Shown here: positions 1 to 64,000 of the stretch, in pieces
How the letters are laid out: each line of letters opens with the position of its first letter
Position numbering within the stretch: position 1 is the first letter of the stretch
Assembly: GCF_018449605.1 (NCBI RefSeq)
Contig: NZ_JAAVUW010000011.1
Location: forward strand, 1-64,000
DNA from: Luteibacter sp. dw_328
GTDB lineage: Bacteria; Pseudomonadota; Gammaproteobacteria; Xanthomonadales; Rhodanobacteraceae
DNA length: 64,000 bases
Reading direction: 5' to 3'
Translations under genes and position numbers: made by a program
The notes under the pieces: model-generated
Told to the model about the DNA's origin: nothing
What the model saw: the letters and a program-made list of their open reading frames with translations, nothing else
Database searches by the model: none

Positions 1-50
1 CGCCGATAGGCTGAGATGGGTGCTTGCCGCAACCGGCCCGTTGCCGCGGG

Positions 51-75
51 ATCGCCGATGAATCGGCTCCTACAG
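51..75 (+). repeat. REP-like hairpin, GAT/ATC variant
   Basis: The core GCCGAT-GA-ATCGGC forms a 6-bp stem with a GA loop and is followed by CTCCTACAG. Upstream bases 37-50 include a second small palindrome (CCCG..CGGG) that recurs before the copies near 9691 and 12171, so the full unit is about 40 bp. It lies in the spacer downstream of typA. Confidence 0.75.
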
Positions 76-104
76 GGATAGATAGCGCGGGCCTGGGGCG
101 GGCA

Positions 105-137
105 CAAAAAAAGGCCCGGCGTTAGCCGGGCCTTTTT
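105..137. terminator. Bidirectional intrinsic terminator after typA
   Basis: A perfect 10-bp stem (AAGGCCCGGC / GCCGGGCCTT) with a GTTA loop is flanked by an A-run on the left and a T-run on the right. It can therefore stop transcription from either side. It lies about 30 bp past the typA stop codon. Confidence 0.9.
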
Positions 138-165
138 CGCTAGCGTCGAACGCTATCGCAACGAA

Positions 166-2010
166 TCAACCGCGCGACGACTTCTTGCGATCGCCTTCGG
201 TGAGGTGCTTCTTGCGCATGCGGATTTCCTTCGGCGTAACTTCGACCAGCTCGTCATCGTCGATGAAGTCCAGGGCCTGCTCCAGCGTGAACTTGAGCGC
301 CGGGGTGAGCTGGATCGCATCGTCCTTACCGGAGGCACGCATGTTGGTCAGCGGCTTCGGCTTGATGGCGTTGACGGTGAGGTCGTTGTCCTTCGCATGA
401 ATGCCGATGAGCTGGCCTTCATACACGGCATCGCCTTCGGCGGCGAACAGCTTGCCGCGTTCCTGGAGGGGTCCGAGCGAGTAGGCCGGGGTGTTGCCGC
501 CGGCGTTCGCGATCATGACGCCGTTCTGGCGCTTGGCGATCGGGGCCGGGGTGTACGGACCGTAATGCTTGAACACGTGGAACAGCAGGCCGGAACCCTG
601 GGTCAGGGTCTTGAACTGGTTCTGGAAACCGATCAGGCCGCGGGCCGGGATCTCGTACTCGAGACGCACGCGACCATTGCCGTCCGACACCATGTTCTTC
701 AGGTCACCCTTGCGGATGCCGAGGCGCTCCATGACGCCACCCTGATGGATCTCTTCGATGTCGATCACCAGTTCCTCGATCGGCTCCATCTTCTGGCCGT
801 CGATTTCCTTCAGGATGACTTCCGGGCGCGACACGGCCAGCTCGTAGCCTTCGCGACGCATGTTCTCGATCAGCACCGAGAGATGCAGTTCGCCGCGGCC
901 CGACACCAGGAACTTGTCCGCATCGGAGCCGTCTTCGACGCGAAGGGCGACGTTGTGCACCTTCTCGCGGTCCAGACGCTCGCGCAGCTGGCGGCTGGTG
1001 AGGAACTTGCCGCCCGAAAGATCCTTGCTGCCGACGAACGGCGAGTTGTTGACCTGGAAGGTCATGCTGATCATCGGCTCGTCGACGCTCAGCGCCGGCA
1101 GGGCTTCCGGCGTATCCGGCGCGGTCAGCGTGTCCGAAATGGTCAGGTCGGCGATGCCCGAGATGGCGACGATGTCACCGGCTTCGGCGCTGTCCTGCTC
1201 GATGCGCTCGAGGCCGAGGAAGCCGAGCACCTGGGCGATCTTGCCCTGGCGCTTCTTGCCCTCGCGGTCGATCACGGCGACCTGCATGCCCTTCTTCAGC
1301 GTACCGCGCTGCACGCGGCCGATGCCGATGACGCCGACGAAGTTGTTGTAGTCCAGCTGGCTGATGCGCATCTGGAAGGGGCCGTCCGGATCGACGTCCG
1401 GCTTCGGCGCGTGCTGCATGATCGCTTCGTAAAGCGGGGTCATGTCGCCTTCGCGGGCGTTCTCGTCGAGCGAGGCGTAGCCGTTCAGCGCCGAGGCGTA
1501 GACGATCGGGAAGTCCATCTGCTCGTCGGTGGCGCCGAGCTTGGCGAAGAGGTCCCAAACCTGCTCGACAACCCACTCCGTACGCGCGGCGGGGCGGTCG
1601 ACCTTGTTGACGACAACGATCGGCTTGAAGCCCATCGCGAACGCCTTCTGGGTGACGAAGCGCGTCTGCGGCATCGGGCCGTCCATCGCGTCGACCAGGA
1701 TCAGCACGGTGTCGACCATGGACAGCACGCGCTCGACTTCGCCACCGAAGTCAGCATGTCCCGGGGTGTCGACGATGTTGATGCGGTTCTTCGCACCCGT
1801 CTTCTTGTCTTCCCAGGTAATGGCCGTGTTCTTGGCCAGGATCGTGATGCCACGCTCCTTTTCCTGGTCGTTCGAATCCATGACGCGCTCGGCCAGTACG
1901 GTGCGCTCGTTGAGCGTGCCGGACTGCTTCAGAAGCTGGTCGACGAGGGTGGTCTTGCCATGGTCGACGTGAGCGACGATGGCGATATTGCGCAGGAATT
2001 CGATCGACAT
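166..2010 (-). CDS. typA: Ribosome-associated GTPase TypA/BipA
   Basis: A 614-residue translational GTPase of the EF-G superfamily. It binds the 70S ribosome or the 50S subunit and supports ribosome assembly and stress or cold adaptation. The G1 motif AHVDHGKT is at residues 13-20, G3 DTPGH at 81-85 and G4 NKVD at 135-138. EF-Tu domain 2, EF-G III/V-like and the BipA-specific C-terminal domain follow, and the length is normal for the family. The start [18 protein letters not shown] matches family N-termini. It is last in its transcription direction, followed by a strong terminator, with a probable -10 element about 55 bp upstream. Confidence 0.97.
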
Positions 2011-2063
2011 GCGGTATGCGCCGGCATAAAGCCGGATCGCCTCTTTGGTTTGGGAAGCCGCCG

Positions 2064-2069
2064 ATTATA
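2064..2069 (-). promoter_or_regulatory. Probable -10 element of typA
   Basis: Read on the minus strand the hexamer is TATAAT, 54 bp before the typA start codon. No good -35 hexamer is visible 17 bp upstream, so the assignment rests on the -10 alone. Confidence 0.4.
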
Positions 2070-2138
2070 AAGGAAAAGAACGACTTTCGCATGACCGGGC
2101 GGGGCCCGCCTTCATCGGCCCCCGCCCGGTACCCCTTT

Positions 2139-4328
2139 TCAGGGTGCGACCGGCTCGTCGCGGCAGCTCTGGGGCAGGTATTTTGGATCGATGCCGTCGC
2201 CGGAGCAGGTCCAGGTGATGACTTTGCCATCCACCTTCGGCGTCAGGATCAGCTGGCCGGAATCCAGCTTCTGGTCCGTCTTGTGGGGCGGGGTGGCGTC
2301 CAGGGTGACCACGATCTCGCCGCCCTGGCCGACTTCGACGGAACCGGCGTAGTCGTTGCCGAGCGTTTCTGGCTTGCCCAGGCCGGCGGCTGCGTTGTTC
2401 GCCGGGAACTTGCTCGTGGACAGGCGGCGCTCGGCCACGGCCAGCTTGACCGGATAAGCCGCCGTCAGGGCGCCCGACACCTGGCTGCGCAGCATGTACT
2501 GCTGGTACTGGGGGACGGCGATGGCGGCGAGGATCGCCGTCGTGGCCAGGGCGCCGGCTGAGCCGACCTGGCCAACCAGCTCCGCTGGGGTCTGCTCGTA
2601 GGTGAACGAGATGGACAGGGTGTCGGTGTCCGCTTCGAGCGCCGCGCCGACGACGCCCTTCTCGGGCAGGCCGAGGGTATGTGCGGCCGGCAGGCTCGCG
2701 ATATCCAGGTCGGCCCCGGCCATCCCGCCCATCATCTGCAGGATCTCGATATACGTGTAGTAAGCATCGCGCTGGGCGTCGCGGCTGTTCGCCGTGTAGC
2801 CCATCAGCACGTGCGAGCCTGGATAGGCGCGGCCGCGGAACCACTCGTCCAGCGAGGTATCCGGCTTGGCGGCGGCGCGGTCGGCCAGGGCCTGGGGCAC
2901 CTTGGCCATGATGACCCAGTCGCCTTCCTCCACCCAGTAAAGGCGGCTGCCGAAGCGCTGCATCAGGTTCATGAAGGGCACCAGGGCCTGCTGCTCGGGA
3001 TGGTCGGCCTCCGGCTCATATGGGGCGCCCGGCATGAACAGCCAGTGCACCTTCGCGTCGTCGACATCCATCTCGCCGCTGCGCCAGCGGCCTGCCTTGG
3101 TCATCTCATCGATGCGCGCGTGCCAGCCCTTGAGGTCGCGAGCACGGATGGCGAAGAACTGTCCGGCGTCGTCGGCGAAGACGATGGACTCCGGTCCCAT
3201 CCACTTCGTGTAATCGGCGATGTCGAACCCGTACTTCGTCCGCATTTTTGCCAGGCCGTCGCGGATGGTCTTCGCGCGATCGGCACCGAAGTCGAGATTG
3301 AGGTTGTCCTCGAAGGCCTTGTAACCGTCGGCGTTGGGCAGCGCGAAGGTCATTGCCCAGCGCGGCTCGCCCACGCTCTTCACCGTAGGCGCGAACGAGC
3401 GCGGTGCGGCATATTGAAGGACGCGCGCCTGAGGGGCGTGCACCACCATGCGGAACTGGCCCCGGCCGTCCACCGTGCCGCTGCCGAAAGCGACTGCATC
3501 GGCCTTGGAAGCAAAGTCTGTGGGCAGCTTGCCCAGTGGCGATTCGCCTGCCTGGTTCGCCGCAACGGCGCCGATGCCGCGGATGGTCGCCCAGCCGTAA
3601 AGGCCTTCGCCCGACGTGTCGATGCGGGCTTCGAGGGCGCCGAGCGTGGCCGGCGCAGTGGTCAGTGAGGACTTGGCGAAGGTATCGGTCAACTCGTCGA
3701 TCGTGTGCTCGTCGCTGGGCTGCTGCAGCGACTGGGTGACCCAAAGGCGATGCTCGGCCACGACGTAGCGAACGCTCCCGCCGGAGGCAAGCTTGCCGTT
3801 GCCCTTCGCATCGAGTGGCGCAGCCAGCAGCGGCGCATTGAGAGAGGCGAGGCGCGCGTTGAACGCGTCGACCGAATCGAACGAGAAGCTGCCGGTGACG
3901 ACGATCCGCGAGGTCGGCGACGGAATGCCCAGCGGATCGATGAGGGCGATCTCGAGTGGCGAACGCAGGTCGCCCAGCAGTAGGGTCAGCGCCGGACCGA
4001 TCTTCGCGTCGGCCAGGATCTTGTCCTTCGCGATCGTCTCGCGCAGTTTCGCCACGGCGTCGAGGTTTGCCTTCACTGAGAGGGCGGCATCGAGCGGGCG
4101 GCCGTTCGGCACGCCTCCGATCACGTTCCATGGGGACGGGAGGCGCAGATAGGCAACCGTCTGCGCAGGAAGGTGCTGGCGCAACCAGGCGGGGGCGGCG
4201 ATGGCAGTCTGGGCCGCGGCGACGGCCTTGGGATCGGCGGCGGGCGCCTCGTCTTTCTTGTGGCAGGCGGCGAGGCCGAGTGCGGCGGTGATCGCGGCAG
4301 ACAGCAGGACGGTACGACGGGCAATCAT
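2139..4328 (-). CDS. Large lipoprotein with C-terminal type IV pilin-like module
   Basis: A 729-residue predicted outer-envelope lipoprotein of unknown role. The N-terminus MIARRTVLLSAA...LGLAAC gives a lipobox with Cys22. The start at 4328 gives a clean lipoprotein signal; the open frame extends 60 codons further upstream without a signal sequence. The body (about residues 45-585) is a soluble periplasmic region resembling uncharacterised Xanthomonadales proteins. Residues about 597-725 resemble a major pilin: AILAAIAVPQYQQYM is the end of pilin alpha-1, then comes a beta-rich part, a Cys708-Cys722 pair and DPKYLPQSC near the end, as in PilA. The prepilin leader and processed FTLIE start are absent. 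It lies upstream of typA on the same strand with a 128-bp gap. Confidence 0.75.
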   Translation of the reverse strand: MIARRTVLLSAAITAALGLAACHKKDEAPAADPKAVAAAQTAIAAPAWLRQHLPAQTVAYLRLPSPWNVIGGVPNGRPLDAALSVKANLDAVAKLRETIAKDKILADAKIGPALTLLLGDLRSPLEIALIDPLGIPSPTSRIVVTGSFSFDSVDAFNARLASLNAPLLAAPLDAKGNGKLASGGSVRYVVAEHRLWVTQSLQQPSDEHTIDELTDTFAKSSLTTAPATLGALEARIDTSGEGLYGWATIRGIGAVAANQAGESPLGKLPTDFASKADAVAFGSGTVDGRGQFRMVVHAPQARVLQYAAPRSFAPTVKSVGEPRWAMTFALPNADGYKAFEDNLNLDFGADRAKTIRDGLAKMRTKYGFDIADYTKWMGPESIVFADDAGQFFAIRARDLKGWHARIDEMTKAGRWRSGEMDVDDAKVHWLFMPGAPYEPEADHPEQQALVPFMNLMQRFGSRLYWVEEGDWVIMAKVPQALADRAAAKPDTSLDEWFRGRAYPGSHVLMGYTANSRDAQRDAYYTYIEILQMMGGMAGADLDIASLPAAHTLGLPEKGVVGAALEADTDTLSISFTYEQTPAELVGQVGSAGALATTAILAAIAVPQYQQYMLRSQVSGALTAAYPVKLAVAERRLSTSKFPANNAAAGLGKPETLGNDYAGSVEVGQGGEIVVTLDATPPHKTDQKLDSGQLILTPKVDGKVITWTCSGDGIDPKYLPQSCRDEPVAP

Positions 4329-4431
4329 TGCTCTGTATCCCCTTGGGTTCTTCCGGCTCCTGCCGGGACTTGGAGGATAGCAGCGGCCGACAGCTCGTTG
4401 CGTGACCCACCACGGCCCTACGCCCCCCCAC

Positions 4432-4455
4432 TGTGGGAGCCGCTTCAGCGGCGAT
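4432..4455 (-). repeat. REP-like hairpin, GCT/AGC variant
   Basis: The inverted copy reads TGTGGGAGCCGCTTCAGCGG on the plus strand and continues to position 4455. It lies in the 231-bp spacer between the divergent lipoprotein gene and the first exported paralogue. Confidence 0.75.
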
Positions 4456-4559
4456 AGCCTTCCGACAAAACGACGGGCCCCCAAACATGCTGCACCCGTC
4501 AAAACCATCAGCTACGCTCCGCACATCTGCCGTTGGCGACGGCATATCCAAGGACAGGA

Positions 4560-5525
4560 GTGGGGACCGTCAACACATCAAACGGAAAACGAAACACGTT
4601 GCCGTGGTTCCTGGCGCCGTGCTTGCTGAGCCTGGCCGTGCTATTCCGGCTGGCAGGGCAGGCCATAGCAGACCCGGCTCGCAGTGCCTCGACCCCGGCC
4701 GTCGATTCGCACCACGGTAGCGGCGAAGCGACCAGGCCAATAGCGTCGGCGCGACGGCAAACCGCCCCTCCGGCGGCTCGCGGTCATGGGTTTTCCGGAC
4801 ACCTCAATCCGGACGGTTATCTTCTTCCCAGCGACGACTTCTCCGCCATCGAACGTCGTCTGGCAGACCGCGTGACGTACGACGAGCGGGCGTTGTTCGT
4901 TATGTATCACGCTGCGGGAGTGTGCAGCACTCCGGTCAAGCCAGATTGGCGTAAGACGGCCAGGAGTGAATCCGGTCGTACCTTTTCGGCGTGGAAGGAG
5001 TCGTTCTGTCATGGAATCACGACCCACGACGAGTCACTGGCCTACGCTGCGATGACTCTCGAGTCATTTCAGAAACGTCACGAAGACTGGAACGACAAGA
5101 GCGACGAAGATGGGAACCATCTCATTTTCGAGGCGGTTTTGGATTCGGATTCGCCTGAAGACAGCGCCCTTGCGGCGGATATGGTCGACGTGCCCGGTCT
5201 CGATAAGTGGGCCCTGGGTCTGCAGGATGTCGAGGGCACGACGCACGTGGCGAGATTGCCTCGCTACCAGCAGGTAGCGCTGCAGGGCATCCAGTGTTCG
5301 GAACTTGGCGGATGCGGTCCGAACGACCTCATGACCCTGTGGCTCTGCGTGAGAACCCCGGCGTTGGGCTGCCAGGCGGGTGCGAGCCTAGACGACCTGT
5401 GGGCCAATGAATTCGCCCCCGACGAGATCGCGATCATCGCCCGCATCCAGCAACGCATTCTCGACGAGCGCTCGCGTCGTCTCGCAGCGGGTGCGAGTAC
5501 GGCCCCAAGGGACGCTGCCCGATGA
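4560..5525 (+). CDS. Exported protein, tandem paralogue family member 1
   Basis: A 321-residue protein of unknown function. I place the start at the GTG at 4560, preceded by AAGGA with 5-nt spacing; a TTG at 4533 is in frame but lacks a ribosome site. The N-terminus has a basic region, then a hydrophobic stretch ending ...AGQAIA, which is a signal peptide or anchor. Shared with the next two genes are an N-terminal block (D-F....R..DRV..DERAL, then a Cys, a Trp and FCHG) and a C-terminal four-cysteine module C-x5-C-x10-C-x7-C with GGCG. The Pro/Ser/His-rich linker around residues 35-75 is unique to this copy. Its stop overlaps the next start by 4 bp, so the genes are translationally coupled. 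Confidence 0.75.
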   Translation: MGTVNTSNGKRNTLPWFLAPCLLSLAVLFRLAGQAIADPARSASTPAVDSHHGSGEATRPIASARRQTAPPAARGHGFSGHLNPDGYLLPSDDFSAIERRLADRVTYDERALFVMYHAAGVCSTPVKPDWRKTARSESGRTFSAWKESFCHGITTHDESLAYAAMTLESFQKRHEDWNDKSDEDGNHLIFEAVLDSDSPEDSALAADMVDVPGLDKWALGLQDVEGTTHVARLPRYQQVALQGIQCSELGGCGPNDLMTLWLCVRTPALGCQAGASLDDLWANEFAPDEIAIIARIQQRILDERSRRLAAGASTAPRDAAR

Positions 5526-6364
5526 TCGCGGACGGGCGTCCCGTCACGCCATGGCCTCTGGCCGTCGGCATCTTCATCTTGACGATCGTCACCGTGATCG
5601 GTGCACTCGCCGCACGGCATCCCGTGTCCTGCGTGCCGTCGATGCAGGTCGTGCACGCAACCTACCTGCGTCCGAGCGATTCCTTTGCCGATGTGTTCGC
5701 GCGGCTGGCGTCGCGTGTCGACGAGGACCCCGCAGCGCTCCATGCGATCCGCCATGCGTCGCTGGCCTGCACGGGGCCCGTCTCCGGCGATTGGATGCGC
5801 CGCCGAACGGTATCCACCAGCGAGAAGGCCTTCCGACGCTGGCAGTTCGCCTATTGCCAGGGCCGGTCTCAGCAAGGTTGGGCCAAGGCCTACGAAACGG
5901 GCGAATGGGTCGACGTTCGCCGACGGCATCCCTCGTGGGCGCATACCACGGCAGACGCGCCGGGCTACCCGCCCGACCTTTACGCGCGGATGCTCAGCGA
6001 TGCGCCGCCGCCCGACCTGCGCATGGTGCAGATGGTCCTGGCCCAGGACAGAGGTCGTCGTGCGCCGTGGCGCTTCGGGAGCGACGTCGTCGAGCACGCC
6101 ACGCATCCGGAGCGATTCTATCGGTACCAGCGCATGGCGCTGCGTCTGCTGGAATGCGATGTCGTCGGCGGATGCGGGCGCAATGGTGTGCTCACATTCG
6201 AACTGTGTCGCGAAGAAGGCGATTGCGCGAACGGGTTGTCGACACGCGATATCGTCATGAAGCGCTATGCGCCGGATGAGGTTGCGATCATCGATGCGCT
6301 TCATGGGCGGATGGTGGAAGAACGTGGGTATTTTGCTCGGTCGCATGGTGAGGGTCGCCGCTGA
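5522..6364 (+). CDS. Membrane-anchored protein, tandem paralogue family member 2
   Basis: A 280-residue protein of unknown function, coupled to the gene before it by an ATGA overlap. One hydrophobic N-terminal segment (about residues 12-31) is followed by a periplasmic domain. It repeats the family pattern: DSFADVFARLASRVDEDPAALH, a Cys about 28 residues later, Trp, then YCQG. The C-terminal module is C-x5-C-x10-C-x5-C, including VVGGCG, followed by YAPDEVAIIDALH. The APDE[IV]AII segment is almost identical in member 1, indicating duplication. The last codons lie inside a degenerate REP-like hairpin at 6354-6378. Confidence 0.75.
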   Translation: MIADGRPVTPWPLAVGIFILTIVTVIGALAARHPVSCVPSMQVVHATYLRPSDSFADVFARLASRVDEDPAALHAIRHASLACTGPVSGDWMRRRTVSTSEKAFRRWQFAYCQGRSQQGWAKAYETGEWVDVRRRHPSWAHTTADAPGYPPDLYARMLSDAPPPDLRMVQMVLAQDRGRRAPWRFGSDVVEHATHPERFYRYQRMALRLLECDVVGGCGRNGVLTFELCREEGDCANGLSTRDIVMKRYAPDEVAIIDALHGRMVEERGYFARSHGEGRR

Positions 6365-6378
6365 AGCGGGTCCTGCAG
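6354..6378 (+). repeat. Degenerate REP-like hairpin at a gene end
   Basis: GTCGCCGCTGAAGCGGGTCC carries the same 6-bp stem and GA loop as the GCT/AGC REP copies but then diverges (GTCCTGCAG instead of CTCCCACAG). The TGA stop codon of the upstream gene (6362-6364) is formed by the top of the hairpin. Confidence 0.5.
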
Positions 6379-6407
6379 AAGCGCACACATCTCATTAAGG
6401 GGGAAAC

Positions 6408-7172
6408 ATGGGTAGCAGGGGAACAGGGAAGGTGCGGCGCCTGGCGTTGATTTGCGTCGGCGTGGCCGTAGTAGCGATAGGGGCGAGTACGGTTCGCGCG
6501 AGTTCATCGCCGCTGCCGCTTGAGCGTCCGGACGACACATTCGAGACCTTGCATGCGCGCTTCGATGACCGCGCCGCGGAAGATCCGGATGCGCTTCATA
6601 TGCTTGTGCAGGCAGCGATCTTGTGCAGGGAATACGACCCGAACTGGAAGTCGGAGCCTTATATAACGAATTCTTTCCGCGTCTTCGGCACCTGGCAGGA
6701 TCGCTTCTGCGGCGGTGTGAACCGTGGCAGCGACTACGTCCGTTACAAGGCGCTTGGCGGGACCACCCCGTGGAATTCTCCCGTGGCGAAGCCGCTCACG
6801 CTGGACGAGGCCGTGGAAGTGGCACTGACCAGTGACTCACCAACGCGCCTCGAATCCGCCGCCTACACGATAGAGAACGCCCCGCAACGATGGGAGTTTG
6901 GCGCAAATCTCGTGCGTTACACAGCGACCATTCCCAACCTCGGTCAGCTACAAGGCATGGCCGTCCGTAGCATTGCCTGTCGGTACTCCGGCGCATGCGA
7001 CGCCGGTGGCATGGACACCATGTGGATGTGCGCGCGCGATCGTCTGTGCAAACCCTCGCTTACTGTCTTCGGCATGTGGGCGATGCAACACTCGCCGGTC
7101 GAAATGGCGGCGGTACGTTCGATGTTGCAGCAGTTGATGCAGGAGCGCGAGCGTCGCGGCGTCGATCGGTAG
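6408..7172 (+). CDS. Exported protein, tandem paralogue family member 3
   Basis: A 254-residue secreted protein of unknown function with a signal peptide (MGSRGTGKVRRLALICVGVA... cut near VRASS). GGGGGA upstream of the ATG gives a ribosome site. It keeps the family layout: DDTFETLHARFDDRAAEDPDALH, Cys, Trp, RFCGG, and at the C-terminus C-x5-C-x10-C-x5-C followed by a helical tail (VRSMLQQLMQERERR). It is more diverged from members 1 and 2 than they are from each other, and the APDE segment is changed to SPVE. The conserved cysteines in an exported domain suggest disulfides. Nothing nearby points to a pathway. Confidence 0.75.
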   Translation: MGSRGTGKVRRLALICVGVAVVAIGASTVRASSSPLPLERPDDTFETLHARFDDRAAEDPDALHMLVQAAILCREYDPNWKSEPYITNSFRVFGTWQDRFCGGVNRGSDYVRYKALGGTTPWNSPVAKPLTLDEAVEVALTSDSPTRLESAAYTIENAPQRWEFGANLVRYTATIPNLGQLQGMAVRSIACRYSGACDAGGMDTMWMCARDRLCKPSLTVFGMWAMQHSPVEMAAVRSMLQQLMQERERRGVDR

Positions 7173-7233
7173 ACTTCGTGCGGTCGTCCAGCACCGGCTT
7201 GCCATCGGACGGGCATTCACGCAAGGTCGGGCC

Positions 7234-8988
7234 ATGCAAGTAAACGACACCTTCGGCGACGTCCGCGTCACCACGCATTGCGACGGCGACGATCTTCTCA
7301 GCGCCGGTCTGGGCTTGCGCGGTCTGGCGGGTACCGCGACACGCTTTGCGCACCCTGCGTCACCGACACCGGCCGAGCTGCGTCAACGTGCGATCCAGTC
7401 GAGCTGGAAGGGCATCGCCGATCTCGGTCCGCTGGGTGGTTTCGGCACGCTATACGGCAGCGTCCCGAACGTCCCCGGCCGCGAGTTCACCACGTTCGCC
7501 AGCCTGCCTGGCGCACGCGCGCCGCACCGGGTGCTGGCCCAGGTGCCGGATGACTTCGACCGCAAGAAGCGCTGTCTGGTGGTTACCGCATCGTCGGGTT
7601 CCCGCGGGATATATGGGTCCATCGCCCTGGCCGGTGGCTGGGGCCTCCCGCGTGGATGTGCCGTGGCCTATACGGACAAGGGCACCGGAGCGGGGTACTT
7701 CGATTCCTCCGATGAGACCGGTGTAGCGCTCGACGGCACGCGTGCCAGGGCAGGGACCGTGCCGCTTGAGTTCGAACCGAAAGGCCTGCCGGCCGACGCC
7801 GGCATCGCCGCCAAGCACGCGCACTCCGGCGACCATCCCGAGGCCGATTGGGGGCGCCACGTACTGCAAGCGGCGCGCTTCGGCCTGGCCATGCTCGATC
7901 GCGCCTTCCCCGACGACGCCCCGTTCACGGCACAGAACACGACGATCATCGCCACCGGTCTGTCGAACGGCGGCGGTGCCGTGCTGCGCGCGGCTGGCGA
8001 CGACAGGGACGGCATCCTCCACGCCGTAGTCGCGCTCGAACCCAACATCTATGTGCGCGGCACCGGCCGCTCGTTCTACGACTACGCGACGGAGGCCGCG
8101 CTTCTGTTGCCGGCTGCGCTGGCGGCACGCGAATTCGACGGCGTGCCCTTTGCGCGCGTCGGGGCGGCGTCCCCGACCGCCTGGGCGCTGCGTTGTGCGT
8201 CGCTGCGCGCCCACGGGAGGCTCTCCGCGGTCATGCCGGGGGCGCAGGCGGCCGAGGCCCTGGACCTCCTGAGGGCCGGTGGCTGGCGGAACGACGTCCT
8301 GGCCACGGCTGCATCCTCGACCGCGCTGGACCTATGGCGCGCCGTGACTGTCGCCTATGCCTCGGCGTACCTGAAACGCGATGCCGCCCATATGCCGTGC
8401 GGGTTCTCGTATCGCGCGCTTCCGGCGAGCGGCCTGGCAGGTCCCTCCGATGCGATGGTCCGCGCGGCCTGGTGGGCGGATGGCTCGGGTGTACCGCCCG
8501 GCGCGGGCGTCATCCTCGCCGGGGGTACGGATCTCTCGCTCGACCCCACCTTGCCCGGCGTGCTGTGCCTGCGCGATCTCCAGACCGGCCACGGCGGCGA
8601 ATCCGAGCAACTGCGTGCCGCCGTGGATGCTACCGCGGCGGACCTGCCGCGGGACGACCTTCCGATCCTGATCGTCCACGGCGCACAGGACGGCCTGATC
8701 CCGGTGGCCTTCAGCTCGGAGCCATACGTGAAATGGCTGCGCGACGCCGGCCGCACGCCGGTGTTCTGGAAGGTCCCCTACGCCCAGCACTTCGACGCCT
8801 TCCTGGCCTTCCCGGATTTCGGCGACCGGCACGCCCCGCTGCTGCCCTTCGGCTACGCCGCGCTGGACCGCGCCTGGTCCCACGTCAGTGAGGGCAGGGC
8901 GCTGCCCGAGGACGCCGCCGTGCGCGATACCGGCCCCCGTGGCGCCGGCCCGCTGACTGCCGAAACGCTGGCTCTGCCGCACAACTGA
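7234..8988 (+). CDS. D-(-)-3-hydroxybutyrate oligomer hydrolase
   Basis: A 584-residue hydrolase of the 3HBOH family (PF10605), which cleaves 3-hydroxybutyrate oligomers to monomers in polyhydroxybutyrate breakdown. Family hallmarks visible are GLGLRGLAG near the start, [28 protein letters not shown] and the nucleophile elbow GLSNGGG with Ser244. An Asp in HGAQDGLIP and a His in AQHFDAF complete a likely catalytic triad. Many characterised members are about 690 residues with an export signal. This one begins directly in the mature-like region with no signal peptide, so it is probably cytoplasmic unless an unusual upstream start is used. No PHB synthase or phasin gene is in the window. Confidence 0.88.
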
Positions 8989-9113
8989 GCCGCCATCACG
9001 TTTTCTCGCTTGAACTCTGGGGAATAGGGCGCCATCTTTGGTGGCCTTGCAGCCCCCCGGAGCCGGTCGCACGAAGCGACTGGACCGATTTTCAACGAGT
9101 TACAGGAATTGCG

Positions 9114-9620
9114 ATGACCATCAACGTCACCATGAAGACCAACAAGGGCGATATCCACCTGCGCCTGCACGACGACAAGACCCCGATGACGGTGGCCAAC
9201 TTCGTGAACCTGGCCAAGCGCGGCTACTACGACGGCAAGACCTTCCACCGCGTGATCCCCGACTTCATGATCCAGGGCGGCTGCCCCGAGGGTTCGGGCC
9301 GCGGCGGTCCGGGCTACAAGTTCGGCGACGAGTTCGATGCCAGCCTCAAGCACGACAAGCCGGGCATCCTCTCGATGGCCAACGCCGGCCCGGGCACCAA
9401 TGGCTCGCAGTTCTTCATCACCCACGGTGCGACGCCGTGGCTGGATGGCAAGCACAGCGTCTTCGGCGAAGTCGTGGGCCCGGAAGACCAGGCCGTGGTC
9501 AACCAGATTGCCGGCGACGACACCATCGAGAAGGTGGTAGTCGAGGGTGACGTGGACGCGCTGCTCGAGAAGCAGGCCGATAACGTTTCCAAGTGGAATG
9601 CGGTGCTGGACGCGCGTTAA
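9114..9620 (+). CDS. ppiB: Cytoplasmic peptidyl-prolyl cis-trans isomerase B
   Basis: A 168-residue cyclophilin that isomerises Xaa-Pro bonds. The cyclophilin core is intact: [13 protein letters not shown] with the catalytic Arg, then [12 protein letters not shown] and a Trp in [12 protein letters not shown]. It has no signal peptide, so it is the cytoplasmic form. The ribosome site is AGGAATTGCG just before the ATG, and a strong terminator follows 22 bp after the stop. It stands as a single-gene unit between 3HBOH and a REP cluster. Confidence 0.96.
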
Positions 9621-9642
9621 GCGTCTGGTTCTTCGATGTTTG

Positions 9643-9670
9643 AAACGCCGCCTTCGGGCGGCGTTTCTGT
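9643..9670 (+). terminator. Intrinsic terminator after ppiB
   Basis: A perfect 10-bp stem (AAACGCCGCC / GGCGGCGTTT) is closed by a TTCG tetraloop and followed by CTGTTT. Confidence 0.88.
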
Positions 9671-9690
9671 TTCTGGCCCGCTGCCGCGGG

Positions 9691-9779
9691 ATCGCCGCTG
9701 AAGCGGCTCCCACAGGTCCGCTGAAGCGGCTCCCACAGGTCCTGCGCAGGTGTTGTGTGGGAGCCGCTTCAGCGGCGAT
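9691..9779. repeat. REP-like cluster: two direct copies plus one inverted copy
   Basis: Copies of the GCCGCT-GA-AGCGGC hairpin with the CTCCCACAG tail lie at 9691-9715 (+), 9718-9738 (+, 5'-truncated) and 9754-9779 (inverted). The first is preceded by the extended palindrome CCCGCTGCCGCGGG. The first two share a tail and look like a local tandem duplication; the outer pair forms a REPIN-like inverted doublet. Confidence 0.8.
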
Positions 9780-9840
9780 GCCCCTCCTACTCGCCCGTGT
9801 TAAAATAGCGGCCTTTGCCCCGTCCCCCTCCGAGGAAACG

Positions 9841-11040
9841 ATGCCGCAGCTTGCCACGCGAATGGGTCGCGCCAAACCCAGTGCGATCATGGTCATTGCC
9901 GAAAAGGCCAAGCGCCTGAAAGCCGAGGGGCGCGACATTGTCAGCTTCTCGATCGGTGTCCCCAACTTTCTCCCCGGCGAGCACGTCTACGCCGCGGCCC
10001 GCGAGGCCCTGGCCAAGGATTCCGGCCAGTACGGCAGCAACCGCGGCTCCGATGCGCTGGTCGATGCCTTCCTCGGCCACATCGAGGCCCTCGGCCTGAC
10101 GGGCTACAAGCGCGAGAACGTCTCCACCGGGGTCGGCGCCAAGCAGATCCTCTACAACCTGGCCGAAGCCCTGCTGGACGAGGGCGACGAAATCGCCTTC
10201 CCGGCGCCGTACTGGACCAGCTACCTCGACATCGCCGAGATCGTCGGCGCGAAGATCAACATCCTGCCGTGCCCGCCGGAGCAGCACTACAAGCTCACGC
10301 CGGCGCAGCTGGACGAAGCGCTGGCCCGCAAGCCGCGCGTCTTCCTGTTCAACAACCCGTCCAATCCCACCGGCATGGTCTACACACGCGATGAAATCGT
10401 CGCGCTGGCCGACGTCATCGCGAAGTATCCGGACACCTGGATCATCACCGACGACATCTACAACACCATGGTGTTCGACGGCGTGGGTTACCACAACTTC
10501 GTGCACGTGCGCCCGGAACTGAAGGACCGCGTGATCTTTGTCGACTCGCTGTCGAAGACCTACGGCATGCCGGGCTGGCGTGTGGGCTTCATCGCCGCAC
10601 CCGAATCCGTGGCTAAGGCCGTGACCACGCTCAACTCGAACCACATCACGAGCCTGCCGGAAGTGATCACCGCCGCGGCCGTCGCTGCGTTGTCGGGTCC
10701 GCAGGATGTGCCGGCGGCGAAGTGCGCCGAATTCGCGGTCAAGCGCGATCGCGTTTACAACGCGCTGATCTCGATCCCTGGCGTGGTCTGCCCGCGTCCG
10801 CAGGGCGCGTTCTACGCGTTCCCGGATATCTCGGTGGCCTTCGGCAAGAAGCACAACGGCGTGGAAATCACCTCCGACGTGGACTTCTGCGCCGCGTTGC
10901 TCGAGACCAAGGGCGTGGCCTGCGTGCCGGGTTCGGCCTTCGGCGAGCCGCGCGCGCTGCGCATTTCCTATTCCTGCCCGGACGAAGCACTCGACAAGGG
11001 CATGGCCCGCATCGTCGAGTTCTTCGCCGAGCTCACCTGA
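9841..11040 (+). CDS. Pyridoxal-phosphate aspartate aminotransferase (class I)
   Basis: A 399-residue fold-type I aminotransferase, most like bacterial aspartate aminotransferases of the Ib group. It transfers the amino group of aspartate to 2-oxoglutarate. Visible motifs are [11 protein letters not shown], the [10 protein letters not shown] Asp/Tyr segment and the PLP lysine in [14 protein letters not shown] (Lys239). The ATG at 9841 has CCGAGGAAACG upstream; the frame is open for about 290 nt before it but crosses REP repeats, so the longer form is not real. Substrate may extend to other amino acids. It is followed 37 bp later by mdh, a plausible oxaloacetate-linked pair. Confidence 0.9.
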
Positions 11041-11077
11041 TCATACGTCCCAAGCGATATTCCTGAGGAGTCGAAAG

Positions 11078-12061
11078 ATGAAAGCACCCGTTCGCGTTGC
11101 CGTGACCGGCGCAGCCGGCCAGATCGGTTATGCCCTCCTGTTCCGTATCGCCGCCGGCGACATGCTGGGTCCTGACCAGCCGGTCATCCTGCACCTGCTC
11201 GAAATCACCCCGGCACTGCCGACCCTGCAGGGCGTGGTGATGGAGCTGAACGACTGCGCGTTCCCGACGCTCGCAGGCATCGTCGCCACCGACGACGTCA
11301 ACGTCGCCTTCAAGGACGTCGACTACGCGCTGCTCGTGGGTGCGCGTCCGCGCGGCCCGGGCATGGAGCGCAAGGACCTGCTCGAAGCCAACGGCGCCAT
11401 CTTCGGCCCGCAGGGCAAGGCCCTGAACGACCACGCCAAGCGCGACGTGCGCGTGCTCGTCGTCGGCAACCCGGCCAACACCAATGCGCTGATCGCGCAG
11501 CAGAACGCACCGGATCTCGATCCGAAGTGCTTCACGGCCATGGTCCGCCTCGACCACAACCGCGCGCTGTCGCAGCTGGCCGAGAAGACCGGCACGCATT
11601 CGACCGATATCAAGAAACTCACGATCTGGGGCAATCACAGCTCCACGCAGTACCCGGACCTGCACCAGACCACGGTGAAGGGCAAGGCTGCACTCGAGCA
11701 GGTCGACCAGGCCTGGTACGAGAGCGACTTCATCCCGACCGTGCAGCAGCGTGGCGCGGCGATCATCAAGGCCCGTGGCGCTTCGTCGGCTGCGTCGGCC
11801 GCGTCGGCCGCCATCGACCACATGCGTGACTGGACGCTCGGCACGGCCGAGGGTGACTGGGTCTCCATGGGTATCCCGTCGGACGGTTCCTATGGCGTCG
11901 AGAAGGGCGTGATCTTCGGCTACCCGGTGACCGTGAAGAACGGCAAGTACGCCATCGTCCAGGGCCTCGAGATCAATGCGTTCTCACAGGCTCGCATCGA
12001 TGCGACCGAGAAGGAACTGCGCGAAGAGCGCGCTGGCGTGGAGCACCTGTTCGCGAAGTAA
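11078..12061 (+). CDS. mdh: Malate dehydrogenase
   Basis: A 327-residue NAD-dependent malate dehydrogenase of the TCA cycle, converting malate to oxaloacetate. It shows the Rossmann motif [15 protein letters not shown] near the start, the [15 protein letters not shown] active-site loop with its arginines, RLDHNRA and the catalytic His in [11 protein letters not shown]. This is the longer (about 328-residue) cytosolic-like MDH type found in many proteobacteria. GAGGAGTCG precedes the ATG, and a strong terminator follows. Confidence 0.96.
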
Positions 12062-12087
12062 GCTCGCGGCAGGTTTCTGCAAATAAG

Positions 12088-12118
12088 AAGGCCGCGCTGC
12101 AAAGCGCGGCCTTTTTTT
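12088..12118 (+). terminator. Intrinsic terminator after mdh
   Basis: An 11-bp perfect stem (AAGGCCGCGCT / AGCGCGGCCTT) with a GCAA tetraloop is followed by a seven-T run. Confidence 0.93.
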
Positions 12119-12147
12119 GTGCAGGCCCTGTCGTCCGGCTGGAGCAC

Positions 12148-12227
12148 TGTGTGAGCCGATTCATCGGCGATCCCGCGGCAGCGGGCCAGGATTCGTCGAC
12201 CCTATCGCCGCTGAAGCGGCTCCCACA
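12148..12227. repeat. Mixed inverted REP doublet (GAT/ATC left, GCT/AGC right)
   Basis: The left copy (12148-12171) is inverted with core GCCGAT-GA-ATCGGC and carries the extended CCCGCTGCCGCGGG block inward. The right copy (12204-12227) is forward with core GCCGCT-GA-AGCGGC. The right hairpin ends 15 nt before the start codon of the next gene, leaving little room for a normal ribosome site. Confidence 0.75.
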
Positions 12228-12241
12228 TGGTTTACTAGGCC

Positions 12242-13186
12242 ATGGCCCATAGCTCCCGACTCGTCGTTTTCGTCGCCCTTGCCGCGAACGTTGCCATCGC
12301 CGCGGCGAAATTCGTCGCCGCGGCGCTCACCGGCAGCTCCGCCATGCTTTCCGAAGGCGTGCACTCGCTGGTCGACAGCGTCAACGAAGTGCTTCTTCTC
12401 TACGGTCTGAAGCGCTCGCAGCGACGTCCCGATCGCCAGCATCCCCTGGGCTTCGGTCGTGAGCTCTACTTCTGGAGCTTCATCGTCGCGTTGCTGGTGC
12501 TCGCGCTGGGTGCGGGCTTTTCGTTGTACGAGGGCGTCAACCGCATCCTCACGCCGGAGCCGCTTAAGGATCCGGTGGCCAACTACATCGTGCTGGGCGT
12601 CAGTGCGTTGTTCGAGGGCAGCTCGTGGTACCTCTCGCTGAAGAGCGTGCAGCGGAAGAAGGGCAAGTACGGCTACTTCGAAGCGTTCCGCCGGACCAAG
12701 GACCCGACCACGTTCTCCGTGCTGTTCGAAGACACGGCGGCCCTGCTGGGTCTGGGTATCGCGGCGATCGGCGTCTACCTCTCCCACGCGCTGAACGATC
12801 CACGCATCGACGGTTGGGCGTCGGTCGGCATCGCCGTCGTGCTTGCGGCCGCGGCCAGCCTGCTGGCGCGTGAGAGCAAGGCCTTGCTGATCGGCGAGCC
12901 CGCCCAGCCCAGGTTGCTGGCGGAGGTGTGCAACATCGCCGGCGAGGTGCCGGGGATTGAGGCGGTGAACGGTGTGCTGACGGTGCAGGTCGGGCCCGAC
13001 CATGTGCTGGTCGCGCTATCCGCGGCGTTCGACGACGCGCTGACCACCGTGGAGATCGAGGAGTGCGTGCGGGAAATCGAGGCGCGCACGAAGGCGGCGA
13101 ATCTGCCGATCGTGGCGTTGTTCATCAAGCCGCAGACGCCGGAAGGGTGGCGCGAGAGATTGCGGCAACTGGACGGCAAGGCCTGA
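12242..13186 (+). CDS. Cation diffusion facilitator (CDF) family metal transporter
   Basis: A 314-residue inner-membrane secondary transporter for divalent metal, exchanging it for protons. It has the family signature GSSAMLSEGVHSLVDSVNE (HxxxD of the metal site), about five to six hydrophobic segments and a cytoplasmic C-terminal domain with a ferredoxin-like pattern. The second site in TM5 reads FEDTAALLG, as in the CDF branch also annotated as cation transporters near YdfM. Metal specificity (Zn, Co or Fe) cannot be read from the sequence. The start lies directly after a REP doublet, and no good Shine-Dalgarno is visible. Confidence 0.85.
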   Translation: MAHSSRLVVFVALAANVAIAAAKFVAAALTGSSAMLSEGVHSLVDSVNEVLLLYGLKRSQRRPDRQHPLGFGRELYFWSFIVALLVLALGAGFSLYEGVNRILTPEPLKDPVANYIVLGVSALFEGSSWYLSLKSVQRKKGKYGYFEAFRRTKDPTTFSVLFEDTAALLGLGIAAIGVYLSHALNDPRIDGWASVGIAVVLAAAASLLARESKALLIGEPAQPRLLAEVCNIAGEVPGIEAVNGVLTVQVGPDHVLVALSAAFDDALTTVEIEECVREIEARTKAANLPIVALFIKPQTPEGWRERLRQLDGKA

Positions 13187-13257
13187 AAAAAGGTTCATCG
13201 CGGAATGCCGGGACGCCGAAGGGGGCGGTTCAAGCCGCGGCGGGGTGGGAACGTCGC

Positions 13258-13413
13258 GGCGCAGAGCCTTCGGTGCCCACCCTCGCTGCTCAGACACGTC
13301 CTCCGCGTTTCGTACCGGAAAGGCCGCTGCGCGGCCCCATGTACTTATTTGGCCTTCGGCCGCTCCACTTGTGCGGAACTCGCCTCGAGGGTGGGCACCG
13401 AAGGCTCTGCGCC
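13258..13413. repeat. Foldback element with 28-bp perfect inverted repeats
   Basis: The arms at 13258-13285 and 13386-13413 are exact reverse complements (left arm begins GGCGCAGAGCCTTCGG). The about 100-bp interior carries further GC-rich dyads, including GGCCGC..GCGGCC near 13322 and GGCC-TTC-GGCC near 13351. A transcript would fold into a long stem with an internally structured loop. It has no open frame or known transposon ends, so it could be a MITE-like repeat or a structured RNA. Which one is not decidable from a single copy. Confidence 0.7.
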
Positions 13414-13511
13414 CCAGGCCTCACGCAAGCGGCGGCGTGAGCCGCTAAAAACACGCACTCGCAAAGCGAGTGAACCACCCCTCAGGCGTCCCCGAAGTTC
13501 CGCGAAGAACC

Positions 13512-13542
13512 AAAAAAAGCCCCGCATGTGCGGGGCTTTTTT
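13512..13542. terminator. Bidirectional terminator between CDF gene and gnd
   Basis: AAAAAAGCCCCGCA and TGCGGGGCTTTTTT form a perfect stem with A- and T-runs on the two sides. It ends 4 bp past the gnd stop and can also serve the convergent left side. Confidence 0.92.
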
Positions 13543-13546
13543 CAGG

Positions 13547-14551
13547 TCAGGAGTGCTCGCTTTCCTTCGGCGGCTTGCCGCGGCCTTCGATGTGTCCACC
13601 GAAGCCCATGCGCATGGCCGAGAGGAGGCGCTCGGCGTAGGTGTGGTCCTGACGCGAGCGGAAGCGGGCGAACAGGGCAGAGGTGAGCACCTCGGCCGGG
13701 ACGGCTTCTTCGATCGCGGCGTTGACCGTCCAACGGCCTTCACCGGAGTCGTCGACGTAACCGGAGTAGTTGTCCAGCTCCGGGCCCTTGGCCAGGGCGC
13801 TGGCGGTCAGGTCGAGCAGCCAGGAGGAAACGACGCTGCCGCGACGCCAGACTTCGGCGATATCGGCCATGTCCAGGCTGTAACGCTCGCGCTCCGGAAT
13901 CTGCTTGCCGTCACGGTTCTTCAGGATGTCGAAGCCTTCCGCGAAGGCCTGCATCATGCCGTACTCGATGCCGTTGTGGATCATCTTGACGAAGTGGCCA
14001 GCGCCCGCCGGACCGGCGTGCATGTAGCCGTTCTCGACGCGCGGATCGCGGCCATCGCGGCTTTCCGTGCGCGGGATATCGCCAGCGCCCGGGGCGAGGG
14101 TCTTGAAGATCGGATCGAGGTAGTCGACCGTGGCCTTGTCGCCACCGATCATCATGCAGTAGCCGCGATCCAGGCCCCAGACGCCGCCCGAGGTGCCGAC
14201 GTCGACGTAATGCTGGCCCTTGGCGGCAAGCTCTTCGGCGCGGCGGGCATCGTCCTTGTAGAAGGTGTTGCCACCGTCGATGACGATGTCGTCCTTGCCC
14301 AGCAGGCCGCTCAGGGTCGTGATGGTGTTTTCGGTGATCTCACCGGAAGGGAGCATCACCCAGATGATTTTCGGCGAAGGAAGCGCCTTGACCATGGCTT
14401 CCAGGGACTCGACGGCTTCACCACCGTCCTTGGCCAGCGTGGCACGCGCGTCGGCGTTGTTGTCGTACACCACGGTCTGGTGACCGTCCCTCATAAGGCG
14501 GCGGGCGATGTTGCCGCCCATGCGGCCCAGTCCGATCAAACCGATTTTCAT
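13547..14551 (-). CDS. gnd: 6-phosphogluconate dehydrogenase (decarboxylating), short form
   Basis: A 334-residue enzyme converting 6-phosphogluconate to ribulose 5-phosphate and CO2 with NAD(P)+. The Rossmann motif [16 protein letters not shown] is at the N-terminus, [10 protein letters not shown] is in the middle, and [19 protein letters not shown] carries the catalytic Lys and His-Asn. The length fits the short YqeC/GndA-type enzymes rather than the 470-residue E. coli Gnd. The start MKIGLIGLG is preferred over the 8-codon-longer frame because it places the nucleotide-binding strand at residue 1. Confidence 0.92.
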
Positions 14552-14775
14552 GCGTGGGGTCCTCGATGAGTTCAACGTGGGGAATATGCGGATACCGTGG
14601 CGCGATGCAAGGTATACCTAGGGATGAGACGCTCGTATTGGCGTCCCGAAGGGGATTCAGGTCCCCATGGTAAACCGCATGTGAGTCCGGCGTCTTCCCG
14701 AATGGCAACTTGATTGACGGCCTCTTCAGCCAGCGGATGGGACCGTGGGCCTTTAAAGCCCAACGGGAGCGCGAC

Positions 14776-15270
14776 ATGGCCAATAATCGTCAAGACGACA
14801 ATGAAAAGATCTGGTCGCTGATCAAGGACGCCCACATCGCCATGCTGACCAGCGAACGGGACGGTCGGCTCTACAGCCGGCCGATGGGGGCATCGCAGAG
14901 GGCTTTCGACGGCAGCCTCTGGTTCTTCACGCGAAAGAGCTCGCCGAAGGTCGTCGAGGTGGAGGCTCATCGCGAGGTCAACGTGTCCTATGCGAGCGCA
15001 TCCGACAACAGTTACGTTTCGCTCTCGGGGCGCGCCTGGATCGTCGAGGACCGCGCGGCGATCGACGAACACTGGAACGAATGGATCAAGACCTGGTTTC
15101 CGGACGGCAAGGACGACCCGGACCTCGCCTTGATCCGCGTGGATGTCGACACCGCGGAATACTGGGATGGCCCCTCGTCGAAGATGGTCGTCGCTTTCGA
15201 TTACCTCAAGGCGCGGATGACCGGCAAGACGCCCGACATGGGCGAGAATCGCAAGATCGATGTGCGCTGA
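14776..15270 (+). CDS. Pyridoxamine 5'-phosphate oxidase-fold protein (general stress protein 26 type)
   Basis: A 164-residue split-barrel flavin-binding-type protein related to general stress protein 26. The pattern IKDAHIAMLTSERDGRLYSRPM, then LWFFTRKSSPKV and EVNVSYA is typical of the family. Such proteins bind FMN, FAD or F420-like cofactors; which one, and the substrate, are unknown here. CAACGGGAGCGCGAC before the ATG at 14776 is a good ribosome site; the upstream extension (22 codons) is not family-like. It is divergent from gnd, separated by 224 bp in which no other gene is visible. Confidence 0.82.
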   Translation: MANNRQDDNEKIWSLIKDAHIAMLTSERDGRLYSRPMGASQRAFDGSLWFFTRKSSPKVVEVEAHREVNVSYASASDNSYVSLSGRAWIVEDRAAIDEHWNEWIKTWFPDGKDDPDLALIRVDVDTAEYWDGPSSKMVVAFDYLKARMTGKTPDMGENRKIDVR

Positions 15271-15345
15271 CCTGACCTTGCGCACCTGACTTTCGGCACG
15301 GTAGAGGCGGGCTTCGTTTGCCGGTTACGCTGAGGGGTCGTCCCC

Positions 15346-17310
15346 ATGGTGCTACCGATGAAAAACGTTGCCCGCCTGTCGATCGCCAGCCTCGCCCTCG
15401 TGGGTTCGCTGGGCGCTTCGGCCGCGACCTTCGACCCGCGCGAGACCTTCGCACCCTTCACCTATCCCCAGCAGGCCACCGCCTATCGCTCGGGCAGTGG
15501 CATGCCCGGCCCGCTTTTCTGGCAGAACCGCGCCGACTATGAGCTCGCGGCCACGCTGGATCCGGTGAAGAACACGATGGTGGGCAAGGCGACCATCCAC
15601 TACACCAACAACAGCCCGGACGCGCTCGACGTGCTCTGGCTGCAGATGGACCAGAACCGCTACACCACGGACGCGCGCGGCAACTTCACCTCGGGCCGCA
15701 CGCCTAAGCAGCATACCGATGGCTACCGCGTCGCCACGGTAACGCTCGAGCAGGGCGGGAAGACCGTCAAGGCCAGCTATGTCGTCGCCGATACACGCAT
15801 GCAGGTGCGCCTCCCCGAGCCTGTCGCGGCCCGCGGTGGCAAGGTCACCCTGACCATCGAATATTCTTACGATCTGCCGGGCGACTTCGGCGGGCGCACC
15901 GGTTTCGCTCCTTCCAAGAACGGCAATATCTACGAGATGGCGCAGTGGTATCCGCGCATGTGCGTCTACGACGATCTGCGTGGATGGGACACCGCACCCT
16001 TCCTCAACAGCGAGTTCTATCTCGAATACGGCGATTTCGACTACGCCATCACCGTTCCGGCCAACATGATCGTGGCGGGCTCCGGCGAGCTGGTGAATCC
16101 GGAGGACGTGCTCACCGCCGCCCAGCGCGATCGCCTGGCCAAGGCACGTGACAGCGATGCCACGGTCATGATCCGCACGCCGGCTGAAGTGACCGATCCC
16201 GCCAGCCGCCCGGGCAAGACGGGCACGCTGACGTGGAAGTTCCGCATGAAGAACACCCGCGATGTCGCGTTCGGCGCCTCGACGGCCTATGTGTGGGACG
16301 CTGCGCGGATCAACCTGCCCGAGGGCAAGAAGGCGCTGGCGATGTCCGTCTACCCCGTGGAAAGCGTGGGTAACGACTCCTGGGGCCGTTCGACGGAGTA
16401 CCTGAAGGCCTCCGTCGAACACTTCTCGACCAAGTGGTACCCGTACCCGTATCCGGTGGCGGTGAATGAAGCGGGCTCCGCGGCCAGCGGCATGGAGTAT
16501 CCAGGCATCGTGTTCGATCCGATGAAGGCGCCGGCGAAGCCCCTGCACATGGTCACCGCGCACGAGATCGGCCACACCTGGTTTCCGATGATCGTCGGCA
16601 CCGACGAGCGCCGTAACGCGTGGATGGACGAAGGCTTCAATACCTTCATCGATGTGTACGAGGCGGACGCCTTCCATCATGGCGAGTTCGCGCCCAAGCG
16701 CGACAGCGAGTATTCGCCGAAGGGTGGCAACCCGGTCGATGAGATCCTGCCGTTACTGGCCGATCCCGATGCACCGAACCTGCTGATCGGCGCGGACATG
16801 GTCAAGGAGAAGTACCGCCATCCCGCGACGTACTTCAAGGCGGCGCTTGGCCTGGTGTTGCTGCGTGAGCAGATCATCGGACCTGAGCGTTTCGATCCCG
16901 CCTTCCGCAAGTACATCGCCACCTGGGCCTACCACCATCCTTCGCCGTCGGATTTCTTCCGCCTGATGGAAAGCGAAGCGGGTGAGGACCTTTCGTGGTT
17001 CTGGCGTGGGTGGTACGCGAACAACTGGCAGATGGACATGGCGATCACCAAGGTCGAAGGCTCGGTCGTGACCATCGAGAACCGCGACCAGCTGGTGATG
17101 CCAGCCACCTTGCGCGTCACCTTCGACGACAAGACCACGCGCGACATCCGCGTGCCGGTGGAGACCTGGCAGCAGCACAAGAGCTTCGACCTGACGGTGC
17201 CCGGCGGGCGGAAGATCGTCGCTGCCACGATCGACCCGGATCACGTCATTCCCGATCGTGACCGCTCGAACAACAGCTGGCCGGTGGCCGCTGCCGGAAA
17301 GGGCGGCTGA
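15346..17310 (+). CDS. Exported M1-family zinc aminopeptidase
   Basis: A 654-residue metallopeptidase with a signal peptide (cut near GASAATF). The zinc site is intact: HEIGH at 406-410 with Glu429 (WMDEGF), i.e. HExxH-x18-E. GMEYPGIVF replaces the usual GAMEN exopeptidase strand. The N-terminal domain has the beta-rich M1 layout, and the C-terminal part has a helical region. It probably trims peptides in the periplasm. GAGGGG about 8 nt before the first ATG supports 15346, although MKNVARL four codons later is also possible. The next gene begins 5 bp after the stop. Confidence 0.88.
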   Translation: MVLPMKNVARLSIASLALVGSLGASAATFDPRETFAPFTYPQQATAYRSGSGMPGPLFWQNRADYELAATLDPVKNTMVGKATIHYTNNSPDALDVLWLQMDQNRYTTDARGNFTSGRTPKQHTDGYRVATVTLEQGGKTVKASYVVADTRMQVRLPEPVAARGGKVTLTIEYSYDLPGDFGGRTGFAPSKNGNIYEMAQWYPRMCVYDDLRGWDTAPFLNSEFYLEYGDFDYAITVPANMIVAGSGELVNPEDVLTAAQRDRLAKARDSDATVMIRTPAEVTDPASRPGKTGTLTWKFRMKNTRDVAFGASTAYVWDAARINLPEGKKALAMSVYPVESVGNDSWGRSTEYLKASVEHFSTKWYPYPYPVAVNEAGSAASGMEYPGIVFDPMKAPAKPLHMVTAHEIGHTWFPMIVGTDERRNAWMDEGFNTFIDVYEADAFHHGEFAPKRDSEYSPKGGNPVDEILPLLADPDAPNLLIGADMVKEKYRHPATYFKAALGLVLLREQIIGPERFDPAFRKYIATWAYHHPSPSDFFRLMESEAGEDLSWFWRGWYANNWQMDMAITKVEGSVVTIENRDQLVMPATLRVTFDDKTTRDIRVPVETWQQHKSFDLTVPGGRKIVAATIDPDHVIPDRDRSNNSWPVAAAGKGG

Positions 17311-17315
17311 TACCC

Positions 17316-17954
17316 ATGTCGCCACGCACCGCCGCGATATCGAATCTCTATGCGATCGTCGTTGCGGCGGTGGCGTGGTCCGGGCTGATGTTGCAGTACT
17401 GGTTGATCCTGTGGTCCGGGACGATCGGTCATGCCACGGTGCGTTATTTCAGCTTCTTTACCATCCTGTCCAATCTGCTCGTCGCGCTGGTTGCAACCGC
17501 CGCGGCCACCGGTGGCAGCTGGGCGCCGCTGCGCGTATGGCGAAAGCCGCGCGTACGCGGTCTCGCTGCGCTGTGCATCGCCGTCACCTGCCTGATCTAC
17601 GCCACGATTCTCGCGGGTCAATGGCATCCGCAGGGGCCCCAGCTCATCGCGGATCGCATCGTGCACTATGTCGTGCCTTTCCTGTATCTGTTCTGGTGGG
17701 TGGCACTGTTGCCCCACGGCACATTGGTATGGCGCGATGCGCTTCGCTGGTTGTTGTTTCCGGTGGTGTTTCTTGCATGGACGCTGCTGCGAGGCGCGGT
17801 GGTGCATGAGTACCCGTATCCGTTCGTGGACGCGGATCGCCTGGGCTACGCCACGGTACTGATCAACGCGATCGTGGTTGCGCTGGTCTTCGTCGTGCTC
17901 GGCCTCGGCCTCGTCGCCGTCGATCGCGTGATTGCCCGCTACACCAACGCCTAG
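17316..17954 (+). CDS. Pr6Pr family membrane protein
   Basis: A 212-residue integral membrane protein with about six hydrophobic segments and short polar loops. The features RYFSFFTILSNLLVAL, DRIVHYVVPFLYLFWW and AVVHEYPYPFVDADRLGY are characteristic of the bacterial Pr6Pr family, whose biochemical role is not established. Its start is 5 bp after the M1 peptidase stop, so the two are probably co-transcribed. A functional link cannot be inferred. Confidence 0.75.
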   Translation: MSPRTAAISNLYAIVVAAVAWSGLMLQYWLILWSGTIGHATVRYFSFFTILSNLLVALVATAAATGGSWAPLRVWRKPRVRGLAALCIAVTCLIYATILAGQWHPQGPQLIADRIVHYVVPFLYLFWWVALLPHGTLVWRDALRWLLFPVVFLAWTLLRGAVVHEYPYPFVDADRLGYATVLINAIVVALVFVVLGLGLVAVDRVIARYTNA

Positions 17955-18034
17955 CGTTATTCTTGCTTTGCATTGACCCTCGATTCACGGAGTCGCTGCG
18001 ATAACCGGACCGCTGCCAAAGCGTGAGGTCCGTC

Positions 18035-19912
18035 ATGAGCAAGACGCCGTTCGACGCTTCTGCGTTGCATGAGAGGTTTGACCGGCTCGATCATGCGCGT
18101 CTTCCCGAGCGTGTCGTCAACGCTCGTGGTGCCGGTGCCCATGGGTATTTCGAAGCCTATGAATCGATGGTGTCGTTGACCCGTGCCGATTTCCTCAGGG
18201 AGAAAGGCAGGCGTACACCCGTGTTCGTGCGATTCTCCACCGTATCGGGTTTTCGCGGGTCGACCGACCTTGCGCGCGATGTGCGCGGTTTCGCCGTCAA
18301 GTTCTATACCGAAGAGGGCAACTACGATCTTGTCGGCAATAACATGCCGGTGTTCTTCATCCAGGACGCCATGGTATTTCCCGACCTGGTCCAGGCAGCG
18401 AAGCCCGATGTGCACAACGAGATGCCGCAGGCGGCGACAGCGCAGGATGCGTACTGGGAGTTCATTTCCCACATGCCCGAGTCCATGCACATGATCATGT
18501 GGGCCATGTCGGACCGCGCCATCCCGCGAAGCTACCGCATGATGGAAGGCTTTGGCGTGCATACGTTTCGCATGGTCAACGCGGCCGGTGAGGGATGCTT
18601 CGTCAAGTTCCACTGGAAGCCGGCACTCGGGTTGCATGCCGTGACGTGGGACGAGGCGATCAAGATTTCCGGTAACGATCCGGATTTTCACCGTCGCGAT
18701 CTCTTCGACGCGATCGAAGCGGGCGAGTATCCGGAATGGGAATTCGGCGTGCAGGTGGTGGACGAGAAAGATCGCCATGCCTTCGATTTCGACCTGCTCG
18801 ACCCTACCAAGCTGATTCCCGAGGAGGTCGTTCCCGTTCGCCGTATCGGCAAGCTGGTGCTTGATCGCAACCCGCGCAATTACTTCGCGGAAACCGAGCA
18901 GGTGGCTTTTCATCCGGGTCACGTCGTACCCGGCATCGACCTTTCCGAGGATCCGCTATTGCAGGGGCGCGTGGCGGCATACGCACGCGCGCAGGCATTG
19001 CGTCTGGGTGTCGGCGATGGACACGACCTGCCGATCAATCGTGGCAGTGCGCCGTCACGCGATCGATCGCGCTTCCGGGGCCATGGCTCGCGCAGCGATG
19101 CCTTCCGCGATCACTTCACGCAGGCGCGGATGTTCCTGCATAGCCAGTCCGAGCCCGAATACAACCACCTTTGTCACGCGCTCGAATTCGAACTGGGAAA
19201 GGTGAGTTCGCCAGCGGTACGTCAGCGCATGTTGTTCATGCTTGCCCAGGTCGACGAGGACCTTGCGGCGAGTGTCGGCAAGGGGCTGGGCATGCCGGTG
19301 CCGCGAAAAAACGACAGGTCCCTCGATGGGCCGGCCCCGGATACCAGGGATTCGCAGAAGCTGCCGTGGCTTCCAGCGCGGGACGTACCCGTATCGCCGG
19401 CGCTCAGCATGGCGAACAGCCGCCAGAGCGGCATCGCCACGCGCAAGGTGGCGGTGCTCATCGCCGACGGTTACGACCGTAACGACCTGGCCATGATGCG
19501 CAAGGCATTGGAGAGCAGCGGCGCCTGGGTAAGGATCGTCGCACCGCAACTGGGCGCCATACCGTCGCATCGCGACACGGTGGAGGCGGACTTCAGCTTC
19601 CGCACGGGCGATTCTGTCCTGTTCGACGCGATCTACATTCCGGGTGGCCGAAAAAGCGTGGACGCCTTGAAGCGGCACGTGGAAGTCGGTGATTTCGTTC
19701 GCGACAGCTGGCGCCACTGCAAGCCTATCGCCGCCAGCGGCGCTGGCGTCGAACTGCTGGCCGGCTTGCCCGGTACGGTTTCCGGTCCTGGGAAGCTGAG
19801 GGCGGCGCATGGCGTCGTGGTTGCGCCGGGTAAGGCCAGCGACGCCATGGCGGATGCCTTCGTACAGGCTATCGCCAAGGGGAGGCATTGGGCGCGCGAG
19901 ACGCTGGCCTGA
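18035..19912 (+). CDS. Large-subunit catalase-like protein with DJ-1/PfpI tail and Asn for the distal His
   Basis: A 625-residue clade 2 (KatE/HPII-type) catalase homologue: haem domain about 1-440, then a DJ-1/PfpI-like domain about 465-620. The proximal tyrosine (Tyr316 in GRVAAY, with Arg312) and the distal Asn segment GNNMPVFFIQDA (101-112) are present. The distal catalytic His of the RVVHARG motif is Asn29 (RVVNARGAGAHGYF, codon AAC at 18119-18121). In E. coli HPII the equivalent His128 is needed for activity, so this protein may be inactive or do another reaction. The N-terminal arm is also much shorter than in HPII. The ATG at 18035 with GAGGT upstream is the start; a GTG four codons earlier is in frame. 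Confidence 0.88.
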   Translation: MSKTPFDASALHERFDRLDHARLPERVVNARGAGAHGYFEAYESMVSLTRADFLREKGRRTPVFVRFSTVSGFRGSTDLARDVRGFAVKFYTEEGNYDLVGNNMPVFFIQDAMVFPDLVQAAKPDVHNEMPQAATAQDAYWEFISHMPESMHMIMWAMSDRAIPRSYRMMEGFGVHTFRMVNAAGEGCFVKFHWKPALGLHAVTWDEAIKISGNDPDFHRRDLFDAIEAGEYPEWEFGVQVVDEKDRHAFDFDLLDPTKLIPEEVVPVRRIGKLVLDRNPRNYFAETEQVAFHPGHVVPGIDLSEDPLLQGRVAAYARAQALRLGVGDGHDLPINRGSAPSRDRSRFRGHGSRSDAFRDHFTQARMFLHSQSEPEYNHLCHALEFELGKVSSPAVRQRMLFMLAQVDEDLAASVGKGLGMPVPRKNDRSLDGPAPDTRDSQKLPWLPARDVPVSPALSMANSRQSGIATRKVAVLIADGYDRNDLAMMRKALESSGAWVRIVAPQLGAIPSHRDTVEADFSFRTGDSVLFDAIYIPGGRKSVDALKRHVEVGDFVRDSWRHCKPIAASGAGVELLAGLPGTVSGPGKLRAAHGVVVAPGKASDAMADAFVQAIAKGRHWARETLA

Positions 19913-19966
19913 GCGAGGCTTGCCGGGGCGCATGCCCGGCAGGTCCAACCGGGCTAGAATGCCTGC

Positions 19967-21799
19967 ATGATATTTCGCTGGTTCGAATCCCTTATCGACA
20001 TCTTCCGTGAAGCGCCGGACCGCGCGCCGCCGAAGAGCGTCGTGCGTTTCTACATCTACTACCTGCGCCAGGTATGGAAGGTCTTCGCCGCTGCGCTGGT
20101 CGTCGGCCTGGCGGTGGCTTTCATCGAAGTGGCCCTGTTCGACTTCCTCGGACGGGTGGTCGATATGGCGCAGAAAACGCCGGCCGCCGTGTTCTTCCAG
20201 ACCCACGGCAAGACCCTGCTCTGGATGGGCTTCGTCATCGTCGTCCTGCGGCCCCTGTCCATCGGGCTGCACGACCTGCTGGTGAACCAGACGCTCAACC
20301 CCGGCATGACCAACATGGTGCGCTGGCAGCATCATCGCTACGTGCTGAAGCAGAGCCTGGCGTTCTTCCAGAACGATTTCGCCGGTCGGATCGCCAACCG
20401 CATCATGCAGACCGCGCCTTCGCTGCGCGAGTCCGCGGTGCAGGTGGTGGATGCGATGTGGTACGTCACCGTCTACGCGGGTACGTCGGTCTACCTATTC
20501 GCCAAGGCGGATCTGCTCCTGGCGTTGCCGTTGGTGCTGTGGATCGCGTGTTACACCGGCATGCTGGTGTTCTTCGTGCCGCGGGTGAAAGAGCGCTCCT
20601 GGAAAGCATCCGAGGCGCGTTCGAAGCTGATGGGCCGCATTGTCGATGGCTACAGCAACGTCATGACGCTGAAGCTCTTCGCCCATACCCATCGCGAAGA
20701 GGCATACGCGCGCGAGGCCATGCTCGAGCAGACCGGCAAGGTGCGCTCGTCCAACCGCATGATCACCTCGATGGATATCTCGATCACGTCACTCAATGGC
20801 CTGCTGATCGCTGGGACCAGCGCGCTCGCGCTGTGGCTGTGGTCGCGCGGTACGGTGTCGACCGGTCAGGTCGCCCTTTCGGTCGGTCTCGTCATCCGGA
20901 TCAACAACATGTCCGGCTGGATCATGTGGGTGGTGAACGGCATTTTCGACAACGTCGGCACCGTGCAGGACGGCATCACTACGCTGGCGCAGGAGCGGAC
21001 CGTCGTCGACCGCGACGACGCGAAGCCGCTCGTGGTGACCAGGGGCGAAGTGCGCTTCGACGATATCCACTTCCATTACGGCAAGGCTGGCGGCGTCATC
21101 GGTGGGCTGGACCTCATCGTTCGCGCGGGCGAGAAGATCGGTCTGGTGGGCCCTTCGGGCGCCGGCAAGTCCACGCTGATGAACGTGATGCTGCGCCTCT
21201 ACGATCTGGAAGACGGCCACATCCTCATCGACGGCCAGGACATCGCCAAAGTCCAGCAGGAATCCCTGCGCTCGAACATCGGCGTGGTCACCCAGGACAC
21301 CTCGCTGCTGCACCGCTCGATTCGCGACAACCTGCTCTATGGTCGTCCCGATGCAACGGAAGCGGAAATGTTCGAAGCCGTGCGCAAGGCGCGCGCGGAT
21401 GAGTTCGTGCCGCTGTTGTCGGATGGCGAAGGCCGCACCGGTTACGACGCGCACGCCGGCGAGCGCGGGGTCAAGCTGTCCGGTGGACAGCGCCAGCGCA
21501 TCGCCATCGCACGGGTGCTGCTGAAGGATGCGCCGATCCTCGTGCTCGACGAGGCGACCTCGGCGCTGGATTCCGAAGCCGAGGCGGCCATCCAGGAAAG
21601 TCTTGAAACCTTGATGCAGGGCAAGACGGTGATCGCCATCGCGCATCGCCTGTCGACCATCGCCCGCATGGATCGCCTGGTGGTCATGGAACACGGCGCC
21701 ATCGTCGAGACCGGCACGCATGCGGAACTGATTGCCCGCGGTGGTCTGTATGCGCGGCTGTGGGCTCACCAGACCGGCGGCTTTGTCGGCGTCACCTGA
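19967..21799 (+). CDS. ABC exporter half-transporter (permease fused to ATPase)
   Basis: A 610-residue half-transporter of the MsbA/multidrug type that likely works as a homodimer in the inner membrane. An N-terminal six-helix ABC membrane domain (about 25-330) is followed by a nucleotide-binding domain. The Walker A is GPSGAGKST, the signature LSGGQRQRIAIAR and the Walker B LVLDEATSALD, and the H-loop is in AIAHRLST. All catalytic residues are present. The substrate cannot be read. It is a single gene between the catalase and a convergent LysR regulator; the upstream ribosome site is weak. Confidence 0.9.
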   Translation: MIFRWFESLIDIFREAPDRAPPKSVVRFYIYYLRQVWKVFAAALVVGLAVAFIEVALFDFLGRVVDMAQKTPAAVFFQTHGKTLLWMGFVIVVLRPLSIGLHDLLVNQTLNPGMTNMVRWQHHRYVLKQSLAFFQNDFAGRIANRIMQTAPSLRESAVQVVDAMWYVTVYAGTSVYLFAKADLLLALPLVLWIACYTGMLVFFVPRVKERSWKASEARSKLMGRIVDGYSNVMTLKLFAHTHREEAYAREAMLEQTGKVRSSNRMITSMDISITSLNGLLIAGTSALALWLWSRGTVSTGQVALSVGLVIRINNMSGWIMWVVNGIFDNVGTVQDGITTLAQERTVVDRDDAKPLVVTRGEVRFDDIHFHYGKAGGVIGGLDLIVRAGEKIGLVGPSGAGKSTLMNVMLRLYDLEDGHILIDGQDIAKVQQESLRSNIGVVTQDTSLLHRSIRDNLLYGRPDATEAEMFEAVRKARADEFVPLLSDGEGRTGYDAHAGERGVKLSGGQRQRIAIARVLLKDAPILVLDEATSALDSEAEAAIQESLETLMQGKTVIAIAHRLSTIARMDRLVVMEHGAIVETGTHAELIARGGLYARLWAHQTGGFVGVT

Positions 21800-21809
21800 T
21801 GGCTTTGCG

Positions 21810-22688
21810 CTAGGCCCGGGGCTCGAGCGTCTCGCGCTCGGCCCATGCAATGAAAGCCAGCGCCGCCGCCGTCGGCGGCCGGTGGGCGGAGTGCACGAGG
21901 TAATACGCATAGCGCGTCGGCAGCTCCGGTCCCGGTAAGCGCACGAGTCGCCCATCGGCAAGGTGGGCCGACGCCAGCCGCGTGCGCGCGAGCACGGCGC
22001 CGAGACCCGATGCCGCCGCATTGAGGCCATCGGCCGAATCGCTGAGCGTGTGCATCGTCCCCCCGCGCGGATAGCGCACGCCAGCCGCCTTGAACCACTC
22101 GCGCCAGCCTTCCGGTGCGATGTCGGTCAGCAGGGGCAGGGAGGAGACATCCTCCGGCGAAGTGATGCCAGCCGCCAGTTCCGGCGAAGCCAGCGGCTGT
22201 AGCGAATCGTCCATCAGGAAGCGAGCGGTCAGGCCGGGCCACTGGCCCAGGCCGTAGCGGATGCCCAGGTCGGGGCCGCCTTCGTCGAAGCGGACGAGGG
22301 AGCGGTCGGTGTCGATGGACAGGCGCACGGTGGGGTGTGCCTCGATGAAGCGTCGGAGCCTCGGCGTCAGCCAGTTCGCCGCCAGTGACGGCAAGACGCT
22401 CAGGCGCAGCCCGTTGTCACGCCGGTGCTGGCGCAGGCTGTCGAGCACGGCCTCGACTTCGGCAAGCGCCGAGCCGGCTGCATCGGCGAGGAGGCGGCCC
22501 TCCGGCGTAAGGGCCACGCCACGGGCATGCCGTTGGAACAGACTCACGCCCAGCGCGGTCTCGAGCTTGCGCACGTGGTGACTCACCGCGCTGGCGGTGA
22601 GATGTAACTCCTCGGCCGCATGAGCGAAATTCTGGTGTCGGGCGGCGGAAGCGAAGGCGGCGAGAGCGGGCAGGAGGGCGGATCGCAT
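21810..22688 (-). CDS. LysR-family transcriptional regulator (GcvA-like)
   Basis: A 292-residue regulator with an N-terminal winged helix-turn-helix (ALAAFASAARHQNFAHAAEELHLTASAVSHHVRKLE) and a C-terminal effector domain. The ALxAFxAAARHxxFxxAAxEL pattern is typical of the GcvA-like branch. The ATG at 22688 places the helix-turn-helix correctly; a TTG 12 codons upstream is in frame but has no better ribosome site. It is divergent from the EamA transporter across 99 bp, so it probably controls that gene and itself. The ligand is unknown. Confidence 0.88.
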   Translation of the reverse strand: MRSALLPALAAFASAARHQNFAHAAEELHLTASAVSHHVRKLETALGVSLFQRHARGVALTPEGRLLADAAGSALAEVEAVLDSLRQHRRDNGLRLSVLPSLAANWLTPRLRRFIEAHPTVRLSIDTDRSLVRFDEGGPDLGIRYGLGQWPGLTARFLMDDSLQPLASPELAAGITSPEDVSSLPLLTDIAPEGWREWFKAAGVRYPRGGTMHTLSDSADGLNAAASGLGAVLARTRLASAHLADGRLVRLPGPELPTRYAYYLVHSAHRPPTAAALAFIAWAERETLEPRA

Positions 22689-22787
22689 GGGGAGGGCTGA
22701 ATCAAATGAGAGGCTGGCTTGCAAAGAATGCGCTTGTCCGGCGCGCCATTCCAGCGAAAATAGGGACTAGCCACAAGCGAGGTTCAT

Positions 22788-23690
22788 ATGTCGACCGCCA
22801 TCAATCCTCCCGCTGATTCCCTGGGTCCGGTCACCGAACGCGACTGGCGCACACCAGTCGAGCTTGTGTCCCTGGGCGCCATCTGGGGCGGTTCGTTCCT
22901 TTTCATGCGCGTGGCCGCGAAAGACTTCGGCCCGTTCCCCATGGTCGCCACGCGCCTGCTTTTCGGCTCGGTGATCCTGCTGCCGCTGTTGTGGAAGGCC
23001 CGCAAGGCCGTTCGCCTGTCGCACCTGTGGAAAATGCTGCTTCTTGGCGCCCTGAGCGCGGCGATCCCGTTCACCCTGTTCGCCTGGGGTGCCGAGCGCG
23101 CGCCAGCCGGCATCGGCGCCATCGCCAATAGCATGACGGTGCTCTTCGCCGCTCTGGTCGCCTTCATCGGCTTCGGGGAGAAGATCGGTACCCGCAAGGC
23201 CATCGCCCTGGTCGCCGGGTTCGTCGGTGTCGTGATCCTCGCCAGCGGCCGTACGGCGGGTGAGAACGTCGCACCCGCCGCGCTCGCTGGTGCCGCCGCC
23301 TCGTTCTGCTACGGCCTCGCCGCCAACCTGATCAAGCGTTACCTGTCCGACCTTCCGCCCACGGCCGTGGCTGCCGGATGCCTGCTCGGCGCGACCATCC
23401 TCATGGCCCCGCTGGCTGCACTGACCTGGCCAGATGCACCGATTCCCACCAAGTCGTGGGTCGCGGTTGTCGCCCTCGGCGTGCTCTCGACGGGTCTGGC
23501 GTACGCCTCCTACTTCCGCCTGATCCAGCGCATCGGCGCACCACGCGCGGCGACCTCGACCTACCTCGTCCCGCTGTTCGGCGTGGCCTGGGCCTGGATG
23601 TTCCTGGGCGAGGCCCTCACGCCGACGATGGCCCTGGCCGGTGCGATCATCCTCGGCAGCGTGCTCTTCAGCCAGAAAAGCAAGGCCTGA
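22788..23690 (+). CDS. EamA/DMT-family transporter
   Basis: A 300-residue inner-membrane protein with ten predicted hydrophobic segments in two homologous five-helix halves, as in the drug/metabolite transporter superfamily. Markers are LGAIWGGSFLFMRVAA near the start and SRP-like loops such as GAPRAATSTYLVPLFGVAWAW in the second half, followed by the conserved LGE. Such proteins export metabolites or amino acids; the substrate here is open. AAGCGAGG precedes the ATG. It is paired with a divergent LysR gene. Confidence 0.87.
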   Translation: MSTAINPPADSLGPVTERDWRTPVELVSLGAIWGGSFLFMRVAAKDFGPFPMVATRLLFGSVILLPLLWKARKAVRLSHLWKMLLLGALSAAIPFTLFAWGAERAPAGIGAIANSMTVLFAALVAFIGFGEKIGTRKAIALVAGFVGVVILASGRTAGENVAPAALAGAAASFCYGLAANLIKRYLSDLPPTAVAAGCLLGATILMAPLAALTWPDAPIPTKSWVAVVALGVLSTGLAYASYFRLIQRIGAPRAATSTYLVPLFGVAWAWMFLGEALTPTMALAGAIILGSVLFSQKSKA

Positions 23691-23725
23691 GAGAGCCCTT
23701 TCGCGGATCGTCGCGGCATGAAATA

Positions 23726-23752
23726 GTCCCGGCACGTTCTTTCTGCCGGGAC
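23726..23752 (+). promoter_or_regulatory. Hairpin covering the ribosome site of the next gene
   Basis: GTCCCGGCA (23726-23734) pairs perfectly with TGCCGGGAC (23744-23752), leaving a 9-nt loop. The right arm contains GGGA, the only Shine-Dalgarno-like run, ending 6 nt before the ATG at 23758. In mRNA the hairpin could hide the ribosome site. With no T-run after it, a terminator reading for the upstream gene is less likely. Confidence 0.4.
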
Positions 23753-23757
23753 CTTCC

Positions 23758-25392
23758 ATGCCGCGTCTTCGCTATCTCCTCGCTTTTGGCGTCACCAGCT
23801 TTGCCTTTGCGCTAGCCGCGCATGCACAGGAGGCGCCCATCGCGCCGGTCGCCGCGGGCACCGTCGCGCGACCGATGGACCTCGCCGACTTCGACGCCTA
23901 TGTCGACGCCACGCGCAAGCAGTTCGACGTTCCGGGTATTGCGGTGGCCATCGTCAAGGACGGCAAGATCGTCCTGGAGATGGGTTCGGGCGTGCGCAAG
24001 CTCGGTGATCCGGCCAAGGTGGACGCGCATACGCAGTTCGCCATTGCTTCGAACACCAAGGCGTTTACCGCGGCGTCGCTGGCGATCCTTGCCGACGAAA
24101 AGAAGCTCGACATGAACGACCGCGTGGTCGACAGGCTGCCCTGGTTCCAGATGTCCGACCCTTACGTGACACGCGAGATGCGCATCCGCGATTTGCTCGC
24201 GCATCGCAGCGGCCTCAGCCTGGGCGCCGGCGACCTGCTCTACTGGCCGGCCACCACCTATACGACCCAGGAAGTGGTGCAGCGTCTTCGCTACGTACCC
24301 CTGACCAACAGCTTCCGTGCCGAGTACGCCTACGACAATATTCTTTTTGCCGTCGCCGGACTGGTGATCGAGCAGGTGTCCGGCAAGCCCTGGGCCGACT
24401 TCATCACCCAGCGCATTTTCACCCCGCTGGGCATGACCGAATCGCAGACGCATGCGCCCGAGCACATCGGTGCCGGTGACGACATCGCCACCGGTCACGC
24501 CAAGTTCGATTTCAAGGATCTGAAGCCGGTCGAGCCGATGTCGTGGAACAACAATCAGGCGGCCGGTGGCATCTACTCCAGCGTGCACGACCTCTCCAAG
24601 TGGATGACGATGCAGCTCGACGGCGGCGTCTACAAGGACGGCGCCGGCAAAGAGCAGCACCTCTTCAGCGAAGCGCGTCAGAAGGAGATGTGGTCGCTGC
24701 TCACGCCCATTCGCATCGCCGAGCCCAGCGTGCCGGAGCTCAAGGCGGCGAAGCCCAACTTCTCCGGCTACGGTGAAGGCTGGTTCGTCTCCGACTACCG
24801 CGGTCACAAGCTTGTCTGGCATACCGGCGGCTGGCCGGGCATGGTCTCGCGCGTCACCATGGTGCCCGACCTCAAGCTGGGTATCGTGGTGCTGACCAAC
24901 CAGGAATCCGGTGCAGCCTTCCAGGCAGTGACCATGCGCGCGCTCGACGCGTACATGGACGCGCCGAAGACCGACTGGATTGCCGCTTACGCCGCCGGTG
25001 TGCGCAAGTCCGAAGGCAATGCCGACGACAGCATGAAGAAGCATGAGGCCGCACGTGCGAAGGGGTCGAAGCCATCGCTTCCGCTCGATGGCTACGTCGG
25101 CACGTATCGCGATCCCTGGTACGGCGACGTCAAGGTGAGCAAGCAGGGTGGCAAGCTGGTGATGAGCTTTGCGAAGACCGCCCAGCTCACCGGCACGCTG
25201 GACCCGTGGCAGCACGACACCTTCATTGCCCACTGGACCGACCGCTCGCTCAACGGCGATGCGTTCGTGAACTTCGATCTGACGCCGGACGGCAAGGTGC
25301 GCGAGGTGCGCATGGAGCCGGTGTCACCGCTGACGGATTTCAGCTTCGATTTCCAGGATCTGCGTCTGGCGCCGGTTGAGGCTGCGAAGTAA
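23758..25392 (+). CDS. Exported serine hydrolase, class C beta-lactamase/DUF3471 type
   Basis: A 544-residue periplasmic protein of the beta-lactamase/D-Ala-D-Ala peptidase fold with a signal peptide (MPRLRYLLAFG...ALAAHA). The active-site motifs are intact: SxxK at Ser98-Lys101 (ASNTKAF), YDN at 192-194 and HTG at 355-357. The C-terminal about 100 residues (from GYVGTYRDPWYGDV) are a DUF3471-like lipocalin-type domain. This family mostly acts as esterases or peptidases rather than true beta-lactamases; the substrate is not predictable. A stable hairpin overlies the ribosome site. Confidence 0.87.
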   Translation: MPRLRYLLAFGVTSFAFALAAHAQEAPIAPVAAGTVARPMDLADFDAYVDATRKQFDVPGIAVAIVKDGKIVLEMGSGVRKLGDPAKVDAHTQFAIASNTKAFTAASLAILADEKKLDMNDRVVDRLPWFQMSDPYVTREMRIRDLLAHRSGLSLGAGDLLYWPATTYTTQEVVQRLRYVPLTNSFRAEYAYDNILFAVAGLVIEQVSGKPWADFITQRIFTPLGMTESQTHAPEHIGAGDDIATGHAKFDFKDLKPVEPMSWNNNQAAGGIYSSVHDLSKWMTMQLDGGVYKDGAGKEQHLFSEARQKEMWSLLTPIRIAEPSVPELKAAKPNFSGYGEGWFVSDYRGHKLVWHTGGWPGMVSRVTMVPDLKLGIVVLTNQESGAAFQAVTMRALDAYMDAPKTDWIAAYAAGVRKSEGNADDSMKKHEAARAKGSKPSLPLDGYVGTYRDPWYGDVKVSKQGGKLVMSFAKTAQLTGTLDPWQHDTFIAHWTDRSLNGDAFVNFDLTPDGKVREVRMEPVSPLTDFSFDFQDLRLAPVEAAK

Positions 25393-25451
25393 AAGTATCG
25401 CCGTGCTGAAGTAAAAGCATCGCCGTGCTGAAGTAAAAGCATCGCCGATGA
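25386..25451 (+). repeat. 22-bp tandem repeat, about 3 units
   Basis: GAAGTAAAAGNATCGCCGTG followed by CT repeats at 25386, 25408 and 25430, the third merging into a REP hairpin. The first unit contains the stop codon of the serine hydrolase (TAA at 25390-25392). It looks like slippage or unequal duplication of the gene end together with the REP boundary. Confidence 0.8.
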
Positions 25452-25514
25452 ATCGGCTCCCACACAAAGCCAGGAGAAGTGCCGGCTCGTTGTGGGAGCC
25501 GCTTCAGCGGCGAT
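25441..25514. repeat. Mixed inverted REP doublet (GAT/ATC left, GCT/AGC right)
   Basis: The left copy (25441-25465) is forward with core GCCGAT-GA-ATCGGC. The right copy (25491-25514) is inverted with core GCCGCT-GA-AGCGGC. It lies between the convergent serine hydrolase and mechanosensitive channel genes. Confidence 0.78.
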
Positions 25515-25528
25515 AGGGTGCTAGCGAA

Positions 25529-27943
25529 TCAGCTGGAAGGATCGTCCGTCGACGCCTTAGGCGCCGAATCCGCCGTCGGCCCCATCCCCTCCGACACACT
25601 CCCGCCGCCACGCAACACCAGATCCTGCGGCCGCAGCAGCGGGATATCCGACTTGCGCAACCGCGCGATGATGTCGAACAGCAAGTCGCTCTTCACGTTA
25701 CCGACATCGCGCGGACCACCCACATAACAGGTCACCGCAAACGTCATCGCTGCACGGTCGACGTTATCCAGCGTGACCGACGCGGCGGGCGTCTCCAGCA
25801 CCTGCTTGTGCGCATGCATCGCTGCAAGCATGTGCTCGCGCGCCTCCATCGGATCGGTATCCAGTGGCATCGGCAACTTGATCAGCACGCGACCCTGCGG
25901 GTTCGCCATCGTCATGTTGCGCACCGGCTTGGTGATGAACGACGAGTTCGGCACGATGATCGTCGAGCGGTCGGATACCTGGATCTCCGTGGCACGTACG
26001 TTGATGCGGCGGATATCGCCTTCGGCATCGTCGAGCACCACCCAGTCGCCCACCTTCACTGGCCGCTCGGCCAAAAGGATCAGGCCGGAGATGAAGTTCG
26101 ACACGATCGCCTGCAGACCGAAGCCGATACCGACCGAGAGGGCCGAGGCGACCCAGGCCACGTTCTGTACCGACAGACCCATCGCCAGCAAGGCGATCGC
26201 GACGACGATCACGACGCCGACATAACCCAGCAGGGTCGTCAGCGAGCTGCGCATGCCGGGATCGAGATTCGTCCGGGGCAGGTACTGCTCGGACATCCAG
26301 TTCTTGATCACGCGCACGGCGAGCAGGCCGAGGAAGAACAGACCGATCGCCGTGAGGATCTGGTCCGGCTTGAACTCGAAGTTGTAGATCTTCAGCGTCT
26401 GTAGCTTCGTGCCCAGCGTCAGGATGTCCGATGCCCCGGCACCGAAGCCGGAGATCACGGCCACCAGGCCGAACATGAAGAGCGCCAGGCGCACGATGCC
26501 CGAAAGCAGCACGCCGGCCTGGTCGAGCAAGCGCGGATGCGTGCCGAAGATCGCCTGCGCACGCGCGCTCATCGGGCCCTTCTCCGAGAGCAGTGTCTCG
26601 AACAGGTCGTCGACCAGGCGCATCGCGAGGTAGGTGGCCGAGAGCACGATGATCGTCCACACCACCTGGCCCGCCATGAACGAGGCGAAGGCGACGAAGC
26701 CGGTGAGCAATCCGATCCACGATGCGACGATGGCGATCCACGCTGCAGCAATGAACAGGCTCGCCCAGATCGGACGCGGTGCCGGCGCATCGCCGTCCTC
26801 GTTGACGGCATGATGCGAACGGCTCAGGCGCACCAGTGCGATCGCCGTGAGCGTGGTGAGCACAAGTGCCTGCAGGCTGCTGGTCATCACCGTGGCGGCG
26901 AGGCTGGTGCCGATCGTGCGGTTCAGTTCCTTGAGGAAGTAGAACAACACCACGGCCAGGGAAAACAACATCGGGAACCGGCGCAGGCTGAGCGCCGTCT
27001 CGTCCGAGAGAGGCGGCAGGCGCCACGACGGCCGCTTCGCCGAGATCAGGGCACGGCCAAGCCCGGCGATAAAGGCGCCGAAGAAGATGATGCGGACGAG
27101 GGCCTTGGCCATCGCATCCGTATCGTCGCTGAAGGTCTCGTCCCAGTTCAGGCCCAGATACAGCAGCTGGGTACCGAGGCCGGTCGTGAGCGCCGAGGTG
27201 AGCGTGATGCCGAGGATGAGCGCCGAGCGGCGCAGGCGCCCCGGTGGCATGCGGTTCGCCGTGAGGTGGCGGGCGCGTTGCTCGAGATAGAAGCGCACGC
27301 CCGTCATGAGCAGCACGCCGAACAGGGCGCAGATGATCAGGGCGACGCGGTTGCCGTCGGTCCAGCTCTTGACCAGATCGGTCTTTACGCCGCCCGCAAA
27401 GTCGCTCAGGTTGGCCGAGTCGCGCGGAAACGCCTTGGCCGGCTCCGACCAGAAGGGACGCGACAACGGCGACGCCGTTCGCCGGGAAAGGAATTGCTGG
27501 AAACGGATGCGGCGCAGGTCGGCAAGCTGGCTGGTGGTCTGCTGCGCCTCCAGGGTGATGCCGTCGGCCTGCTTGATCTGCGCATCGACGGCGTCGAAGG
27601 CCTTCTGGGCATCCTTGCGCGTGGCAGCCAGCTCCGGCGCTTCCTTGGTGCCTGCCGCCGGGGCGGGGCCGAGCTGGTCGAGGCGGGCCTTGGCCGCGTC
27701 GCGGTTGGGCGCGAGCGAGCTGGAGACTTTCTGGGATTTGCCGGCGACATCGCCCGCCTGGCCGCGCAGGTCGTCAATCACCGAGTCGGTGATGTTGTCG
27801 TCCTTCATGCCCTTCTCGATCTGGTCGAGTTGGCCGCGGAGGTCACCGATCTGCTTGCCCGGGTCGTCGTCCTGCGCTTGCGCGAAGGCGGCGACCGAGA
27901 CGGTCAAAAGGAGGGCGGTAAAGAAAATTCTCAGGGTTCGCAT
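25529..27943 (-). CDS. Mechanosensitive channel, MscS superfamily with DUF3772
   Basis: An 804-residue inner-membrane channel that would release solutes on hypo-osmotic shock. A signal peptide (cut after VAAFAQA) leads to a periplasmic coiled-coil-rich region (about 28-150). The DUF3772 segment follows (IKQADGITLEAQQTTSQLADLRR), then around ten hydrophobic helices and the MscS pore and beta domain. The pore region reads SALSVGIGFGLQAIVSNFISGLILLAERPVKVGDWV. The layout matches the large YbiO/YjeP/MscK-like class. The transcript starts near tpiA, which is divergent across 161 bp. Confidence 0.92.
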   Translation of the reverse strand: MRTLRIFFTALLLTVSVAAFAQAQDDDPGKQIGDLRGQLDQIEKGMKDDNITDSVIDDLRGQAGDVAGKSQKVSSSLAPNRDAAKARLDQLGPAPAAGTKEAPELAATRKDAQKAFDAVDAQIKQADGITLEAQQTTSQLADLRRIRFQQFLSRRTASPLSRPFWSEPAKAFPRDSANLSDFAGGVKTDLVKSWTDGNRVALIICALFGVLLMTGVRFYLEQRARHLTANRMPPGRLRRSALILGITLTSALTTGLGTQLLYLGLNWDETFSDDTDAMAKALVRIIFFGAFIAGLGRALISAKRPSWRLPPLSDETALSLRRFPMLFSLAVVLFYFLKELNRTIGTSLAATVMTSSLQALVLTTLTAIALVRLSRSHHAVNEDGDAPAPRPIWASLFIAAAWIAIVASWIGLLTGFVAFASFMAGQVVWTIIVLSATYLAMRLVDDLFETLLSEKGPMSARAQAIFGTHPRLLDQAGVLLSGIVRLALFMFGLVAVISGFGAGASDILTLGTKLQTLKIYNFEFKPDQILTAIGLFFLGLLAVRVIKNWMSEQYLPRTNLDPGMRSSLTTLLGYVGVVIVVAIALLAMGLSVQNVAWVASALSVGIGFGLQAIVSNFISGLILLAERPVKVGDWVVLDDAEGDIRRINVRATEIQVSDRSTIIVPNSSFITKPVRNMTMANPQGRVLIKLPMPLDTDPMEAREHMLAAMHAHKQVLETPAASVTLDNVDRAAMTFAVTCYVGGPRDVGNVKSDLLFDIIARLRKSDIPLLRPQDLVLRGGGSVSEGMGPTADSAPKASTDDPSS

Positions 27944-28104
27944 GCGGGGATCATCGAAGGCGGGACGAGGCAGGTCAATTGCGAGGGTTATGCGATACCC
28001 TCGGTGAACGTCGCGTTCGGCGGCTTTTATGCGGCGTTGCAGCTTTTGCCGCCGGGGGAGCCGCCGCTATCCTGCCGCCCCTTGGCCCTGCCCGGAAGCA
28101 ACCC

Positions 28105-28857
28105 ATGCGCAAGAAGCTCGTCGCCGGTAACTGGAAGATGCACGGATCGCGCAAGATGGCCGATGGCCTGGTCCGCGAGATCGTCGAGGGTCTGGAAGAT
28201 GGCGTCGACGTGCTGGTCATCCCGCCGATCATCTATCTGGCCGACCTGGTCCATAAATACGGTGATCGTGGCCTCGGCTTCGGCGCGCAGACCATTTCCG
28301 AGCACCCGGAGCAGGGCGCGTACACCGGTGAGATCTCCGGTGCGATGGTTCGTGACGTCGGCGCCAAGTGGACCCTCGTCGGCCATTCCGAGCGCCGGCA
28401 GTACTATCACGAGACCGACGCGCTGCTATCGAAGAAGTTCAGGACGGCCTGCGATGCCGGCCTCACGCCCATCTATTGCGTCGGCGAGACGCAGGAAGAG
28501 CACGAGGCGGGCAGGGCGGAAGAGGTGATTGGCCGCCAGCTGGCCGCCGTGATCGATGTCTATGGCGTAGAGGCTTTCCGTACCGGCGTGATCGCCTACG
28601 AGCCGGTCTGGGCCATTGGAACGGGTCTGACGGCCACCCCGGACAAGGTGCAAAAAATTCATGCGTTCATCCGTAGCCAAGTGGCAAAAAAGGATGTTAA
28701 TATCTCGCTCCTGACCCGGGTGCTTTACGGTGGCAGCGTCAAGCCGGCCAATGCGGCCGACCTTTTCGCCCAGCCTGATGTAGACGGGGGATTGATCGGC
28801 GGAGCCGCTCTCGTAGCCTCCGACTTCCTGGAAATTTGCGCCGCGGCGCGTCGATAA
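28105..28857 (+). CDS. tpiA: Triosephosphate isomerase
   Basis: A 250-residue TIM-barrel glycolytic enzyme interconverting dihydroxyacetone phosphate and glyceraldehyde 3-phosphate. Lys in AGNWKMHG, His in VGHSERR, Glu in YEPVWAIGTG and the phosphate loop GGSVKPANA are all present. The start MRKKLVAGNWKM fits the family; the longer open frame has no support. It is followed by secG 22 bp downstream, the order usual in Xanthomonadales. Confidence 0.96.
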   Translation: MRKKLVAGNWKMHGSRKMADGLVREIVEGLEDGVDVLVIPPIIYLADLVHKYGDRGLGFGAQTISEHPEQGAYTGEISGAMVRDVGAKWTLVGHSERRQYYHETDALLSKKFRTACDAGLTPIYCVGETQEEHEAGRAEEVIGRQLAAVIDVYGVEAFRTGVIAYEPVWAIGTGLTATPDKVQKIHAFIRSQVAKKDVNISLLTRVLYGGSVKPANAADLFAQPDVDGGLIGGAALVASDFLEICAAARR

Positions 28858-28879
28858 CGCGACACGGCAAACAGAAGAT

Positions 28880-29314
28880 ATGTTCATCCTCTTCAGCGTT
28901 CTTTACATCCTGGTCGCGGCAGCGATGATCGTGCTGATTCTTATGCAGCGCGGCGCCGGTGCGGATGCAGGTTCGGGTTTCGGTGGCGGCGCGTCCGCTA
29001 CCGTGTTTGGTGCACGTGGTTCGTCAAGCTTCATGACGCGCGCCACGGCAGTCCTGGCGGCACTGTTCTTCGTGCTTAGCCTGGGCATGGGTATCTACCT
29101 CGGTCGCTCGGGCACGCCCCAGCCGGCCGCGGATCTTGGCGTGATGTCTGGTGCTACCGTGCCGGCCGCTCCCGCCAACAACGCTCCGGTGAAGCCGGTC
29201 GCGTCGGACGTGCCGCAGGCACCCGTCGTTACCGCTCCGGCAGCGAACAACACCGATGTTCCGGCCGCAAAGCAGGATGCCACCAGGGCACCCGCCGAGC
29301 CGGCCAAGAAGTAA
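28880..29314 (+). CDS. secG: Preprotein translocase subunit SecG
   Basis: A 144-residue membrane subunit of the SecYEG channel. Two hydrophobic segments (about 2-22 and 55-75) flank the conserved cytoplasmic loop LMQRGAGADAGSGFGGGASATVFGARGS. The C-terminal Ala/Pro-rich tail (about 90-144) is longer than in E. coli and typical of this order. It is co-oriented with tpiA and the following tRNA-Leu. Confidence 0.95.
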   Translation: MFILFSVLYILVAAAMIVLILMQRGAGADAGSGFGGGASATVFGARGSSSFMTRATAVLAALFFVLSLGMGIYLGRSGTPQPAADLGVMSGATVPAAPANNAPVKPVASDVPQAPVVTAPAANNTDVPAAKQDATRAPAEPAKK

Positions 29315-29346
29315 TCAGCGACACCGCAACACGCTGTAAAAGTTAT

Positions 29347-29431
29347 GCCCAGGTGGCGGAATTGGTAGACGCACTACCTTGAGGTGGTAGCGGCTTAGGC
29401 TGTGGGGGTTCGAGTCCCCCCTTGGGCACCA
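29347..29431 (+). tRNA. tRNA-Leu (GAG)
   Basis: An 85-nt cloverleaf with a long variable arm. The acceptor stem GCCCAGG pairs with CTTGGGC (one G-U), followed by ACCA encoded in the DNA. The anticodon stem is CTACC/GGTAG with loop TTGAGGT, giving anticodon GAG. The T-arm GGGGG-TTCGAGT-CCCCC is perfect. It follows secG, as in most Xanthomonadales. Confidence 0.97.
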
Positions 29432-29464
29432 ACATAGATCCGGAGACCTCACCGGATCGCAGAG

Positions 29465-29488
29465 AAACCCGCGAAAGCGGGTTTTTTT
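29465..29488 (+). terminator. Intrinsic terminator after tRNA-Leu
   Basis: AAACCCGC-GAAA-GCGGGTTTTTTT is a perfect GC-rich stem with a stable GAAA tetraloop and seven Ts. It would separate the tpiA-secG-tRNA transcript from what follows. Confidence 0.93.
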
Positions 29489-29496
29489 GTGGGCGT

Positions 29497-29525
29497 TTGT
29501 CGACGGACGGAAATGCCCTTATATT
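29497..29525 (+). promoter_or_regulatory. Predicted sigma-70 promoter after the tRNA terminator
   Basis: TTGTCG (29497-29502) and TATATT (29520-29525) are separated by exactly 17 bp. Transcription would begin near 29532, supporting the GTG at 29558 as start of the next gene. Confidence 0.5.
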
Positions 29526-29557
29526 CCGCCCGGGGAACGATAAGGATCATCACGACC

Positions 29558-30070
29558 GTGGCAATCACCGTAACAGCGCCGCGGACGTTCTTCCGCACAT
29601 TCGCCATCGCGGCCCAACTCTGGTTTTCGGCTCCCTCAGGCTACGTCACCGTCGCCTTCATGTTCGTGCTCATCACGTTCTCCTTTCACAATCCTGCCCC
29701 GCTATGGCTCGCGGCGTTGGGCGGATTGGGATGGGTCGCTGCGATGTTGCCCTTCCTTTTTGCGCTCCAATCATGGAGGACGCTGCGCGCAACGAGAGAC
29801 TCAGGCGCACCTGTCTTCAGCTTCGACGAAGAGGGCGCTGCTTGCGCAAACGGGGCCATCGTCACTCGTCTCCCTTGGTCGGCAATCCATCGCATCAAAT
29901 TCGATGCGAGGACTTGCTTTGTCTACGTGACGCCGCGTGCGGCGTGGTTCTTCGGGCGTGATCTTTTGACTAAGGACCAGGAGGCGGCGCTTTCCGATTT
30001 TGCCCGACGTTTCAACGTCAAGTTGGAAGGCAGCGCGCCGCCGGAATCTATATCCAGCGAGGCACTTTGA
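29558..30070 (+). CDS. Membrane protein with YcxB-like C-terminal domain
   Basis: A 170-residue protein with two hydrophobic segments (about 25-75 region) and a C-terminal soluble part. The part reading FSFDEEGAACANGAIVTRLPWSAIHRIKFDARTCFVY...AWFFGRD resembles the YcxB-like/PH-type bacterial domain. The start is uncertain: GTG at 29558 fits the promoter and an AAGGA upstream; ATG at 29513 is possible. Function is unknown. Base composition here looks lower in GC than the flanking housekeeping genes, so it may belong to acquired material after the tRNA. Confidence 0.65.
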   Translation: MAITVTAPRTFFRTFAIAAQLWFSAPSGYVTVAFMFVLITFSFHNPAPLWLAALGGLGWVAAMLPFLFALQSWRTLRATRDSGAPVFSFDEEGAACANGAIVTRLPWSAIHRIKFDARTCFVYVTPRAAWFFGRDLLTKDQEAALSDFARRFNVKLEGSAPPESISSEAL

Positions 30071-30154
30071 TGTCGCTGAAAATGGTCGCAGCGGGGAACG
30101 TGAGGGAGTTGAAGGTCCAGGACGCGGGTCGATGGTCGAGACTGTGAGGGAGCC

Positions 30155-30535
30155 ATGCGCAATGAAATGATGTGTCCAAGTTGTGGGTCAGCCATTCACC
30201 CCACATTGTTTGAGTGCCTGCCCGCCTACAGCAGAAAGCAATACAAGTGTCCTCGCTGTGGAGCATGGATCACTCTTGACGGGCGATCTCGGTTCATCAT
30301 GTTTGTCGTGTACATCAGTGTTTTCATTGCCGTGCTTTGGCCCATGTTTCTTTATAAAGACGAGCTTCGCCGGGCTCTTCCCTTGGAACAGCATGTTTTC
30401 GGGATACTCGTTGCGAGTCTGCCCGTCATCGCCTCGGCGGTAGCCACACTGCTCCTGCTTAAACGGATCGCAGGATGGGTGGTCGCGCCGAAATCAGATT
30501 GGGATTTTCCAAGTTGGACGCGCCAAGGCAAGTAG
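30155..30535 (+). CDS. Small zinc-ribbon membrane protein
   Basis: A 126-residue protein not recognised as a named family. Two CxxC knuckles (CPSCGS at 7-10 region and CPRCGA about 25 residues later) form a probable N-terminal zinc ribbon, followed by two hydrophobic helices (about 45-67 and 80-103). GGGAGCC precedes the ATG. It is separated by 84 bp from the YcxB-like gene on the same strand. Confidence 0.65.
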   Translation: MRNEMMCPSCGSAIHPTLFECLPAYSRKQYKCPRCGAWITLDGRSRFIMFVVYISVFIAVLWPMFLYKDELRRALPLEQHVFGILVASLPVIASAVATLLLLKRIAGWVVAPKSDWDFPSWTRQGK

Positions 30536-30583
30536 AGGGCGTCAGGCAATCTGGCATCCTGAAGGAAAAGCCAGGTTCGATGA

Positions 30584-31204
30584 CTAATGCGTTGGCAGAA
30601 TCCCGTGGTCTGCAAGCCACGAAAGTGCAGCCGCTATCGCAATGATGACGCATCCGATCGACATGGCGTACCTAAGACGGTGCTCACTCGATCGTGCAAA
30701 TTTCGGCGCCTCGTATGGCGCCCAATATGAGTCGCCTGCGACCTGCATTTCCCAGGGCCCGAAGCTTTCACGCCGGTAAAAAAGTGCCTTATGGGGTTGT
30801 AAGACGGCTCCCAGACTGACGAGTAGTCTGTCAAACCCAACGAGCCCACCATCCACCTTGGCGATGACAGCATCGCTGCCATCTAGCAGCCATGCGTCCG
30901 TTCCACCACGCAATGCCGTGACCGTAACGACCTGCTTGATCGTTGCATAGGGAATCGTTCGAGCGCGAAATACGGTGGCAATGGTCAGGCCCTCAGCGTC
31001 GATCTTGATGCTGAAAGATCGTGCGTATAAGTATCCCCATACCAGAAGGGTCATTAAACAAGCTCCGATTACGCTGCAAGCAATAGCTGACCCCATGCTC
31101 GGGCGCGTTGGTGCAGCGGCAACGGCGTACAGCCCCGCGGCGAAAACAAGCACGATAAGGCTCAAGAGAGCGTAAGAGTTCCATTTGGGGAAACGGTATT
31201 CCAT
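30584..31204 (-). CDS. Membrane protein with PH-like domain
   Basis: A 206-residue protein with two hydrophobic helices near the N-terminus (about 12-32 and 40-60), a soluble middle and one helix at the C-terminus (about 183-200). The middle reads FSIKIDAEGLTIATVFRARTIPYATIKQVVT, the pattern of bacterial PH-like membrane proteins. Function is unknown. It lies 17 bp downstream of the first 470-residue paralogue on the same strand and is convergent with the zinc-ribbon gene. Confidence 0.6.
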   Translation of the reverse strand: MEYRFPKWNSYALLSLIVLVFAAGLYAVAAAPTRPSMGSAIACSVIGACLMTLLVWGYLYARSFSIKIDAEGLTIATVFRARTIPYATIKQVVTVTALRGGTDAWLLDGSDAVIAKVDGGLVGFDRLLVSLGAVLQPHKALFYRRESFGPWEMQVAGDSYWAPYEAPKFARSSEHRLRYAMSIGCVIIAIAAALSWLADHGILPTH

Positions 31205-31220
31205 AGTTTCTCAGCGGTTC

Positions 31221-32654
31221 CTACAGGGCATGTCCATCAGTGTCATAGACGCGAACGGGGTGCGCATCGTCGTTCCCGCCAACTCCCAATCGCGTCAGTG
31301 CAACAGCGCGGCCATCACGCAGGGCAATCCAGTAGGTCGGGCTTCTAGTCCGCGGTCCTTTGATCAACACGTCGTCGCTCTCCATCACGAACACGGCACC
31401 GTCAAGCAGCTCCGGGTGTGCCCCAAGCTCCGGAAGTTTGTTTGCTTCACTCATCTGCATGATGAATCGCTTCTTGGCTCCGTCGTCGAATGTCCTCGCA
31501 CCGACGCCATGCTGGATCAGGAACTGCTCGCCAGGATTGGCCAGTATGGCGCGGCGAAGCGCGGTCGACGTAACGGCCGTATTCAATGCGGTCGCTATCC
31601 CATCAAGATCAGCGGTGTTTGCAAGCGCCGATCCTTTGGCTTTCAGCGACGCGGAGACAACCAGGTTCGACGGGCCAGCCGGGAGACCTGACAAGACCAG
31701 CAACGTATCCGAGGTCGAGTCGAAATCGCTGGGGAAAGGGTCCGTTTCGACGCTCTCGATGGCGAAGCGCGATTGCAGCGAGGCGTAGGCTTCGGGCGCG
31801 ATGATTTGCGCCTTGAACCGCGTGAAACTGTCCCTTATTCCTGCTCGAAGGGCGCCGTCGAAGTCTCCCTGCGCAGGCATGAGTGACAAACGGATTCGGT
31901 TGGTCGACGCTGACGGAAGCACGCCAGCAAGCGCCTGGGATAGCTCACCCGCGAACGTCTTGCGACCGGAGTCATCGTGCCATGGCAGCATCAGCGTGTT
32001 CTGCGAGTCGGAGGAGAACACCACGTTCGAGCCGTCCGTGAAGTTCGCCTCGACGCGTGCGTGGGGGTAATCATCCGAGTGAGTGGCACTGTCCACACCC
32101 GACGTGACGGCATCGGCAAGCGGCTTCCCCTGCCGCACGCGGTTTCCCCAATCCACAATGCGCTGTCGCGAGGCCTGCGATGGAGCGAGGGCCACCATGC
32201 CCTTTACTTGCTCATCGATCATCGTACTGGCGTGATTCACGGTTGAGCCAAACAGGGCGAGGTCGATGCTAGATTGGGCTGGCGCGCGCAAGGCATGTAC
32301 CAGGGCATTCACAGCCGGGGTCGGAATGCTCTCGGCTGGGACGTTCGTGATGTCGCGCGCCGGCAGCCGGCTGCCGTCGTCGGAGCCCTGTGGGATCCGG
32401 CTCTGGCTACGCGTCCCGTAGAGAACGTAACCCGATCCGCGTGGCTCGATGACCCAATGCGAGCGAATCGGCGTAAGCGGGCTGTAGCCGTCCCAGTCGT
32501 CGTCTATGACGATACGAGTGAGTGCGGCGGAGCCGGCTGGTGGATGCAGGGAGCCCTCCTGCCGCGAGGGCTTCGTGCAGGACGACATCGTCGTGGCGAT
32601 TGCCAAAGCAGCGGCCAGTCTCAGCCCGATCCCAAGCCCGTTAACCTTGTCCAT
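31221..32654 (-). CDS. Lipoprotein, 470-residue paralogue family copy A
   Basis: A 477-residue protein of unknown function. The N-terminus MDKVNGLGIGLRLAAALA...MSSC is a lipoprotein signal with Cys26. Shared with copies B and C are TRIVIDDDWDGYSPLTP.RSHWVIEP.GSGYVLYG near residue 50, DVTNVP about 50 residues later, DYPHARVEA.F.DGS, LPW.D..GRKTF and a C-terminal YWIALRDGRAVALTRLG with a final DxxGxAL. The start at 32654 has GGAG with good spacing. It is the first of three minus-strand copies between 31.2 and 36.3 kb. Confidence 0.75.
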   Translation of the reverse strand: MDKVNGLGIGLRLAAALAIATTMSSCTKPSRQEGSLHPPAGSAALTRIVIDDDWDGYSPLTPIRSHWVIEPRGSGYVLYGTRSQSRIPQGSDDGSRLPARDITNVPAESIPTPAVNALVHALRAPAQSSIDLALFGSTVNHASTMIDEQVKGMVALAPSQASRQRIVDWGNRVRQGKPLADAVTSGVDSATHSDDYPHARVEANFTDGSNVVFSSDSQNTLMLPWHDDSGRKTFAGELSQALAGVLPSASTNRIRLSLMPAQGDFDGALRAGIRDSFTRFKAQIIAPEAYASLQSRFAIESVETDPFPSDFDSTSDTLLVLSGLPAGPSNLVVSASLKAKGSALANTADLDGIATALNTAVTSTALRRAILANPGEQFLIQHGVGARTFDDGAKKRFIMQMSEANKLPELGAHPELLDGAVFVMESDDVLIKGPRTRSPTYWIALRDGRAVALTRLGVGGNDDAHPVRVYDTDGHAL

Positions 32655-32692
32655 GGACACTCCGTGGCACAGCCGTTTCGCGCGGCCGGATG

Positions 32693-32698
32693 ATCATG
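32693..32698 (-). promoter_or_regulatory. -10 element of paralogue copy A (conserved leader)
   Basis: CATGAT on the minus strand, 39 bp from the start codon, aligns with CATAAT at the same distance in copies B and C. The intervening leader (GGGCCGCATGC.GCGGC.GTGCC..GG) is conserved, though this copy is the most changed. Confidence 0.4.
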
Positions 32699-32715
32699 CG
32701 GCTCGACCCATAACG

Positions 32716-34137
32716 CTATAAAGCCTTCCCGGCAGCGTCATAGACCTTGCCGAAGCATTCATCGGTGTTCCCCGCGCTTCGCCAATCCTCGTCCGGAACG
32801 GGCACGCCAGCACAGAGTCGATGACCGGTCGCACGGTATCCGACGTAGCGCTTCCACATGACGGCACGGTGATCACGCAGCGCCACCCAGTACGTTGGGC
32901 AACCACCCTGCATCACGATCACAGCACCGTCGAGAAGGTGCGGATGCGTTGCGAGCTCAGCCAGCTTATGGGCCTCGGCCATCTGGGTGACGAATTGCTT
33001 CTTTGCTTCCGCATGAAATGGCTGAATGCCGATGCCATGCTCCATGCGAAAGTCATCCTTCGGAGCCGACAGCATGGCTTGATGCAATCCCGTCGCGGTA
33101 GCAGCCGTGTTCAAGGCACCCATCATCCCGTCCAGGTCCGAGGGCTTCGCCAATGCCGGCCCCTTTATGGCGAGCTTCGTGCGGAGGCTCAGGTTCGGCG
33201 GCCCACCGGGAAGGCTGACGGTGACAAAAAGCCCGTGTGATGTCATATCGACCGGATTGATATCGCGGATGGTGAAGCGCGACGTCAGTGCCGCATAGGC
33301 CTGCGGCGCCACGATCTGTACCTGGAACAGGGCGTAATCCTCACCCATTCCCGTCTCGAGGTAATCGTGCAATTCGTCCGGGGAAGGCTTCCCGGAGAGT
33401 CGCCCTCGATTGGTGGACGTCGGCGGAAGCACAACGGCGAGTGCCTGAGGTAACTCCGCGGAGAACGTAGTGTGTCCTGAGGCGTCGCTCCACGGGAGCA
33501 GGAACATATTCTGCGAGCCGGAACGGAACACCAGGCTCGATCCGTCGGCGAAGCTCGCCTCGACGCGGGTGTGCGGGTAGTCATCCGAGTGCGAGTCGGT
33601 GGCCACACCCACAGTGATCGCATGGGCCAAGGGGTCGCCCTGCCGCAGGTTGGTCGCCCAATCCAGGATGCGCTGTTGCAGCGCCGGCGACGGATTCAGG
33701 GCCATCAGCCTCTGCACCGTTTCGTCGATCGTCTCGCCAGCGTGATCGATCGCCGCGCCGAACACGGTGGGGTCAACCGTCTGCTGCGGTGGCGCTCGCA
33801 AGGCGCGGACCAGCGCGTCTACGGCTGCTGCGGGTACTGGCTGGGCGGACACATTGGTGACGTCGCGCTGGTCCGTCCGCGAGTAATGGGGTTGTGTCTC
33901 CATGTGTTGTCGACTGTACGTCCCGGAGAGGACGAATCCCGATCCCTGCGGCTCGATCACCCAGTGGGCGAGGTGCGGCGATGTGGGGTTGAGGCCAGCC
34001 CAGTCGTCGTCGATGACAAGGCGAGTCACCGCGGAAGTCACCGGCTCCGCAGCCTTGCTGGGCACCGAACCTGTCGCGGCGATCGTAAAGGCCGCGACCC
34101 ACCTCAACCCAAGCGCGACGCCAGTAACCTTATCCAT
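32716..34137 (-). CDS. Exported protein, 470-residue paralogue family copy B
   Basis: A 473-residue paralogue of the flanking copies with the same N-terminal block (TRLVIDDDWAGLNPTSPHLAHWVIEP.GSGFVLSG), DVTNVS and DYPHTRVEASFADGSSLVF. It ends in YWVALRDHRAVMWKRY and DAAGKAL. At the position of the lipobox Cys in copies A and C (residue 26) it has Pro, and the region reads AATGSVPSKAAEP. It therefore probably uses signal peptidase I and is soluble in the periplasm. It also has an extra Cys-containing insert (GGCPT, TGHRLCAGVPVPDED) near the C-terminus. The start MDKVTG matches copy C. Confidence 0.75.
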   Translation of the reverse strand: MDKVTGVALGLRWVAAFTIAATGSVPSKAAEPVTSAVTRLVIDDDWAGLNPTSPHLAHWVIEPQGSGFVLSGTYSRQHMETQPHYSRTDQRDVTNVSAQPVPAAAVDALVRALRAPPQQTVDPTVFGAAIDHAGETIDETVQRLMALNPSPALQQRILDWATNLRQGDPLAHAITVGVATDSHSDDYPHTRVEASFADGSSLVFRSGSQNMFLLPWSDASGHTTFSAELPQALAVVLPPTSTNRGRLSGKPSPDELHDYLETGMGEDYALFQVQIVAPQAYAALTSRFTIRDINPVDMTSHGLFVTVSLPGGPPNLSLRTKLAIKGPALAKPSDLDGMMGALNTAATATGLHQAMLSAPKDDFRMEHGIGIQPFHAEAKKQFVTQMAEAHKLAELATHPHLLDGAVIVMQGGCPTYWVALRDHRAVMWKRYVGYRATGHRLCAGVPVPDEDWRSAGNTDECFGKVYDAAGKAL

Positions 34138-34175
34138 GGAAACTCCGGGGCACAGCCGCAGCATGCGGCCCGGTG

Positions 34176-34181
34176 ATTATG
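34176..34181 (-). promoter_or_regulatory. -10 element of paralogue copy B (conserved leader)
   Basis: CATAAT on the minus strand, 39 bp from the start codon, within a leader nearly identical to that of copy C. No convincing -35 hexamer is visible, so an activator may be needed. Confidence 0.5.
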
Positions 34182-34284
34182 CTTGAACCTGCTACAGGCC
34201 GCGTGTACCGGACTCCAGAGTTGAGGGCCTGCAGATCGACGGCTTAACCTCGGCGTCCTTCCCCTGGTTCCAAGGACCTGATCC

Positions 34285-34857
34285 GTGAATCGCTTGCACA
34301 CCATCCTCGCTACCGTCGCCGGCGTAGCCGCGATGGGCGCCCTGGGCGCCGCCGCGTTTGTCTATTCGGGCGCGTACAACATCGGTGCTGACGACCCGCA
34401 CAGCAAGGCGACCTACGCGGTACTGGAAGCGCTGCGACAACGGTCGATCCAGGCGTACGCCTCGGGCATCAGAGTGCCCGATCTGTCCGATCCACAACTG
34501 ATCCTCAAAGGTGCCGGGCAGTACGCGGCGATGTGCACCGAGTGCCATCTGAAGCCCGGGCAGAAAGACTCCGAACTACGTCCGGGCTTGTACCCGCAGC
34601 CGCCCAACCTCTCGCAGACAAGGGTCGAGCCCGCTCAGGCGTTCTGGGTCATCAAGCATGGAATCAAGATGAGTGCGATGCCTGCCTGGGGTGGCAGTCA
34701 CGACGACATGACGATCTGGAGCATGGTCGCCTTCCTGCAAAAGCTGCCGGAGCTTACTCCGACGACCTATAAAGCAATGGTGGCGCAGGCTCCGCCCGAT
34801 GAAGACATGGATACAGACATGGACATGGGTGGTGGCCAGGACCCTCAGGTTCATTGA
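34285..34857 (+). CDS. Mono-haem c-type cytochrome, membrane-anchored
   Basis: A 190-residue periplasmic electron carrier. The GTG start has AAGGA 8 nt upstream. An uncleaved-looking N-terminal helix (about 5-27) anchors it; the haem site is CTECH at 84-88 and a Met ligand lies in KMSAMPAWGG near 133. The tail is rich in Asp and Met (DEDMDTDMDMGGGQ), suggestive of metal (possibly copper) contact. It sits between paralogue copies B and C on the opposite strand and may feed the oxidase encoded 2 kb downstream. Confidence 0.85.
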   Translation: MNRLHTILATVAGVAAMGALGAAAFVYSGAYNIGADDPHSKATYAVLEALRQRSIQAYASGIRVPDLSDPQLILKGAGQYAAMCTECHLKPGQKDSELRPGLYPQPPNLSQTRVEPAQAFWVIKHGIKMSAMPAWGGSHDDMTIWSMVAFLQKLPELTPTTYKAMVAQAPPDEDMDTDMDMGGGQDPQVH

Positions 34858-34906
34858 TCTCCGGCGTACTAGCTCACCGGTGCATCGATCTGTTCGGGTG
34901 TGATGT

Positions 34907-36310
34907 CTAGAGGGCCTTTCCTTCGGAATCATAGACCTTGACGATGCAGTCGTCGGAATTCTTGCAAACGCCCAGGCGCGTCAACGCGACCGTGCGCTGG
35001 TCGCGCAGGGCCACCCAGTAGATCGAGCCTCTGCTTCGCGGGCCTTTGATGAACGGGCCGTCATCCTCGGTCACCATCACGGCGCCGTCGAGGAGCTCCG
35101 GGTGGCTAACGAGTTCGGGCAGTTTGTGAGTTTCGCCCATGCGCGCGATGAATCGCTTCTTCTCCGAAGCTTCGAATGACGGCATGCCACTGTCTCTCAG
35201 GATGCGAAACGCATCACTCGGAGCCGTTTGCATCGCTTGGCGCAGCGCTGTTGCCCCAACGACCGTGTCCAACTCATCCGTCATGACGCCCAGATCTTCT
35301 GGCGTCGCCAGAGCCCCTCCTTTGACCTGCAGTGGCGTCATAAGGCTGAGGTTTGGCGGGCCGCCGGGAATCTTCACGGCGATGAACAATGAACTCAAGG
35401 TCGTTCCGTCCGCACCGGCCATGTTGTCCAGGTCGACGTCGTCGATGACGAGGCGTGTTTGTATCGAGGCGTACGCAGCGGGCATGAGGATCTGCATTTT
35501 GAACCGGTGGTAGTCCTTAGCTATCCCCTTGCGAAGCGCGTCGTCAAAGTCCTCTTGCGACGGCGGTCCTGACAATCGCATATGGTTGGTCGACACCGGC
35601 GGAAGCAGCGCTGCCAGAGCTCTTGGCAAATCCGCCGAGAACGACTTTCGACCGGTAGTGTCGCGCCACGGCAGCATGAGAACGTTCTGCGAATCGGAAG
35701 AGGACACCAGCCTCGATCCGTCAGCGAAGCTCGCTTCAACCCGCGTCAGGGGGTAATCATCCGTGTGATAGGTGGCCATGCCCGACTTGATCGCATCCGC
35801 CAGCCGCTGAGGCTGTCGCAGATCATTTCCCCAGTTGACGATGCGCTGCTGCAATGGCGCGGGCGGACCCAGGGCCGTCAGGCTCTGCACGGTCTCGTCA
35901 ATCGAAGCGGCGGCATGGTTCACGGTAGGGCCAAACACCGCCAGATCGATGCTCGGTTGAGGTGGTGCACGCATGGCACGCAGCAGCGCATCGACGGTCG
36001 ATGTGGGTACGACCTGCGGTGGGACGTTGGTGACGTCGCGGTCCGCCGCTCGACCCTGGTCGGCGGGCAGCGGGATATGTTGCTGACTGTGCGTACCGTA
36101 GAGGATGAATCCGGTCCCTGCCGGCTCGACCACCCAGTGGGAGCGGACGGGCGTAATGCTGCTGTACCCGTCCCAGTCGTCATCGATGACGATGCGGGTG
36201 AGCTCGGGGGTACTCGGCCGTGGCGGCCTTAAGCAAGCCGACAACGTCGAGGCGATCGTAAAGGCCGCAGCCAGCCTCAACCCAAATGCAACGCCAGTCA
36301 CCTTATCCAT
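34907..36310 (-). CDS. Lipoprotein, 470-residue paralogue family copy C
   Basis: A 467-residue paralogue with lipobox Cys26 (MDKVTGVAFGLRLAA...TLSAC). The shared blocks are clear: TRIVIDDDWDGYSSITPVRSHWVVEPAGTGFILYG, DVTNVPPQVVPTSTVDALLRAMRAP, DDYPLTRVEASFADGSRLV and YWVALRDQRTVALTRLGVCK near the end. Its leader and first 20 residues are almost the same as copy B, pointing to a recent duplication of that part. It is the copy next to the oxidase operon. No enzymatic motif is recognised. Confidence 0.75.
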   Translation of the reverse strand: MDKVTGVAFGLRLAAAFTIASTLSACLRPPRPSTPELTRIVIDDDWDGYSSITPVRSHWVVEPAGTGFILYGTHSQQHIPLPADQGRAADRDVTNVPPQVVPTSTVDALLRAMRAPPQPSIDLAVFGPTVNHAAASIDETVQSLTALGPPAPLQQRIVNWGNDLRQPQRLADAIKSGMATYHTDDYPLTRVEASFADGSRLVSSSDSQNVLMLPWRDTTGRKSFSADLPRALAALLPPVSTNHMRLSGPPSQEDFDDALRKGIAKDYHRFKMQILMPAAYASIQTRLVIDDVDLDNMAGADGTTLSSLFIAVKIPGGPPNLSLMTPLQVKGGALATPEDLGVMTDELDTVVGATALRQAMQTAPSDAFRILRDSGMPSFEASEKKRFIARMGETHKLPELVSHPELLDGAVMVTEDDGPFIKGPRSRGSIYWVALRDQRTVALTRLGVCKNSDDCIVKVYDSEGKAL

Positions 36311-36348
36311 GGAAACCCTGGGGCACCGCCGCGGCATGCGGCCCGACG

Positions 36349-36354
36349 ATTATG
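36349..36354 (-). promoter_or_regulatory. -10 element of paralogue copy C (conserved leader)
   Basis: CATAAT on the minus strand, again 39 bp from the start codon. The leader shares GGGCCGCATGC-GCGGC-GTGCCCC and TTTCCATGGATAAGGT with copy B. Confidence 0.5.
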
Positions 36355-36389
36355 CTCAAACTCAGGGAGGTCGAGAAGCCGTCGCTCGC

Positions 36390-37181
36390 TCAGCGCGTTC
36401 CCGAATAATAATCAACCGAGGCGTCGATCTCTTCGGTCGTCATGTTCCGCGCGATGTTGCGCATCTGCGCGCTGGTGTCATTACGCCGCGTGCCGTGCGC
36501 AAACGCTTCCAGCTGCGTCTTCAGGTAATCGCGCGGCTGCGGATCCAGCCATGGCACGCCCAACTTGGCGGTCAATCTGCCGTGGCAGGATCCACAAGGC
36601 GGAATGTTGCGCATGGGCGCACCGGTGGCGACGATGTCCGGTGCCGACTGCAGGTCCTGCGTGGCGGGTGACTGCTGGCGGGGCAGGGAGGCGTAATAGG
36701 CAGAGAGGTCGCGCAGGTCCTGGTCGTGCAGTTCGGCGACCAGCGGCGCCATCACGGCGCTCGCCCGTGCGCCGCTCTGGAAGTCGCGAAGTTCCTTGTA
36801 GAGGGACGAGGCGTACTGGCCGGCCAGGGTGGGTGTCTGCGACGTGCTGACGCCGCGCAAGCCATGGCACATGGTGCAACGGAGTGCCAAGGTGGCGCCC
36901 CGACCCACGCCGCCGCCCGACGACGGCTCGTCCAGGGTGGTCGGCGTCATGACGACCTCCGAGACCTTCACCGGGGACGTTACCGGGGCACTGGCCTCAC
37001 CCAACCACGACCGGGGCACACCGGCGGCGCTACAGATCGAATTGAGCAATCCCTTGAACAGGGAATCGTCCTGGGCCGAGGGGAGCCAGACGAAACCGAC
37101 GAACACCGAAAACACGAGAAGCAGGAACGTTCCGCCGACACTGCCGACGAACCAGCGATTGCGCAGAAGTGGGCCGCTCAT
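36390..37181 (-). CDS. Di-haem c-type cytochrome, last gene of the oxidase operon
   Basis: A 263-residue membrane-anchored protein with one N-terminal helix (about 10-33) and two cytochrome c domains with haem sites CTMCH (102-106) and CGSCH (196-200). The double-domain layout resembles cytochrome c4-like proteins and CcoP-like donors. Its start overlaps the stop of subunit I by 4 bp, so it is translated with the oxidase and is the likely direct electron donor or a bound subunit. A Cys at position 50 and a long linker before the first haem are unassigned. Confidence 0.88.
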   Translation of the reverse strand: MSGPLLRNRWFVGSVGGTFLLLVFSVFVGFVWLPSAQDDSLFKGLLNSICSAAGVPRSWLGEASAPVTSPVKVSEVVMTPTTLDEPSSGGGVGRGATLALRCTMCHGLRGVSTSQTPTLAGQYASSLYKELRDFQSGARASAVMAPLVAELHDQDLRDLSAYYASLPRQQSPATQDLQSAPDIVATGAPMRNIPPCGSCHGRLTAKLGVPWLDPQPRDYLKTQLEAFAHGTRRNDTSAQMRNIARNMTTEEIDASVDYYSGTR

Positions 37182-38803
37182 GGCTTTCCTCCGACGAACA
37201 CGGGCGGAACGCGTCCCTCAGGCGTCATCATCAGCTGCACGATCGGGTAGCCGTAGTTGGTGATCGTCAGCGCGATCATGAGGCCCAACCACAGTCCCAG
37301 CCCGTTCAGTGCCCAGGGAAGCGACACCGGCTCATGCACCGCGCGGCTGAAAGTGAACGGCTCCGGATCCACCCGCGCCGCCGAATGATTCCGGATAAGC
37401 ACCGTGAGGAACAACGCCGCCGACACCACGAGGATCGCACCGCCGATCGTCGACATCACGACGGAGACACCCTCGGCGAACATGCCTGGCGCGGTGTAGT
37501 CGTAGAAGGCCATTCGTCGCGGCATGCCCAGCAGTCCGGCGTAATGCCAGGGGAAGGTCAGCACGATCATGCCGATGAACCACAACCACAACTGCCAGTG
37601 CACGAGCCGAAGATTCAGCAGTGCGCGGCCTGTGAGGTGCGGCCAGAGATCGTAGGCGAGAGCGAAATACATGATGACGATCGCGCCGCCGAAAATCAGA
37701 TGGAAATGCCCGGTCACCCACTGCGTGTTGTGGATGGTCGAATCCAGCTGGTAACTCATGTTGATCAGCCCGCCGGCGCCACCGAAGCCGAGCATCACAA
37801 AGGACAGGGCCAGCGCGAGCATCTGTGGATTCGCCCACGGCAGTGCCTTGACCCAACCGAACAGGCCCTTGCCGCCGCGAAGGCGAGCGGCGATCTCCAC
37901 CGACGCGCAAATCGTGAACACCGTCAGCAGGGTCGGCACGGCGACCATGGCGGTAAAGATGGAATGGACCACCTTGAACCCGGCACCCACTTCCGGATCC
38001 GCGAACAGATGGTGGATACCGATGGGCATCGCGAAGACGAGGAACAGCGCGAACGAGATGCGCGCCATCGAATCGCTGTACAGCCGCCCGCCAATGGCAC
38101 GGGGGACGATGGTGTAAAACGCGATGTACGCCGGCATCAGCCAGAAATAGACGATGGCGTGGAGCGTCCACGAAAAGAGGACACGCGAAAGTCCGGCATT
38201 GATCGTCGTCGCGAAACCGAGGGCGACAGGCAGGATCTGAAACAGCAGTTCCAGCGCCGCGCCAACGGCGGTCCATCCCCAAAGATAGGCGCCCGCCACA
38301 TTGGCGAACATGGCCAGGGGAACCGGTGCGCCGGGATGGGCACGCTTCCACACATACAGGTTGATGCCCATCAAGGCGACCCAGACCCAGGAGCCGACCA
38401 CCACCAGGACAACGCCAATGTAGTAGAACGCGTTGCCGATCATCGGCGGATAGAACGTGTACAGGACCGAATCCAGCCCCATGGCGACAGGCACGACCGC
38501 GGCCACCGAACCGATGATGATCATGTAATAGCCGGCCCAGGCCCACCGCCGGCCGACAAGCGGCTGCCCCAGCGCCGCTTCGGATATGAAGTAGCCGAAC
38601 CCCATCGCGACCAGGGTTGGGAACACATAGCCCATGACGGTGCCGTGCGCCGTGACCGACCGGTAATAGAGGTCCGCGTTGCGCAGCCAGCCATGCAACG
38701 GGCTGCGGATGAACATCTGCCATTCACCCAGGAGGATCGCCACGCCGAAGAGCGCGAAGGCCAGCCAGAAGTGCGCGAGGATGAGTCGCTTGTTATAGAT
38801 CAC
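37178..38803 (-). CDS. Haem-copper oxidase subunit I, B-type (ba3-like)
   Basis: A 541-residue catalytic subunit of a terminal oxidase with about 13 membrane helices that reduces O2 to water. The metal ligands are all visible: low-spin haem His53 (AHGTVM), CuB His215 with cross-link partner Tyr219 (HAIVY), CuB His264-His265 (GIHH), then high-spin haem His366 and low-spin His368 (GHFHL). The sequence style and lack of an A-type Glu in helix VI place it with Thermus ba3/B-type enzymes, which typically have high oxygen affinity. It overlaps subunit II by 11 bp upstream. No subunit III gene is in the cluster. Confidence 0.92.
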   Translation of the reverse strand: MIYNKRLILAHFWLAFALFGVAILLGEWQMFIRSPLHGWLRNADLYYRSVTAHGTVMGYVFPTLVAMGFGYFISEAALGQPLVGRRWAWAGYYMIIIGSVAAVVPVAMGLDSVLYTFYPPMIGNAFYYIGVVLVVVGSWVWVALMGINLYVWKRAHPGAPVPLAMFANVAGAYLWGWTAVGAALELLFQILPVALGFATTINAGLSRVLFSWTLHAIVYFWLMPAYIAFYTIVPRAIGGRLYSDSMARISFALFLVFAMPIGIHHLFADPEVGAGFKVVHSIFTAMVAVPTLLTVFTICASVEIAARLRGGKGLFGWVKALPWANPQMLALALSFVMLGFGGAGGLINMSYQLDSTIHNTQWVTGHFHLIFGGAIVIMYFALAYDLWPHLTGRALLNLRLVHWQLWLWFIGMIVLTFPWHYAGLLGMPRRMAFYDYTAPGMFAEGVSVVMSTIGGAILVVSAALFLTVLIRNHSAARVDPEPFTFSRAVHEPVSLPWALNGLGLWLGLMIALTITNYGYPIVQLMMTPEGRVPPVFVGGKP

Positions 38804-39362
38804 AGCTGGCTCTCCTCGTCGGGCCGACCAGTCTGGCGAAGGCGTCCGGTTCGACCACCTTGACGTTCGCCCACATGCCCTCGTGCCCCGTGCCGCAGAA
38901 CTCGTGGCAAGGCATCAGGTGGTCGCCGGGCTTCTCGAAGCGGGTCTTGAAGGTAGAGATGTAGCCGGGTGAGACCATCGAGTTGATGTTCGTGCCGGTG
39001 ATGAGCATGCCGTGGATGACGTCGGCACTCGTCACGCGGAAGGTGACCGGTGTGCGCGAGGGAACGACGATGCACTGAGGCGTGAAGGAATACTGTTGCC
39101 CGACGATTCGCACGGTGACCGATCCGTCCGTCTCCACGGCGCTGCCGAGATTGCTCTCGACGAACTCACCGGAGACATGCAGGGTGGAAGGATTGATTGT
39201 CTCGACGCGCGAAGGGGGCATCGTCGCCCAGTGGAGCCCGGTAAAGATCACCATCGCTACCAGCAACGCGACCAGACCCACCATGGTGAGCGCCCAACGA
39301 TTCTCGATGCGCTTGGCGACGGCTTCGCCATCATGTGGATCTGCGGGAACCGCTCGGGCCAT
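38793..39362 (-). CDS. Cytochrome c oxidase subunit II with CuA site
   Basis: A 189-residue subunit with a single N-terminal membrane helix (about 25-46) and a cupredoxin domain. The CuA ligands are complete: His117 (DVIHGM), Cys152, Cys156 and His160 in PCHEFCGTGH, and Met163, with Glu154 supplying its backbone carbonyl. One helix plus a short cupredoxin is the B-type arrangement. It accepts electrons from cytochrome c and passes them to subunit I. It is 9 bp downstream of the small subunit gene. Confidence 0.93.
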   Translation of the reverse strand: MARAVPADPHDGEAVAKRIENRWALTMVGLVALLVAMVIFTGLHWATMPPSRVETINPSTLHVSGEFVESNLGSAVETDGSVTVRIVGQQYSFTPQCIVVPSRTPVTFRVTSADVIHGMLITGTNINSMVSPGYISTFKTRFEKPGDHLMPCHEFCGTGHEGMWANVKVVEPDAFARLVGPTRRASCDL

Positions 39363-39371
39363 GACGAGTCC

Positions 39372-39545
39372 TTAGTGAAAAATGACGCCACGCGGAAGGA
39401 AGGCGAAGAAGTAGAAGAGGAACCACATCAGGAAGACGACGGCGACAGCGACGCCGGCGACCATCAAGGCGCCCCGCGGACCGGCACGCACGATCTCATC
39501 GACACGTTTGTCTTCGCTGCCAGGTTCTTTGTCGATATCGCTCAT
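39372..39545 (-). CDS. Small oxidase-associated membrane peptide (subunit IIa-like)
   Basis: A 57-residue protein with an acidic N-terminus (MSDIDKEPGSEDKRVDE) and one membrane helix (about 27-50, VAGVAVAVVFLMWFLFYFFAF). AGAGGA upstream of the ATG at 39545 sets the start. Position directly before subunit II and topology match the single-helix subunit IIa of ba3 oxidases. The identity is inferred from context, as sequences this short carry little family signal. Confidence 0.75.
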   Translation of the reverse strand: MSDIDKEPGSEDKRVDEIVRAGPRGALMVAGVAVAVVFLMWFLFYFFAFLPRGVIFH

Positions 39546-39558
39546 GCAGGCTGTCCTC

Positions 39559-40785
39559 TTAATCCAGCGGCGCCGAACGCAACGCGTTGACGTCCGCGTC
39601 GGTGACGGCGGTGCCACGGTTGTTCCAGGCGGTGCGTATATACGTGACCACGGCAGCGACTTCCTCGTCCGACAGTCCTTGTGCGAAGGGCGGCATGCCG
39701 TACGGCCGGGGGTTGCGTATCGTCCCGGGCGGATAGCCGCCGTTGAGAACCATGCGGATCGGATTGACCGACGAGGTCATCTGGATCGACTGGTTGCCGG
39801 CCAGCGGCGGGAAGTCGGATCCCTTGCCTTCACCCTGCATGCCGTGACAGGTGGCGCACTGGGCTGCGTAGATTTTCTTGCCCAGCGGAAAGAGGCGAAG
39901 CTTGTCCTGCACCTCGGCCTGCGTGGGCGCGCTCGATGCGCCGGTAGCTGGCAGGGCTTTCAAGTACACGGCCATCGCCCGGATATCGGCGTCGGAGAGG
40001 TACTGCAGGCTGTTATGGACGACTTCGGCCATGGGACCGTAGACCGCGCCGCGCGCGGAAACGCCCGCCTGTAGCAGGTCGGAGATGTCCGCGATGCTCC
40101 AGTCGCCCAGTCCGGCCTCATGGTTGGAGGTCAGGGAGGGCGCGTACCAGTACTGCATGGGAATGAGTCCGCCCTGATACGCCGCAGACGCGGAGCTGCC
40201 ACCCAGGGCATTGATGGCGGTATGGCACATCGCGCAATGACCGGGTCCCTCGACGAGGTAGGCGCCGCGATTCCAGTCGCTCGACTTCGACGGATCGGGT
40301 TTGTACTCGCCCTCGGTGAAGTAAAGCGTGCGCCACCCAAGGAGGAGGGTGCGGTTGTTATACGGAAAGCGGAGGTCCTGCGCGGTGTTGGGCCGATGCA
40401 CCGGCGGCACCGTTTTCAGGTACGCGAAAATAGCGTCGATGTCCGGCCGGGTCATCTTCGTGTAAGCGGCAAACGGCATGGCGGGGTAAAGCAACATGCC
40501 CGACCGCGAGCGGCCGGTGCGCATCATGTTGTAGAACTCGTCGGCAGTCCACGCGCCGATGCCGGTGGCGCGGTCGGGCGAAATGTTCGGCGAATAGAGC
40601 GTGCCGAAGGGCGTCGACATGGGGCGGCCACCACCGAAGGGCTTATCTCCCGGGTTGCTATGGCATGCGATGCAGTCGGAGGCGCGTGCCAGGTATTCAC
40701 CGCGCGCGACGATCGACGTGTCCTGTCCGTATCCGGCCTGTGCCAGAACCAGCAATCCGAGCGCGAACCAGCGATGCGTTCTCAT
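39559..40785 (-). CDS. Tri-haem c-type cytochrome
   Basis: A 408-residue exported cytochrome with a signal peptide (MRTHRWFALG...AQAGYGQ) and three haem sites: CIACH (38-42), CAMCH (184-188) and CATCH (310-314). The pattern ASDCIACHSNPGDKPFGGGRPM...SPNISPD is typical of the cytochrome c subunits of membrane-bound alcohol and gluconate dehydrogenases. Those deliver electrons from periplasmic dehydrogenases; here no dehydrogenase subunit is adjacent, and the gene is instead the second of the oxidase operon. It overlaps the preceding cytochrome gene by 4 bp. Confidence 0.9.
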   Translation of the reverse strand: MRTHRWFALGLLVLAQAGYGQDTSIVARGEYLARASDCIACHSNPGDKPFGGGRPMSTPFGTLYSPNISPDRATGIGAWTADEFYNMMRTGRSRSGMLLYPAMPFAAYTKMTRPDIDAIFAYLKTVPPVHRPNTAQDLRFPYNNRTLLLGWRTLYFTEGEYKPDPSKSSDWNRGAYLVEGPGHCAMCHTAINALGGSSASAAYQGGLIPMQYWYAPSLTSNHEAGLGDWSIADISDLLQAGVSARGAVYGPMAEVVHNSLQYLSDADIRAMAVYLKALPATGASSAPTQAEVQDKLRLFPLGKKIYAAQCATCHGMQGEGKGSDFPPLAGNQSIQMTSSVNPIRMVLNGGYPPGTIRNPRPYGMPPFAQGLSDEEVAAVVTYIRTAWNNRGTAVTDADVNALRSAPLD

Positions 40786-41534
40786 CGGGCTTCACTACTT
40801 TGGCAAGTGAGTGCCAGCTTGAGCGAACCTTCGGTGGCCGGCGCGGGGTTCGGTGGCGAGGGCAGGGACGATAGGTACGCCGCGGCCGCGGCGATATCCG
40901 CATCGGAAAGCAGGACGGTGATCTTCTGCATGCAGTTGGGCTTCGCGGAGACGCGTGCGCCGTAGCGCGAGGCGCCGAGCTGGGCGCTGATGTACTTGGT
41001 GCGCAGTCCGAGCAACCCCGGGATATCGGGCGAGACACCCGTCAGTGAGGCGCCATGACAGGCGACACACGATGGAATATGCCTGCGATCGTCGCCTTCC
41101 AGGGTCAGCTTCTGCCCCAGGGCCATCACGGCCGGTGAGACATCGGGCTTGGGCAGCGTCGGGAAGGGCGTTTGCTGCTCGGCGAAGTATTCGGCCATCT
41201 CCTGGAGATAAGCGTCAGGGAGGTACTCGAGCAGGTAGTTCATGGGCGCGTACTTTCGCTGCCCGTCCCGAAAGGCGACCAGCTGGTTGTACAGATAGCG
41301 TGCGGGTTTGCCCGCCAGCCTGGGGAAGTAGTCGTCGTTACTGCCCTCGCCGCGCAGGCCGTGGCAGGTGGTGCAGGCCATGACCCGGGTGGCGATGCTG
41401 TCGGGCGCCGTCACCGTGCTGCGTGCCTGGGCGTACACGGGGCCTGTGCCGATGAGAAGCGCCAGGCACAGCACAACCCCGGCCACGTAACGGCCGACCG
41501 CAAAGTCACCGATTGTACGGTGTTCGAGAACCAT
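40782..41534 (-). CDS. Di-haem c-type cytochrome, first gene of the oxidase operon
   Basis: A 250-residue exported cytochrome of c4-like type. The start MVLEHRTIGDF is chosen at 41534 because it precedes a clear signal peptide (AGVVLCLALLIGTGPVYAQA) and has GGGGTG upstream; the longer frame adds 54 unlikely residues. Haem sites are CTTCH (54-58) and CVACH (156-160). As promoter-proximal gene it would be the most expressed component, perhaps a shuttle between donors and the oxidase. A palindromic operator-like site lies 105 bp upstream. Confidence 0.87.
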   Translation of the reverse strand: MVLEHRTIGDFAVGRYVAGVVLCLALLIGTGPVYAQARSTVTAPDSIATRVMACTTCHGLRGEGSNDDYFPRLAGKPARYLYNQLVAFRDGQRKYAPMNYLLEYLPDAYLQEMAEYFAEQQTPFPTLPKPDVSPAVMALGQKLTLEGDDRRHIPSCVACHGASLTGVSPDIPGLLGLRTKYISAQLGASRYGARVSAKPNCMQKITVLLSDADIAAAAAYLSSLPSPPNPAPATEGSLKLALTCQSSEAR

Positions 41535-41638
41535 CGATATGACACCCCTGCCTGTGACGTGACCGGAACGCGGTTGCGAGCCGGACATCCTGCCCGTAGT
41601 CACGGTACTCCCGAAGGCGGGCGAAGGATTGAACAGGC

Positions 41639-41654
41639 GTGCATGATCTTGCAC
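41639..41654. promoter_or_regulatory. Palindromic operator-like site upstream of the oxidase operon
   Basis: GTGCATGATCTTGCAC is a 16-bp dyad in which 14 positions are symmetric (GTGCA-wGATCw-TGCAC). It sits 105 bp before the start of the first operon gene and 81 bp from the convergent-side gene end. It does not match the classical FNR box. No regulator can be assigned. Confidence 0.35.
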
Positions 41655-41701
41655 CCACCGGCGGTGCCCGGGAACCGTTGAATTACCTAGATCCAACCGG
41701 A

Positions 41702-41727
41702 TAAATAGCCCGGCTCAGGGCCGGGCT
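41702..41727 (-). terminator. Probable terminator of the 41735-42514 gene
   Basis: AGCCCGGC pairs with GCCGGGCT around a 5-nt loop. Read on the minus strand it is followed by the T-rich TATTTAT. It ends just past the stop codon at 41735. Confidence 0.6.
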
Positions 41728-41734
41728 TCGGCAC

Positions 41735-42514
41735 CTACTGCTTGAGCGCCACGAGGGTGATATCGCGCTTGCTCAACTCGTTGTGAATCATCGTGGTCAT
41801 CGTCTTGCCGTCGGCCGACACGGTGGACTTCGCGACCGAGGTCGCCTTGCCTCCCATCATGGATGTCTCCACGAGGGTGTGGCCGACCATCTTGACGGCA
41901 ATCATGTCGGTGCCCGGGTCGCCCTTGTATGGCACCGGCTTGCCATCGAGTTTGGCGGTATACGACTCGCCTTTCGGGTCGGTCATGCTGATGCTGTCAC
42001 CGTCAACCTTATACGTATAGGTCGTTACGCCTTCGGAGGCGCTCTGGTAGCTCGTCGTAAGCCACGAGCCTGCCGCAGCGTGGGAGCCCGGAGCGCCGGC
42101 CGCCGAGCGCGTCTGCGTGCCCTTGACCGTGGTTGTGCCACCTTCGCGGATCATGACCGTTTCAAAGGTAGCGGTCTTGCCGTCCGCCGAAACCGTGGTC
42201 GTGTGCGTTCCGACGACGGCGCCATTCTTTTTCGGGGTTTCCACGATGGTGTGATCGTCGACGATCTTCACCGAGTCGGTGTCGTAACGCGGATGACCGG
42301 TAACAGCGTGGTCGGCGCCATCGGCCTTGATGGTGATGGGCGGCGTACAGTTACAGGAGTACTCGCCATTCTTGAGGGTGATGATGATCGGCTTGTCCGA
42401 CGATTTCACCTGGTTGATGTCGACCTTCCAGGTGCCACCGAAGGCACTTTGTGCCATCACCTGGAGCGGGAGGAGGAGTGCCAGGAGCACCCCACTGATA
42501 AGCAATTTCTTCAT
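41735..42514 (-). CDS. Exported beta-rich protein of unknown function
   Basis: A 259-residue secreted protein with signal peptide MKKLLISGVLLALLLPLQVMAQS. The mature part is a repeating beta pattern: two halves each contain a T-V-S-A-D-G-K-T motif (VSADGKTATFETV and VSADGKTMTTM), suggesting a duplicated lipocalin- or beta-barrel-like domain. A CNC motif is near residue 55. GGAGA precedes the ATG at 42514. Homologues of this type occur as stand-alone genes; I cannot name a role. It is its own transcript, with 253 bp upstream lacking other genes. Confidence 0.7.
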   Translation of the reverse strand: MKKLLISGVLLALLLPLQVMAQSAFGGTWKVDINQVKSSDKPIIITLKNGEYSCNCTPPITIKADGADHAVTGHPRYDTDSVKIVDDHTIVETPKKNGAVVGTHTTTVSADGKTATFETVMIREGGTTTVKGTQTRSAAGAPGSHAAAGSWLTTSYQSASEGVTTYTYKVDGDSISMTDPKGESYTAKLDGKPVPYKGDPGTDMIAVKMVGHTLVETSMMGGKATSVAKSTVSADGKTMTTMIHNELSKRDITLVALKQ

Positions 42515-42773
42515 AGCCAATCTCCGACTGCTGTGTGCGTCGCCAAGATCTGCCCGGATAGCTTAGATGGTCCCCACGGTGCCGGAACTGTCCTCTTCTC
42601 CGAGTCCCAGCCTCGCCAGCCTACTCTTTGGGGTGGCGGCGTAAAGGCGGCTGCATAGCCTCGAAGTGGTCTGAATGTTTGCTCGGGCCCTGTATTAAAG
42701 GTTGATCACAGTTCCCTAGACTGTAAGTCTTAGGCTGTCCGATATACCTGAGAAAGACGGAGAGGGGCATCGA

Positions 42774-43211
42774 ATGAATGCGGTGAAGGAGAGCGGAATC
42801 CGGGTGCTGGTCGCCGCGGAGCCAACCGCCGAGGATCGCGCTGCCATCGCGGCGCCGTTAGTTGCTTTTAATCGGCAACACGGTCCCACGGCGTCGGCAG
42901 AGCCGGTCGTGTTGCTCTTGAAGCACGAAGACGGTCAAACGATCGGCGGCCTTTGGGGGAAGACTGTCTACGACTGGTTGTACGTGGAGCTGCTCGTCGT
43001 ACCCGAATCCTTACGGGGCAAGGGAGCAGGGGCCGCTCTCATCGGAAAGGCGGAAGGCATTGCGATCCAGCGAGGCTGTATGGGCGCTTGGTTGGATACC
43101 TTTGCCTTCCAGTCGCGCGGGTTCTACGAAAAGCTCGGCTACGCCGTGTTTGGCGAGCTCACGGATCACCCAAGGGGAAGCGCTCGCTACTTCTTGAGCA
43201 AGCGCTTCTGA
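42774..43211 (+). CDS. GNAT-family N-acetyltransferase
   Basis: A 145-residue acetyltransferase. The acetyl-CoA loop is LRGKGAGAALIGKAE (R/Q-x-x-G-x-G/A), preceded by the beta-4 strand YVELLVVPES and followed by GCMGAWLDTFAFQSRGFYEKLGY, the standard GNAT C-terminal segment. The acceptor substrate is unknown. AGAGGGGC upstream supports the ATG. It is a single gene convergent with the P-loop kinase gene. Confidence 0.88.
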   Translation: MNAVKESGIRVLVAAEPTAEDRAAIAAPLVAFNRQHGPTASAEPVVLLLKHEDGQTIGGLWGKTVYDWLYVELLVVPESLRGKGAGAALIGKAEGIAIQRGCMGAWLDTFAFQSRGFYEKLGYAVFGELTDHPRGSARYFLSKRF

Positions 43212-43229
43212 CATCACTGCGTGCCCCTG

Positions 43230-43769
43230 CTATGCAGGCGAAACGTCGTGATCGAGCACGACCCGATGTATCTCCGTGGCAGCGAGCGGTTCGAATAACG
43301 TTTCGGCGAAATCGAACATTTCATCGGTTACAGCAAACGAGAACGTTCCCGCGCGAAGCCGATTTCTTGCGGCCACGCGTTCGCGACGGGTGGTGATATC
43401 GACCTCCAGGAGATGAACCTGCACCTCGGCACCTGCCGCGGCCGCCCACTCGACGAACCTCTGCCGTCGAGCCACACGGAGAAAGCCGAGATCCAGCACC
43501 ACATTTCGGTGCTGTGCGATCTGCTGCTTGCATAGTTCCCAGATCATGGCTTCACAACGATCGACACGCTCGGCGTACCAGGCGAAGTCGATGGGGCCGC
43601 CCGCGCCGGATGAAGGCGTATCGGCGCCGAAGAGCGTCACCATCCAGGCATCGATCGAGAAAATGGGCGCCTGCCTTTCCGTGGCGAGCCGGGTCGCGTA
43701 GGTCGTCTTTCCCGAACCCACCTTGCCACAGATCAGGTAGGCGATCGGCCTATCGAGGTCCTTTTCCAT
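43230..43769 (-). CDS. P-loop kinase-like ATPase (AAA_33 type)
   Basis: A 179-residue protein with Walker A GKVGSGKTT at 15-23 and a Walker B-like VVLDLGF near residue 95. The layout (P-loop, short acidic linker, Arg-rich lid around RRERVAARN) is that of AAA_33 small-molecule or nucleotide kinases, which can also resemble zeta-toxin or chloramphenicol phosphotransferase folds. The ATG at 43769 has AAGGA upstream; the upstream extension lacks a ribosome site. Its substrate is unknown. Confidence 0.75.
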   Translation of the reverse strand: MEKDLDRPIAYLICGKVGSGKTTYATRLATERQAPIFSIDAWMVTLFGADTPSSGAGGPIDFAWYAERVDRCEAMIWELCKQQIAQHRNVVLDLGFLRVARRQRFVEWAAAAGAEVQVHLLEVDITTRRERVAARNRLRAGTFSFAVTDEMFDFAETLFEPLAATEIHRVVLDHDVSPA

Positions 43770-43958
43770 CGACACAGGAATCCTTGGGGTCATCGCGTGC
43801 GCGAAGGTTAGAGGCGTGACTTCCGCTTCGCAAGACCTTCTCAATATGATGAAAATGATCGTTTTCGCTCAAGATACCGGTCGATTTACCGATATCCTGT
43901 ACGAGGCCATCCATCGCCCCCGATGCGTGGCAGCACCGCAGGCCCCTCAGGTAACCCC

Positions 43959-46031
43959 ATGCTCGTCAGTAGTTACAGCGGCATCCTCGTCGTTTTCTCC
44001 CTTGTGGTCGCCATCCTCGCTTCCTATACGGCGTTGAACATGGCCGGACGGGTGTCGAGCACGCGCGGCACGGCCTCGGCGCTGTGGCTGGTGGGTGGGT
44101 CCTTCGCCATGGGTATCGGCGTCTGGTCGATGCATTTCATCGGGATGCTGGCTTTCAGTCTGCCCATTGCGATTGGCTATGACCTCGACCTGACCCTGCT
44201 TTCGTTGGTCTTTGCGATCGGTTCCTCGGCATTCGCCTTGTGGCTGGTGTGCCACGAACAGCTGCCGACGCGACATCTGGTCGGGGGCGCCCTGGTCATG
44301 GGTGCCGGTATTGCCGCGATGCATTACACGGGCATGGCCGCGATGCGGATGATGCCCGGCGTGGTCTATGACCCGCTGCTCTTCGCGCTTTCGGTCGCTA
44401 TTGCGGTACTGGCCTCGGGTGCGGCGCTCTGGATCGCCTTCCGCCTGCGCAAGGATGCCGAGCGCGTGGTCCTTGCCCGCCTGGGCGCGTCGCTGGTGAT
44501 GGGCTGCGCGATCGTCGGTATGCACTACACCGGCATGGCTGCCTCGGCGTTTCCTGCTGGCAGCTATTGCGGGGCCGCCCATACCGGCATCGATGCGAAG
44601 TGGCTGGCGCTTGTCGTGATCGTCGTCAGCCTCGCGGTATTCGCGATTGCCCTGATCGTGTCGATGCTCGACGTCCGCGCGAATGTGCTGACCACGTCTC
44701 TGGACCGCGCCAACAGCGAGCTCGTTCAGCTCGCCCTGCATGACAATCTCACGCGGTTGCCTAACCGTGTCCTGCTTGGTGACCGTCTGGACCAGTCGAT
44801 CCACATGGCGACGAGGGAGGGGCGCCAGTTTGCCGTGCTCTTCATGGACCTTGACGGCTTCAAGGCGGTGAACGATGTCTATGGCCATCACGTCGGTGAT
44901 CTTCTCCTGAGGGAGGTATCCCGGCGCATCCTGGCCATCAAGCGTGACGAAGACACGGTCGCGCGCCTGGGTGGCGATGAATTCGTCATGTCGCTGGACG
45001 TTTCCCGGCCAGAAGATGCTGCCGTGCAGGCGCAACGGCTGGTCGAGGCGCTGGGCGCGGCCTACCTGATCGACGATCACAGCGTGCATGTCTCGGTGAG
45101 TGTCGGCATCGCGGTGTTTCCGGAGGATGGCCGGACCACCCACGACCTGATGATCAACGCCGACGCGGCGATGTACCACGCGAAGGAGCAGGGCCGTAAC
45201 GGCTACTGTTTCTTCGAGCATGCGATGAACGCGAACGTGCACCAGCAGCTGCAATTGCAGCACGACTTACGCCGCGCGCTCGACCAGCGCGAGTTCCTGC
45301 TTTATTACCAACCCAAGCTGGTTTCACCCGATGGCCCGGTCACCGGCGTCGAAGCGTTGCTGCGCTGGCAGAAGCCGGGCGTCGGGCTGGTTCCGCCCGA
45401 CGAATTCCTCGGTGTGGCCGAACGTACGGGCCTGATCATTCCCATTGGCAACTGGGTGATCGACGAAGCCTGCCGGCAGATGCGCGTGTGGCAGGACGAA
45501 GGCCATGCAGCCTGGACGGTCGCAGTGAACCTGTCGACCGTGCAGCTTACCCACACCGGTCTGGTCGACGTGCTCAGGTCGTCGCTCGAGCGCCATGCGC
45601 TCGACCCGGCCAGCCTCGTGCTGGAGATCACCGAGTCCACGGCCATGCGGGATGCGGAAGCCAGCCTGGCTATCCTCAACGAGGTGGCCGCCCTCGGGGT
45701 GGGCATTTCCATCGACGATTTCGGTACCGGTTACTCCAGTCTCCTGTATCTCAAGCAGCTGCCCGCCGACGAGCTGAAGATCGATCGCGGTTTCGTGACC
45801 GAACTGACCAAGGGCAACGACGACGAAGCCATCGTCTCGGCGATCATCGCGCTGGGCAAGACGCTTGGCCTGAACATCGTGGCCGAAGGCGTGGAGACCG
45901 CCGAGCAACAGGCATTGCTGACCCGCCTGGGTTGCGACGTCCTCCAGGGCTTCCTGCTGGGTAGCCCCGTGCCCGGTGACCAGCTGGCGCAAAGCCTGCC
46001 TGTCCCGTCGTATCTTCCTGCCTCGGCGTAG
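43959..46031 (+). CDS. MHYT-GGDEF-EAL cyclic di-GMP regulator
   Basis: A 690-residue inner-membrane signalling protein. The MHYT sensor (residues about 1-240, seven helices) carries SMHFIGM, AMHYTGMAAM and GMHYTGMAAS, proposed in this family to bind copper and sense O2, CO or NO. The GGDEF domain (about 260-420) has an intact GGDEF with an RDED inhibitory site five residues before it. The EAL domain (about 440-690) has EALLRW, LEITES, DDFGTGYSS and LKIDRGF, so catalytic residues look complete. It may make and degrade c-di-GMP. The start MLVSSYSGIL matches other MHYT proteins and has AGGT upstream. Confidence 0.92.
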   Translation: MLVSSYSGILVVFSLVVAILASYTALNMAGRVSSTRGTASALWLVGGSFAMGIGVWSMHFIGMLAFSLPIAIGYDLDLTLLSLVFAIGSSAFALWLVCHEQLPTRHLVGGALVMGAGIAAMHYTGMAAMRMMPGVVYDPLLFALSVAIAVLASGAALWIAFRLRKDAERVVLARLGASLVMGCAIVGMHYTGMAASAFPAGSYCGAAHTGIDAKWLALVVIVVSLAVFAIALIVSMLDVRANVLTTSLDRANSELVQLALHDNLTRLPNRVLLGDRLDQSIHMATREGRQFAVLFMDLDGFKAVNDVYGHHVGDLLLREVSRRILAIKRDEDTVARLGGDEFVMSLDVSRPEDAAVQAQRLVEALGAAYLIDDHSVHVSVSVGIAVFPEDGRTTHDLMINADAAMYHAKEQGRNGYCFFEHAMNANVHQQLQLQHDLRRALDQREFLLYYQPKLVSPDGPVTGVEALLRWQKPGVGLVPPDEFLGVAERTGLIIPIGNWVIDEACRQMRVWQDEGHAAWTVAVNLSTVQLTHTGLVDVLRSSLERHALDPASLVLEITESTAMRDAEASLAILNEVAALGVGISIDDFGTGYSSLLYLKQLPADELKIDRGFVTELTKGNDDEAIVSAIIALGKTLGLNIVAEGVETAEQQALLTRLGCDVLQGFLLGSPVPGDQLAQSLPVPSYLPASA

Positions 46032-46097
46032 CATCACGGCCCGCGCTGTCTTACGATGCCTCCACCCATCGCCGATCGGCGTGTTCGAGGATTTCGT

Positions 46098-46526
46098 ATG
46101 GATGTCACGCAGGAACGGCTCAACCAGCTCTTCACCTTTTCGATGGATTTTGCGAAGGAGATGCTGGTGGAGAACGGCGACTTCTACCCGTTCGGTGCCA
46201 CGGTGTCGGAAGAGGGCAGGCTGGCCGCCGACCCCGGTCACGAGGGCGGCGATGAGCCGGAAGCTCACGATGTCTATCGTGTGATCTTCGATCGCTTCGC
46301 GACGGGCCGGTCCTCCGAAGCACTCGCCGCGGCGCTGGTCGCCAACGTGACGATTCCCGACGAATTCGAGCCACCGGCCAAAGATGGCGTTCGCGTCCAT
46401 ATCGAGTCGAAGGGTTACGCGCGTTTCATCTACGTGCCTTATGAAATCGTCTCGGCGGACACCCGCGAAGTACGGCTGCACGATCCCTTCGCGATAGAGA
46501 TCTCGCCCAGTTTTTTTACGCCCTGA
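46098..46526 (+). CDS. Conserved hypothetical protein
   Basis: A 142-residue cytoplasmic acidic protein not recognised as a named family. The predicted content is alpha at the N-terminus (LFTFSMDFAKEMLVENGDF), then beta strands (VRVHIESKGYARFIYVPYEI). The phrase FYPFGATVSEEGRL and the C-terminal Y-V-P-Y block are typical of uncharacterised proteobacterial proteins. It is 66 bp after the MHYT gene and 19 bp before the next gene on the same strand, so the three may share a transcript. Confidence 0.7.
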   Translation: MDVTQERLNQLFTFSMDFAKEMLVENGDFYPFGATVSEEGRLAADPGHEGGDEPEAHDVYRVIFDRFATGRSSEALAAALVANVTIPDEFEPPAKDGVRVHIESKGYARFIYVPYEIVSADTREVRLHDPFAIEISPSFFTP

Positions 46527-46545
46527 GCGCTGACGGATCACTGGC

Positions 46546-46941
46546 GTGACCGTCTACTTCGACGATGCACTGCTGATGGCGCTTACGGCACGGGAGCGGG
46601 AACTCCACGATCCGGCGGTGCGTCGTGACGTGCTTCGTCTGCGCGGGTTGTTGCATCCGTCGTTCGTGGAAATCGGCCGGTCCGGATATCGCATCGACCT
46701 CGCCGACGTACTGCGGGATCTTCCGACGGAGGGCGGGAACGGGTCGATCGTTGCCGATGGCTTCGAGGTGCGCAGGGTGGCCGAGGGTGTAGCGATGCTT
46801 CTTTATCGTTCCGCGCATCGGTCGCCGTCGGGTGTGGACTCGCGGCATACGCTGCGGTCGAGTACGTGGGTGAGGGAAGGCGACGAGTGGCTGATGGTTT
46901 ATCACCAGGGCACACCGACCGAGGCGTTTGATATTGTATGA
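46546..46941 (+). CDS. DUF4440/NTF2-like protein
   Basis: A 131-residue protein with an NTF2-like cone fold. Sequence markers are ERELHDPAVRRDVLRLRGLLHPSFVEIGRSG near the N-terminus, VADGFEVRRVAEGVAMLLYR in the middle and SSTWVREGDEWLMVYHQGTP at the end, as in DUF4440 proteins. Members are enzymes or small ligand binders; no catalytic residue can be assigned. A GTG start at 46546 follows the previous stop by 19 bp. Confidence 0.78.
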   Translation: MTVYFDDALLMALTARERELHDPAVRRDVLRLRGLLHPSFVEIGRSGYRIDLADVLRDLPTEGGNGSIVADGFEVRRVAEGVAMLLYRSAHRSPSGVDSRHTLRSSTWVREGDEWLMVYHQGTPTEAFDIV

Positions 46942-46960
46942 GTTTTCCGGCTGGCACTCT

Positions 46961-46986
46961 TCGCCGACGAATCGGCTCCTGCCGGG
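46961..46986 (+). repeat. Degenerate REP-like hairpin, GAC/ATC variant
   Basis: The core GCCGAC-GA-ATCGGC has one C-A mismatch in the stem and is followed by TCCTGCCGGG. It is a decayed copy of the GAT/ATC variant lying between the DUF4440 gene and the beta-galactosidase. Confidence 0.55.
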
Positions 46987-47069
46987 CGGGTGGCGTCGTG
47001 TGATCGGGGTCCTTGCTCTGCGCGGGCCGCGTCGGTAAGTTCTGACGCTTCCATCCTGCGGAAGTCCCG

Positions 47070-48923
47070 ATGAAGCGTCTGAGTCTGCTCCTGTCGACCT
47101 GCCTGCTGGCGGGCGCGACCCTGCCATCGTTTGCGGCTGCTTCGTCCGCTACGACACCGCACTTCGCCGTCGATCACGGTCAGTTCCTTCTCGACGGCAA
47201 GCCTTACGTGATTCGCTCGGGCGAGATGCACTATCCGCGCATTCCCCGGGCGGACTGGCGCGACCGCCTGCGCAAGGCCCGTGCGATGGGTCTCAACACG
47301 ATCACCACGTACGCCTTCTGGAACGAGAGCGAGCCGGAGCCGGGCAAATTCGATTTCAGCGGTGACCACGACATCGCGGCCTTTGTCCGCGCCGCACAGG
47401 AAGAAGGCCTCAACGTCATCGTGCGCCCCGGTCCCTTCGTCTGCGCTGAGTGGGAGTTCGGTGGCATTCCGGCATGGTTGCTGAGAACGCCCGGCCTGCG
47501 TATCCGCTCGTACGATCCGCGTTTCCTGAAGGCCAGCGCCGCATGGTTCAAGCGGCTCAACCAGGAACTTGCACCACTGCTGAGCAGTCGCGGCGGCCCG
47601 GTCCTCATGGTCCAGGTGGAGAACGAGTACGGCTACGTCGGCAACGATCACGACTATCTCGAAGCGATCCACCAGCAGATGGTCGATGCCGGCTTCGACG
47701 TTCCGATGTTCACCTCCAACGGTCCCGGCCCGACCTGGATGCCGCGCGGTTCACTGCCCGGTATGGTTTCGGTGATCAACTTTACCGGTGATGGAAAGCA
47801 GACCGAACGCGCATTCCGACGCTCAGCGCCGCTGATGGAAGGCATGCCACGCATGGCCGGCGAATACTGGACGGGGTGGTACGATCGTTGGGGCCAGGCA
47901 CACAAGACCCGCGACGTTGGGGATGTGAGCAGTGCCGTGTCGTGGATGATGGATCACGACATCTCGTTCAACCTGTACATGGTCGATGGTGGGACGAACT
48001 TCGGCTGGATGAACGGCGCGAACAACGACGACGCACACTATCTCCCGGTCACGACCAGCTACGACTACGACTCGCCGATCGACGAGGCCGGCCGCCTGAC
48101 GCCGAAATACGAAGCATTGCGCAAGGTGATCGCCGCACACCTGCCGAAAGGCGAGACCCTGCCCAAGGAGCCCGCTTCGTCGCCAACGGTGGCCATTCCG
48201 CGCTTCACGCTGGACACGTCGGTAAGCCTGCTCGACGCACTGCCGGGCTTGTCCGCGCCGCAGACCACGGTCACCCCTCATGGCATGGAGACGTTTGGCC
48301 AGAACTATGGGCTGATTCTCTATCGCAAGGCACTCGACGCCGACGCCAAGGGCTCGCTCGACGTGAGCGACGTGCGCGACTACGCCACCGTACTCGCTGA
48401 CGGCAAACCGCTCGGCACGCTGGATCGCCGCCAGGACCAGCACGCCATGCCGGTCGATCTGAAGAGCGGCAGCACGCTGGACCTCGTGGTCGAAAACATG
48501 GGCCGCATCAATATCGGCCCCGGCATGGAAGACGACTACAAGGGCATTACCTATTCGGTGCAGGTCGCCGGCGAGGACCTGCTCGACTGGTCGGTCTATC
48601 CCCTGCCGCTGGACGATCTGTCGAGCCTGCACTTCGCTCCCGGTGGAACGGGGCAGGGCCCGGCGTTCTGGCACGGCAGCTTCACCATGACGAAGCCGGA
48701 TGGCACGTTCCTCGACATGCGCGGTTGGAACAAGGGCAATGTCTGGGTCAATGGTCACCACCTTGGCCGCTTCTGGCACATCGGGCCGCAGCAGACCCTT
48801 TACGTGCCGGCTTCGTGGTTGAAGAAGGGGCGTAACGATATCGTGGTGCTCGAGATGCAGGCCGGTGGTTCACACACGATCGCCGGGCTCAAGGATCCGG
48901 TGTTCGACACCCCTGCGAAGTAA
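47070..48923 (+). CDS. Exported beta-galactosidase, GH35
   Basis: A 617-residue glycoside hydrolase removing terminal beta-galactose. Signal peptide MKRLSLLLSTCLLAGATLPSFA. The TIM barrel carries the acid/base Glu186 (VENEYGYVG) and the nucleophile Glu265 (GEYWTGWYDRWG). The N-terminal DGKPYVIRSGEMHYPRIPRADWRDRL is the GH35 signature, and beta-sandwich domains follow, ending in GWNKGNVWVNGHHLGRFW. GCGGAAG precedes the ATG. It is probably active on plant cell-wall galactans or oligosaccharides in the periplasm. Confidence 0.95.
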   Translation: MKRLSLLLSTCLLAGATLPSFAAASSATTPHFAVDHGQFLLDGKPYVIRSGEMHYPRIPRADWRDRLRKARAMGLNTITTYAFWNESEPEPGKFDFSGDHDIAAFVRAAQEEGLNVIVRPGPFVCAEWEFGGIPAWLLRTPGLRIRSYDPRFLKASAAWFKRLNQELAPLLSSRGGPVLMVQVENEYGYVGNDHDYLEAIHQQMVDAGFDVPMFTSNGPGPTWMPRGSLPGMVSVINFTGDGKQTERAFRRSAPLMEGMPRMAGEYWTGWYDRWGQAHKTRDVGDVSSAVSWMMDHDISFNLYMVDGGTNFGWMNGANNDDAHYLPVTTSYDYDSPIDEAGRLTPKYEALRKVIAAHLPKGETLPKEPASSPTVAIPRFTLDTSVSLLDALPGLSAPQTTVTPHGMETFGQNYGLILYRKALDADAKGSLDVSDVRDYATVLADGKPLGTLDRRQDQHAMPVDLKSGSTLDLVVENMGRINIGPGMEDDYKGITYSVQVAGEDLLDWSVYPLPLDDLSSLHFAPGGTGQGPAFWHGSFTMTKPDGTFLDMRGWNKGNVWVNGHHLGRFWHIGPQQTLYVPASWLKKGRNDIVVLEMQAGGSHTIAGLKDPVFDTPAK

Positions 48924-48958
48924 GCAGCCTGCATTGTCCCGCGGTCGCTGCGGTTCGC

Positions 48959-50212
48959 TTAGAGGTTGCGAATCGCGGCGACCGGAGCTATCCGCGCTGC
49001 CCGTCGTGCGGGTGCGAAAACGGCGGCCTGACCGAGAACCCACAGTGCTGACGCTGCCAGCGGCAGGATGTACCACGGCATGATCGCAAGTTCATACAGG
49101 TGCAGCAGGCTGATGTTCGCGGCATAGGCAAGAACACTGCCCCCCACGACACCCGCACCGACCAGCAGGAAATTCTCTAGCTGGAAGTAGGTCGAGACAT
49201 CGCTTGCCGTCGCACCGAGCGCGCGCCTGACGCCGATGTGCCGACGACGCTGACCCACCCAGAAGCTAGACAGCCCAATGATGCCCGCGCCTGTCGCCAG
49301 CAGCAGGAGCACGCTCACCAGACACATCATGAGGGCCACGCTGCGATCCGTCGCGTAGCCATGTTCGCGCGCCTGCACCAGCGTCACCACACCGCTTTCC
49401 GGATCGATGATGCGCTTGCGACTCTCTGCCCATAACGCATCCACCGCGGCCTTGCGAACGGAGGTCAAAGCACCGGGCTGTGAGCGCACGAGGTAGACCG
49501 TGCCCATGGTCGGACTCATCGAGCGTGCGGGATACAGGATGGTGTCTTCGTCGATGGATCGCGTCGTGCTTCCTGCGTAAGGTCCTTGCAGCGTTTCGAG
49601 GATGCCGACAATGCGAGCCGGTCCGTCGCTTAGCCATACAGTGCGGCCCAGTGCGGCCTCGCCGTCGAAGAGCTTGTGAGCGAGGCTGCGCGTGATGATC
49701 ACGACACTGGCCGCTGCGTCGCTGCCGGGCGGAAGGTCGATGACCTCTTCAGGGCGAAAGTTGCGACCCTCGACAAGATGCACACCCAAGGTATCGATAG
49801 CGTGCTCGTCACCGAAGTACATGATGCCAAGCCTCGGCTTCGTGGTCTGCCCGGCCTCGCGTTTAACTTCGGCAAGCACGCCATAGCCACCTTCCAGCGG
49901 GTACGCTTCGCTGGCAAAGGCATCGGCGACGCCAGGCACCCTGCGCAGGGTGGCGACGTCGCCGCGCATGCGTGCGCCGATGGCATCTGCGTCAAGATCC
50001 GGCGCCCACTGGTTGACCACGACGAACAGGTTCTTCTCGTCTGTACCCGTTGGGCGCGACAGATGCACCAGACGTGTACCGACCACGAACATCGCATTGC
50101 TCACGACCGCTAGCGTCAGGGCGACTTGCAGCACGATCAGCAGGGCCGCAGTGCGATGTCGCGTGAGCGCACGAAGAATAGGCCGGATCTGCCGCCACGC
50201 GCGCTTAGCCAT
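48959..50212 (-). CDS. MacB-like ABC permease, second of a pair
   Basis: A 417-residue permease with one N-terminal helix (about 20-42), a periplasmic MacB-type core domain and three C-terminal helices. The end segment is GQAAVFAPARRAARIAPVAAIRNL, the usual FtsX/MacB C-terminus. It starts at 50212, overlapping the preceding permease by 8 bp, and the open frame further upstream runs antisense-like through that gene. The two permeases probably form a heterodimer. No ATP-binding subunit or HlyD-type partner is adjacent. Confidence 0.86.
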   Translation of the reverse strand: MAKRAWRQIRPILRALTRHRTAALLIVLQVALTLAVVSNAMFVVGTRLVHLSRPTGTDEKNLFVVVNQWAPDLDADAIGARMRGDVATLRRVPGVADAFASEAYPLEGGYGVLAEVKREAGQTTKPRLGIMYFGDEHAIDTLGVHLVEGRNFRPEEVIDLPPGSDAAASVVIITRSLAHKLFDGEAALGRTVWLSDGPARIVGILETLQGPYAGSTTRSIDEDTILYPARSMSPTMGTVYLVRSQPGALTSVRKAAVDALWAESRKRIIDPESGVVTLVQAREHGYATDRSVALMMCLVSVLLLLATGAGIIGLSSFWVGQRRRHIGVRRALGATASDVSTYFQLENFLLVGAGVVGGSVLAYAANISLLHLYELAIMPWYILPLAASALWVLGQAAVFAPARRAARIAPVAAIRNL

Positions 50213-51527
50213 CGGTCTTGATCTGCCAGGCAGGTTGAACCTGGGCTGCGCGCCAGGTCGGGTAGAGAGCGGCACAGAGCGTGGCGCCGACGGCAACAGC
50301 GGTCGTCGTGACGAGGAGTCCCGGGTCCATCCGAGCCCACGCCGCGATATCCGGTTCGAACACGAAGCGGGAGCCAGCGACACCGAGCCAGGTGAGCACG
50401 ACGCCGAGCATTGCGCCTGCTGCGCCGATCGCGGCGGCCTCGACGCCGAACTGCGCGTAGATGGCCCGGCGTGAGGCGCCCAGCGCTCGGCGAATGCCAA
50501 TCTCCGCCGAGCGTCGCATGAATCGAGCGAGCATCAGGCCCATCACATTGACGATGGCGATGCCAAGAAAGCTTACGGCGACGATCAGGGAGAGTGTGGT
50601 GGCCTTGGGCACGATTTTCAGGGATGCCAGCCATTGCGGCAGCGAGGAAAGCCGCACGTTCGGCGGCCAGCCAAAGCGCCCCACCTGTTGCTGCGTGGCG
50701 GAATACGCGGTGAGGTACTGGCGATACCGTTCGATGTCGGTCGCGCCTCGCAATTCGACCCACGCGCCGATCCAGTCGCATTCACTGTGCAACCACGCAT
50801 TGAAGTCGGGAACGCGCGTGTCGGCCGTTGTGGACGAGCAATAGCCATAGGGCGAGCGCTTGGCCAGGTCCACCGCACGGCTGAATGGCACGAAGATGTC
50901 TCCGCGCCGGACGAACGGCTGACCGATCGTGGCGACGTCGTAGAAACGGGGACGTGGATTCCAGTCGGCGATGACGCCGACGATGCGAAATACGTGTCCG
51001 TCGAGTTGAAGCGTTTGGCCCGTGCTGTCCTTGCCTCCGAAGAGGCGGCGATTGAGCCGGTCGCCGATGACCACGGCGCTGGCCCGGCCGACATCATCCG
51101 ACTCGCTCCAGGCATGGCCGTAGCGAAAGGGCGCATCGAACATGGCGAAGAAGTCGCGGGTGACCGCGTCTCCTTCGAGTGAAGCGGGTAGCGACACACC
51201 GTCGGCGGGTTCGTTCACCATCGTCAGCGGATACACGAGGGAGAGCCGGCGCCCGTCGCGTGCGCGCCATAGCGCCATGGCATCCGTGTAGCTCAGCTGG
51301 GTGGGAGGCTCGCCGCCGACAGTCCGCGTCGGACCGAAGTTGTCGATCTGCGGAACGAAAAGGCTTCCCGAACGACCCGGAAGAGGGTCCCCCGCGCTGA
51401 CGCGGAAGACAGCGTACGCCACCATGCAGGTAGCTACGCCCAGCCCCATGAGTGTCACGATCAAAAGCGTCAGCGCCTTGCCACCGCGAAAGCTCCGCAG
51501 CGCCAGCGCGGCGTAATAGCCCAGCAT
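50205..51527 (-). CDS. MacB-like ABC permease, first of a pair
   Basis: A 440-residue permease of the MacB/FtsX superfamily. One N-terminal helix (MLGYYAALALRSFRGGKALTLLIVT...), a long periplasmic domain and three C-terminal helices with SAEIGIRRALGASRRAIYAQF, the family coupling segment that touches the ATPase. It ends ALYPTWRAAQVQPAWQIKTDG. Relatives pump peptides, lipids or signals out of the periplasm with a LolD-type ATPase, which must be encoded elsewhere. GGGGGAACTCGG upstream of the ATG at 51527 is a good ribosome site. Confidence 0.86.
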   Translation of the reverse strand: MLGYYAALALRSFRGGKALTLLIVTLMGLGVATCMVAYAVFRVSAGDPLPGRSGSLFVPQIDNFGPTRTVGGEPPTQLSYTDAMALWRARDGRRLSLVYPLTMVNEPADGVSLPASLEGDAVTRDFFAMFDAPFRYGHAWSESDDVGRASAVVIGDRLNRRLFGGKDSTGQTLQLDGHVFRIVGVIADWNPRPRFYDVATIGQPFVRRGDIFVPFSRAVDLAKRSPYGYCSSTTADTRVPDFNAWLHSECDWIGAWVELRGATDIERYRQYLTAYSATQQQVGRFGWPPNVRLSSLPQWLASLKIVPKATTLSLIVAVSFLGIAIVNVMGLMLARFMRRSAEIGIRRALGASRRAIYAQFGVEAAAIGAAGAMLGVVLTWLGVAGSRFVFEPDIAAWARMDPGLLVTTTAVAVGATLCAALYPTWRAAQVQPAWQIKTDG

Positions 51528-51582
51528 CCGAGTTCCCCCTTGCTCCCTCGGACGAGGATAACCCAAGGGAGCAGGAGTCGCG

Positions 51583-51918
51583 TCAGGCCATGCGCGTGCC
51601 GTTGGGCACGGGCCGCTCGACGGTCGTGATCACGACGCCGTCGTCCGTATGAAACCCTGTCAGCAGGAACTGCGAACGCACGGGCCCGATCTGCTTCTCG
51701 GGAAAGTTGATGACGCCGACGATCTGCCGCCCGACGAGGTCGTCGGGTTGGTATACACCCGTGACCTGCGCGCTGGTCTTGCGCTCGCCGTGAGGTCCGA
51801 AGTCCACCCAGATCAGATACGCAGGGCGCTTCGCTTCGGGAAAGATCTCGGCGCGGACCACGGTGCCTGCCACCAGCATCACCTTCTCGAAATCGTCCCA
51901 GGTAATCGTGTCACTCAT
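51583..51918 (-). CDS. csaA: tRNA-binding domain protein CsaA
   Basis: A 111-residue single-domain OB-fold protein of the EMAP/tRNA-binding type. The core reads VMLVAGTVVRAEIFPEAKRPAYLIWVDFG, then TSAQVTGVYQPDDLVGRQIVGVINFPEKQIGPVRSQFLLTGF. CsaA proteins are dimeric, bind tRNA and have been described as export-related chaperones. The ATG at 51918 is used; a TTG two codons earlier is in frame. It is 20 bp downstream of the quinone oxidoreductase on the same strand. Confidence 0.92.
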   Translation of the reverse strand: MSDTITWDDFEKVMLVAGTVVRAEIFPEAKRPAYLIWVDFGPHGERKTSAQVTGVYQPDDLVGRQIVGVINFPEKQIGPVRSQFLLTGFHTDDGVVITTVERPVPNGTRMA

Positions 51919-51938
51919 CGTCAAGCTCGTCTTTGCTG

Positions 51939-52919
51939 CTACATGGTGAGGATGATCTTACCGACACTGGACGAGGACTCCATGCGCTTATGCGCCGCCG
52001 CGGCCTCGGCGAGGGGGAACGTGCTGTCGATGACCGGCACGAGCGTGCCGTCGTCGAAAGCCTCCAGCCAGCGATCACGGAAGCGTCTCGTCATGGCCTG
52101 CTTGACGCTCTGCGGGCGCGACTTCATTACCGTGCCGATGATCTGCAGGTGGCGATACAGCAGGCGGTCCAGGGGCAGGGAGGCACCCTTCGCCCCGCCG
52201 AGGAGGCCGACTTCGATGAGCCGTCCGCCGAAGTCGAGTGAAGCCAGGTTGCGTTCGAAGTAGGGCGCACCGATGAAATCCACGATCACGTCGACACCCT
52301 TGCCGCCGGTCTCGCTCCCGATCACTTTCGCGAAGTCGTCGGTGTTGTAGTCGATGGCGATATCCGCCCCGAGCTCGCGCACGCGGCCGAGCTTGGTGGC
52401 GCTTGCCGTGGCAAAAACCCGTGCACCCGCCGCATGCGCGAGCTGCACGGCGGCAGAACCGACGCCGCTGGCCGCCGCGTGAATGAGGATGCTCTCGCCG
52501 GCGTCGAGCCGGCCGAGGTGGAAGGCGGCTTCGTGGGCGGTGACGAACGCCTCGGGAATACCGGCAGCCCGCACATAGTCGACGCCTTCGGGAATCGGCA
52601 TAGCCATGCGGTAGTCGATGCGGGCCTGTTCGGCGTAGCCACCGCCACCGACAATACCCATCACGCGGTCGCCGACGGCGAAACCTTGTACGCCCTTGCC
52701 CACCGCGATCACTTCGCCGGCAAGTTCCAGGCCCATGATGGCGGAGTCGCCGAAGCTGTCCTTCCCGTAGCCACCCGTGCGCTGGATGATGTCGGCGCGG
52801 TTGACGCCGGCGGCATGATTACGGACGAGAAGGTCGCTGTCCCGAAGCTCGGGCTCGGCGACGTCCCGGAGCTGAAGGACATCGGCCGCACCAAACTCGT
52901 CGAAGACGATGGCCTTCAC
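51939..52919 (-). CDS. NADPH:quinone oxidoreductase-like, zinc-independent MDR family
   Basis: A 326-residue medium-chain reductase of the quinone oxidoreductase branch (PIG3-like). The NADP-binding Rossmann segment is ASGVGSAAVQLAHAAGARVFATA; the structural zinc Cys cluster of true alcohol dehydrogenases is missing. The N-terminus MKAIVFDEFGAADVLQLRDV is typical. It likely reduces quinones or other enones. Its start overlaps the stop of the upstream UBP zinc-finger gene by 4 bp. Confidence 0.9.
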   Translation of the reverse strand: MKAIVFDEFGAADVLQLRDVAEPELRDSDLLVRNHAAGVNRADIIQRTGGYGKDSFGDSAIMGLELAGEVIAVGKGVQGFAVGDRVMGIVGGGGYAEQARIDYRMAMPIPEGVDYVRAAGIPEAFVTAHEAAFHLGRLDAGESILIHAAASGVGSAAVQLAHAAGARVFATASATKLGRVRELGADIAIDYNTDDFAKVIGSETGGKGVDVIVDFIGAPYFERNLASLDFGGRLIEVGLLGGAKGASLPLDRLLYRHLQIIGTVMKSRPQSVKQAMTRRFRDRWLEAFDDGTLVPVIDSTFPLAEAAAAHKRMESSSSVGKIILTM

Positions 52920-53284
52920 GGGTTTTCCTCGCCGCGCGCGAGTACGGCCTGCCAGCGGCGCGGCACGAGGCCTTCGGGGCCCGGCGTCGGTTGGTCGCGC
53001 GGATGGCTGTGCGGTGGCTTGAGTGGCGGCCCGTCGAACATGTCGTCGGTGCGGTAATCGTAGAACCAGTCTTCACCGGGCTCGAAGCTCTGGATGACGG
53101 GATGGCCGGTGGCATGCGCATGCTTGCTGGCGTGCTTGTGCAACGAATCGTCGCAGCAGCCGATATGGCCGCACTGGGCGCAGCGGCGCAGATGGAACCA
53201 CCAGGTGCCGGCGGCCAGGCACTCCACGCAGCCGTTGCCGCTGGGTTCGGCGGCCAGGTCGATACCGTCGTTTTCGCTGTTCAT
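52916..53284 (-). CDS. UBP-type zinc finger protein
   Basis: A 122-residue protein dominated by a UBP (ZnF-UBP) finger. Metal ligands visible include CVEC, the paired CAQCGHIGCC, the His-rich SLHKHASKHAHATGHPV and later residues around DWFYDYRTD. In eukaryotes this domain binds ubiquitin C-termini; in bacteria the ligand is not known. The frame ends four bases into the quinone oxidoreductase start, so the two are co-translated. Confidence 0.85.
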   Translation of the reverse strand: MNSENDGIDLAAEPSGNGCVECLAAGTWWFHLRRCAQCGHIGCCDDSLHKHASKHAHATGHPVIQSFEPGEDWFYDYRTDDMFDGPPLKPPHSHPRDQPTPGPEGLVPRRWQAVLARGEENP

Positions 53285-53320
53285 GGGCACCTCCTGAGGG
53301 GATGCCCCGATCCTACCCGA

Positions 53321-53608
53321 TCAGAGAATGTGTCCGGCCCGGTTGAGTTCGATCAACTGCATGCTGTCGACCGAGGCGGCGAGGAAGCGCAGGGCGATAC
53401 GTAATTCCACGCTGTTCGGGCAACCCTTCTCGAGTAGCCCTTCGATCCGTTCCGCGGCGTCGGCCACGGGCAGGTGTTCATGCTCCAGGGCGTGCCGGGC
53501 GACATGGTTGGCGCGGAACTGTGCTTCGAAGTAGTCGTGGTGCAGCAGGGCCTGGAGGAGCCCGAGGGCCTCCAGCGAGATCTCCTGTGCCGCGATGAGG
53601 TTATGCAT
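53321..53608 (-). CDS. Small hypothetical protein
   Basis: A 95-residue helical protein not recognised. It has two His-containing helices (LLQALLHHDYFEAQFRANHVARHALEHEH and ERIEGLLEKGCPNSVELRIALRFLAASVDSM). It has a good ATG start and lies 36 bp upstream of the UBP zinc-finger gene on the same strand, so it may be the head of that small operon. Function unknown. Confidence 0.6.
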   Translation of the reverse strand: MHNLIAAQEISLEALGLLQALLHHDYFEAQFRANHVARHALEHEHLPVADAAERIEGLLEKGCPNSVELRIALRFLAASVDSMQLIELNRAGHIL

Positions 53609-53694
53609 CCGCTAATGAGAGCGTCAGCGCCGGACCCCTGCAATCCACCATCCGGCCTAAGTAGAATCGCGGTCACTCCCAAGCAAGGATCGTC

Positions 53695-54054
53695 ATGGCC
53701 GTCGTCGCTACCGTACTCACCGTGCTGGTGATCCTTATCCACGTGTATATCGTGCTGCTGGAAATGCTGCTCTGGCGCACGCGTGGGCCCAAGGTGTTCG
53801 GCATCACGCAGGAATTTGCGCGTGACAGCGCCGCCCTGGCGTCGAATCAGGGGCTGTACAACGCCTTCCTGGTGGTGGCCCTGGTGCTTGGTCTGGCGCT
53901 GCGCGAACCGTTTGCCACCGCCTTCGTGTTCTACGGCCTGGGGTGCGTGGTGATCGCCGGCCTGTGGGGCGCGTTCACCGCGAGCCGTCGCATCCTGGTC
54001 GTGCAGGCCTTGCCCGCCGCCCTGGCGCTCGCCGCGCAGTGGCTCGCTCGCTGA
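53695..54054 (+). CDS. DUF1304 family membrane protein
   Basis: A 119-residue protein with four hydrophobic segments. The markers HVYIVLLEMLLW, VFGITQEFAR, NQGLYNAFL and a final ALPAALALAAQWL are those of DUF1304 proteins. Their role is not established. It is divergent from the small hypothetical gene across 86 bp. Confidence 0.85.
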   Translation: MAVVATVLTVLVILIHVYIVLLEMLLWRTRGPKVFGITQEFARDSAALASNQGLYNAFLVVALVLGLALREPFATAFVFYGLGCVVIAGLWGAFTASRRILVVQALPAALALAAQWLAR

Positions 54055-54272
54055 TCGGAAGGGGAGCGCAGCCTTTTATCGTCGAATCCGATGATATCCG
54101 GGGCTGGATATGACGGAATTGCGATTCAATCGAGCTAATGCGTCGCCTGGCCATACGTTCGTGAAAGGTCTATTCGGCCACCGTGAAAAATCTGCCTAGT
54201 GGTCTATATTCAACGTGCAAAATCGGTAGTAGTTTCATCCACAGGTTCCCCAAAGCCGATATCGAGGCTTTC

Positions 54273-54692
54273 ATGATTACTGAGCAGGCGGCGCCACGCG
54301 CGATCATTTTCGAAGACCATTCCGGGTTGGCCTCAGCGCTCACAGACTTACTCGTCGGTCGGCTGGGCTATGAGGTGGTGGCGTGCGCCGGGTGTATCGA
54401 AGATGCCATTCGCGTGGCTCACGTCGAGCGCTGCGACGTTGCCGTCGTGGATCTGGACCTGCAAGGCATCATGGCTTATCCCGCGCTGGACGAACTGATC
54501 CGTCGAGGCATTCCCTTCGTGCTCGCGACCGGCGCGATGCCACTCGACATCCCGGTTCGATACCTCGCTCCTCTCGTGTGCAAGCCCTATAGCGCGCAGC
54601 AACTGGAACACGCCATCCGCGAGGCGTGCGGACGCGTCGCGGTGCACGCGACAGCGGCCAGCGTCCCCTTGTCGGCAGCTGGCCGCGGCTGA
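54273..54692 (+). CDS. Single-domain response regulator (CheY-like receiver)
   Basis: A 139-residue stand-alone receiver with no output domain. The phosphoacceptor Asp60 (VVDLDLQ), the acidic pair (FEDHS), Thr in LATGA and Lys104 in CKPYS are all present, so phosphorylation looks possible. ATG at 54273 has GAGG 6 nt upstream; the open frame extends 30 codons further but without a ribosome site. Its histidine kinase partner is not in the window. It is convergent with the BON protein gene. Confidence 0.87.
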   Translation: MITEQAAPRAIIFEDHSGLASALTDLLVGRLGYEVVACAGCIEDAIRVAHVERCDVAVVDLDLQGIMAYPALDELIRRGIPFVLATGAMPLDIPVRYLAPLVCKPYSAQQLEHAIREACGRVAVHATAASVPLSAAGRG

Positions 54693-54693
54693 A

Positions 54694-55230
54694 TCAAGCC
54701 TCGTTCCGGGTGCCCGCCCTTACGCGCAGCGTGTTCTCGACCTCCTTTACCCCCACGGTATCCACCACCGCGTCCTCGGCAAGGTGTTTCATGTAACGCT
54801 CGGGCACGTCCCCGCTCAACGTGACCACGCCCTCCGACACGCCCACCTGGATGTTCGATGCGTCGATCGCGTCGTGCAGCGTCAGTCTTTCGCATACGTC
54901 CTCGCTGATGCGTTCGTCGGCGCGCGCGTAGCCTCGGGGACCGACACCCCGGTATCCGCCGGGATAACCCGACGCCGTCCAGCGGCGTCCTTCGCCGCCG
55001 CGCTCGGAATCGCTCTCATCGCGGCCGAAATTGCGATGCCCAGGATGGCGTCCTTCGTAAGCATGGTTCCCGCCAAAGTCGCGGTGGCCTGGGTGTCGCC
55101 CGGCGCTGGCCTCATGACCCGCTTCATAGGGACTCGCCCCGAAGTCACGCTGGTCGGGGAAACGACCCCGGTTGGCATACATGCTACCGAACTCGTCGCC
55201 CGGCACGTTACGTTCATCAAAGCGACCCAT
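54694..55230 (-). CDS. BON-domain protein with basic, Gly-rich N-terminus
   Basis: A 178-residue protein. The C-terminal about 75 residues (ADERISEDVCERLTLHDAIDASNIQVGVSEGVVTLSGDV...VEVENTLRV) form a BON domain, which tethers proteins to membranes or binds phospholipid in osmotic-stress proteins. The N-terminal about 100 residues are low-complexity Arg/Gly/His with repeated GHRDFG/HPGHRNFG blocks and are probably disordered. No signal peptide is visible, so the location is uncertain. The gene is divergent from the PAS protein across 160 bp. Confidence 0.82.
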   Translation of the reverse strand: MGRFDERNVPGDEFGSMYANRGRFPDQRDFGASPYEAGHEASAGRHPGHRDFGGNHAYEGRHPGHRNFGRDESDSERGGEGRRWTASGYPGGYRGVGPRGYARADERISEDVCERLTLHDAIDASNIQVGVSEGVVTLSGDVPERYMKHLAEDAVVDTVGVKEVENTLRVRAGTRNEA

Positions 55231-55390
55231 GGTGGGACTCCGGCACGGTGAGAGTGGTCAGTCTTCGCTTTTATCCATGCAGGGCGCGTGGACGCGACGT
55301 AGTTCCCTTGTGGCTACCGGCGGTTTTCTCCACTATGGCCCGCACATCGTCGGAAACCGGCGATCCGCCAGACATCGTTACGGGGGTGAG

Positions 55391-55804
55391 ATGTCGCGTA
55401 TCAGTTTCGATGAGCCGTGGACCTTCGGGGGTCATCCATGGCGTAGTCTCAAGGACACGTCGTTCGGCGTGATCGTCGCGGATGCCCAGGGCGACATCGT
55501 CCACGTCAATGAACGTGCGGCGGAGTTGCATGGGTGGGTTCGACTGGCCGTGGGGCCGGAAGACTACAGCCGGATGTACAGCATCTTCACCGAAGAAGGT
55601 CGGCCATACCCCTCCGAAGATCTCCCGCTGGCCCGCGCCGTTCGTAAAGGCGAGACCAGCAAGCACGCCCGCTGGGTGGTTCGCCGGCCGGATGGCTCGC
55701 GGCAGACGATGCAGGGCTCGGCCTATCCCGTGGTCGACCACGAGGGAGACCAGGTCGCCTCCGTGCTGGTACACGACGCGATCGGCGAGGTCACATCGGG
55801 CTGA
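55391..55804 (+). CDS. Stand-alone PAS-domain protein
   Basis: A 137-residue cytoplasmic protein consisting of one PAS sensor domain. The pattern TSFGVIVADAQGDIVHVNERAAELHGW, then YSIFTEEGRPYPSEDLPLARAVRKGE and SAYPVVDHEGDQVASVLVHDAIGEV matches PAS/PAC. There is no kinase or output domain, so it must act through a partner or is a remnant. GGGGGTGAG directly precedes the ATG. The ligand is not predictable. Confidence 0.83.
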   Translation: MSRISFDEPWTFGGHPWRSLKDTSFGVIVADAQGDIVHVNERAAELHGWVRLAVGPEDYSRMYSIFTEEGRPYPSEDLPLARAVRKGETSKHARWVVRRPDGSRQTMQGSAYPVVDHEGDQVASVLVHDAIGEVTSG

Positions 55805-56503
55805 TCAGTGCGCCGGGGCGTCGCGGCTGGCGGCGCCGCAGGCTTGGCGAAGCCAGTCGTTCACGACGTCCAGGTCGGTCACGATGCCTGCGCAAAGGCG
55901 GCGCAGTTCGGCCGACGGCTGCTGCAGGTCGGGCACCATGATCGTCGGCAGTCCGGCAGCCACGGCCGAGCGCACGCCGGCCTGGGAATCCTCGAGGGCA
56001 AGGCAGCAGTTGGTCGGCTTGTTGAGGATGCGCGCCGCGCGCAGGTAGGGATCGGGGTAGGGCTTGCAGCGCTCGCAGTCTCCCGCCGCCACGAGGGCGT
56101 CGAAACGGTCACGCAGGCCAAACTTCTCGAGATGATGGATAGCCGTGCCATGGGACGAGGAGGTGGCGATGGCGCGGGGCAGGCCGAACTCATCCAGGGT
56201 GTCCAGCAGGGCGGTCACGCCGGGTTTCAGCCGGAGGTCGGTGTCGAACATGGCGTGGTAACGCTCGGAAGCGCCTGTCCATACGGCGTCGAGGTCAACC
56301 TCGTCGCCCACGTATTCGCGAAGCAGCATGCGCGCCGCATGACCGTGAAGGCCGACCATCCGCTGGCACAGCGACAGGGGGATGTGGATGCCGACGTCCG
56401 AGGCCGCGGCAAGCAGGGCATCGCGGTACAGCGCTTCGGTATCGAAGAGCACGCCGTCGAGGTCGAAGACGATCGCCTGCGGTGTCGCCGGAAAACGGAC
56501 CAT
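55805..56503 (-). CDS. HAD-superfamily phosphatase (beta-phosphoglucomutase-like)
   Basis: A 232-residue HAD hydrolase with an alpha-helical cap of type C1. Motif I is FDLDGVLFDTE, motif II is IATSSSHGT, motif III has the Lys after FGLRDRFDALVA, and motif IV is ALEDSQAGVRSA. The layout fits beta-phosphoglucomutase/GPH-like phosphatases; the substrate may be a sugar or hexitol phosphate. It is convergent with the PAS gene (1 bp between stops) and divergent from the DUF4105 gene. Confidence 0.9.
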   Translation of the reverse strand: MVRFPATPQAIVFDLDGVLFDTEALYRDALLAAASDVGIHIPLSLCQRMVGLHGHAARMLLREYVGDEVDLDAVWTGASERYHAMFDTDLRLKPGVTALLDTLDEFGLPRAIATSSSHGTAIHHLEKFGLRDRFDALVAAGDCERCKPYPDPYLRAARILNKPTNCCLALEDSQAGVRSAVAAGLPTIMVPDLQQPSAELRRLCAGIVTDLDVVNDWLRQACGAASRDAPAH

Positions 56504-56681
56504 GCCAGCCCCCTTTCAAAACAGCATTGCCGCGCTCGTATGGCCGGCTTCATCCCGAAAATAACCCGCTTTGTGGCAGTGCGCCATAGTCCGAATAGGT
56601 CATTTCGGCAGTGGAAACGTTTGCGTTCCCCGGCGGCAGCGGCGACGCTTGTCCGATGAGCCATTCGGAACCCATTTGCCC

Positions 56682-57737
56682 ATGAGAAAACGCAGGATGC
56701 TCGCCCGAACCGTCGCGGGAGCCCTGGCGGGCGTGCTGCTGTTCCTCTCCGGCGCCTGGGGGGCTATCGCCTTGTTCTACCAGCTGCCCGGTCCGGTCCC
56801 GGCCCGCGCGACGGGTGCCGTGCTCTGGAGCGTGCTATACGTCGGCCTGCTGCTCGCCCTGTTCGGCTGGCGGGTGTGGTGGGCGCCGATCGCCCTGGGG
56901 GTGGCCCTGGCGTTGCTCATCGGCTGGTGGATCACCATCCAGCCCCGCAACGACCGCGTCTGGTCGGACGATGTGGCTCGGCTTCTTTCAGGGGAGGTCC
57001 ATGGATCCCACGTCACCCTGCACAACGTACGCGACTTCGACTGGCGCACCGACGACGATTACGACGCGCGCTGGGAAACGCGTGACTACGATCTCGACCA
57101 CCTGGTGTCGGCCGACGCGATTCTCTCTTACTGGTCGAGCGAGGCGATCGCGCACGCCATGCTGTCCTTCGGCTTCGACGACGGCCGCCACGTGGTCTTC
57201 TCGATGGAGATCCGTCGGGAGAAAGGCGAGGCATTCTCGGAGGTCGGGGGCTTCTTCAAGCAGTTCGAGCTGGTCCTGATCGCCGCCGACGAGCATGACA
57301 TCGTGCGCGTGCGGACCAATGTGCGCGGCGAGGACGATTACGTCTTCCCGCTGCGGATGCCGAAAGACGCGATGCGTTCGCTGTTCCTTTCGTACGTGAC
57401 GGCAGCCAACGAGCTGGTGCAGCACCCGCGCTTCTACAACACGGTGACGTCGAACTGCACGACCATCGTCTATCGCATGGCGCGGCGCATCGACAGTGGC
57501 CTTCCGTTCGATATCCGCCTGCTGCTGACCGGCTACCTTCCTGGCTACCTGAGAGACAACGGCGCGCTCGACAGTCGGCTTTCCACCGACGAATGGCGGC
57601 GGCTCGGGCGAATCACCGACCGGGCGAGGGCCACCCGACCGGGCGACGACTTCTCGGCGATCATTCGCGAGGGCGTGCCGCCCGCGCAGGTTCCATCACC
57701 GGCTCAGTCGCCGTCGTCGGGTGCCTCGACCTTGTAA
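56682..57737 (+). CDS. DUF4105 (Lnb N-terminal domain-like) membrane protein
   Basis: A 351-residue inner-membrane protein with three N-terminal hydrophobic segments (about 10-90), then a periplasmic domain. Conserved marks are DVARLLSGEVHGSHVTLHNVRDFDWR, YWSSEAIAHAMLSFGFDDGRHVVFSMEIRR, and YNTVTSNCTTIV, where the Cys of SNCTT is invariant in the DUF4105/Lnb-like family and may be catalytic. ATG at 56682 is preferred; the longer frame lacks a signal. The 3' end overlaps the convergent GumN gene by 34 bp. Confidence 0.85.
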   Translation: MRKRRMLARTVAGALAGVLLFLSGAWGAIALFYQLPGPVPARATGAVLWSVLYVGLLLALFGWRVWWAPIALGVALALLIGWWITIQPRNDRVWSDDVARLLSGEVHGSHVTLHNVRDFDWRTDDDYDARWETRDYDLDHLVSADAILSYWSSEAIAHAMLSFGFDDGRHVVFSMEIRREKGEAFSEVGGFFKQFELVLIAADEHDIVRVRTNVRGEDDYVFPLRMPKDAMRSLFLSYVTAANELVQHPRFYNTVTSNCTTIVYRMARRIDSGLPFDIRLLLTGYLPGYLRDNGALDSRLSTDEWRRLGRITDRARATRPGDDFSAIIREGVPPAQVPSPAQSPSSGASTL

Positions 57738-58732
57738 CCCTTTGCCTTGAGCGCCGCGAGGTAGCCGTCGTCGCCGAGTAGGTCCTCGATCGGCACGATG
57801 GCGACGGCCTGGGTGTCGTGGGCCATGGCGGTGTCCACCACGGCGAGCCACGCGTTGCGTACGGCCTTGGGTATGTCGGTCAGGCCGATCCGTTGCGCCA
57901 CGCCGCCGTCGGTGACGGCATCGAGGCAGGCCGCGCGCTGTTTCGCCGTGCGGTCGTCGCGGAGCGCAGCGATATCGCCGGTGGCCCATGCATTGCCGCG
58001 CCGGGTCATGTCGGCGAGCTGGGCATCGATGTTGTCGACACTGAGGGTGAAGCAGGAGAGGTCGTCCAGCGTCGAACGCTTGAACTCCTTCACGGCCTTG
58101 CGCGGGTCGTCGACCATCAGCGTGTACTGCACGGGTGTCTGCTTGACGTTGTACTTGGTGGCGATGGCCACGACGGTTCGCGTGATGACACCGGCCTTGC
58201 CCAGGCCGGTTTTCTTGACGGCGTTCTTGTATAGCTCGACCACGGCGAAGATCGGACGGTAGCGCTCCACGGAACGATCGTCCCCGATGTAGCGCGTCTT
58301 CACCGTGAGCCAGCGCGCGTAGACATCCGGCGGCACGGTGTCCTTGAGGGTCGCACCGTCCGGCGCATTTCGGACACCGATCAGGGAGGGCAGCAGGGCA
58401 AGCTTGCCGAAGAAACCGACATTGGGTTTGATCTCCACCTTGGGCGGAAGGATCAGCTCGCTGGAATGGGCGAGGGCGTCGTCGATGTCGTCCGACTTCC
58501 AGGTCATGTTCTGCGGCAGGGGTGACAGGCTCCCCAGAATCAGCAGGGTGTGCTCGCCGCGGGTCACCTTCCAGAGGCCCGGCCCGGGTTGCACGCCACT
58601 GACCGTCACGGTCTCCAGGGTGGGTACGCTGCTCGCGGGCGCTGGCGGGGTCGTCGTCTGGGCGCGAGCGCTGCCCGCGTCGGCCAGGCCAAAGAGGAAG
58701 GGCAGGGCAAGGAGGAGGCGGGTGGTCGTCAT
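57704..58732 (-). CDS. TraB/GumN-family exported protein
   Basis: A 342-residue periplasmic protein with signal peptide (cut near AGSARAQ). The TraB/GumN core starts at GLWKVTRGEHTLLILGSLSPLPQNMTW, the position of the GTxH motif of TraB proteins, where this branch has GSLSP. The C-terminal Ile/Asp motif VPIEDLLGDDGYLAALKAKGY is also typical. Gum-cluster homologues are linked to exopolysaccharide loci, but no gum genes are here. Its 3' end overlaps the DUF4105 gene by 34 bp on the opposite strand. Confidence 0.85.
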   Translation of the reverse strand: MTTTRLLLALPFLFGLADAGSARAQTTTPPAPASSVPTLETVTVSGVQPGPGLWKVTRGEHTLLILGSLSPLPQNMTWKSDDIDDALAHSSELILPPKVEIKPNVGFFGKLALLPSLIGVRNAPDGATLKDTVPPDVYARWLTVKTRYIGDDRSVERYRPIFAVVELYKNAVKKTGLGKAGVITRTVVAIATKYNVKQTPVQYTLMVDDPRKAVKEFKRSTLDDLSCFTLSVDNIDAQLADMTRRGNAWATGDIAALRDDRTAKQRAACLDAVTDGGVAQRIGLTDIPKAVRNAWLAVVDTAMAHDTQAVAIVPIEDLLGDDGYLAALKAKGYKVEAPDDGD

Positions 58733-58935
58733 CGGCGAAGTCTAGACGAACGCGCTTACCTGTCGCCTGCCCTTGGTCGTAGCCGCTGGCCTTGCGTTCA
58801 CGTCCGTTAACGCCTCCCGCCGTGATTCCGGCGTGAAGGAAATAGTGCGTCATCCTTCCATTGTGGGGGCATTCGCGAACGGATAATCTTGCCCATCCGT
58901 CGCGTCCGTAACAACTCAGGGTTACCCACCGATTC

Positions 58936-59181
58936 ATGGCACTGGTGATCTACGACATTCCGTTCAGTCCCGATCTCGCCGGGCTATGGCACGTGCAGAT
59001 GAACGGTGTGCCGATGGAAAATTTCGAAACCCGCGTGGGTGCGATCGCCTACGCCGTGCAGCAGTCCAAGTTGCTGGGCGTCCAGAACGGCCTGCAGGTG
59101 CTGGTTTCGGTCGAAGGGGCCGATGGTATCTGGCGTGAATTCGAGTCGAACGCGAAGCGTCCGGTGAGCGGCCTGCAATAG
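58936..59181 (+). CDS. Small conserved hypothetical protein
   Basis: An 81-residue soluble protein, unrecognised. The central stretch (LAGLWHVQMNGVPMENFETRVGAIAYAVQQSKLLG) alternates strand and helix; the pattern loosely recalls DUF2188-type small proteins. Its ribosome site is weak. It is separated by 203 gene-free bases from the GumN gene. Confidence 0.62.
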   Translation: MALVIYDIPFSPDLAGLWHVQMNGVPMENFETRVGAIAYAVQQSKLLGVQNGLQVLVSVEGADGIWREFESNAKRPVSGLQ

Positions 59182-59245
59182 CGCTGCACGTCACCTTGAT
59201 GCGCGATGCATAGGATGGGGGCACGAGAGGAGGAACATCTCACCC

Positions 59246-59482
59246 ATGGCGCATCGAAAGATTGGTTACTTCGACGTTGAAGGCACGTGCTATGTCGCCA
59301 AACCCGGGCGCTGGCGCGGCAAGTACGTCATTAGCGAAGACGGCGACGAGCTCGCCGAGAAACTCTGCGTCACCTTGCACGAGAACGAAGAAGACGCGTG
59401 CGCCGAAGGCATGACGCTCGGCGTGGCCGCCGCCCGCAAGCTCATGAAAGAACGAGAGGGGTTCGATCCGGGCGACGAGTAG
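59246..59482 (+). CDS. Small acidic hypothetical protein
   Basis: A 78-residue protein with a strong ribosome site (GAGAGGAGG) and ATG. It begins with beta strands (IGYFDVEGTCYVAKPGRWRGKYVISEDGDE), followed by an acidic helix-rich tail (DACAEGMTLGVAAARKLMKERE). No family recognised. It is 17 bp upstream of the DUF3820 gene, so probably in one transcript. Confidence 0.65.
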   Translation: MAHRKIGYFDVEGTCYVAKPGRWRGKYVISEDGDELAEKLCVTLHENEEDACAEGMTLGVAAARKLMKEREGFDPGDE

Positions 59483-59499
59483 GCAGTTAGAATGGCCGC

Positions 59500-59742
59500 A
59501 TGACCGACCCCAATGAAGCCTTCCGCCAGGATCTCGCGAAGCTCGCCACGGCTGTGATGCCCTTTGGCAAGTTCAAGGGCCGGGCGATTGCGGACCTTCC
59601 CGGAAACTACCTCGCGTGGTTCGCGCGCGAGGGCTTTCCGCCGGGCGAACTCGGCCGACTTCTCGCGATCATGCTCGAGCTTGACCATAACGGTCTGCGC
59701 CGCCTGCTGGATCCGCTGCGCAAGGCCTCGAAGTCCGCTTGA
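59500..59742 (+). CDS. DUF3820 family protein
   Basis: An 80-residue protein of the DUF3820 family. It carries the hallmark MPFGKFKGRAIADLPGNYLAWFAREGFPPGELGRLL near the N-terminus. Homologues have been annotated as exonuclease-linked or quorum-regulated proteins, but no function is proven. It is 17 bp after the previous small gene. Confidence 0.88.
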   Translation: MTDPNEAFRQDLAKLATAVMPFGKFKGRAIADLPGNYLAWFAREGFPPGELGRLLAIMLELDHNGLRRLLDPLRKASKSA

Positions 59743-59937
59743 ACGCTTCACTCACGCAAGCATAGCGCGTGCCAGAAAGTGCCCTTTCAGGGCGCTGCAA
59801 GTTATTCCGAATGGCCGATGGTGCGATTCGTTTACACGGCGTAAGTTTTCCTTGCGTCCCTGTGAATGTCTCGTTGCGTTCTCATTCGTAGGGTCGCCTG
59901 GTCCCAGCCCCACTCCCCTAAGGCCCGGAGACTCACA

Positions 59938-62796
59938 ATGAAAATGAAAAACATCATGGCGCCCCGGCGCCACGGCCTCGCTTTGGCCATCGCCGCCGCA
60001 CTCGCATGCGCCTGTGCGCAGGCAGCGGCCCAAACGCCCCCTGCGCCAGTCCCCGCCACGCCTGCCCAGACGCCTCCGCCGGACGACCAGGCGCAGCAGA
60101 AAACCACTGAGCTGACGGCGATCACCGTCACTGGCTCGGCCTTACCGCGCATCGACGTGGAAACGCCGTCGCCGGTGACGACCATCACTGCTGCGGATAT
60201 CCAGAAGAGCGGCCTGACGACCGTCTCCGACGTGGTGCGGTCGATCTCCGCCGACAATAGCGGCTCCATCCCGGCCTCGTTCACCGCGGGCTTCGCCGTG
60301 GGTGCGACAGGCGTGGCGCTGCGTGGCCTGACCGTCAACTCGACGCTTGTCCTCATCGACGGCCGTCGTGCGGCGAACTATCCGGTGACCGATGACGGCC
60401 AGCGTTCCTTCGTTGATCTCAACACCATCCCCTCGAACGCGATCGATCGTATCGAAGTGCTCAAGGACGGTGCGTCATCGCTGTACGGTGCCGATGCCAT
60501 CGCCGGCGTGGTCAACATCATCCTCAAGCCCAGCTTCAAGGGTGCCGAATTCACCGCCGATGTCGGTACGTCGGAACACGGCGGAGGGCTGACGAAGCGT
60601 GGCACGGTGTTGTTCGGCGGCGGCGACCTGAAGAAGGACGGCTGGAATGCCTATTTCAGTGCCGAGTACCAGAAAGACAACAGCATCATGACCCGTGACC
60701 GTGGCTATCCGTACAACACAGCGGACCTGCGCCGCAGCGGCGGCAACAACCTCATCGGTGGTCAGCCCTCGCAGAATTCCGGCTCGATCTACGGCACGGT
60801 GACGCCGGGTACCCTGTCACGTCCAGGCGACGTAACCTCTGGCGTGGCCGATCCGGGTGGTCTGGCGCAGCCGCTGCAATCGTGCGGTTCGCTTGGCACC
60901 CTGGTGACGGACGATCCAGCCAATCCGGGCAGCTACTGCTCGCAGAATCGTGCGCTGTATACCGCGATCCAGCCCACCGTCGAACGGGGCGGGTTATATG
61001 GCCGCTTCACCATCAAGCTCTCGGACACTTCGCAGGCCTATATCGGCGCGAGCTATTACGAGGTGAAGACGACGTTCCCGGGCACCCCGGCGCAGATCCA
61101 GGCCAGCACGCCGAACAACACCAACGCGATCGCCTTGCCAGCAACGCTGCCGAACGGTTCGCTCAATCCGAACAACCCGTTCGCGGCGCAGGGTAGCGCG
61201 GCACTGATCAACTACTCGTTCCCCAGTGCCCTGGCCAGCGGTCAGACCGACAACCACAACCTCCGCCTCGTCGGCGGTCTCACCGGGCAGTGGGGTGAAT
61301 GGAGCTACGACACGGCCCTGGTGATCAACCATGATTCGCTGGATACGCGCCTGGATGGTCTGCTCAACTACGGTGCCCTGCTTTCCGCTGTCACCAATGG
61401 CACGTACAACTTCGTCAATCCGTCGGCGAACTCGCGCGAGTTGCTGGATGCCCTGGCACCCACCCTGCGGAAGACGTCGACCAGCGACCTGCAATCGCTC
61501 GACTTCCATGTGACGCGTCCGCTGATGGATCTGGGTGGTGGCTCGCTGGGTCTCGCTACCGGTGTCGACGTGCGCCATGAACAGCAGAACGACCCGGACC
61601 TCAACGCGAACCTGCAGGCACAGGGTCTCGGCGTCGCCCGTACGAGTGGTCAGCGTACGGTGGGAGGCGTCTATGTCGAACTGGATGCGCCATTCACGGA
61701 GTCTTTCGAAGTGGATGCTTCCAGTCGTTTCGACCACTACTCGGACTTCGGTAACAACTTCTCACCGAAGATCGGCTTCAAGTGGAAGCCGATCGAGCAG
61801 CTGGCCGTGCGTGGCACGTTCTCGAAAGGCTACCGTGCGCCGGGATTCTCCGAGAGCGGAAACAGCCAGAGCGAGGGCTTTGCGACATTCACGCCGCCGG
61901 CGGATTTCCAGAATGCGCATAACAACAGCGGCTATGTGCAGCCTTATCCGCTGGCTTTCCTCACCACGTCCAATCCCAAAATCCAGCCGGAACGCTCCAA
62001 GAGCTACACCCTCGGCCTGCTGTTCCAGCCGACGCAGGACCTGAGCGCGTCGCTGGATTTCTATCGGATCAAGAAAACCGGCGTGATCGCGCAGCAGGAT
62101 CCAAACGCCGTGCTCGATGCGTACTTTGCCGGTCAGCCACTGCCGGCGGGCTCGGCGATCGTGGCGGATGGTCCGGACCCGGCGGCGCCGGGCGCGCTTG
62201 CGCGGCCCCTGGTCGTGGCGGCACCGTGGGTCAACCAGAACTCCCTGAAGACCCAGGGCGTGGACCTCGACCTCAAGGCTGGCTACAGCTTCAACGAGAA
62301 CGTGCGCTTCACCAGTGAAATCAACCTGACCAAGATCATCAGCTGGAAGCTGAAGCTGGAGGACGGCACGACGCTCGAGTTCGTCGGTACGCACGGTCCT
62401 TACGGTGTGTCGTCAGGTGCGGGCACGCCGCGTTACCGTGGCTCGTGGGCGAACAGCATCTCGTTCGGAAAGGCGACGATCACCGGCACGTTGTATTACA
62501 CCAGCGGACTGAAGCTGACCGCGCCGGACGTTCAGGACGGCTGCTTCTCGACCAATACGGATACGGGCGACAACTTCCCGGCGGATTGCCGCATGGCCTC
62601 GTTCACGGACTTCGACCTGACGGGCCGCTATGACCTCACGGAGAAAATCGCACTCACCGGCTCGGTGATGAACGCATTCGACAAGAAAGCGCCGTTCGAT
62701 CCGCTGAACTATGCAGCGCTGAACTACAACCCGACCTATGCGCAGAACGGTGTGGTCGGGCGGTTCTTCACCGTGGGCGTGCGGGTGAAACTATAA
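59938..62796 (+). CDS. TonB-dependent outer-membrane receptor
   Basis: A 952-residue outer-membrane channel. The signal peptide is MKMKNIMAPRRHGLALAIAAA...AQAAAQ. A TonB-box-like ITVTG lies at the start of the plug (about 62-170), with SALPRIDVETPSPVTTITAADIQKSGLTTVSDVVRSI, GADAIAGVVNIIL and the barrel segments beyond. It fits the large Xanthomonadales group that imports carbohydrates or other nutrients; the ligand cannot be read. GGAG precedes the ATG at 59938. The last residue is Leu (VRVKL), not the usual aromatic. A 195-bp spacer upstream probably carries the promoter. Confidence 0.92.
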   Translation: MKMKNIMAPRRHGLALAIAAALACACAQAAAQTPPAPVPATPAQTPPPDDQAQQKTTELTAITVTGSALPRIDVETPSPVTTITAADIQKSGLTTVSDVVRSISADNSGSIPASFTAGFAVGATGVALRGLTVNSTLVLIDGRRAANYPVTDDGQRSFVDLNTIPSNAIDRIEVLKDGASSLYGADAIAGVVNIILKPSFKGAEFTADVGTSEHGGGLTKRGTVLFGGGDLKKDGWNAYFSAEYQKDNSIMTRDRGYPYNTADLRRSGGNNLIGGQPSQNSGSIYGTVTPGTLSRPGDVTSGVADPGGLAQPLQSCGSLGTLVTDDPANPGSYCSQNRALYTAIQPTVERGGLYGRFTIKLSDTSQAYIGASYYEVKTTFPGTPAQIQASTPNNTNAIALPATLPNGSLNPNNPFAAQGSAALINYSFPSALASGQTDNHNLRLVGGLTGQWGEWSYDTALVINHDSLDTRLDGLLNYGALLSAVTNGTYNFVNPSANSRELLDALAPTLRKTSTSDLQSLDFHVTRPLMDLGGGSLGLATGVDVRHEQQNDPDLNANLQAQGLGVARTSGQRTVGGVYVELDAPFTESFEVDASSRFDHYSDFGNNFSPKIGFKWKPIEQLAVRGTFSKGYRAPGFSESGNSQSEGFATFTPPADFQNAHNNSGYVQPYPLAFLTTSNPKIQPERSKSYTLGLLFQPTQDLSASLDFYRIKKTGVIAQQDPNAVLDAYFAGQPLPAGSAIVADGPDPAAPGALARPLVVAAPWVNQNSLKTQGVDLDLKAGYSFNENVRFTSEINLTKIISWKLKLEDGTTLEFVGTHGPYGVSSGAGTPRYRGSWANSISFGKATITGTLYYTSGLKLTAPDVQDGCFSTNTDTGDNFPADCRMASFTDFDLTGRYDLTEKIALTGSVMNAFDKKAPFDPLNYAALNYNPTYAQNGVVGRFFTVGVRVKL

Positions 62797-63507
62797 GAAC
62801 CGATCGCGCAGGGATGCTTCATGGAGCACATCCACGCCATCCGCACGGATGGCGATGGATCCGTCGCTTCGCAACCTCGCCAGCATGCGCGTCACCGTGG
62901 CCGCACTCATGCCCAGGTACGAACCGATATCGTCGCGTGACATCGGCAGGGGCACGAAGCCGCTGCCGATGCCTTCCACCCGGCGGCGGCGATCGAAGAG
63001 CTCCAGCAGGAAAGACGTCACCCGCTCCAGGGCCGATCCGTCGGTGGCGCGGCGCGTAAAGGCGCGTTCGCGCCGGCGCAGCGTGCGGAGATGGGTGGCA
63101 ATCGCTGCACTGTGTTCGCACAGTGCGTCGGTGGCGGTGCGGGGAAATCGGCAAAACCACGTCTTGCCGACGGCCACCACCGACGCGCTGTGCGTCTGTG
63201 TGCGCTGGGCGTCGAGTGCGAACAGTTCGCCCGGCAAATGAAAGGCAACAACACGCCCTTCGGTCACGGTCTTCGCCAGGCCGCTGTGCACGGCGAATGC
63301 TGCGAGGTGAGGTGCATCGGGCTGGACCAGCCGGTCTCCTTCGGAGAAGGGACCGACACGCTCGACCACCTCGCGCATGTCGAGAAGGTCGGGGTCGCCA
63401 CCACGGGTTGCTTCACAGGCGGCGGCGTGCCGACACGACGCATTGCAGCAGACGGACGGCCGGCGTGAGGTGCTGGACTGGCTGGCGATGGCTGATGCGG
63501 TCGACAC
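62791..63507 (-). CDS. FNR/CRP-family regulator with Cys cluster
   Basis: A 238-residue regulator with an N-terminal cyclic-nucleotide-fold domain and a C-terminal helix-turn-helix (SRDDIGSYLGMSAATVTRMLARLRSDG). Cys20, Cys21, Cys25, Cys31 near the N-terminus and Cys119 suggest an FNR-type 4Fe-4S oxygen sensor, although FNR spacing is C-x2-C-x5-C and here it is C-x3-C-x5-C. In the recognition helix the usual Glu is Ala203 and the Ser is Thr206, while the Arg is kept (Arg207), so its DNA site may differ from the FNR box. A GTG start at 63507 has a strong GGAGG 6 nt before it. It is convergent with the TonB receptor, overlapping it by 6 bp. Confidence 0.87.
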   Translation of the reverse strand: MSTASAIASQSSTSRRPSVCCNASCRHAAACEATRGGDPDLLDMREVVERVGPFSEGDRLVQPDAPHLAAFAVHSGLAKTVTEGRVVAFHLPGELFALDAQRTQTHSASVVAVGKTWFCRFPRTATDALCEHSAAIATHLRTLRRRERAFTRRATDGSALERVTSFLLELFDRRRRVEGIGSGFVPLPMSRDDIGSYLGMSAATVTRMLARLRSDGSIAIRADGVDVLHEASLRDRFL

Positions 63508-63681
63508 GGGTAACCTCCGGCACTCACGAAGCGCACCCGCATTTTAGGCCCCGATGTGGAGGGCGATGAGAACGGTCATCCCGCCGTGCGCTTTTGCCGC
63601 AGGGGACCCACCCATTGACCTTGTCGTGGTTTTGCCTTAGTAAGAGCGATGGGGGAACACCAAAAGGGGGCCGTCAAGGCC

Positions 63682-63882
63682 ATGGCACGTCGAGTCACGC
63701 AAGTCAGCTCACCCGTCGTCGAAGACATCCGTTCCAACGCAGCGCCCTGGCCCGATGGCTTCATGCCCGGCACGGTGGCGCCGTTCGTCATGCGTTATGG
63801 GGTGGATTTCCTGGTCGCCATGCAGCGCACCGCCACCGCGCACGACACCGCCGTGGCGCCGGACGAAGTCGAGCCTGCTTAA
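63682..63882 (+). CDS. Small hypothetical protein
   Basis: A 66-residue protein of unknown function (starting MARRVTQVSSPVVEDIRSNA). ATG at 63649 (MGEHQKGAVKAM) is an alternative start, and neither has a convincing ribosome site. A Pro-rich segment APWPDGFMPGTVAPFVMRYGVDFLVA may be a loop plus short helix. It lies in the divergent spacer of the FNR-like gene, so it may share its promoter region. Its stop overlaps the partial gene on the other strand by 4 bp. Confidence 0.5.
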   Translation: MARRVTQVSSPVVEDIRSNAAPWPDGFMPGTVAPFVMRYGVDFLVAMQRTATAHDTAVAPDEVEPA

Positions 63883-64000
63883 CGTTCCGAGGGATGCGAG
63901 CGAGGTGCCCGCGCGCCATCGTCCGGCGTGTCGCCGGCTGGGCCGCCTTTAAGAATGCCGCCGACGACGACGATCGCTATCGTCGCCGCAATGAGGGCGA
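63879..64000 (-). CDS. Partial small membrane protein running off the window
   Basis: On the minus strand a frame enters at the right edge and ends at TAA (63879-63881). It gives about 40 residues: a hydrophobic helix (ALIAATIAIVVVGGI) then a polar tail (LKGGPAGDTPDDGARAPRS). The start and most of the protein are outside the window. The helix plus Gly/Pro/Asp tail is a common small bacterial membrane protein shape; the identity is open. Confidence 0.45.
   Translation of the reverse strand, partial: ALIAATIAIVVVGGILKGGPAGDTPDDGARAPRSHPSER

Follow-up and report, generated by a model that had tools for sequence, protein, structure and literature searches.

What might a catalase be kept for once the distal His on which its chemistry depends has been replaced? 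This question is raised by one gene in a 64,000-nucleotide stretch of Luteibacter DNA (the window). In HPII-type catalases the distal His is needed for compound I formation. An earlier sequence-only reading of the window had noted that a large-subunit catalase with an intact frame carries Asn at this position, and on re-reading the sequence we recovered the open reading frame coordinates, the unbroken frame of 625 codons and the AAC codon for Asn29 exactly as claimed. The features that enter the analysis are listed below.

17316..17954, + strand: gene for a Pr6Pr family membrane protein, bordering the insertion site on the left in all 22 Luteibacter genomes in which it was located
17955..18034, + strand: intergenic stretch ahead of the gene, conserved (59 of 80 positions the same across the three Asn-type loci) and containing a promoter-like block
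18035..19912, + strand: Asn-type large-subunit catalase relative, 625 residues (open reading frame; Pfam matches; full-length relatives in genomes G014 and G010)
18047..18052, + strand: junction of the in-frame missing N-terminal arm, residues 5/6, approximate (alignment to His-type orthologues)
18110..18379, + strand: otherwise intact distal pocket, Arg26 to Phe115 (eight residues unchanged in five syntenic sequences)
18119..18121, + strand: AAC codon of Asn29, which stands where the catalytic His (HPII His128) is expected; the other aligned rows have His, 125 of 125
18950..19003, + strand: rewritten proximal helix with Asp306, Arg312, Tyr316, Gln320 and Arg323 kept (alignment)
19061..19096, + strand: shortened wrapping region, place approximate (26 residues from PIN to before DHFTQ, against 69 in the His type)
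19430..19909, + strand: DJ-1/Hsp31-like C-terminal tail, Catalase_C (Pfam; regional omega)
19967..21799, + strand: gene for an ABC transporter, bordering the insertion site on the right (flank comparison)

Asn at the catalytic His position

The protein matches the Pfam families Catalase (PF00199, 494.8 bits), Catalase-rel (PF06628, 65.4 bits), Catalase_C (PF18011, 66.3 bits) and DJ-1_PfpI, and the Catalase_C and DJ-1_PfpI matches bear out the earlier description of a retained DJ-1/PfpI-like tail. With its core, Catalase-rel region and Catalase_C tail, and nested as it is in the family tree, it is by descent a clade 2 large-subunit haem catalase. Against the NCBIfam model for catalase HPII (NF008422) it scores 753.8 bits, the cut-off of 1102 being exceeded by no match in any of the 23 Luteibacter genomes. 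Residues 9–347 align without gaps to residues 108–446 of Escherichia coli HPII, so that adding 99 to a residue number gives its HPII equivalent: Asn29 is His128, Arg312 is Arg411 and Tyr316 is Tyr415. HPII residues from about 447 to 493 are absent. The alignment confirms that the haem-ligand Tyr316 and Arg312 are kept, and the GNN (101–103) and FFIQDA (107–112) motifs are likewise in place.

In an alignment of 128 distinct sequences, three of them of the Asn type, the position equivalent to Asn29 is His in all 125 other catalases. The aligned locus rows go back to 138 loci; a length and similarity filter let 125 of them through, two being identical copies. Among the 13 short or distant loci dropped beforehand, nine have His in the motif, the other four being the distant relatives L004 and L024–L026. 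All of these sequences were reached through their similarity to the query or through a catalase family search, and so they do not form a random sample of catalases. The distal His of an active monofunctional catalase is thus absent, with Asn in its place, from three of three Asn-type sequences: the window protein and its full-length relatives in two genomes of the same genus, G014 (87 percent identity) and G010 (85 percent). These form the clade of Asn variants that the sequence-only reading had suggested looking for. A sequencing error at Asn29 was ruled out, because the two further Luteibacter species carry Asn at the same chromosomal site through AAT codons, where the window has AAC.

Searches at the family, class and order levels (233, 369 and 398 genomes in overlapping sets, the class and order sets being drawn evenly from larger groups) gave no further full-length relative. 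Among the titles and abstract openings listed by searches of one open-access library, we found no natural haem catalase with a replaced distal His.

Two forms at a single chromosomal site

The flanking Pr6Pr and ABC transporter genes were located in 22 of the 23 Luteibacter genomes, the remaining one (G012) being incomplete. In 17 of the 22 the site is empty, with the flanking genes 24–149 bases apart and no catalase between them. A catalase occupies the site in the other five, in the Asn form in the window genome (G000), G014 and G010, and as a 729-residue His form in G008 and G017. A tree was built, with the arm left out, from 69 of the 128 rows; in it the five syntenic catalases form one group (support 100/99), separate from the ordinary Luteibacter KatE; within it the Asn clade (100/100) pairs with the catalase of G008 (100/98). 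The stem of the Asn clade is long, at 0.49 changes per column, where the His tips measure 0.12 and 0.14, and the flanking genes give 0.052 for the stem to the Asn-carrying clade. The Asn clade is nested in a His-type syntenic group, and the Asn form is thus descended from a catalase of the active type; the simplest reading is that this happened at this very site.

In the tree of the flanking genes the catalase carriers are not one clade: G008 pairs with G013 and G017 with G011, partners whose sites are empty. The pattern of catalase presence at the site reflects either repeated loss or repeated insertion at one spot. Within the Asn clade, synonymous divergence is 0.86–1.03 in the catalase and 0.42–0.66 in the three flanking genes tested, and GC3 is 0.76–0.78 in the catalase against about 0.85–0.87 in the M1 and ABC genes.

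The sequence-only reading had also asked for a second, normal catalase in the genome, and two were found. The window genome has four PF00199 matches: the window gene, a 717-residue KatE with His, a 509-residue small catalase with His and a weak 369-residue relative. G010 and G014 have the same four kinds of match, and the distal His was read in their KatE proteins as well. As an ordinary KatE and a small catalase are present in all three Asn genomes, loss of the catalytic residue goes together with redundancy, in what is one clade and one event. As for the two carriers of the His type, G008 has nothing beyond the syntenic catalase and a weak relative, while in G017 the syntenic catalase is joined by a small catalase and weak relatives. 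A separate oddity was seen in one ordinary Luteibacter KatE (L019; G003:C1:2386867-2387880), where the sequence LQGRLFSD puts Asp in the place of the haem-ligand Tyr, the distal His being kept; this is a single sequence and could be a sequence error.

Altered and constrained regions of the Asn form

Several changes are linked in the Asn form: the replacement of His by Asn, loss of the arm, loss within the wrapping region and a rewritten proximal helix around the kept ligand Tyr. In agreement with the earlier remark that the N-terminal arm is short, 28 residues precede Asn29 compared with 87 before the His of the syntenic orthologues, so that about 59 residues are missing; as the first residues, MSK-P, are kept, this looks like an in-frame internal loss. 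The wrapping region has lost 41–43 residues in frame, 26–28 residues separating PIN from DHFTQ in the Asn type as against 69 in the His type. In ordinary catalases the N-terminal arm hooks into the wrapping region. In the helix that carries the ligand Tyr, FSYTDTQ has become AAYARAQ, AAYAHAQ or EAYARAQ. Residues 10–300 contain 145 positions with at least 95 percent conservation in the other sequences, and 12 of them are changed in all three Asn-type proteins; these 12 fall in residues 10–29 (5 of 15) and 114–146 (7 of 21), blocks that were drawn after the data had been seen, with none at the 109 positions elsewhere. The corresponding counts are 8 of 22 in residues 301–352, 0 of 20 in the helical part and 0 of 11 in the tail.

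Since such changes accompany redundancy, the gene might simply be decaying slowly in species that have other catalases. A key residue and two segments have been lost, and pairwise omega (Nei–Gojobori) among the three Asn genomes is 0.09–0.12 at a dS of 0.86–1.03, compared with 0.030–0.037 for the ordinary KatE and 0.071–0.093 for the small catalase of the same species, so that the Asn-type gene changes faster than the ordinary KatE. Against decay, a codon branch model (615 codons, five sequences) gave an omega of 0.066 within the Asn clade, close to the 0.061 of the His branches, and omega = 1 within the clade was rejected (2dl 775, p ~1e-170). The frame is free of stops and frameshifts in three species at this synonymous divergence, the upstream region is conserved, and the changes at family-conserved positions are confined to two barrel blocks and the proximal segment. 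We regard decay as largely refuted and give it very little chance of being the explanation. On the stem, omega was 0.171, a value that differs both from 1 (p 0.001) and from that of the His branches (p 0.0026). A higher stem omega is, however, found in the flanking ABC gene too (0.112 versus 0.037), so that the rise is not special to the catalase gene.

In the 80-base gap upstream of the gene, pairs of Asn-type loci differ at 12–16 positions (0.15–0.20), compared with synonymous differences of 0.51–0.56 in the gene itself. In view of this conservation and of the low omega, the gene has been kept, and it is probably still expressed. By eye, the Asn-type and the His-type catalases at the site are alike preceded by a promoter-like block (TTGACC, TTCACGG and GCTGCCATAACC, or close to it; 17955–18034 in the window; about 7728–7830 at L131 and about 7531–7620 at L132).

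Constraint is distributed unevenly along the protein. For the Asn pairs, and for the one His pair that serves as the comparison, omega is 0.034–0.051 versus 0.055 in the barrel, 0.20–0.23 versus 0.031 in the proximal and wrapping segment (301–352), 0.064–0.138 versus 0.219 in the helical part, 0.23–0.55 versus 0.25 in the linker and 0.095–0.132 versus 0.265 in the tail. Constraint is therefore kept or tighter in the three-genome Asn clade, except in the linker and around the haem ligand, where it is looser. The relaxed haem-ligand segment could mean weaker haem binding. Within this segment only 20 of 52 positions are unchanged, and yet Asp306, Arg312, Tyr316, Gln320 and Arg323 are all kept (P 0.006), Tyr316 and Arg312 in all three Asn-type sequences; for the three direct haem anchors alone, retention is borderline (P 0.052). 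On the distal side, Arg26, Arg66, Ser68, Val70, Asp98, Asn102, Phe107 and Phe115 are the same in all five syntenic sequences, three of the Asn type and two of the His type. These correspond to HPII 125, 165, 167, 169, 197, 201, 206 and 214, which we take to be the distal pocket, and retention of all eight is weak evidence (P 0.074). The HPII gate residue Glu530 aligns with Glu386, which is invariant in a 33-row alignment, and Ser234 with a Thr that is also found in 22 of 125 others. In the predicted model the haem-side parts have low pLDDT, largely as in the His-type control.

These patterns bear on the idea that haem chemistry has been given up altogether and the protein survives as a scaffold for its Hsp31/DJ-1-like tail. 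The tail, which is kept and more constrained than in the one His pair, and the relaxed haem-ligand segment fit this idea, and PMC9137513 and PMC10135305 describe chaperone activity for such tails. The barrel, however, is as constrained as in the His form, and the five proximal residues persist where 32 of 52 positions do not. We consider a haem-free scaffold unlikely; the kept haem anchors favour a haem-bound role.

Proposed role and comparison with known systems

The explanation that we prefer, and think somewhat probable, is that the Luteibacter gene goes back to an active-type large-subunit catalase at the site and now encodes a catalase-dead protein, which binds haem and has been kept for a non-catalatic role. 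As the sequence is still under selection though the catalytic His is lost, another job has probably been taken up. To this extent the proposal of the sequence-only reading, that the gene is under selection for another role and is not decaying, is supported by Asn in three species, the intact frame, the omega of 0.066, the conserved upstream region and the presence of ordinary catalases. Of the roles then suggested (haem storage, sensing, peroxidase-like or chaperone), the peroxidase-like one now looks least likely, because compound I formation needs the same His and the HPII H128N variant is described as inactive.

The mechanism that we envisage starts from what the sequences show: while the gene stayed under strong purifying selection, the enzyme of one sublineage lost the distal His, most of the arm, much of the wrapping region and some of its proximal helix sequence. 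To judge from the kept residues, haem would still be bound by Tyr316 with the support of Arg312, its propionates would be met by Arg26, Arg66 and Arg323, and peroxide could still reach the haem through the main-channel gate of Val70, Asp98, Glu386 and Thr135. Without the distal acid–base His, splitting of the O–O bond would be too slow for a catalase, as in inactive HPII H128N. With the arm-in-loop hook trimmed on both halves, the interlocked tetramer would probably not form. Removal of peroxide would be left to the ordinary KatE and the small catalase of the genome. Our committed guess is that the protein binds haem and peroxide and works by this binding, the Hsp31-like tail being its working or output part.

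The peroxide step of this scheme leans on a laboratory variant. A review and a later paper (PMC9687031 and PMC10836395) describe HPII H128N as inactive and report that soaking brought H2O2 into its channel and active site, with hydrogen bonds to Glu530 and Ser234 of the gate. By analogy with this behaviour, the window protein should bind haem and admit peroxide, and should not form compound I at a useful rate. The same variant argues against a catalase or peroxidase that is still active through another base. Asn102, Ser68, the channel residues and the haem anchors are indeed kept, and by eye the upstream block is common to the His-type loci; but none of the kept distal positions has turned to His, Asp or Glu in the Asn-type proteins, and the arm and loop are gone. 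We think continued activity highly improbable.

A similar analogy underlies the part assigned to the tail. Chaperone activity is reported for the Hsp31/DJ-1-like tail of a fungal large-subunit catalase; because the tails of large-subunit catalases show such activity (PMC9137513, PMC10135305), that of the window protein could be the working part, which we offer as a guess, and its well constrained sequence keeps the chaperone idea alive. The most specific form of our proposal is that of an in-place pseudoenzyme, a non-catalytic haem protein that binds peroxide undestroyed and signals to the Hsp31-like tail as a gated chaperone or sensor, the interlocked tetramer having been given up. So specific a scheme is possible, and we hold it only tentatively.

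A different use of the haem would be that of an organic hydroperoxide enzyme resembling allene oxide synthase or hydroperoxide lyase, with homolytic chemistry that bypasses compound I. CYP74 enzymes use a distal Asn, and with arm and loop trimmed the haem pocket could be more open. Enzymes of this kind with a catalase fold are known, but according to PMC5617202 the coral enzymes retain the distal His, which is involved in starting O–O cleavage. Lipoxygenase (PF00305) was unmatched in 23 of 23 Luteibacter genomes, in a search whose positive control was silent too. This alternative seems to us quite unlikely.

Returning to the catalase-dead, haem-binding protein that we favour, its relation to known systems can be set out directly. 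It resembles E. coli HPII (KatE) in domain order, haem-ligand Tyr, Arg, distal Asn, channel residues and DJ-1-like tail, and differs from it in having Asn for the catalytic His and a rewritten FSYTDT helix. With HPII H128N (3ttu) it shares the same substitution at the aligned position; that variant is engineered and otherwise full length, whereas the window gene is natural, is found in three species and carries further linked changes. Like the coral catalase-related allene oxide synthase and hydroperoxide lyase, it appears to put a catalase core to other use. According to PMC5617202, the coral allene oxide synthase cannot remove H2O2, and the coral enzymes combine a kept distal His with a lipoxygenase fusion, in contrast to the Asn of the window protein; the distal Thr–His pair (Thr66–His67 of the coral allene oxide synthase) is here replaced by Val28–Asn29. 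A further comparison is with the syntenic His-type catalases of G008 and G017, which lie at the same site, share the upstream block by eye and are 76 and 74 percent identical to the window protein over query residues 9–346; in contrast to it, they have 729 residues, with His kept and the arm and loop complete, where the window protein lacks about 59 and 41–43 residues, respectively. With catalase-dead and active-type forms at one syntenic site, and empty sites and a second ordinary catalase for comparison, Luteibacter offers a natural experiment on what a catalase can become without its reaction, and on the purpose of the arm exchange and the Hsp31-like tail.
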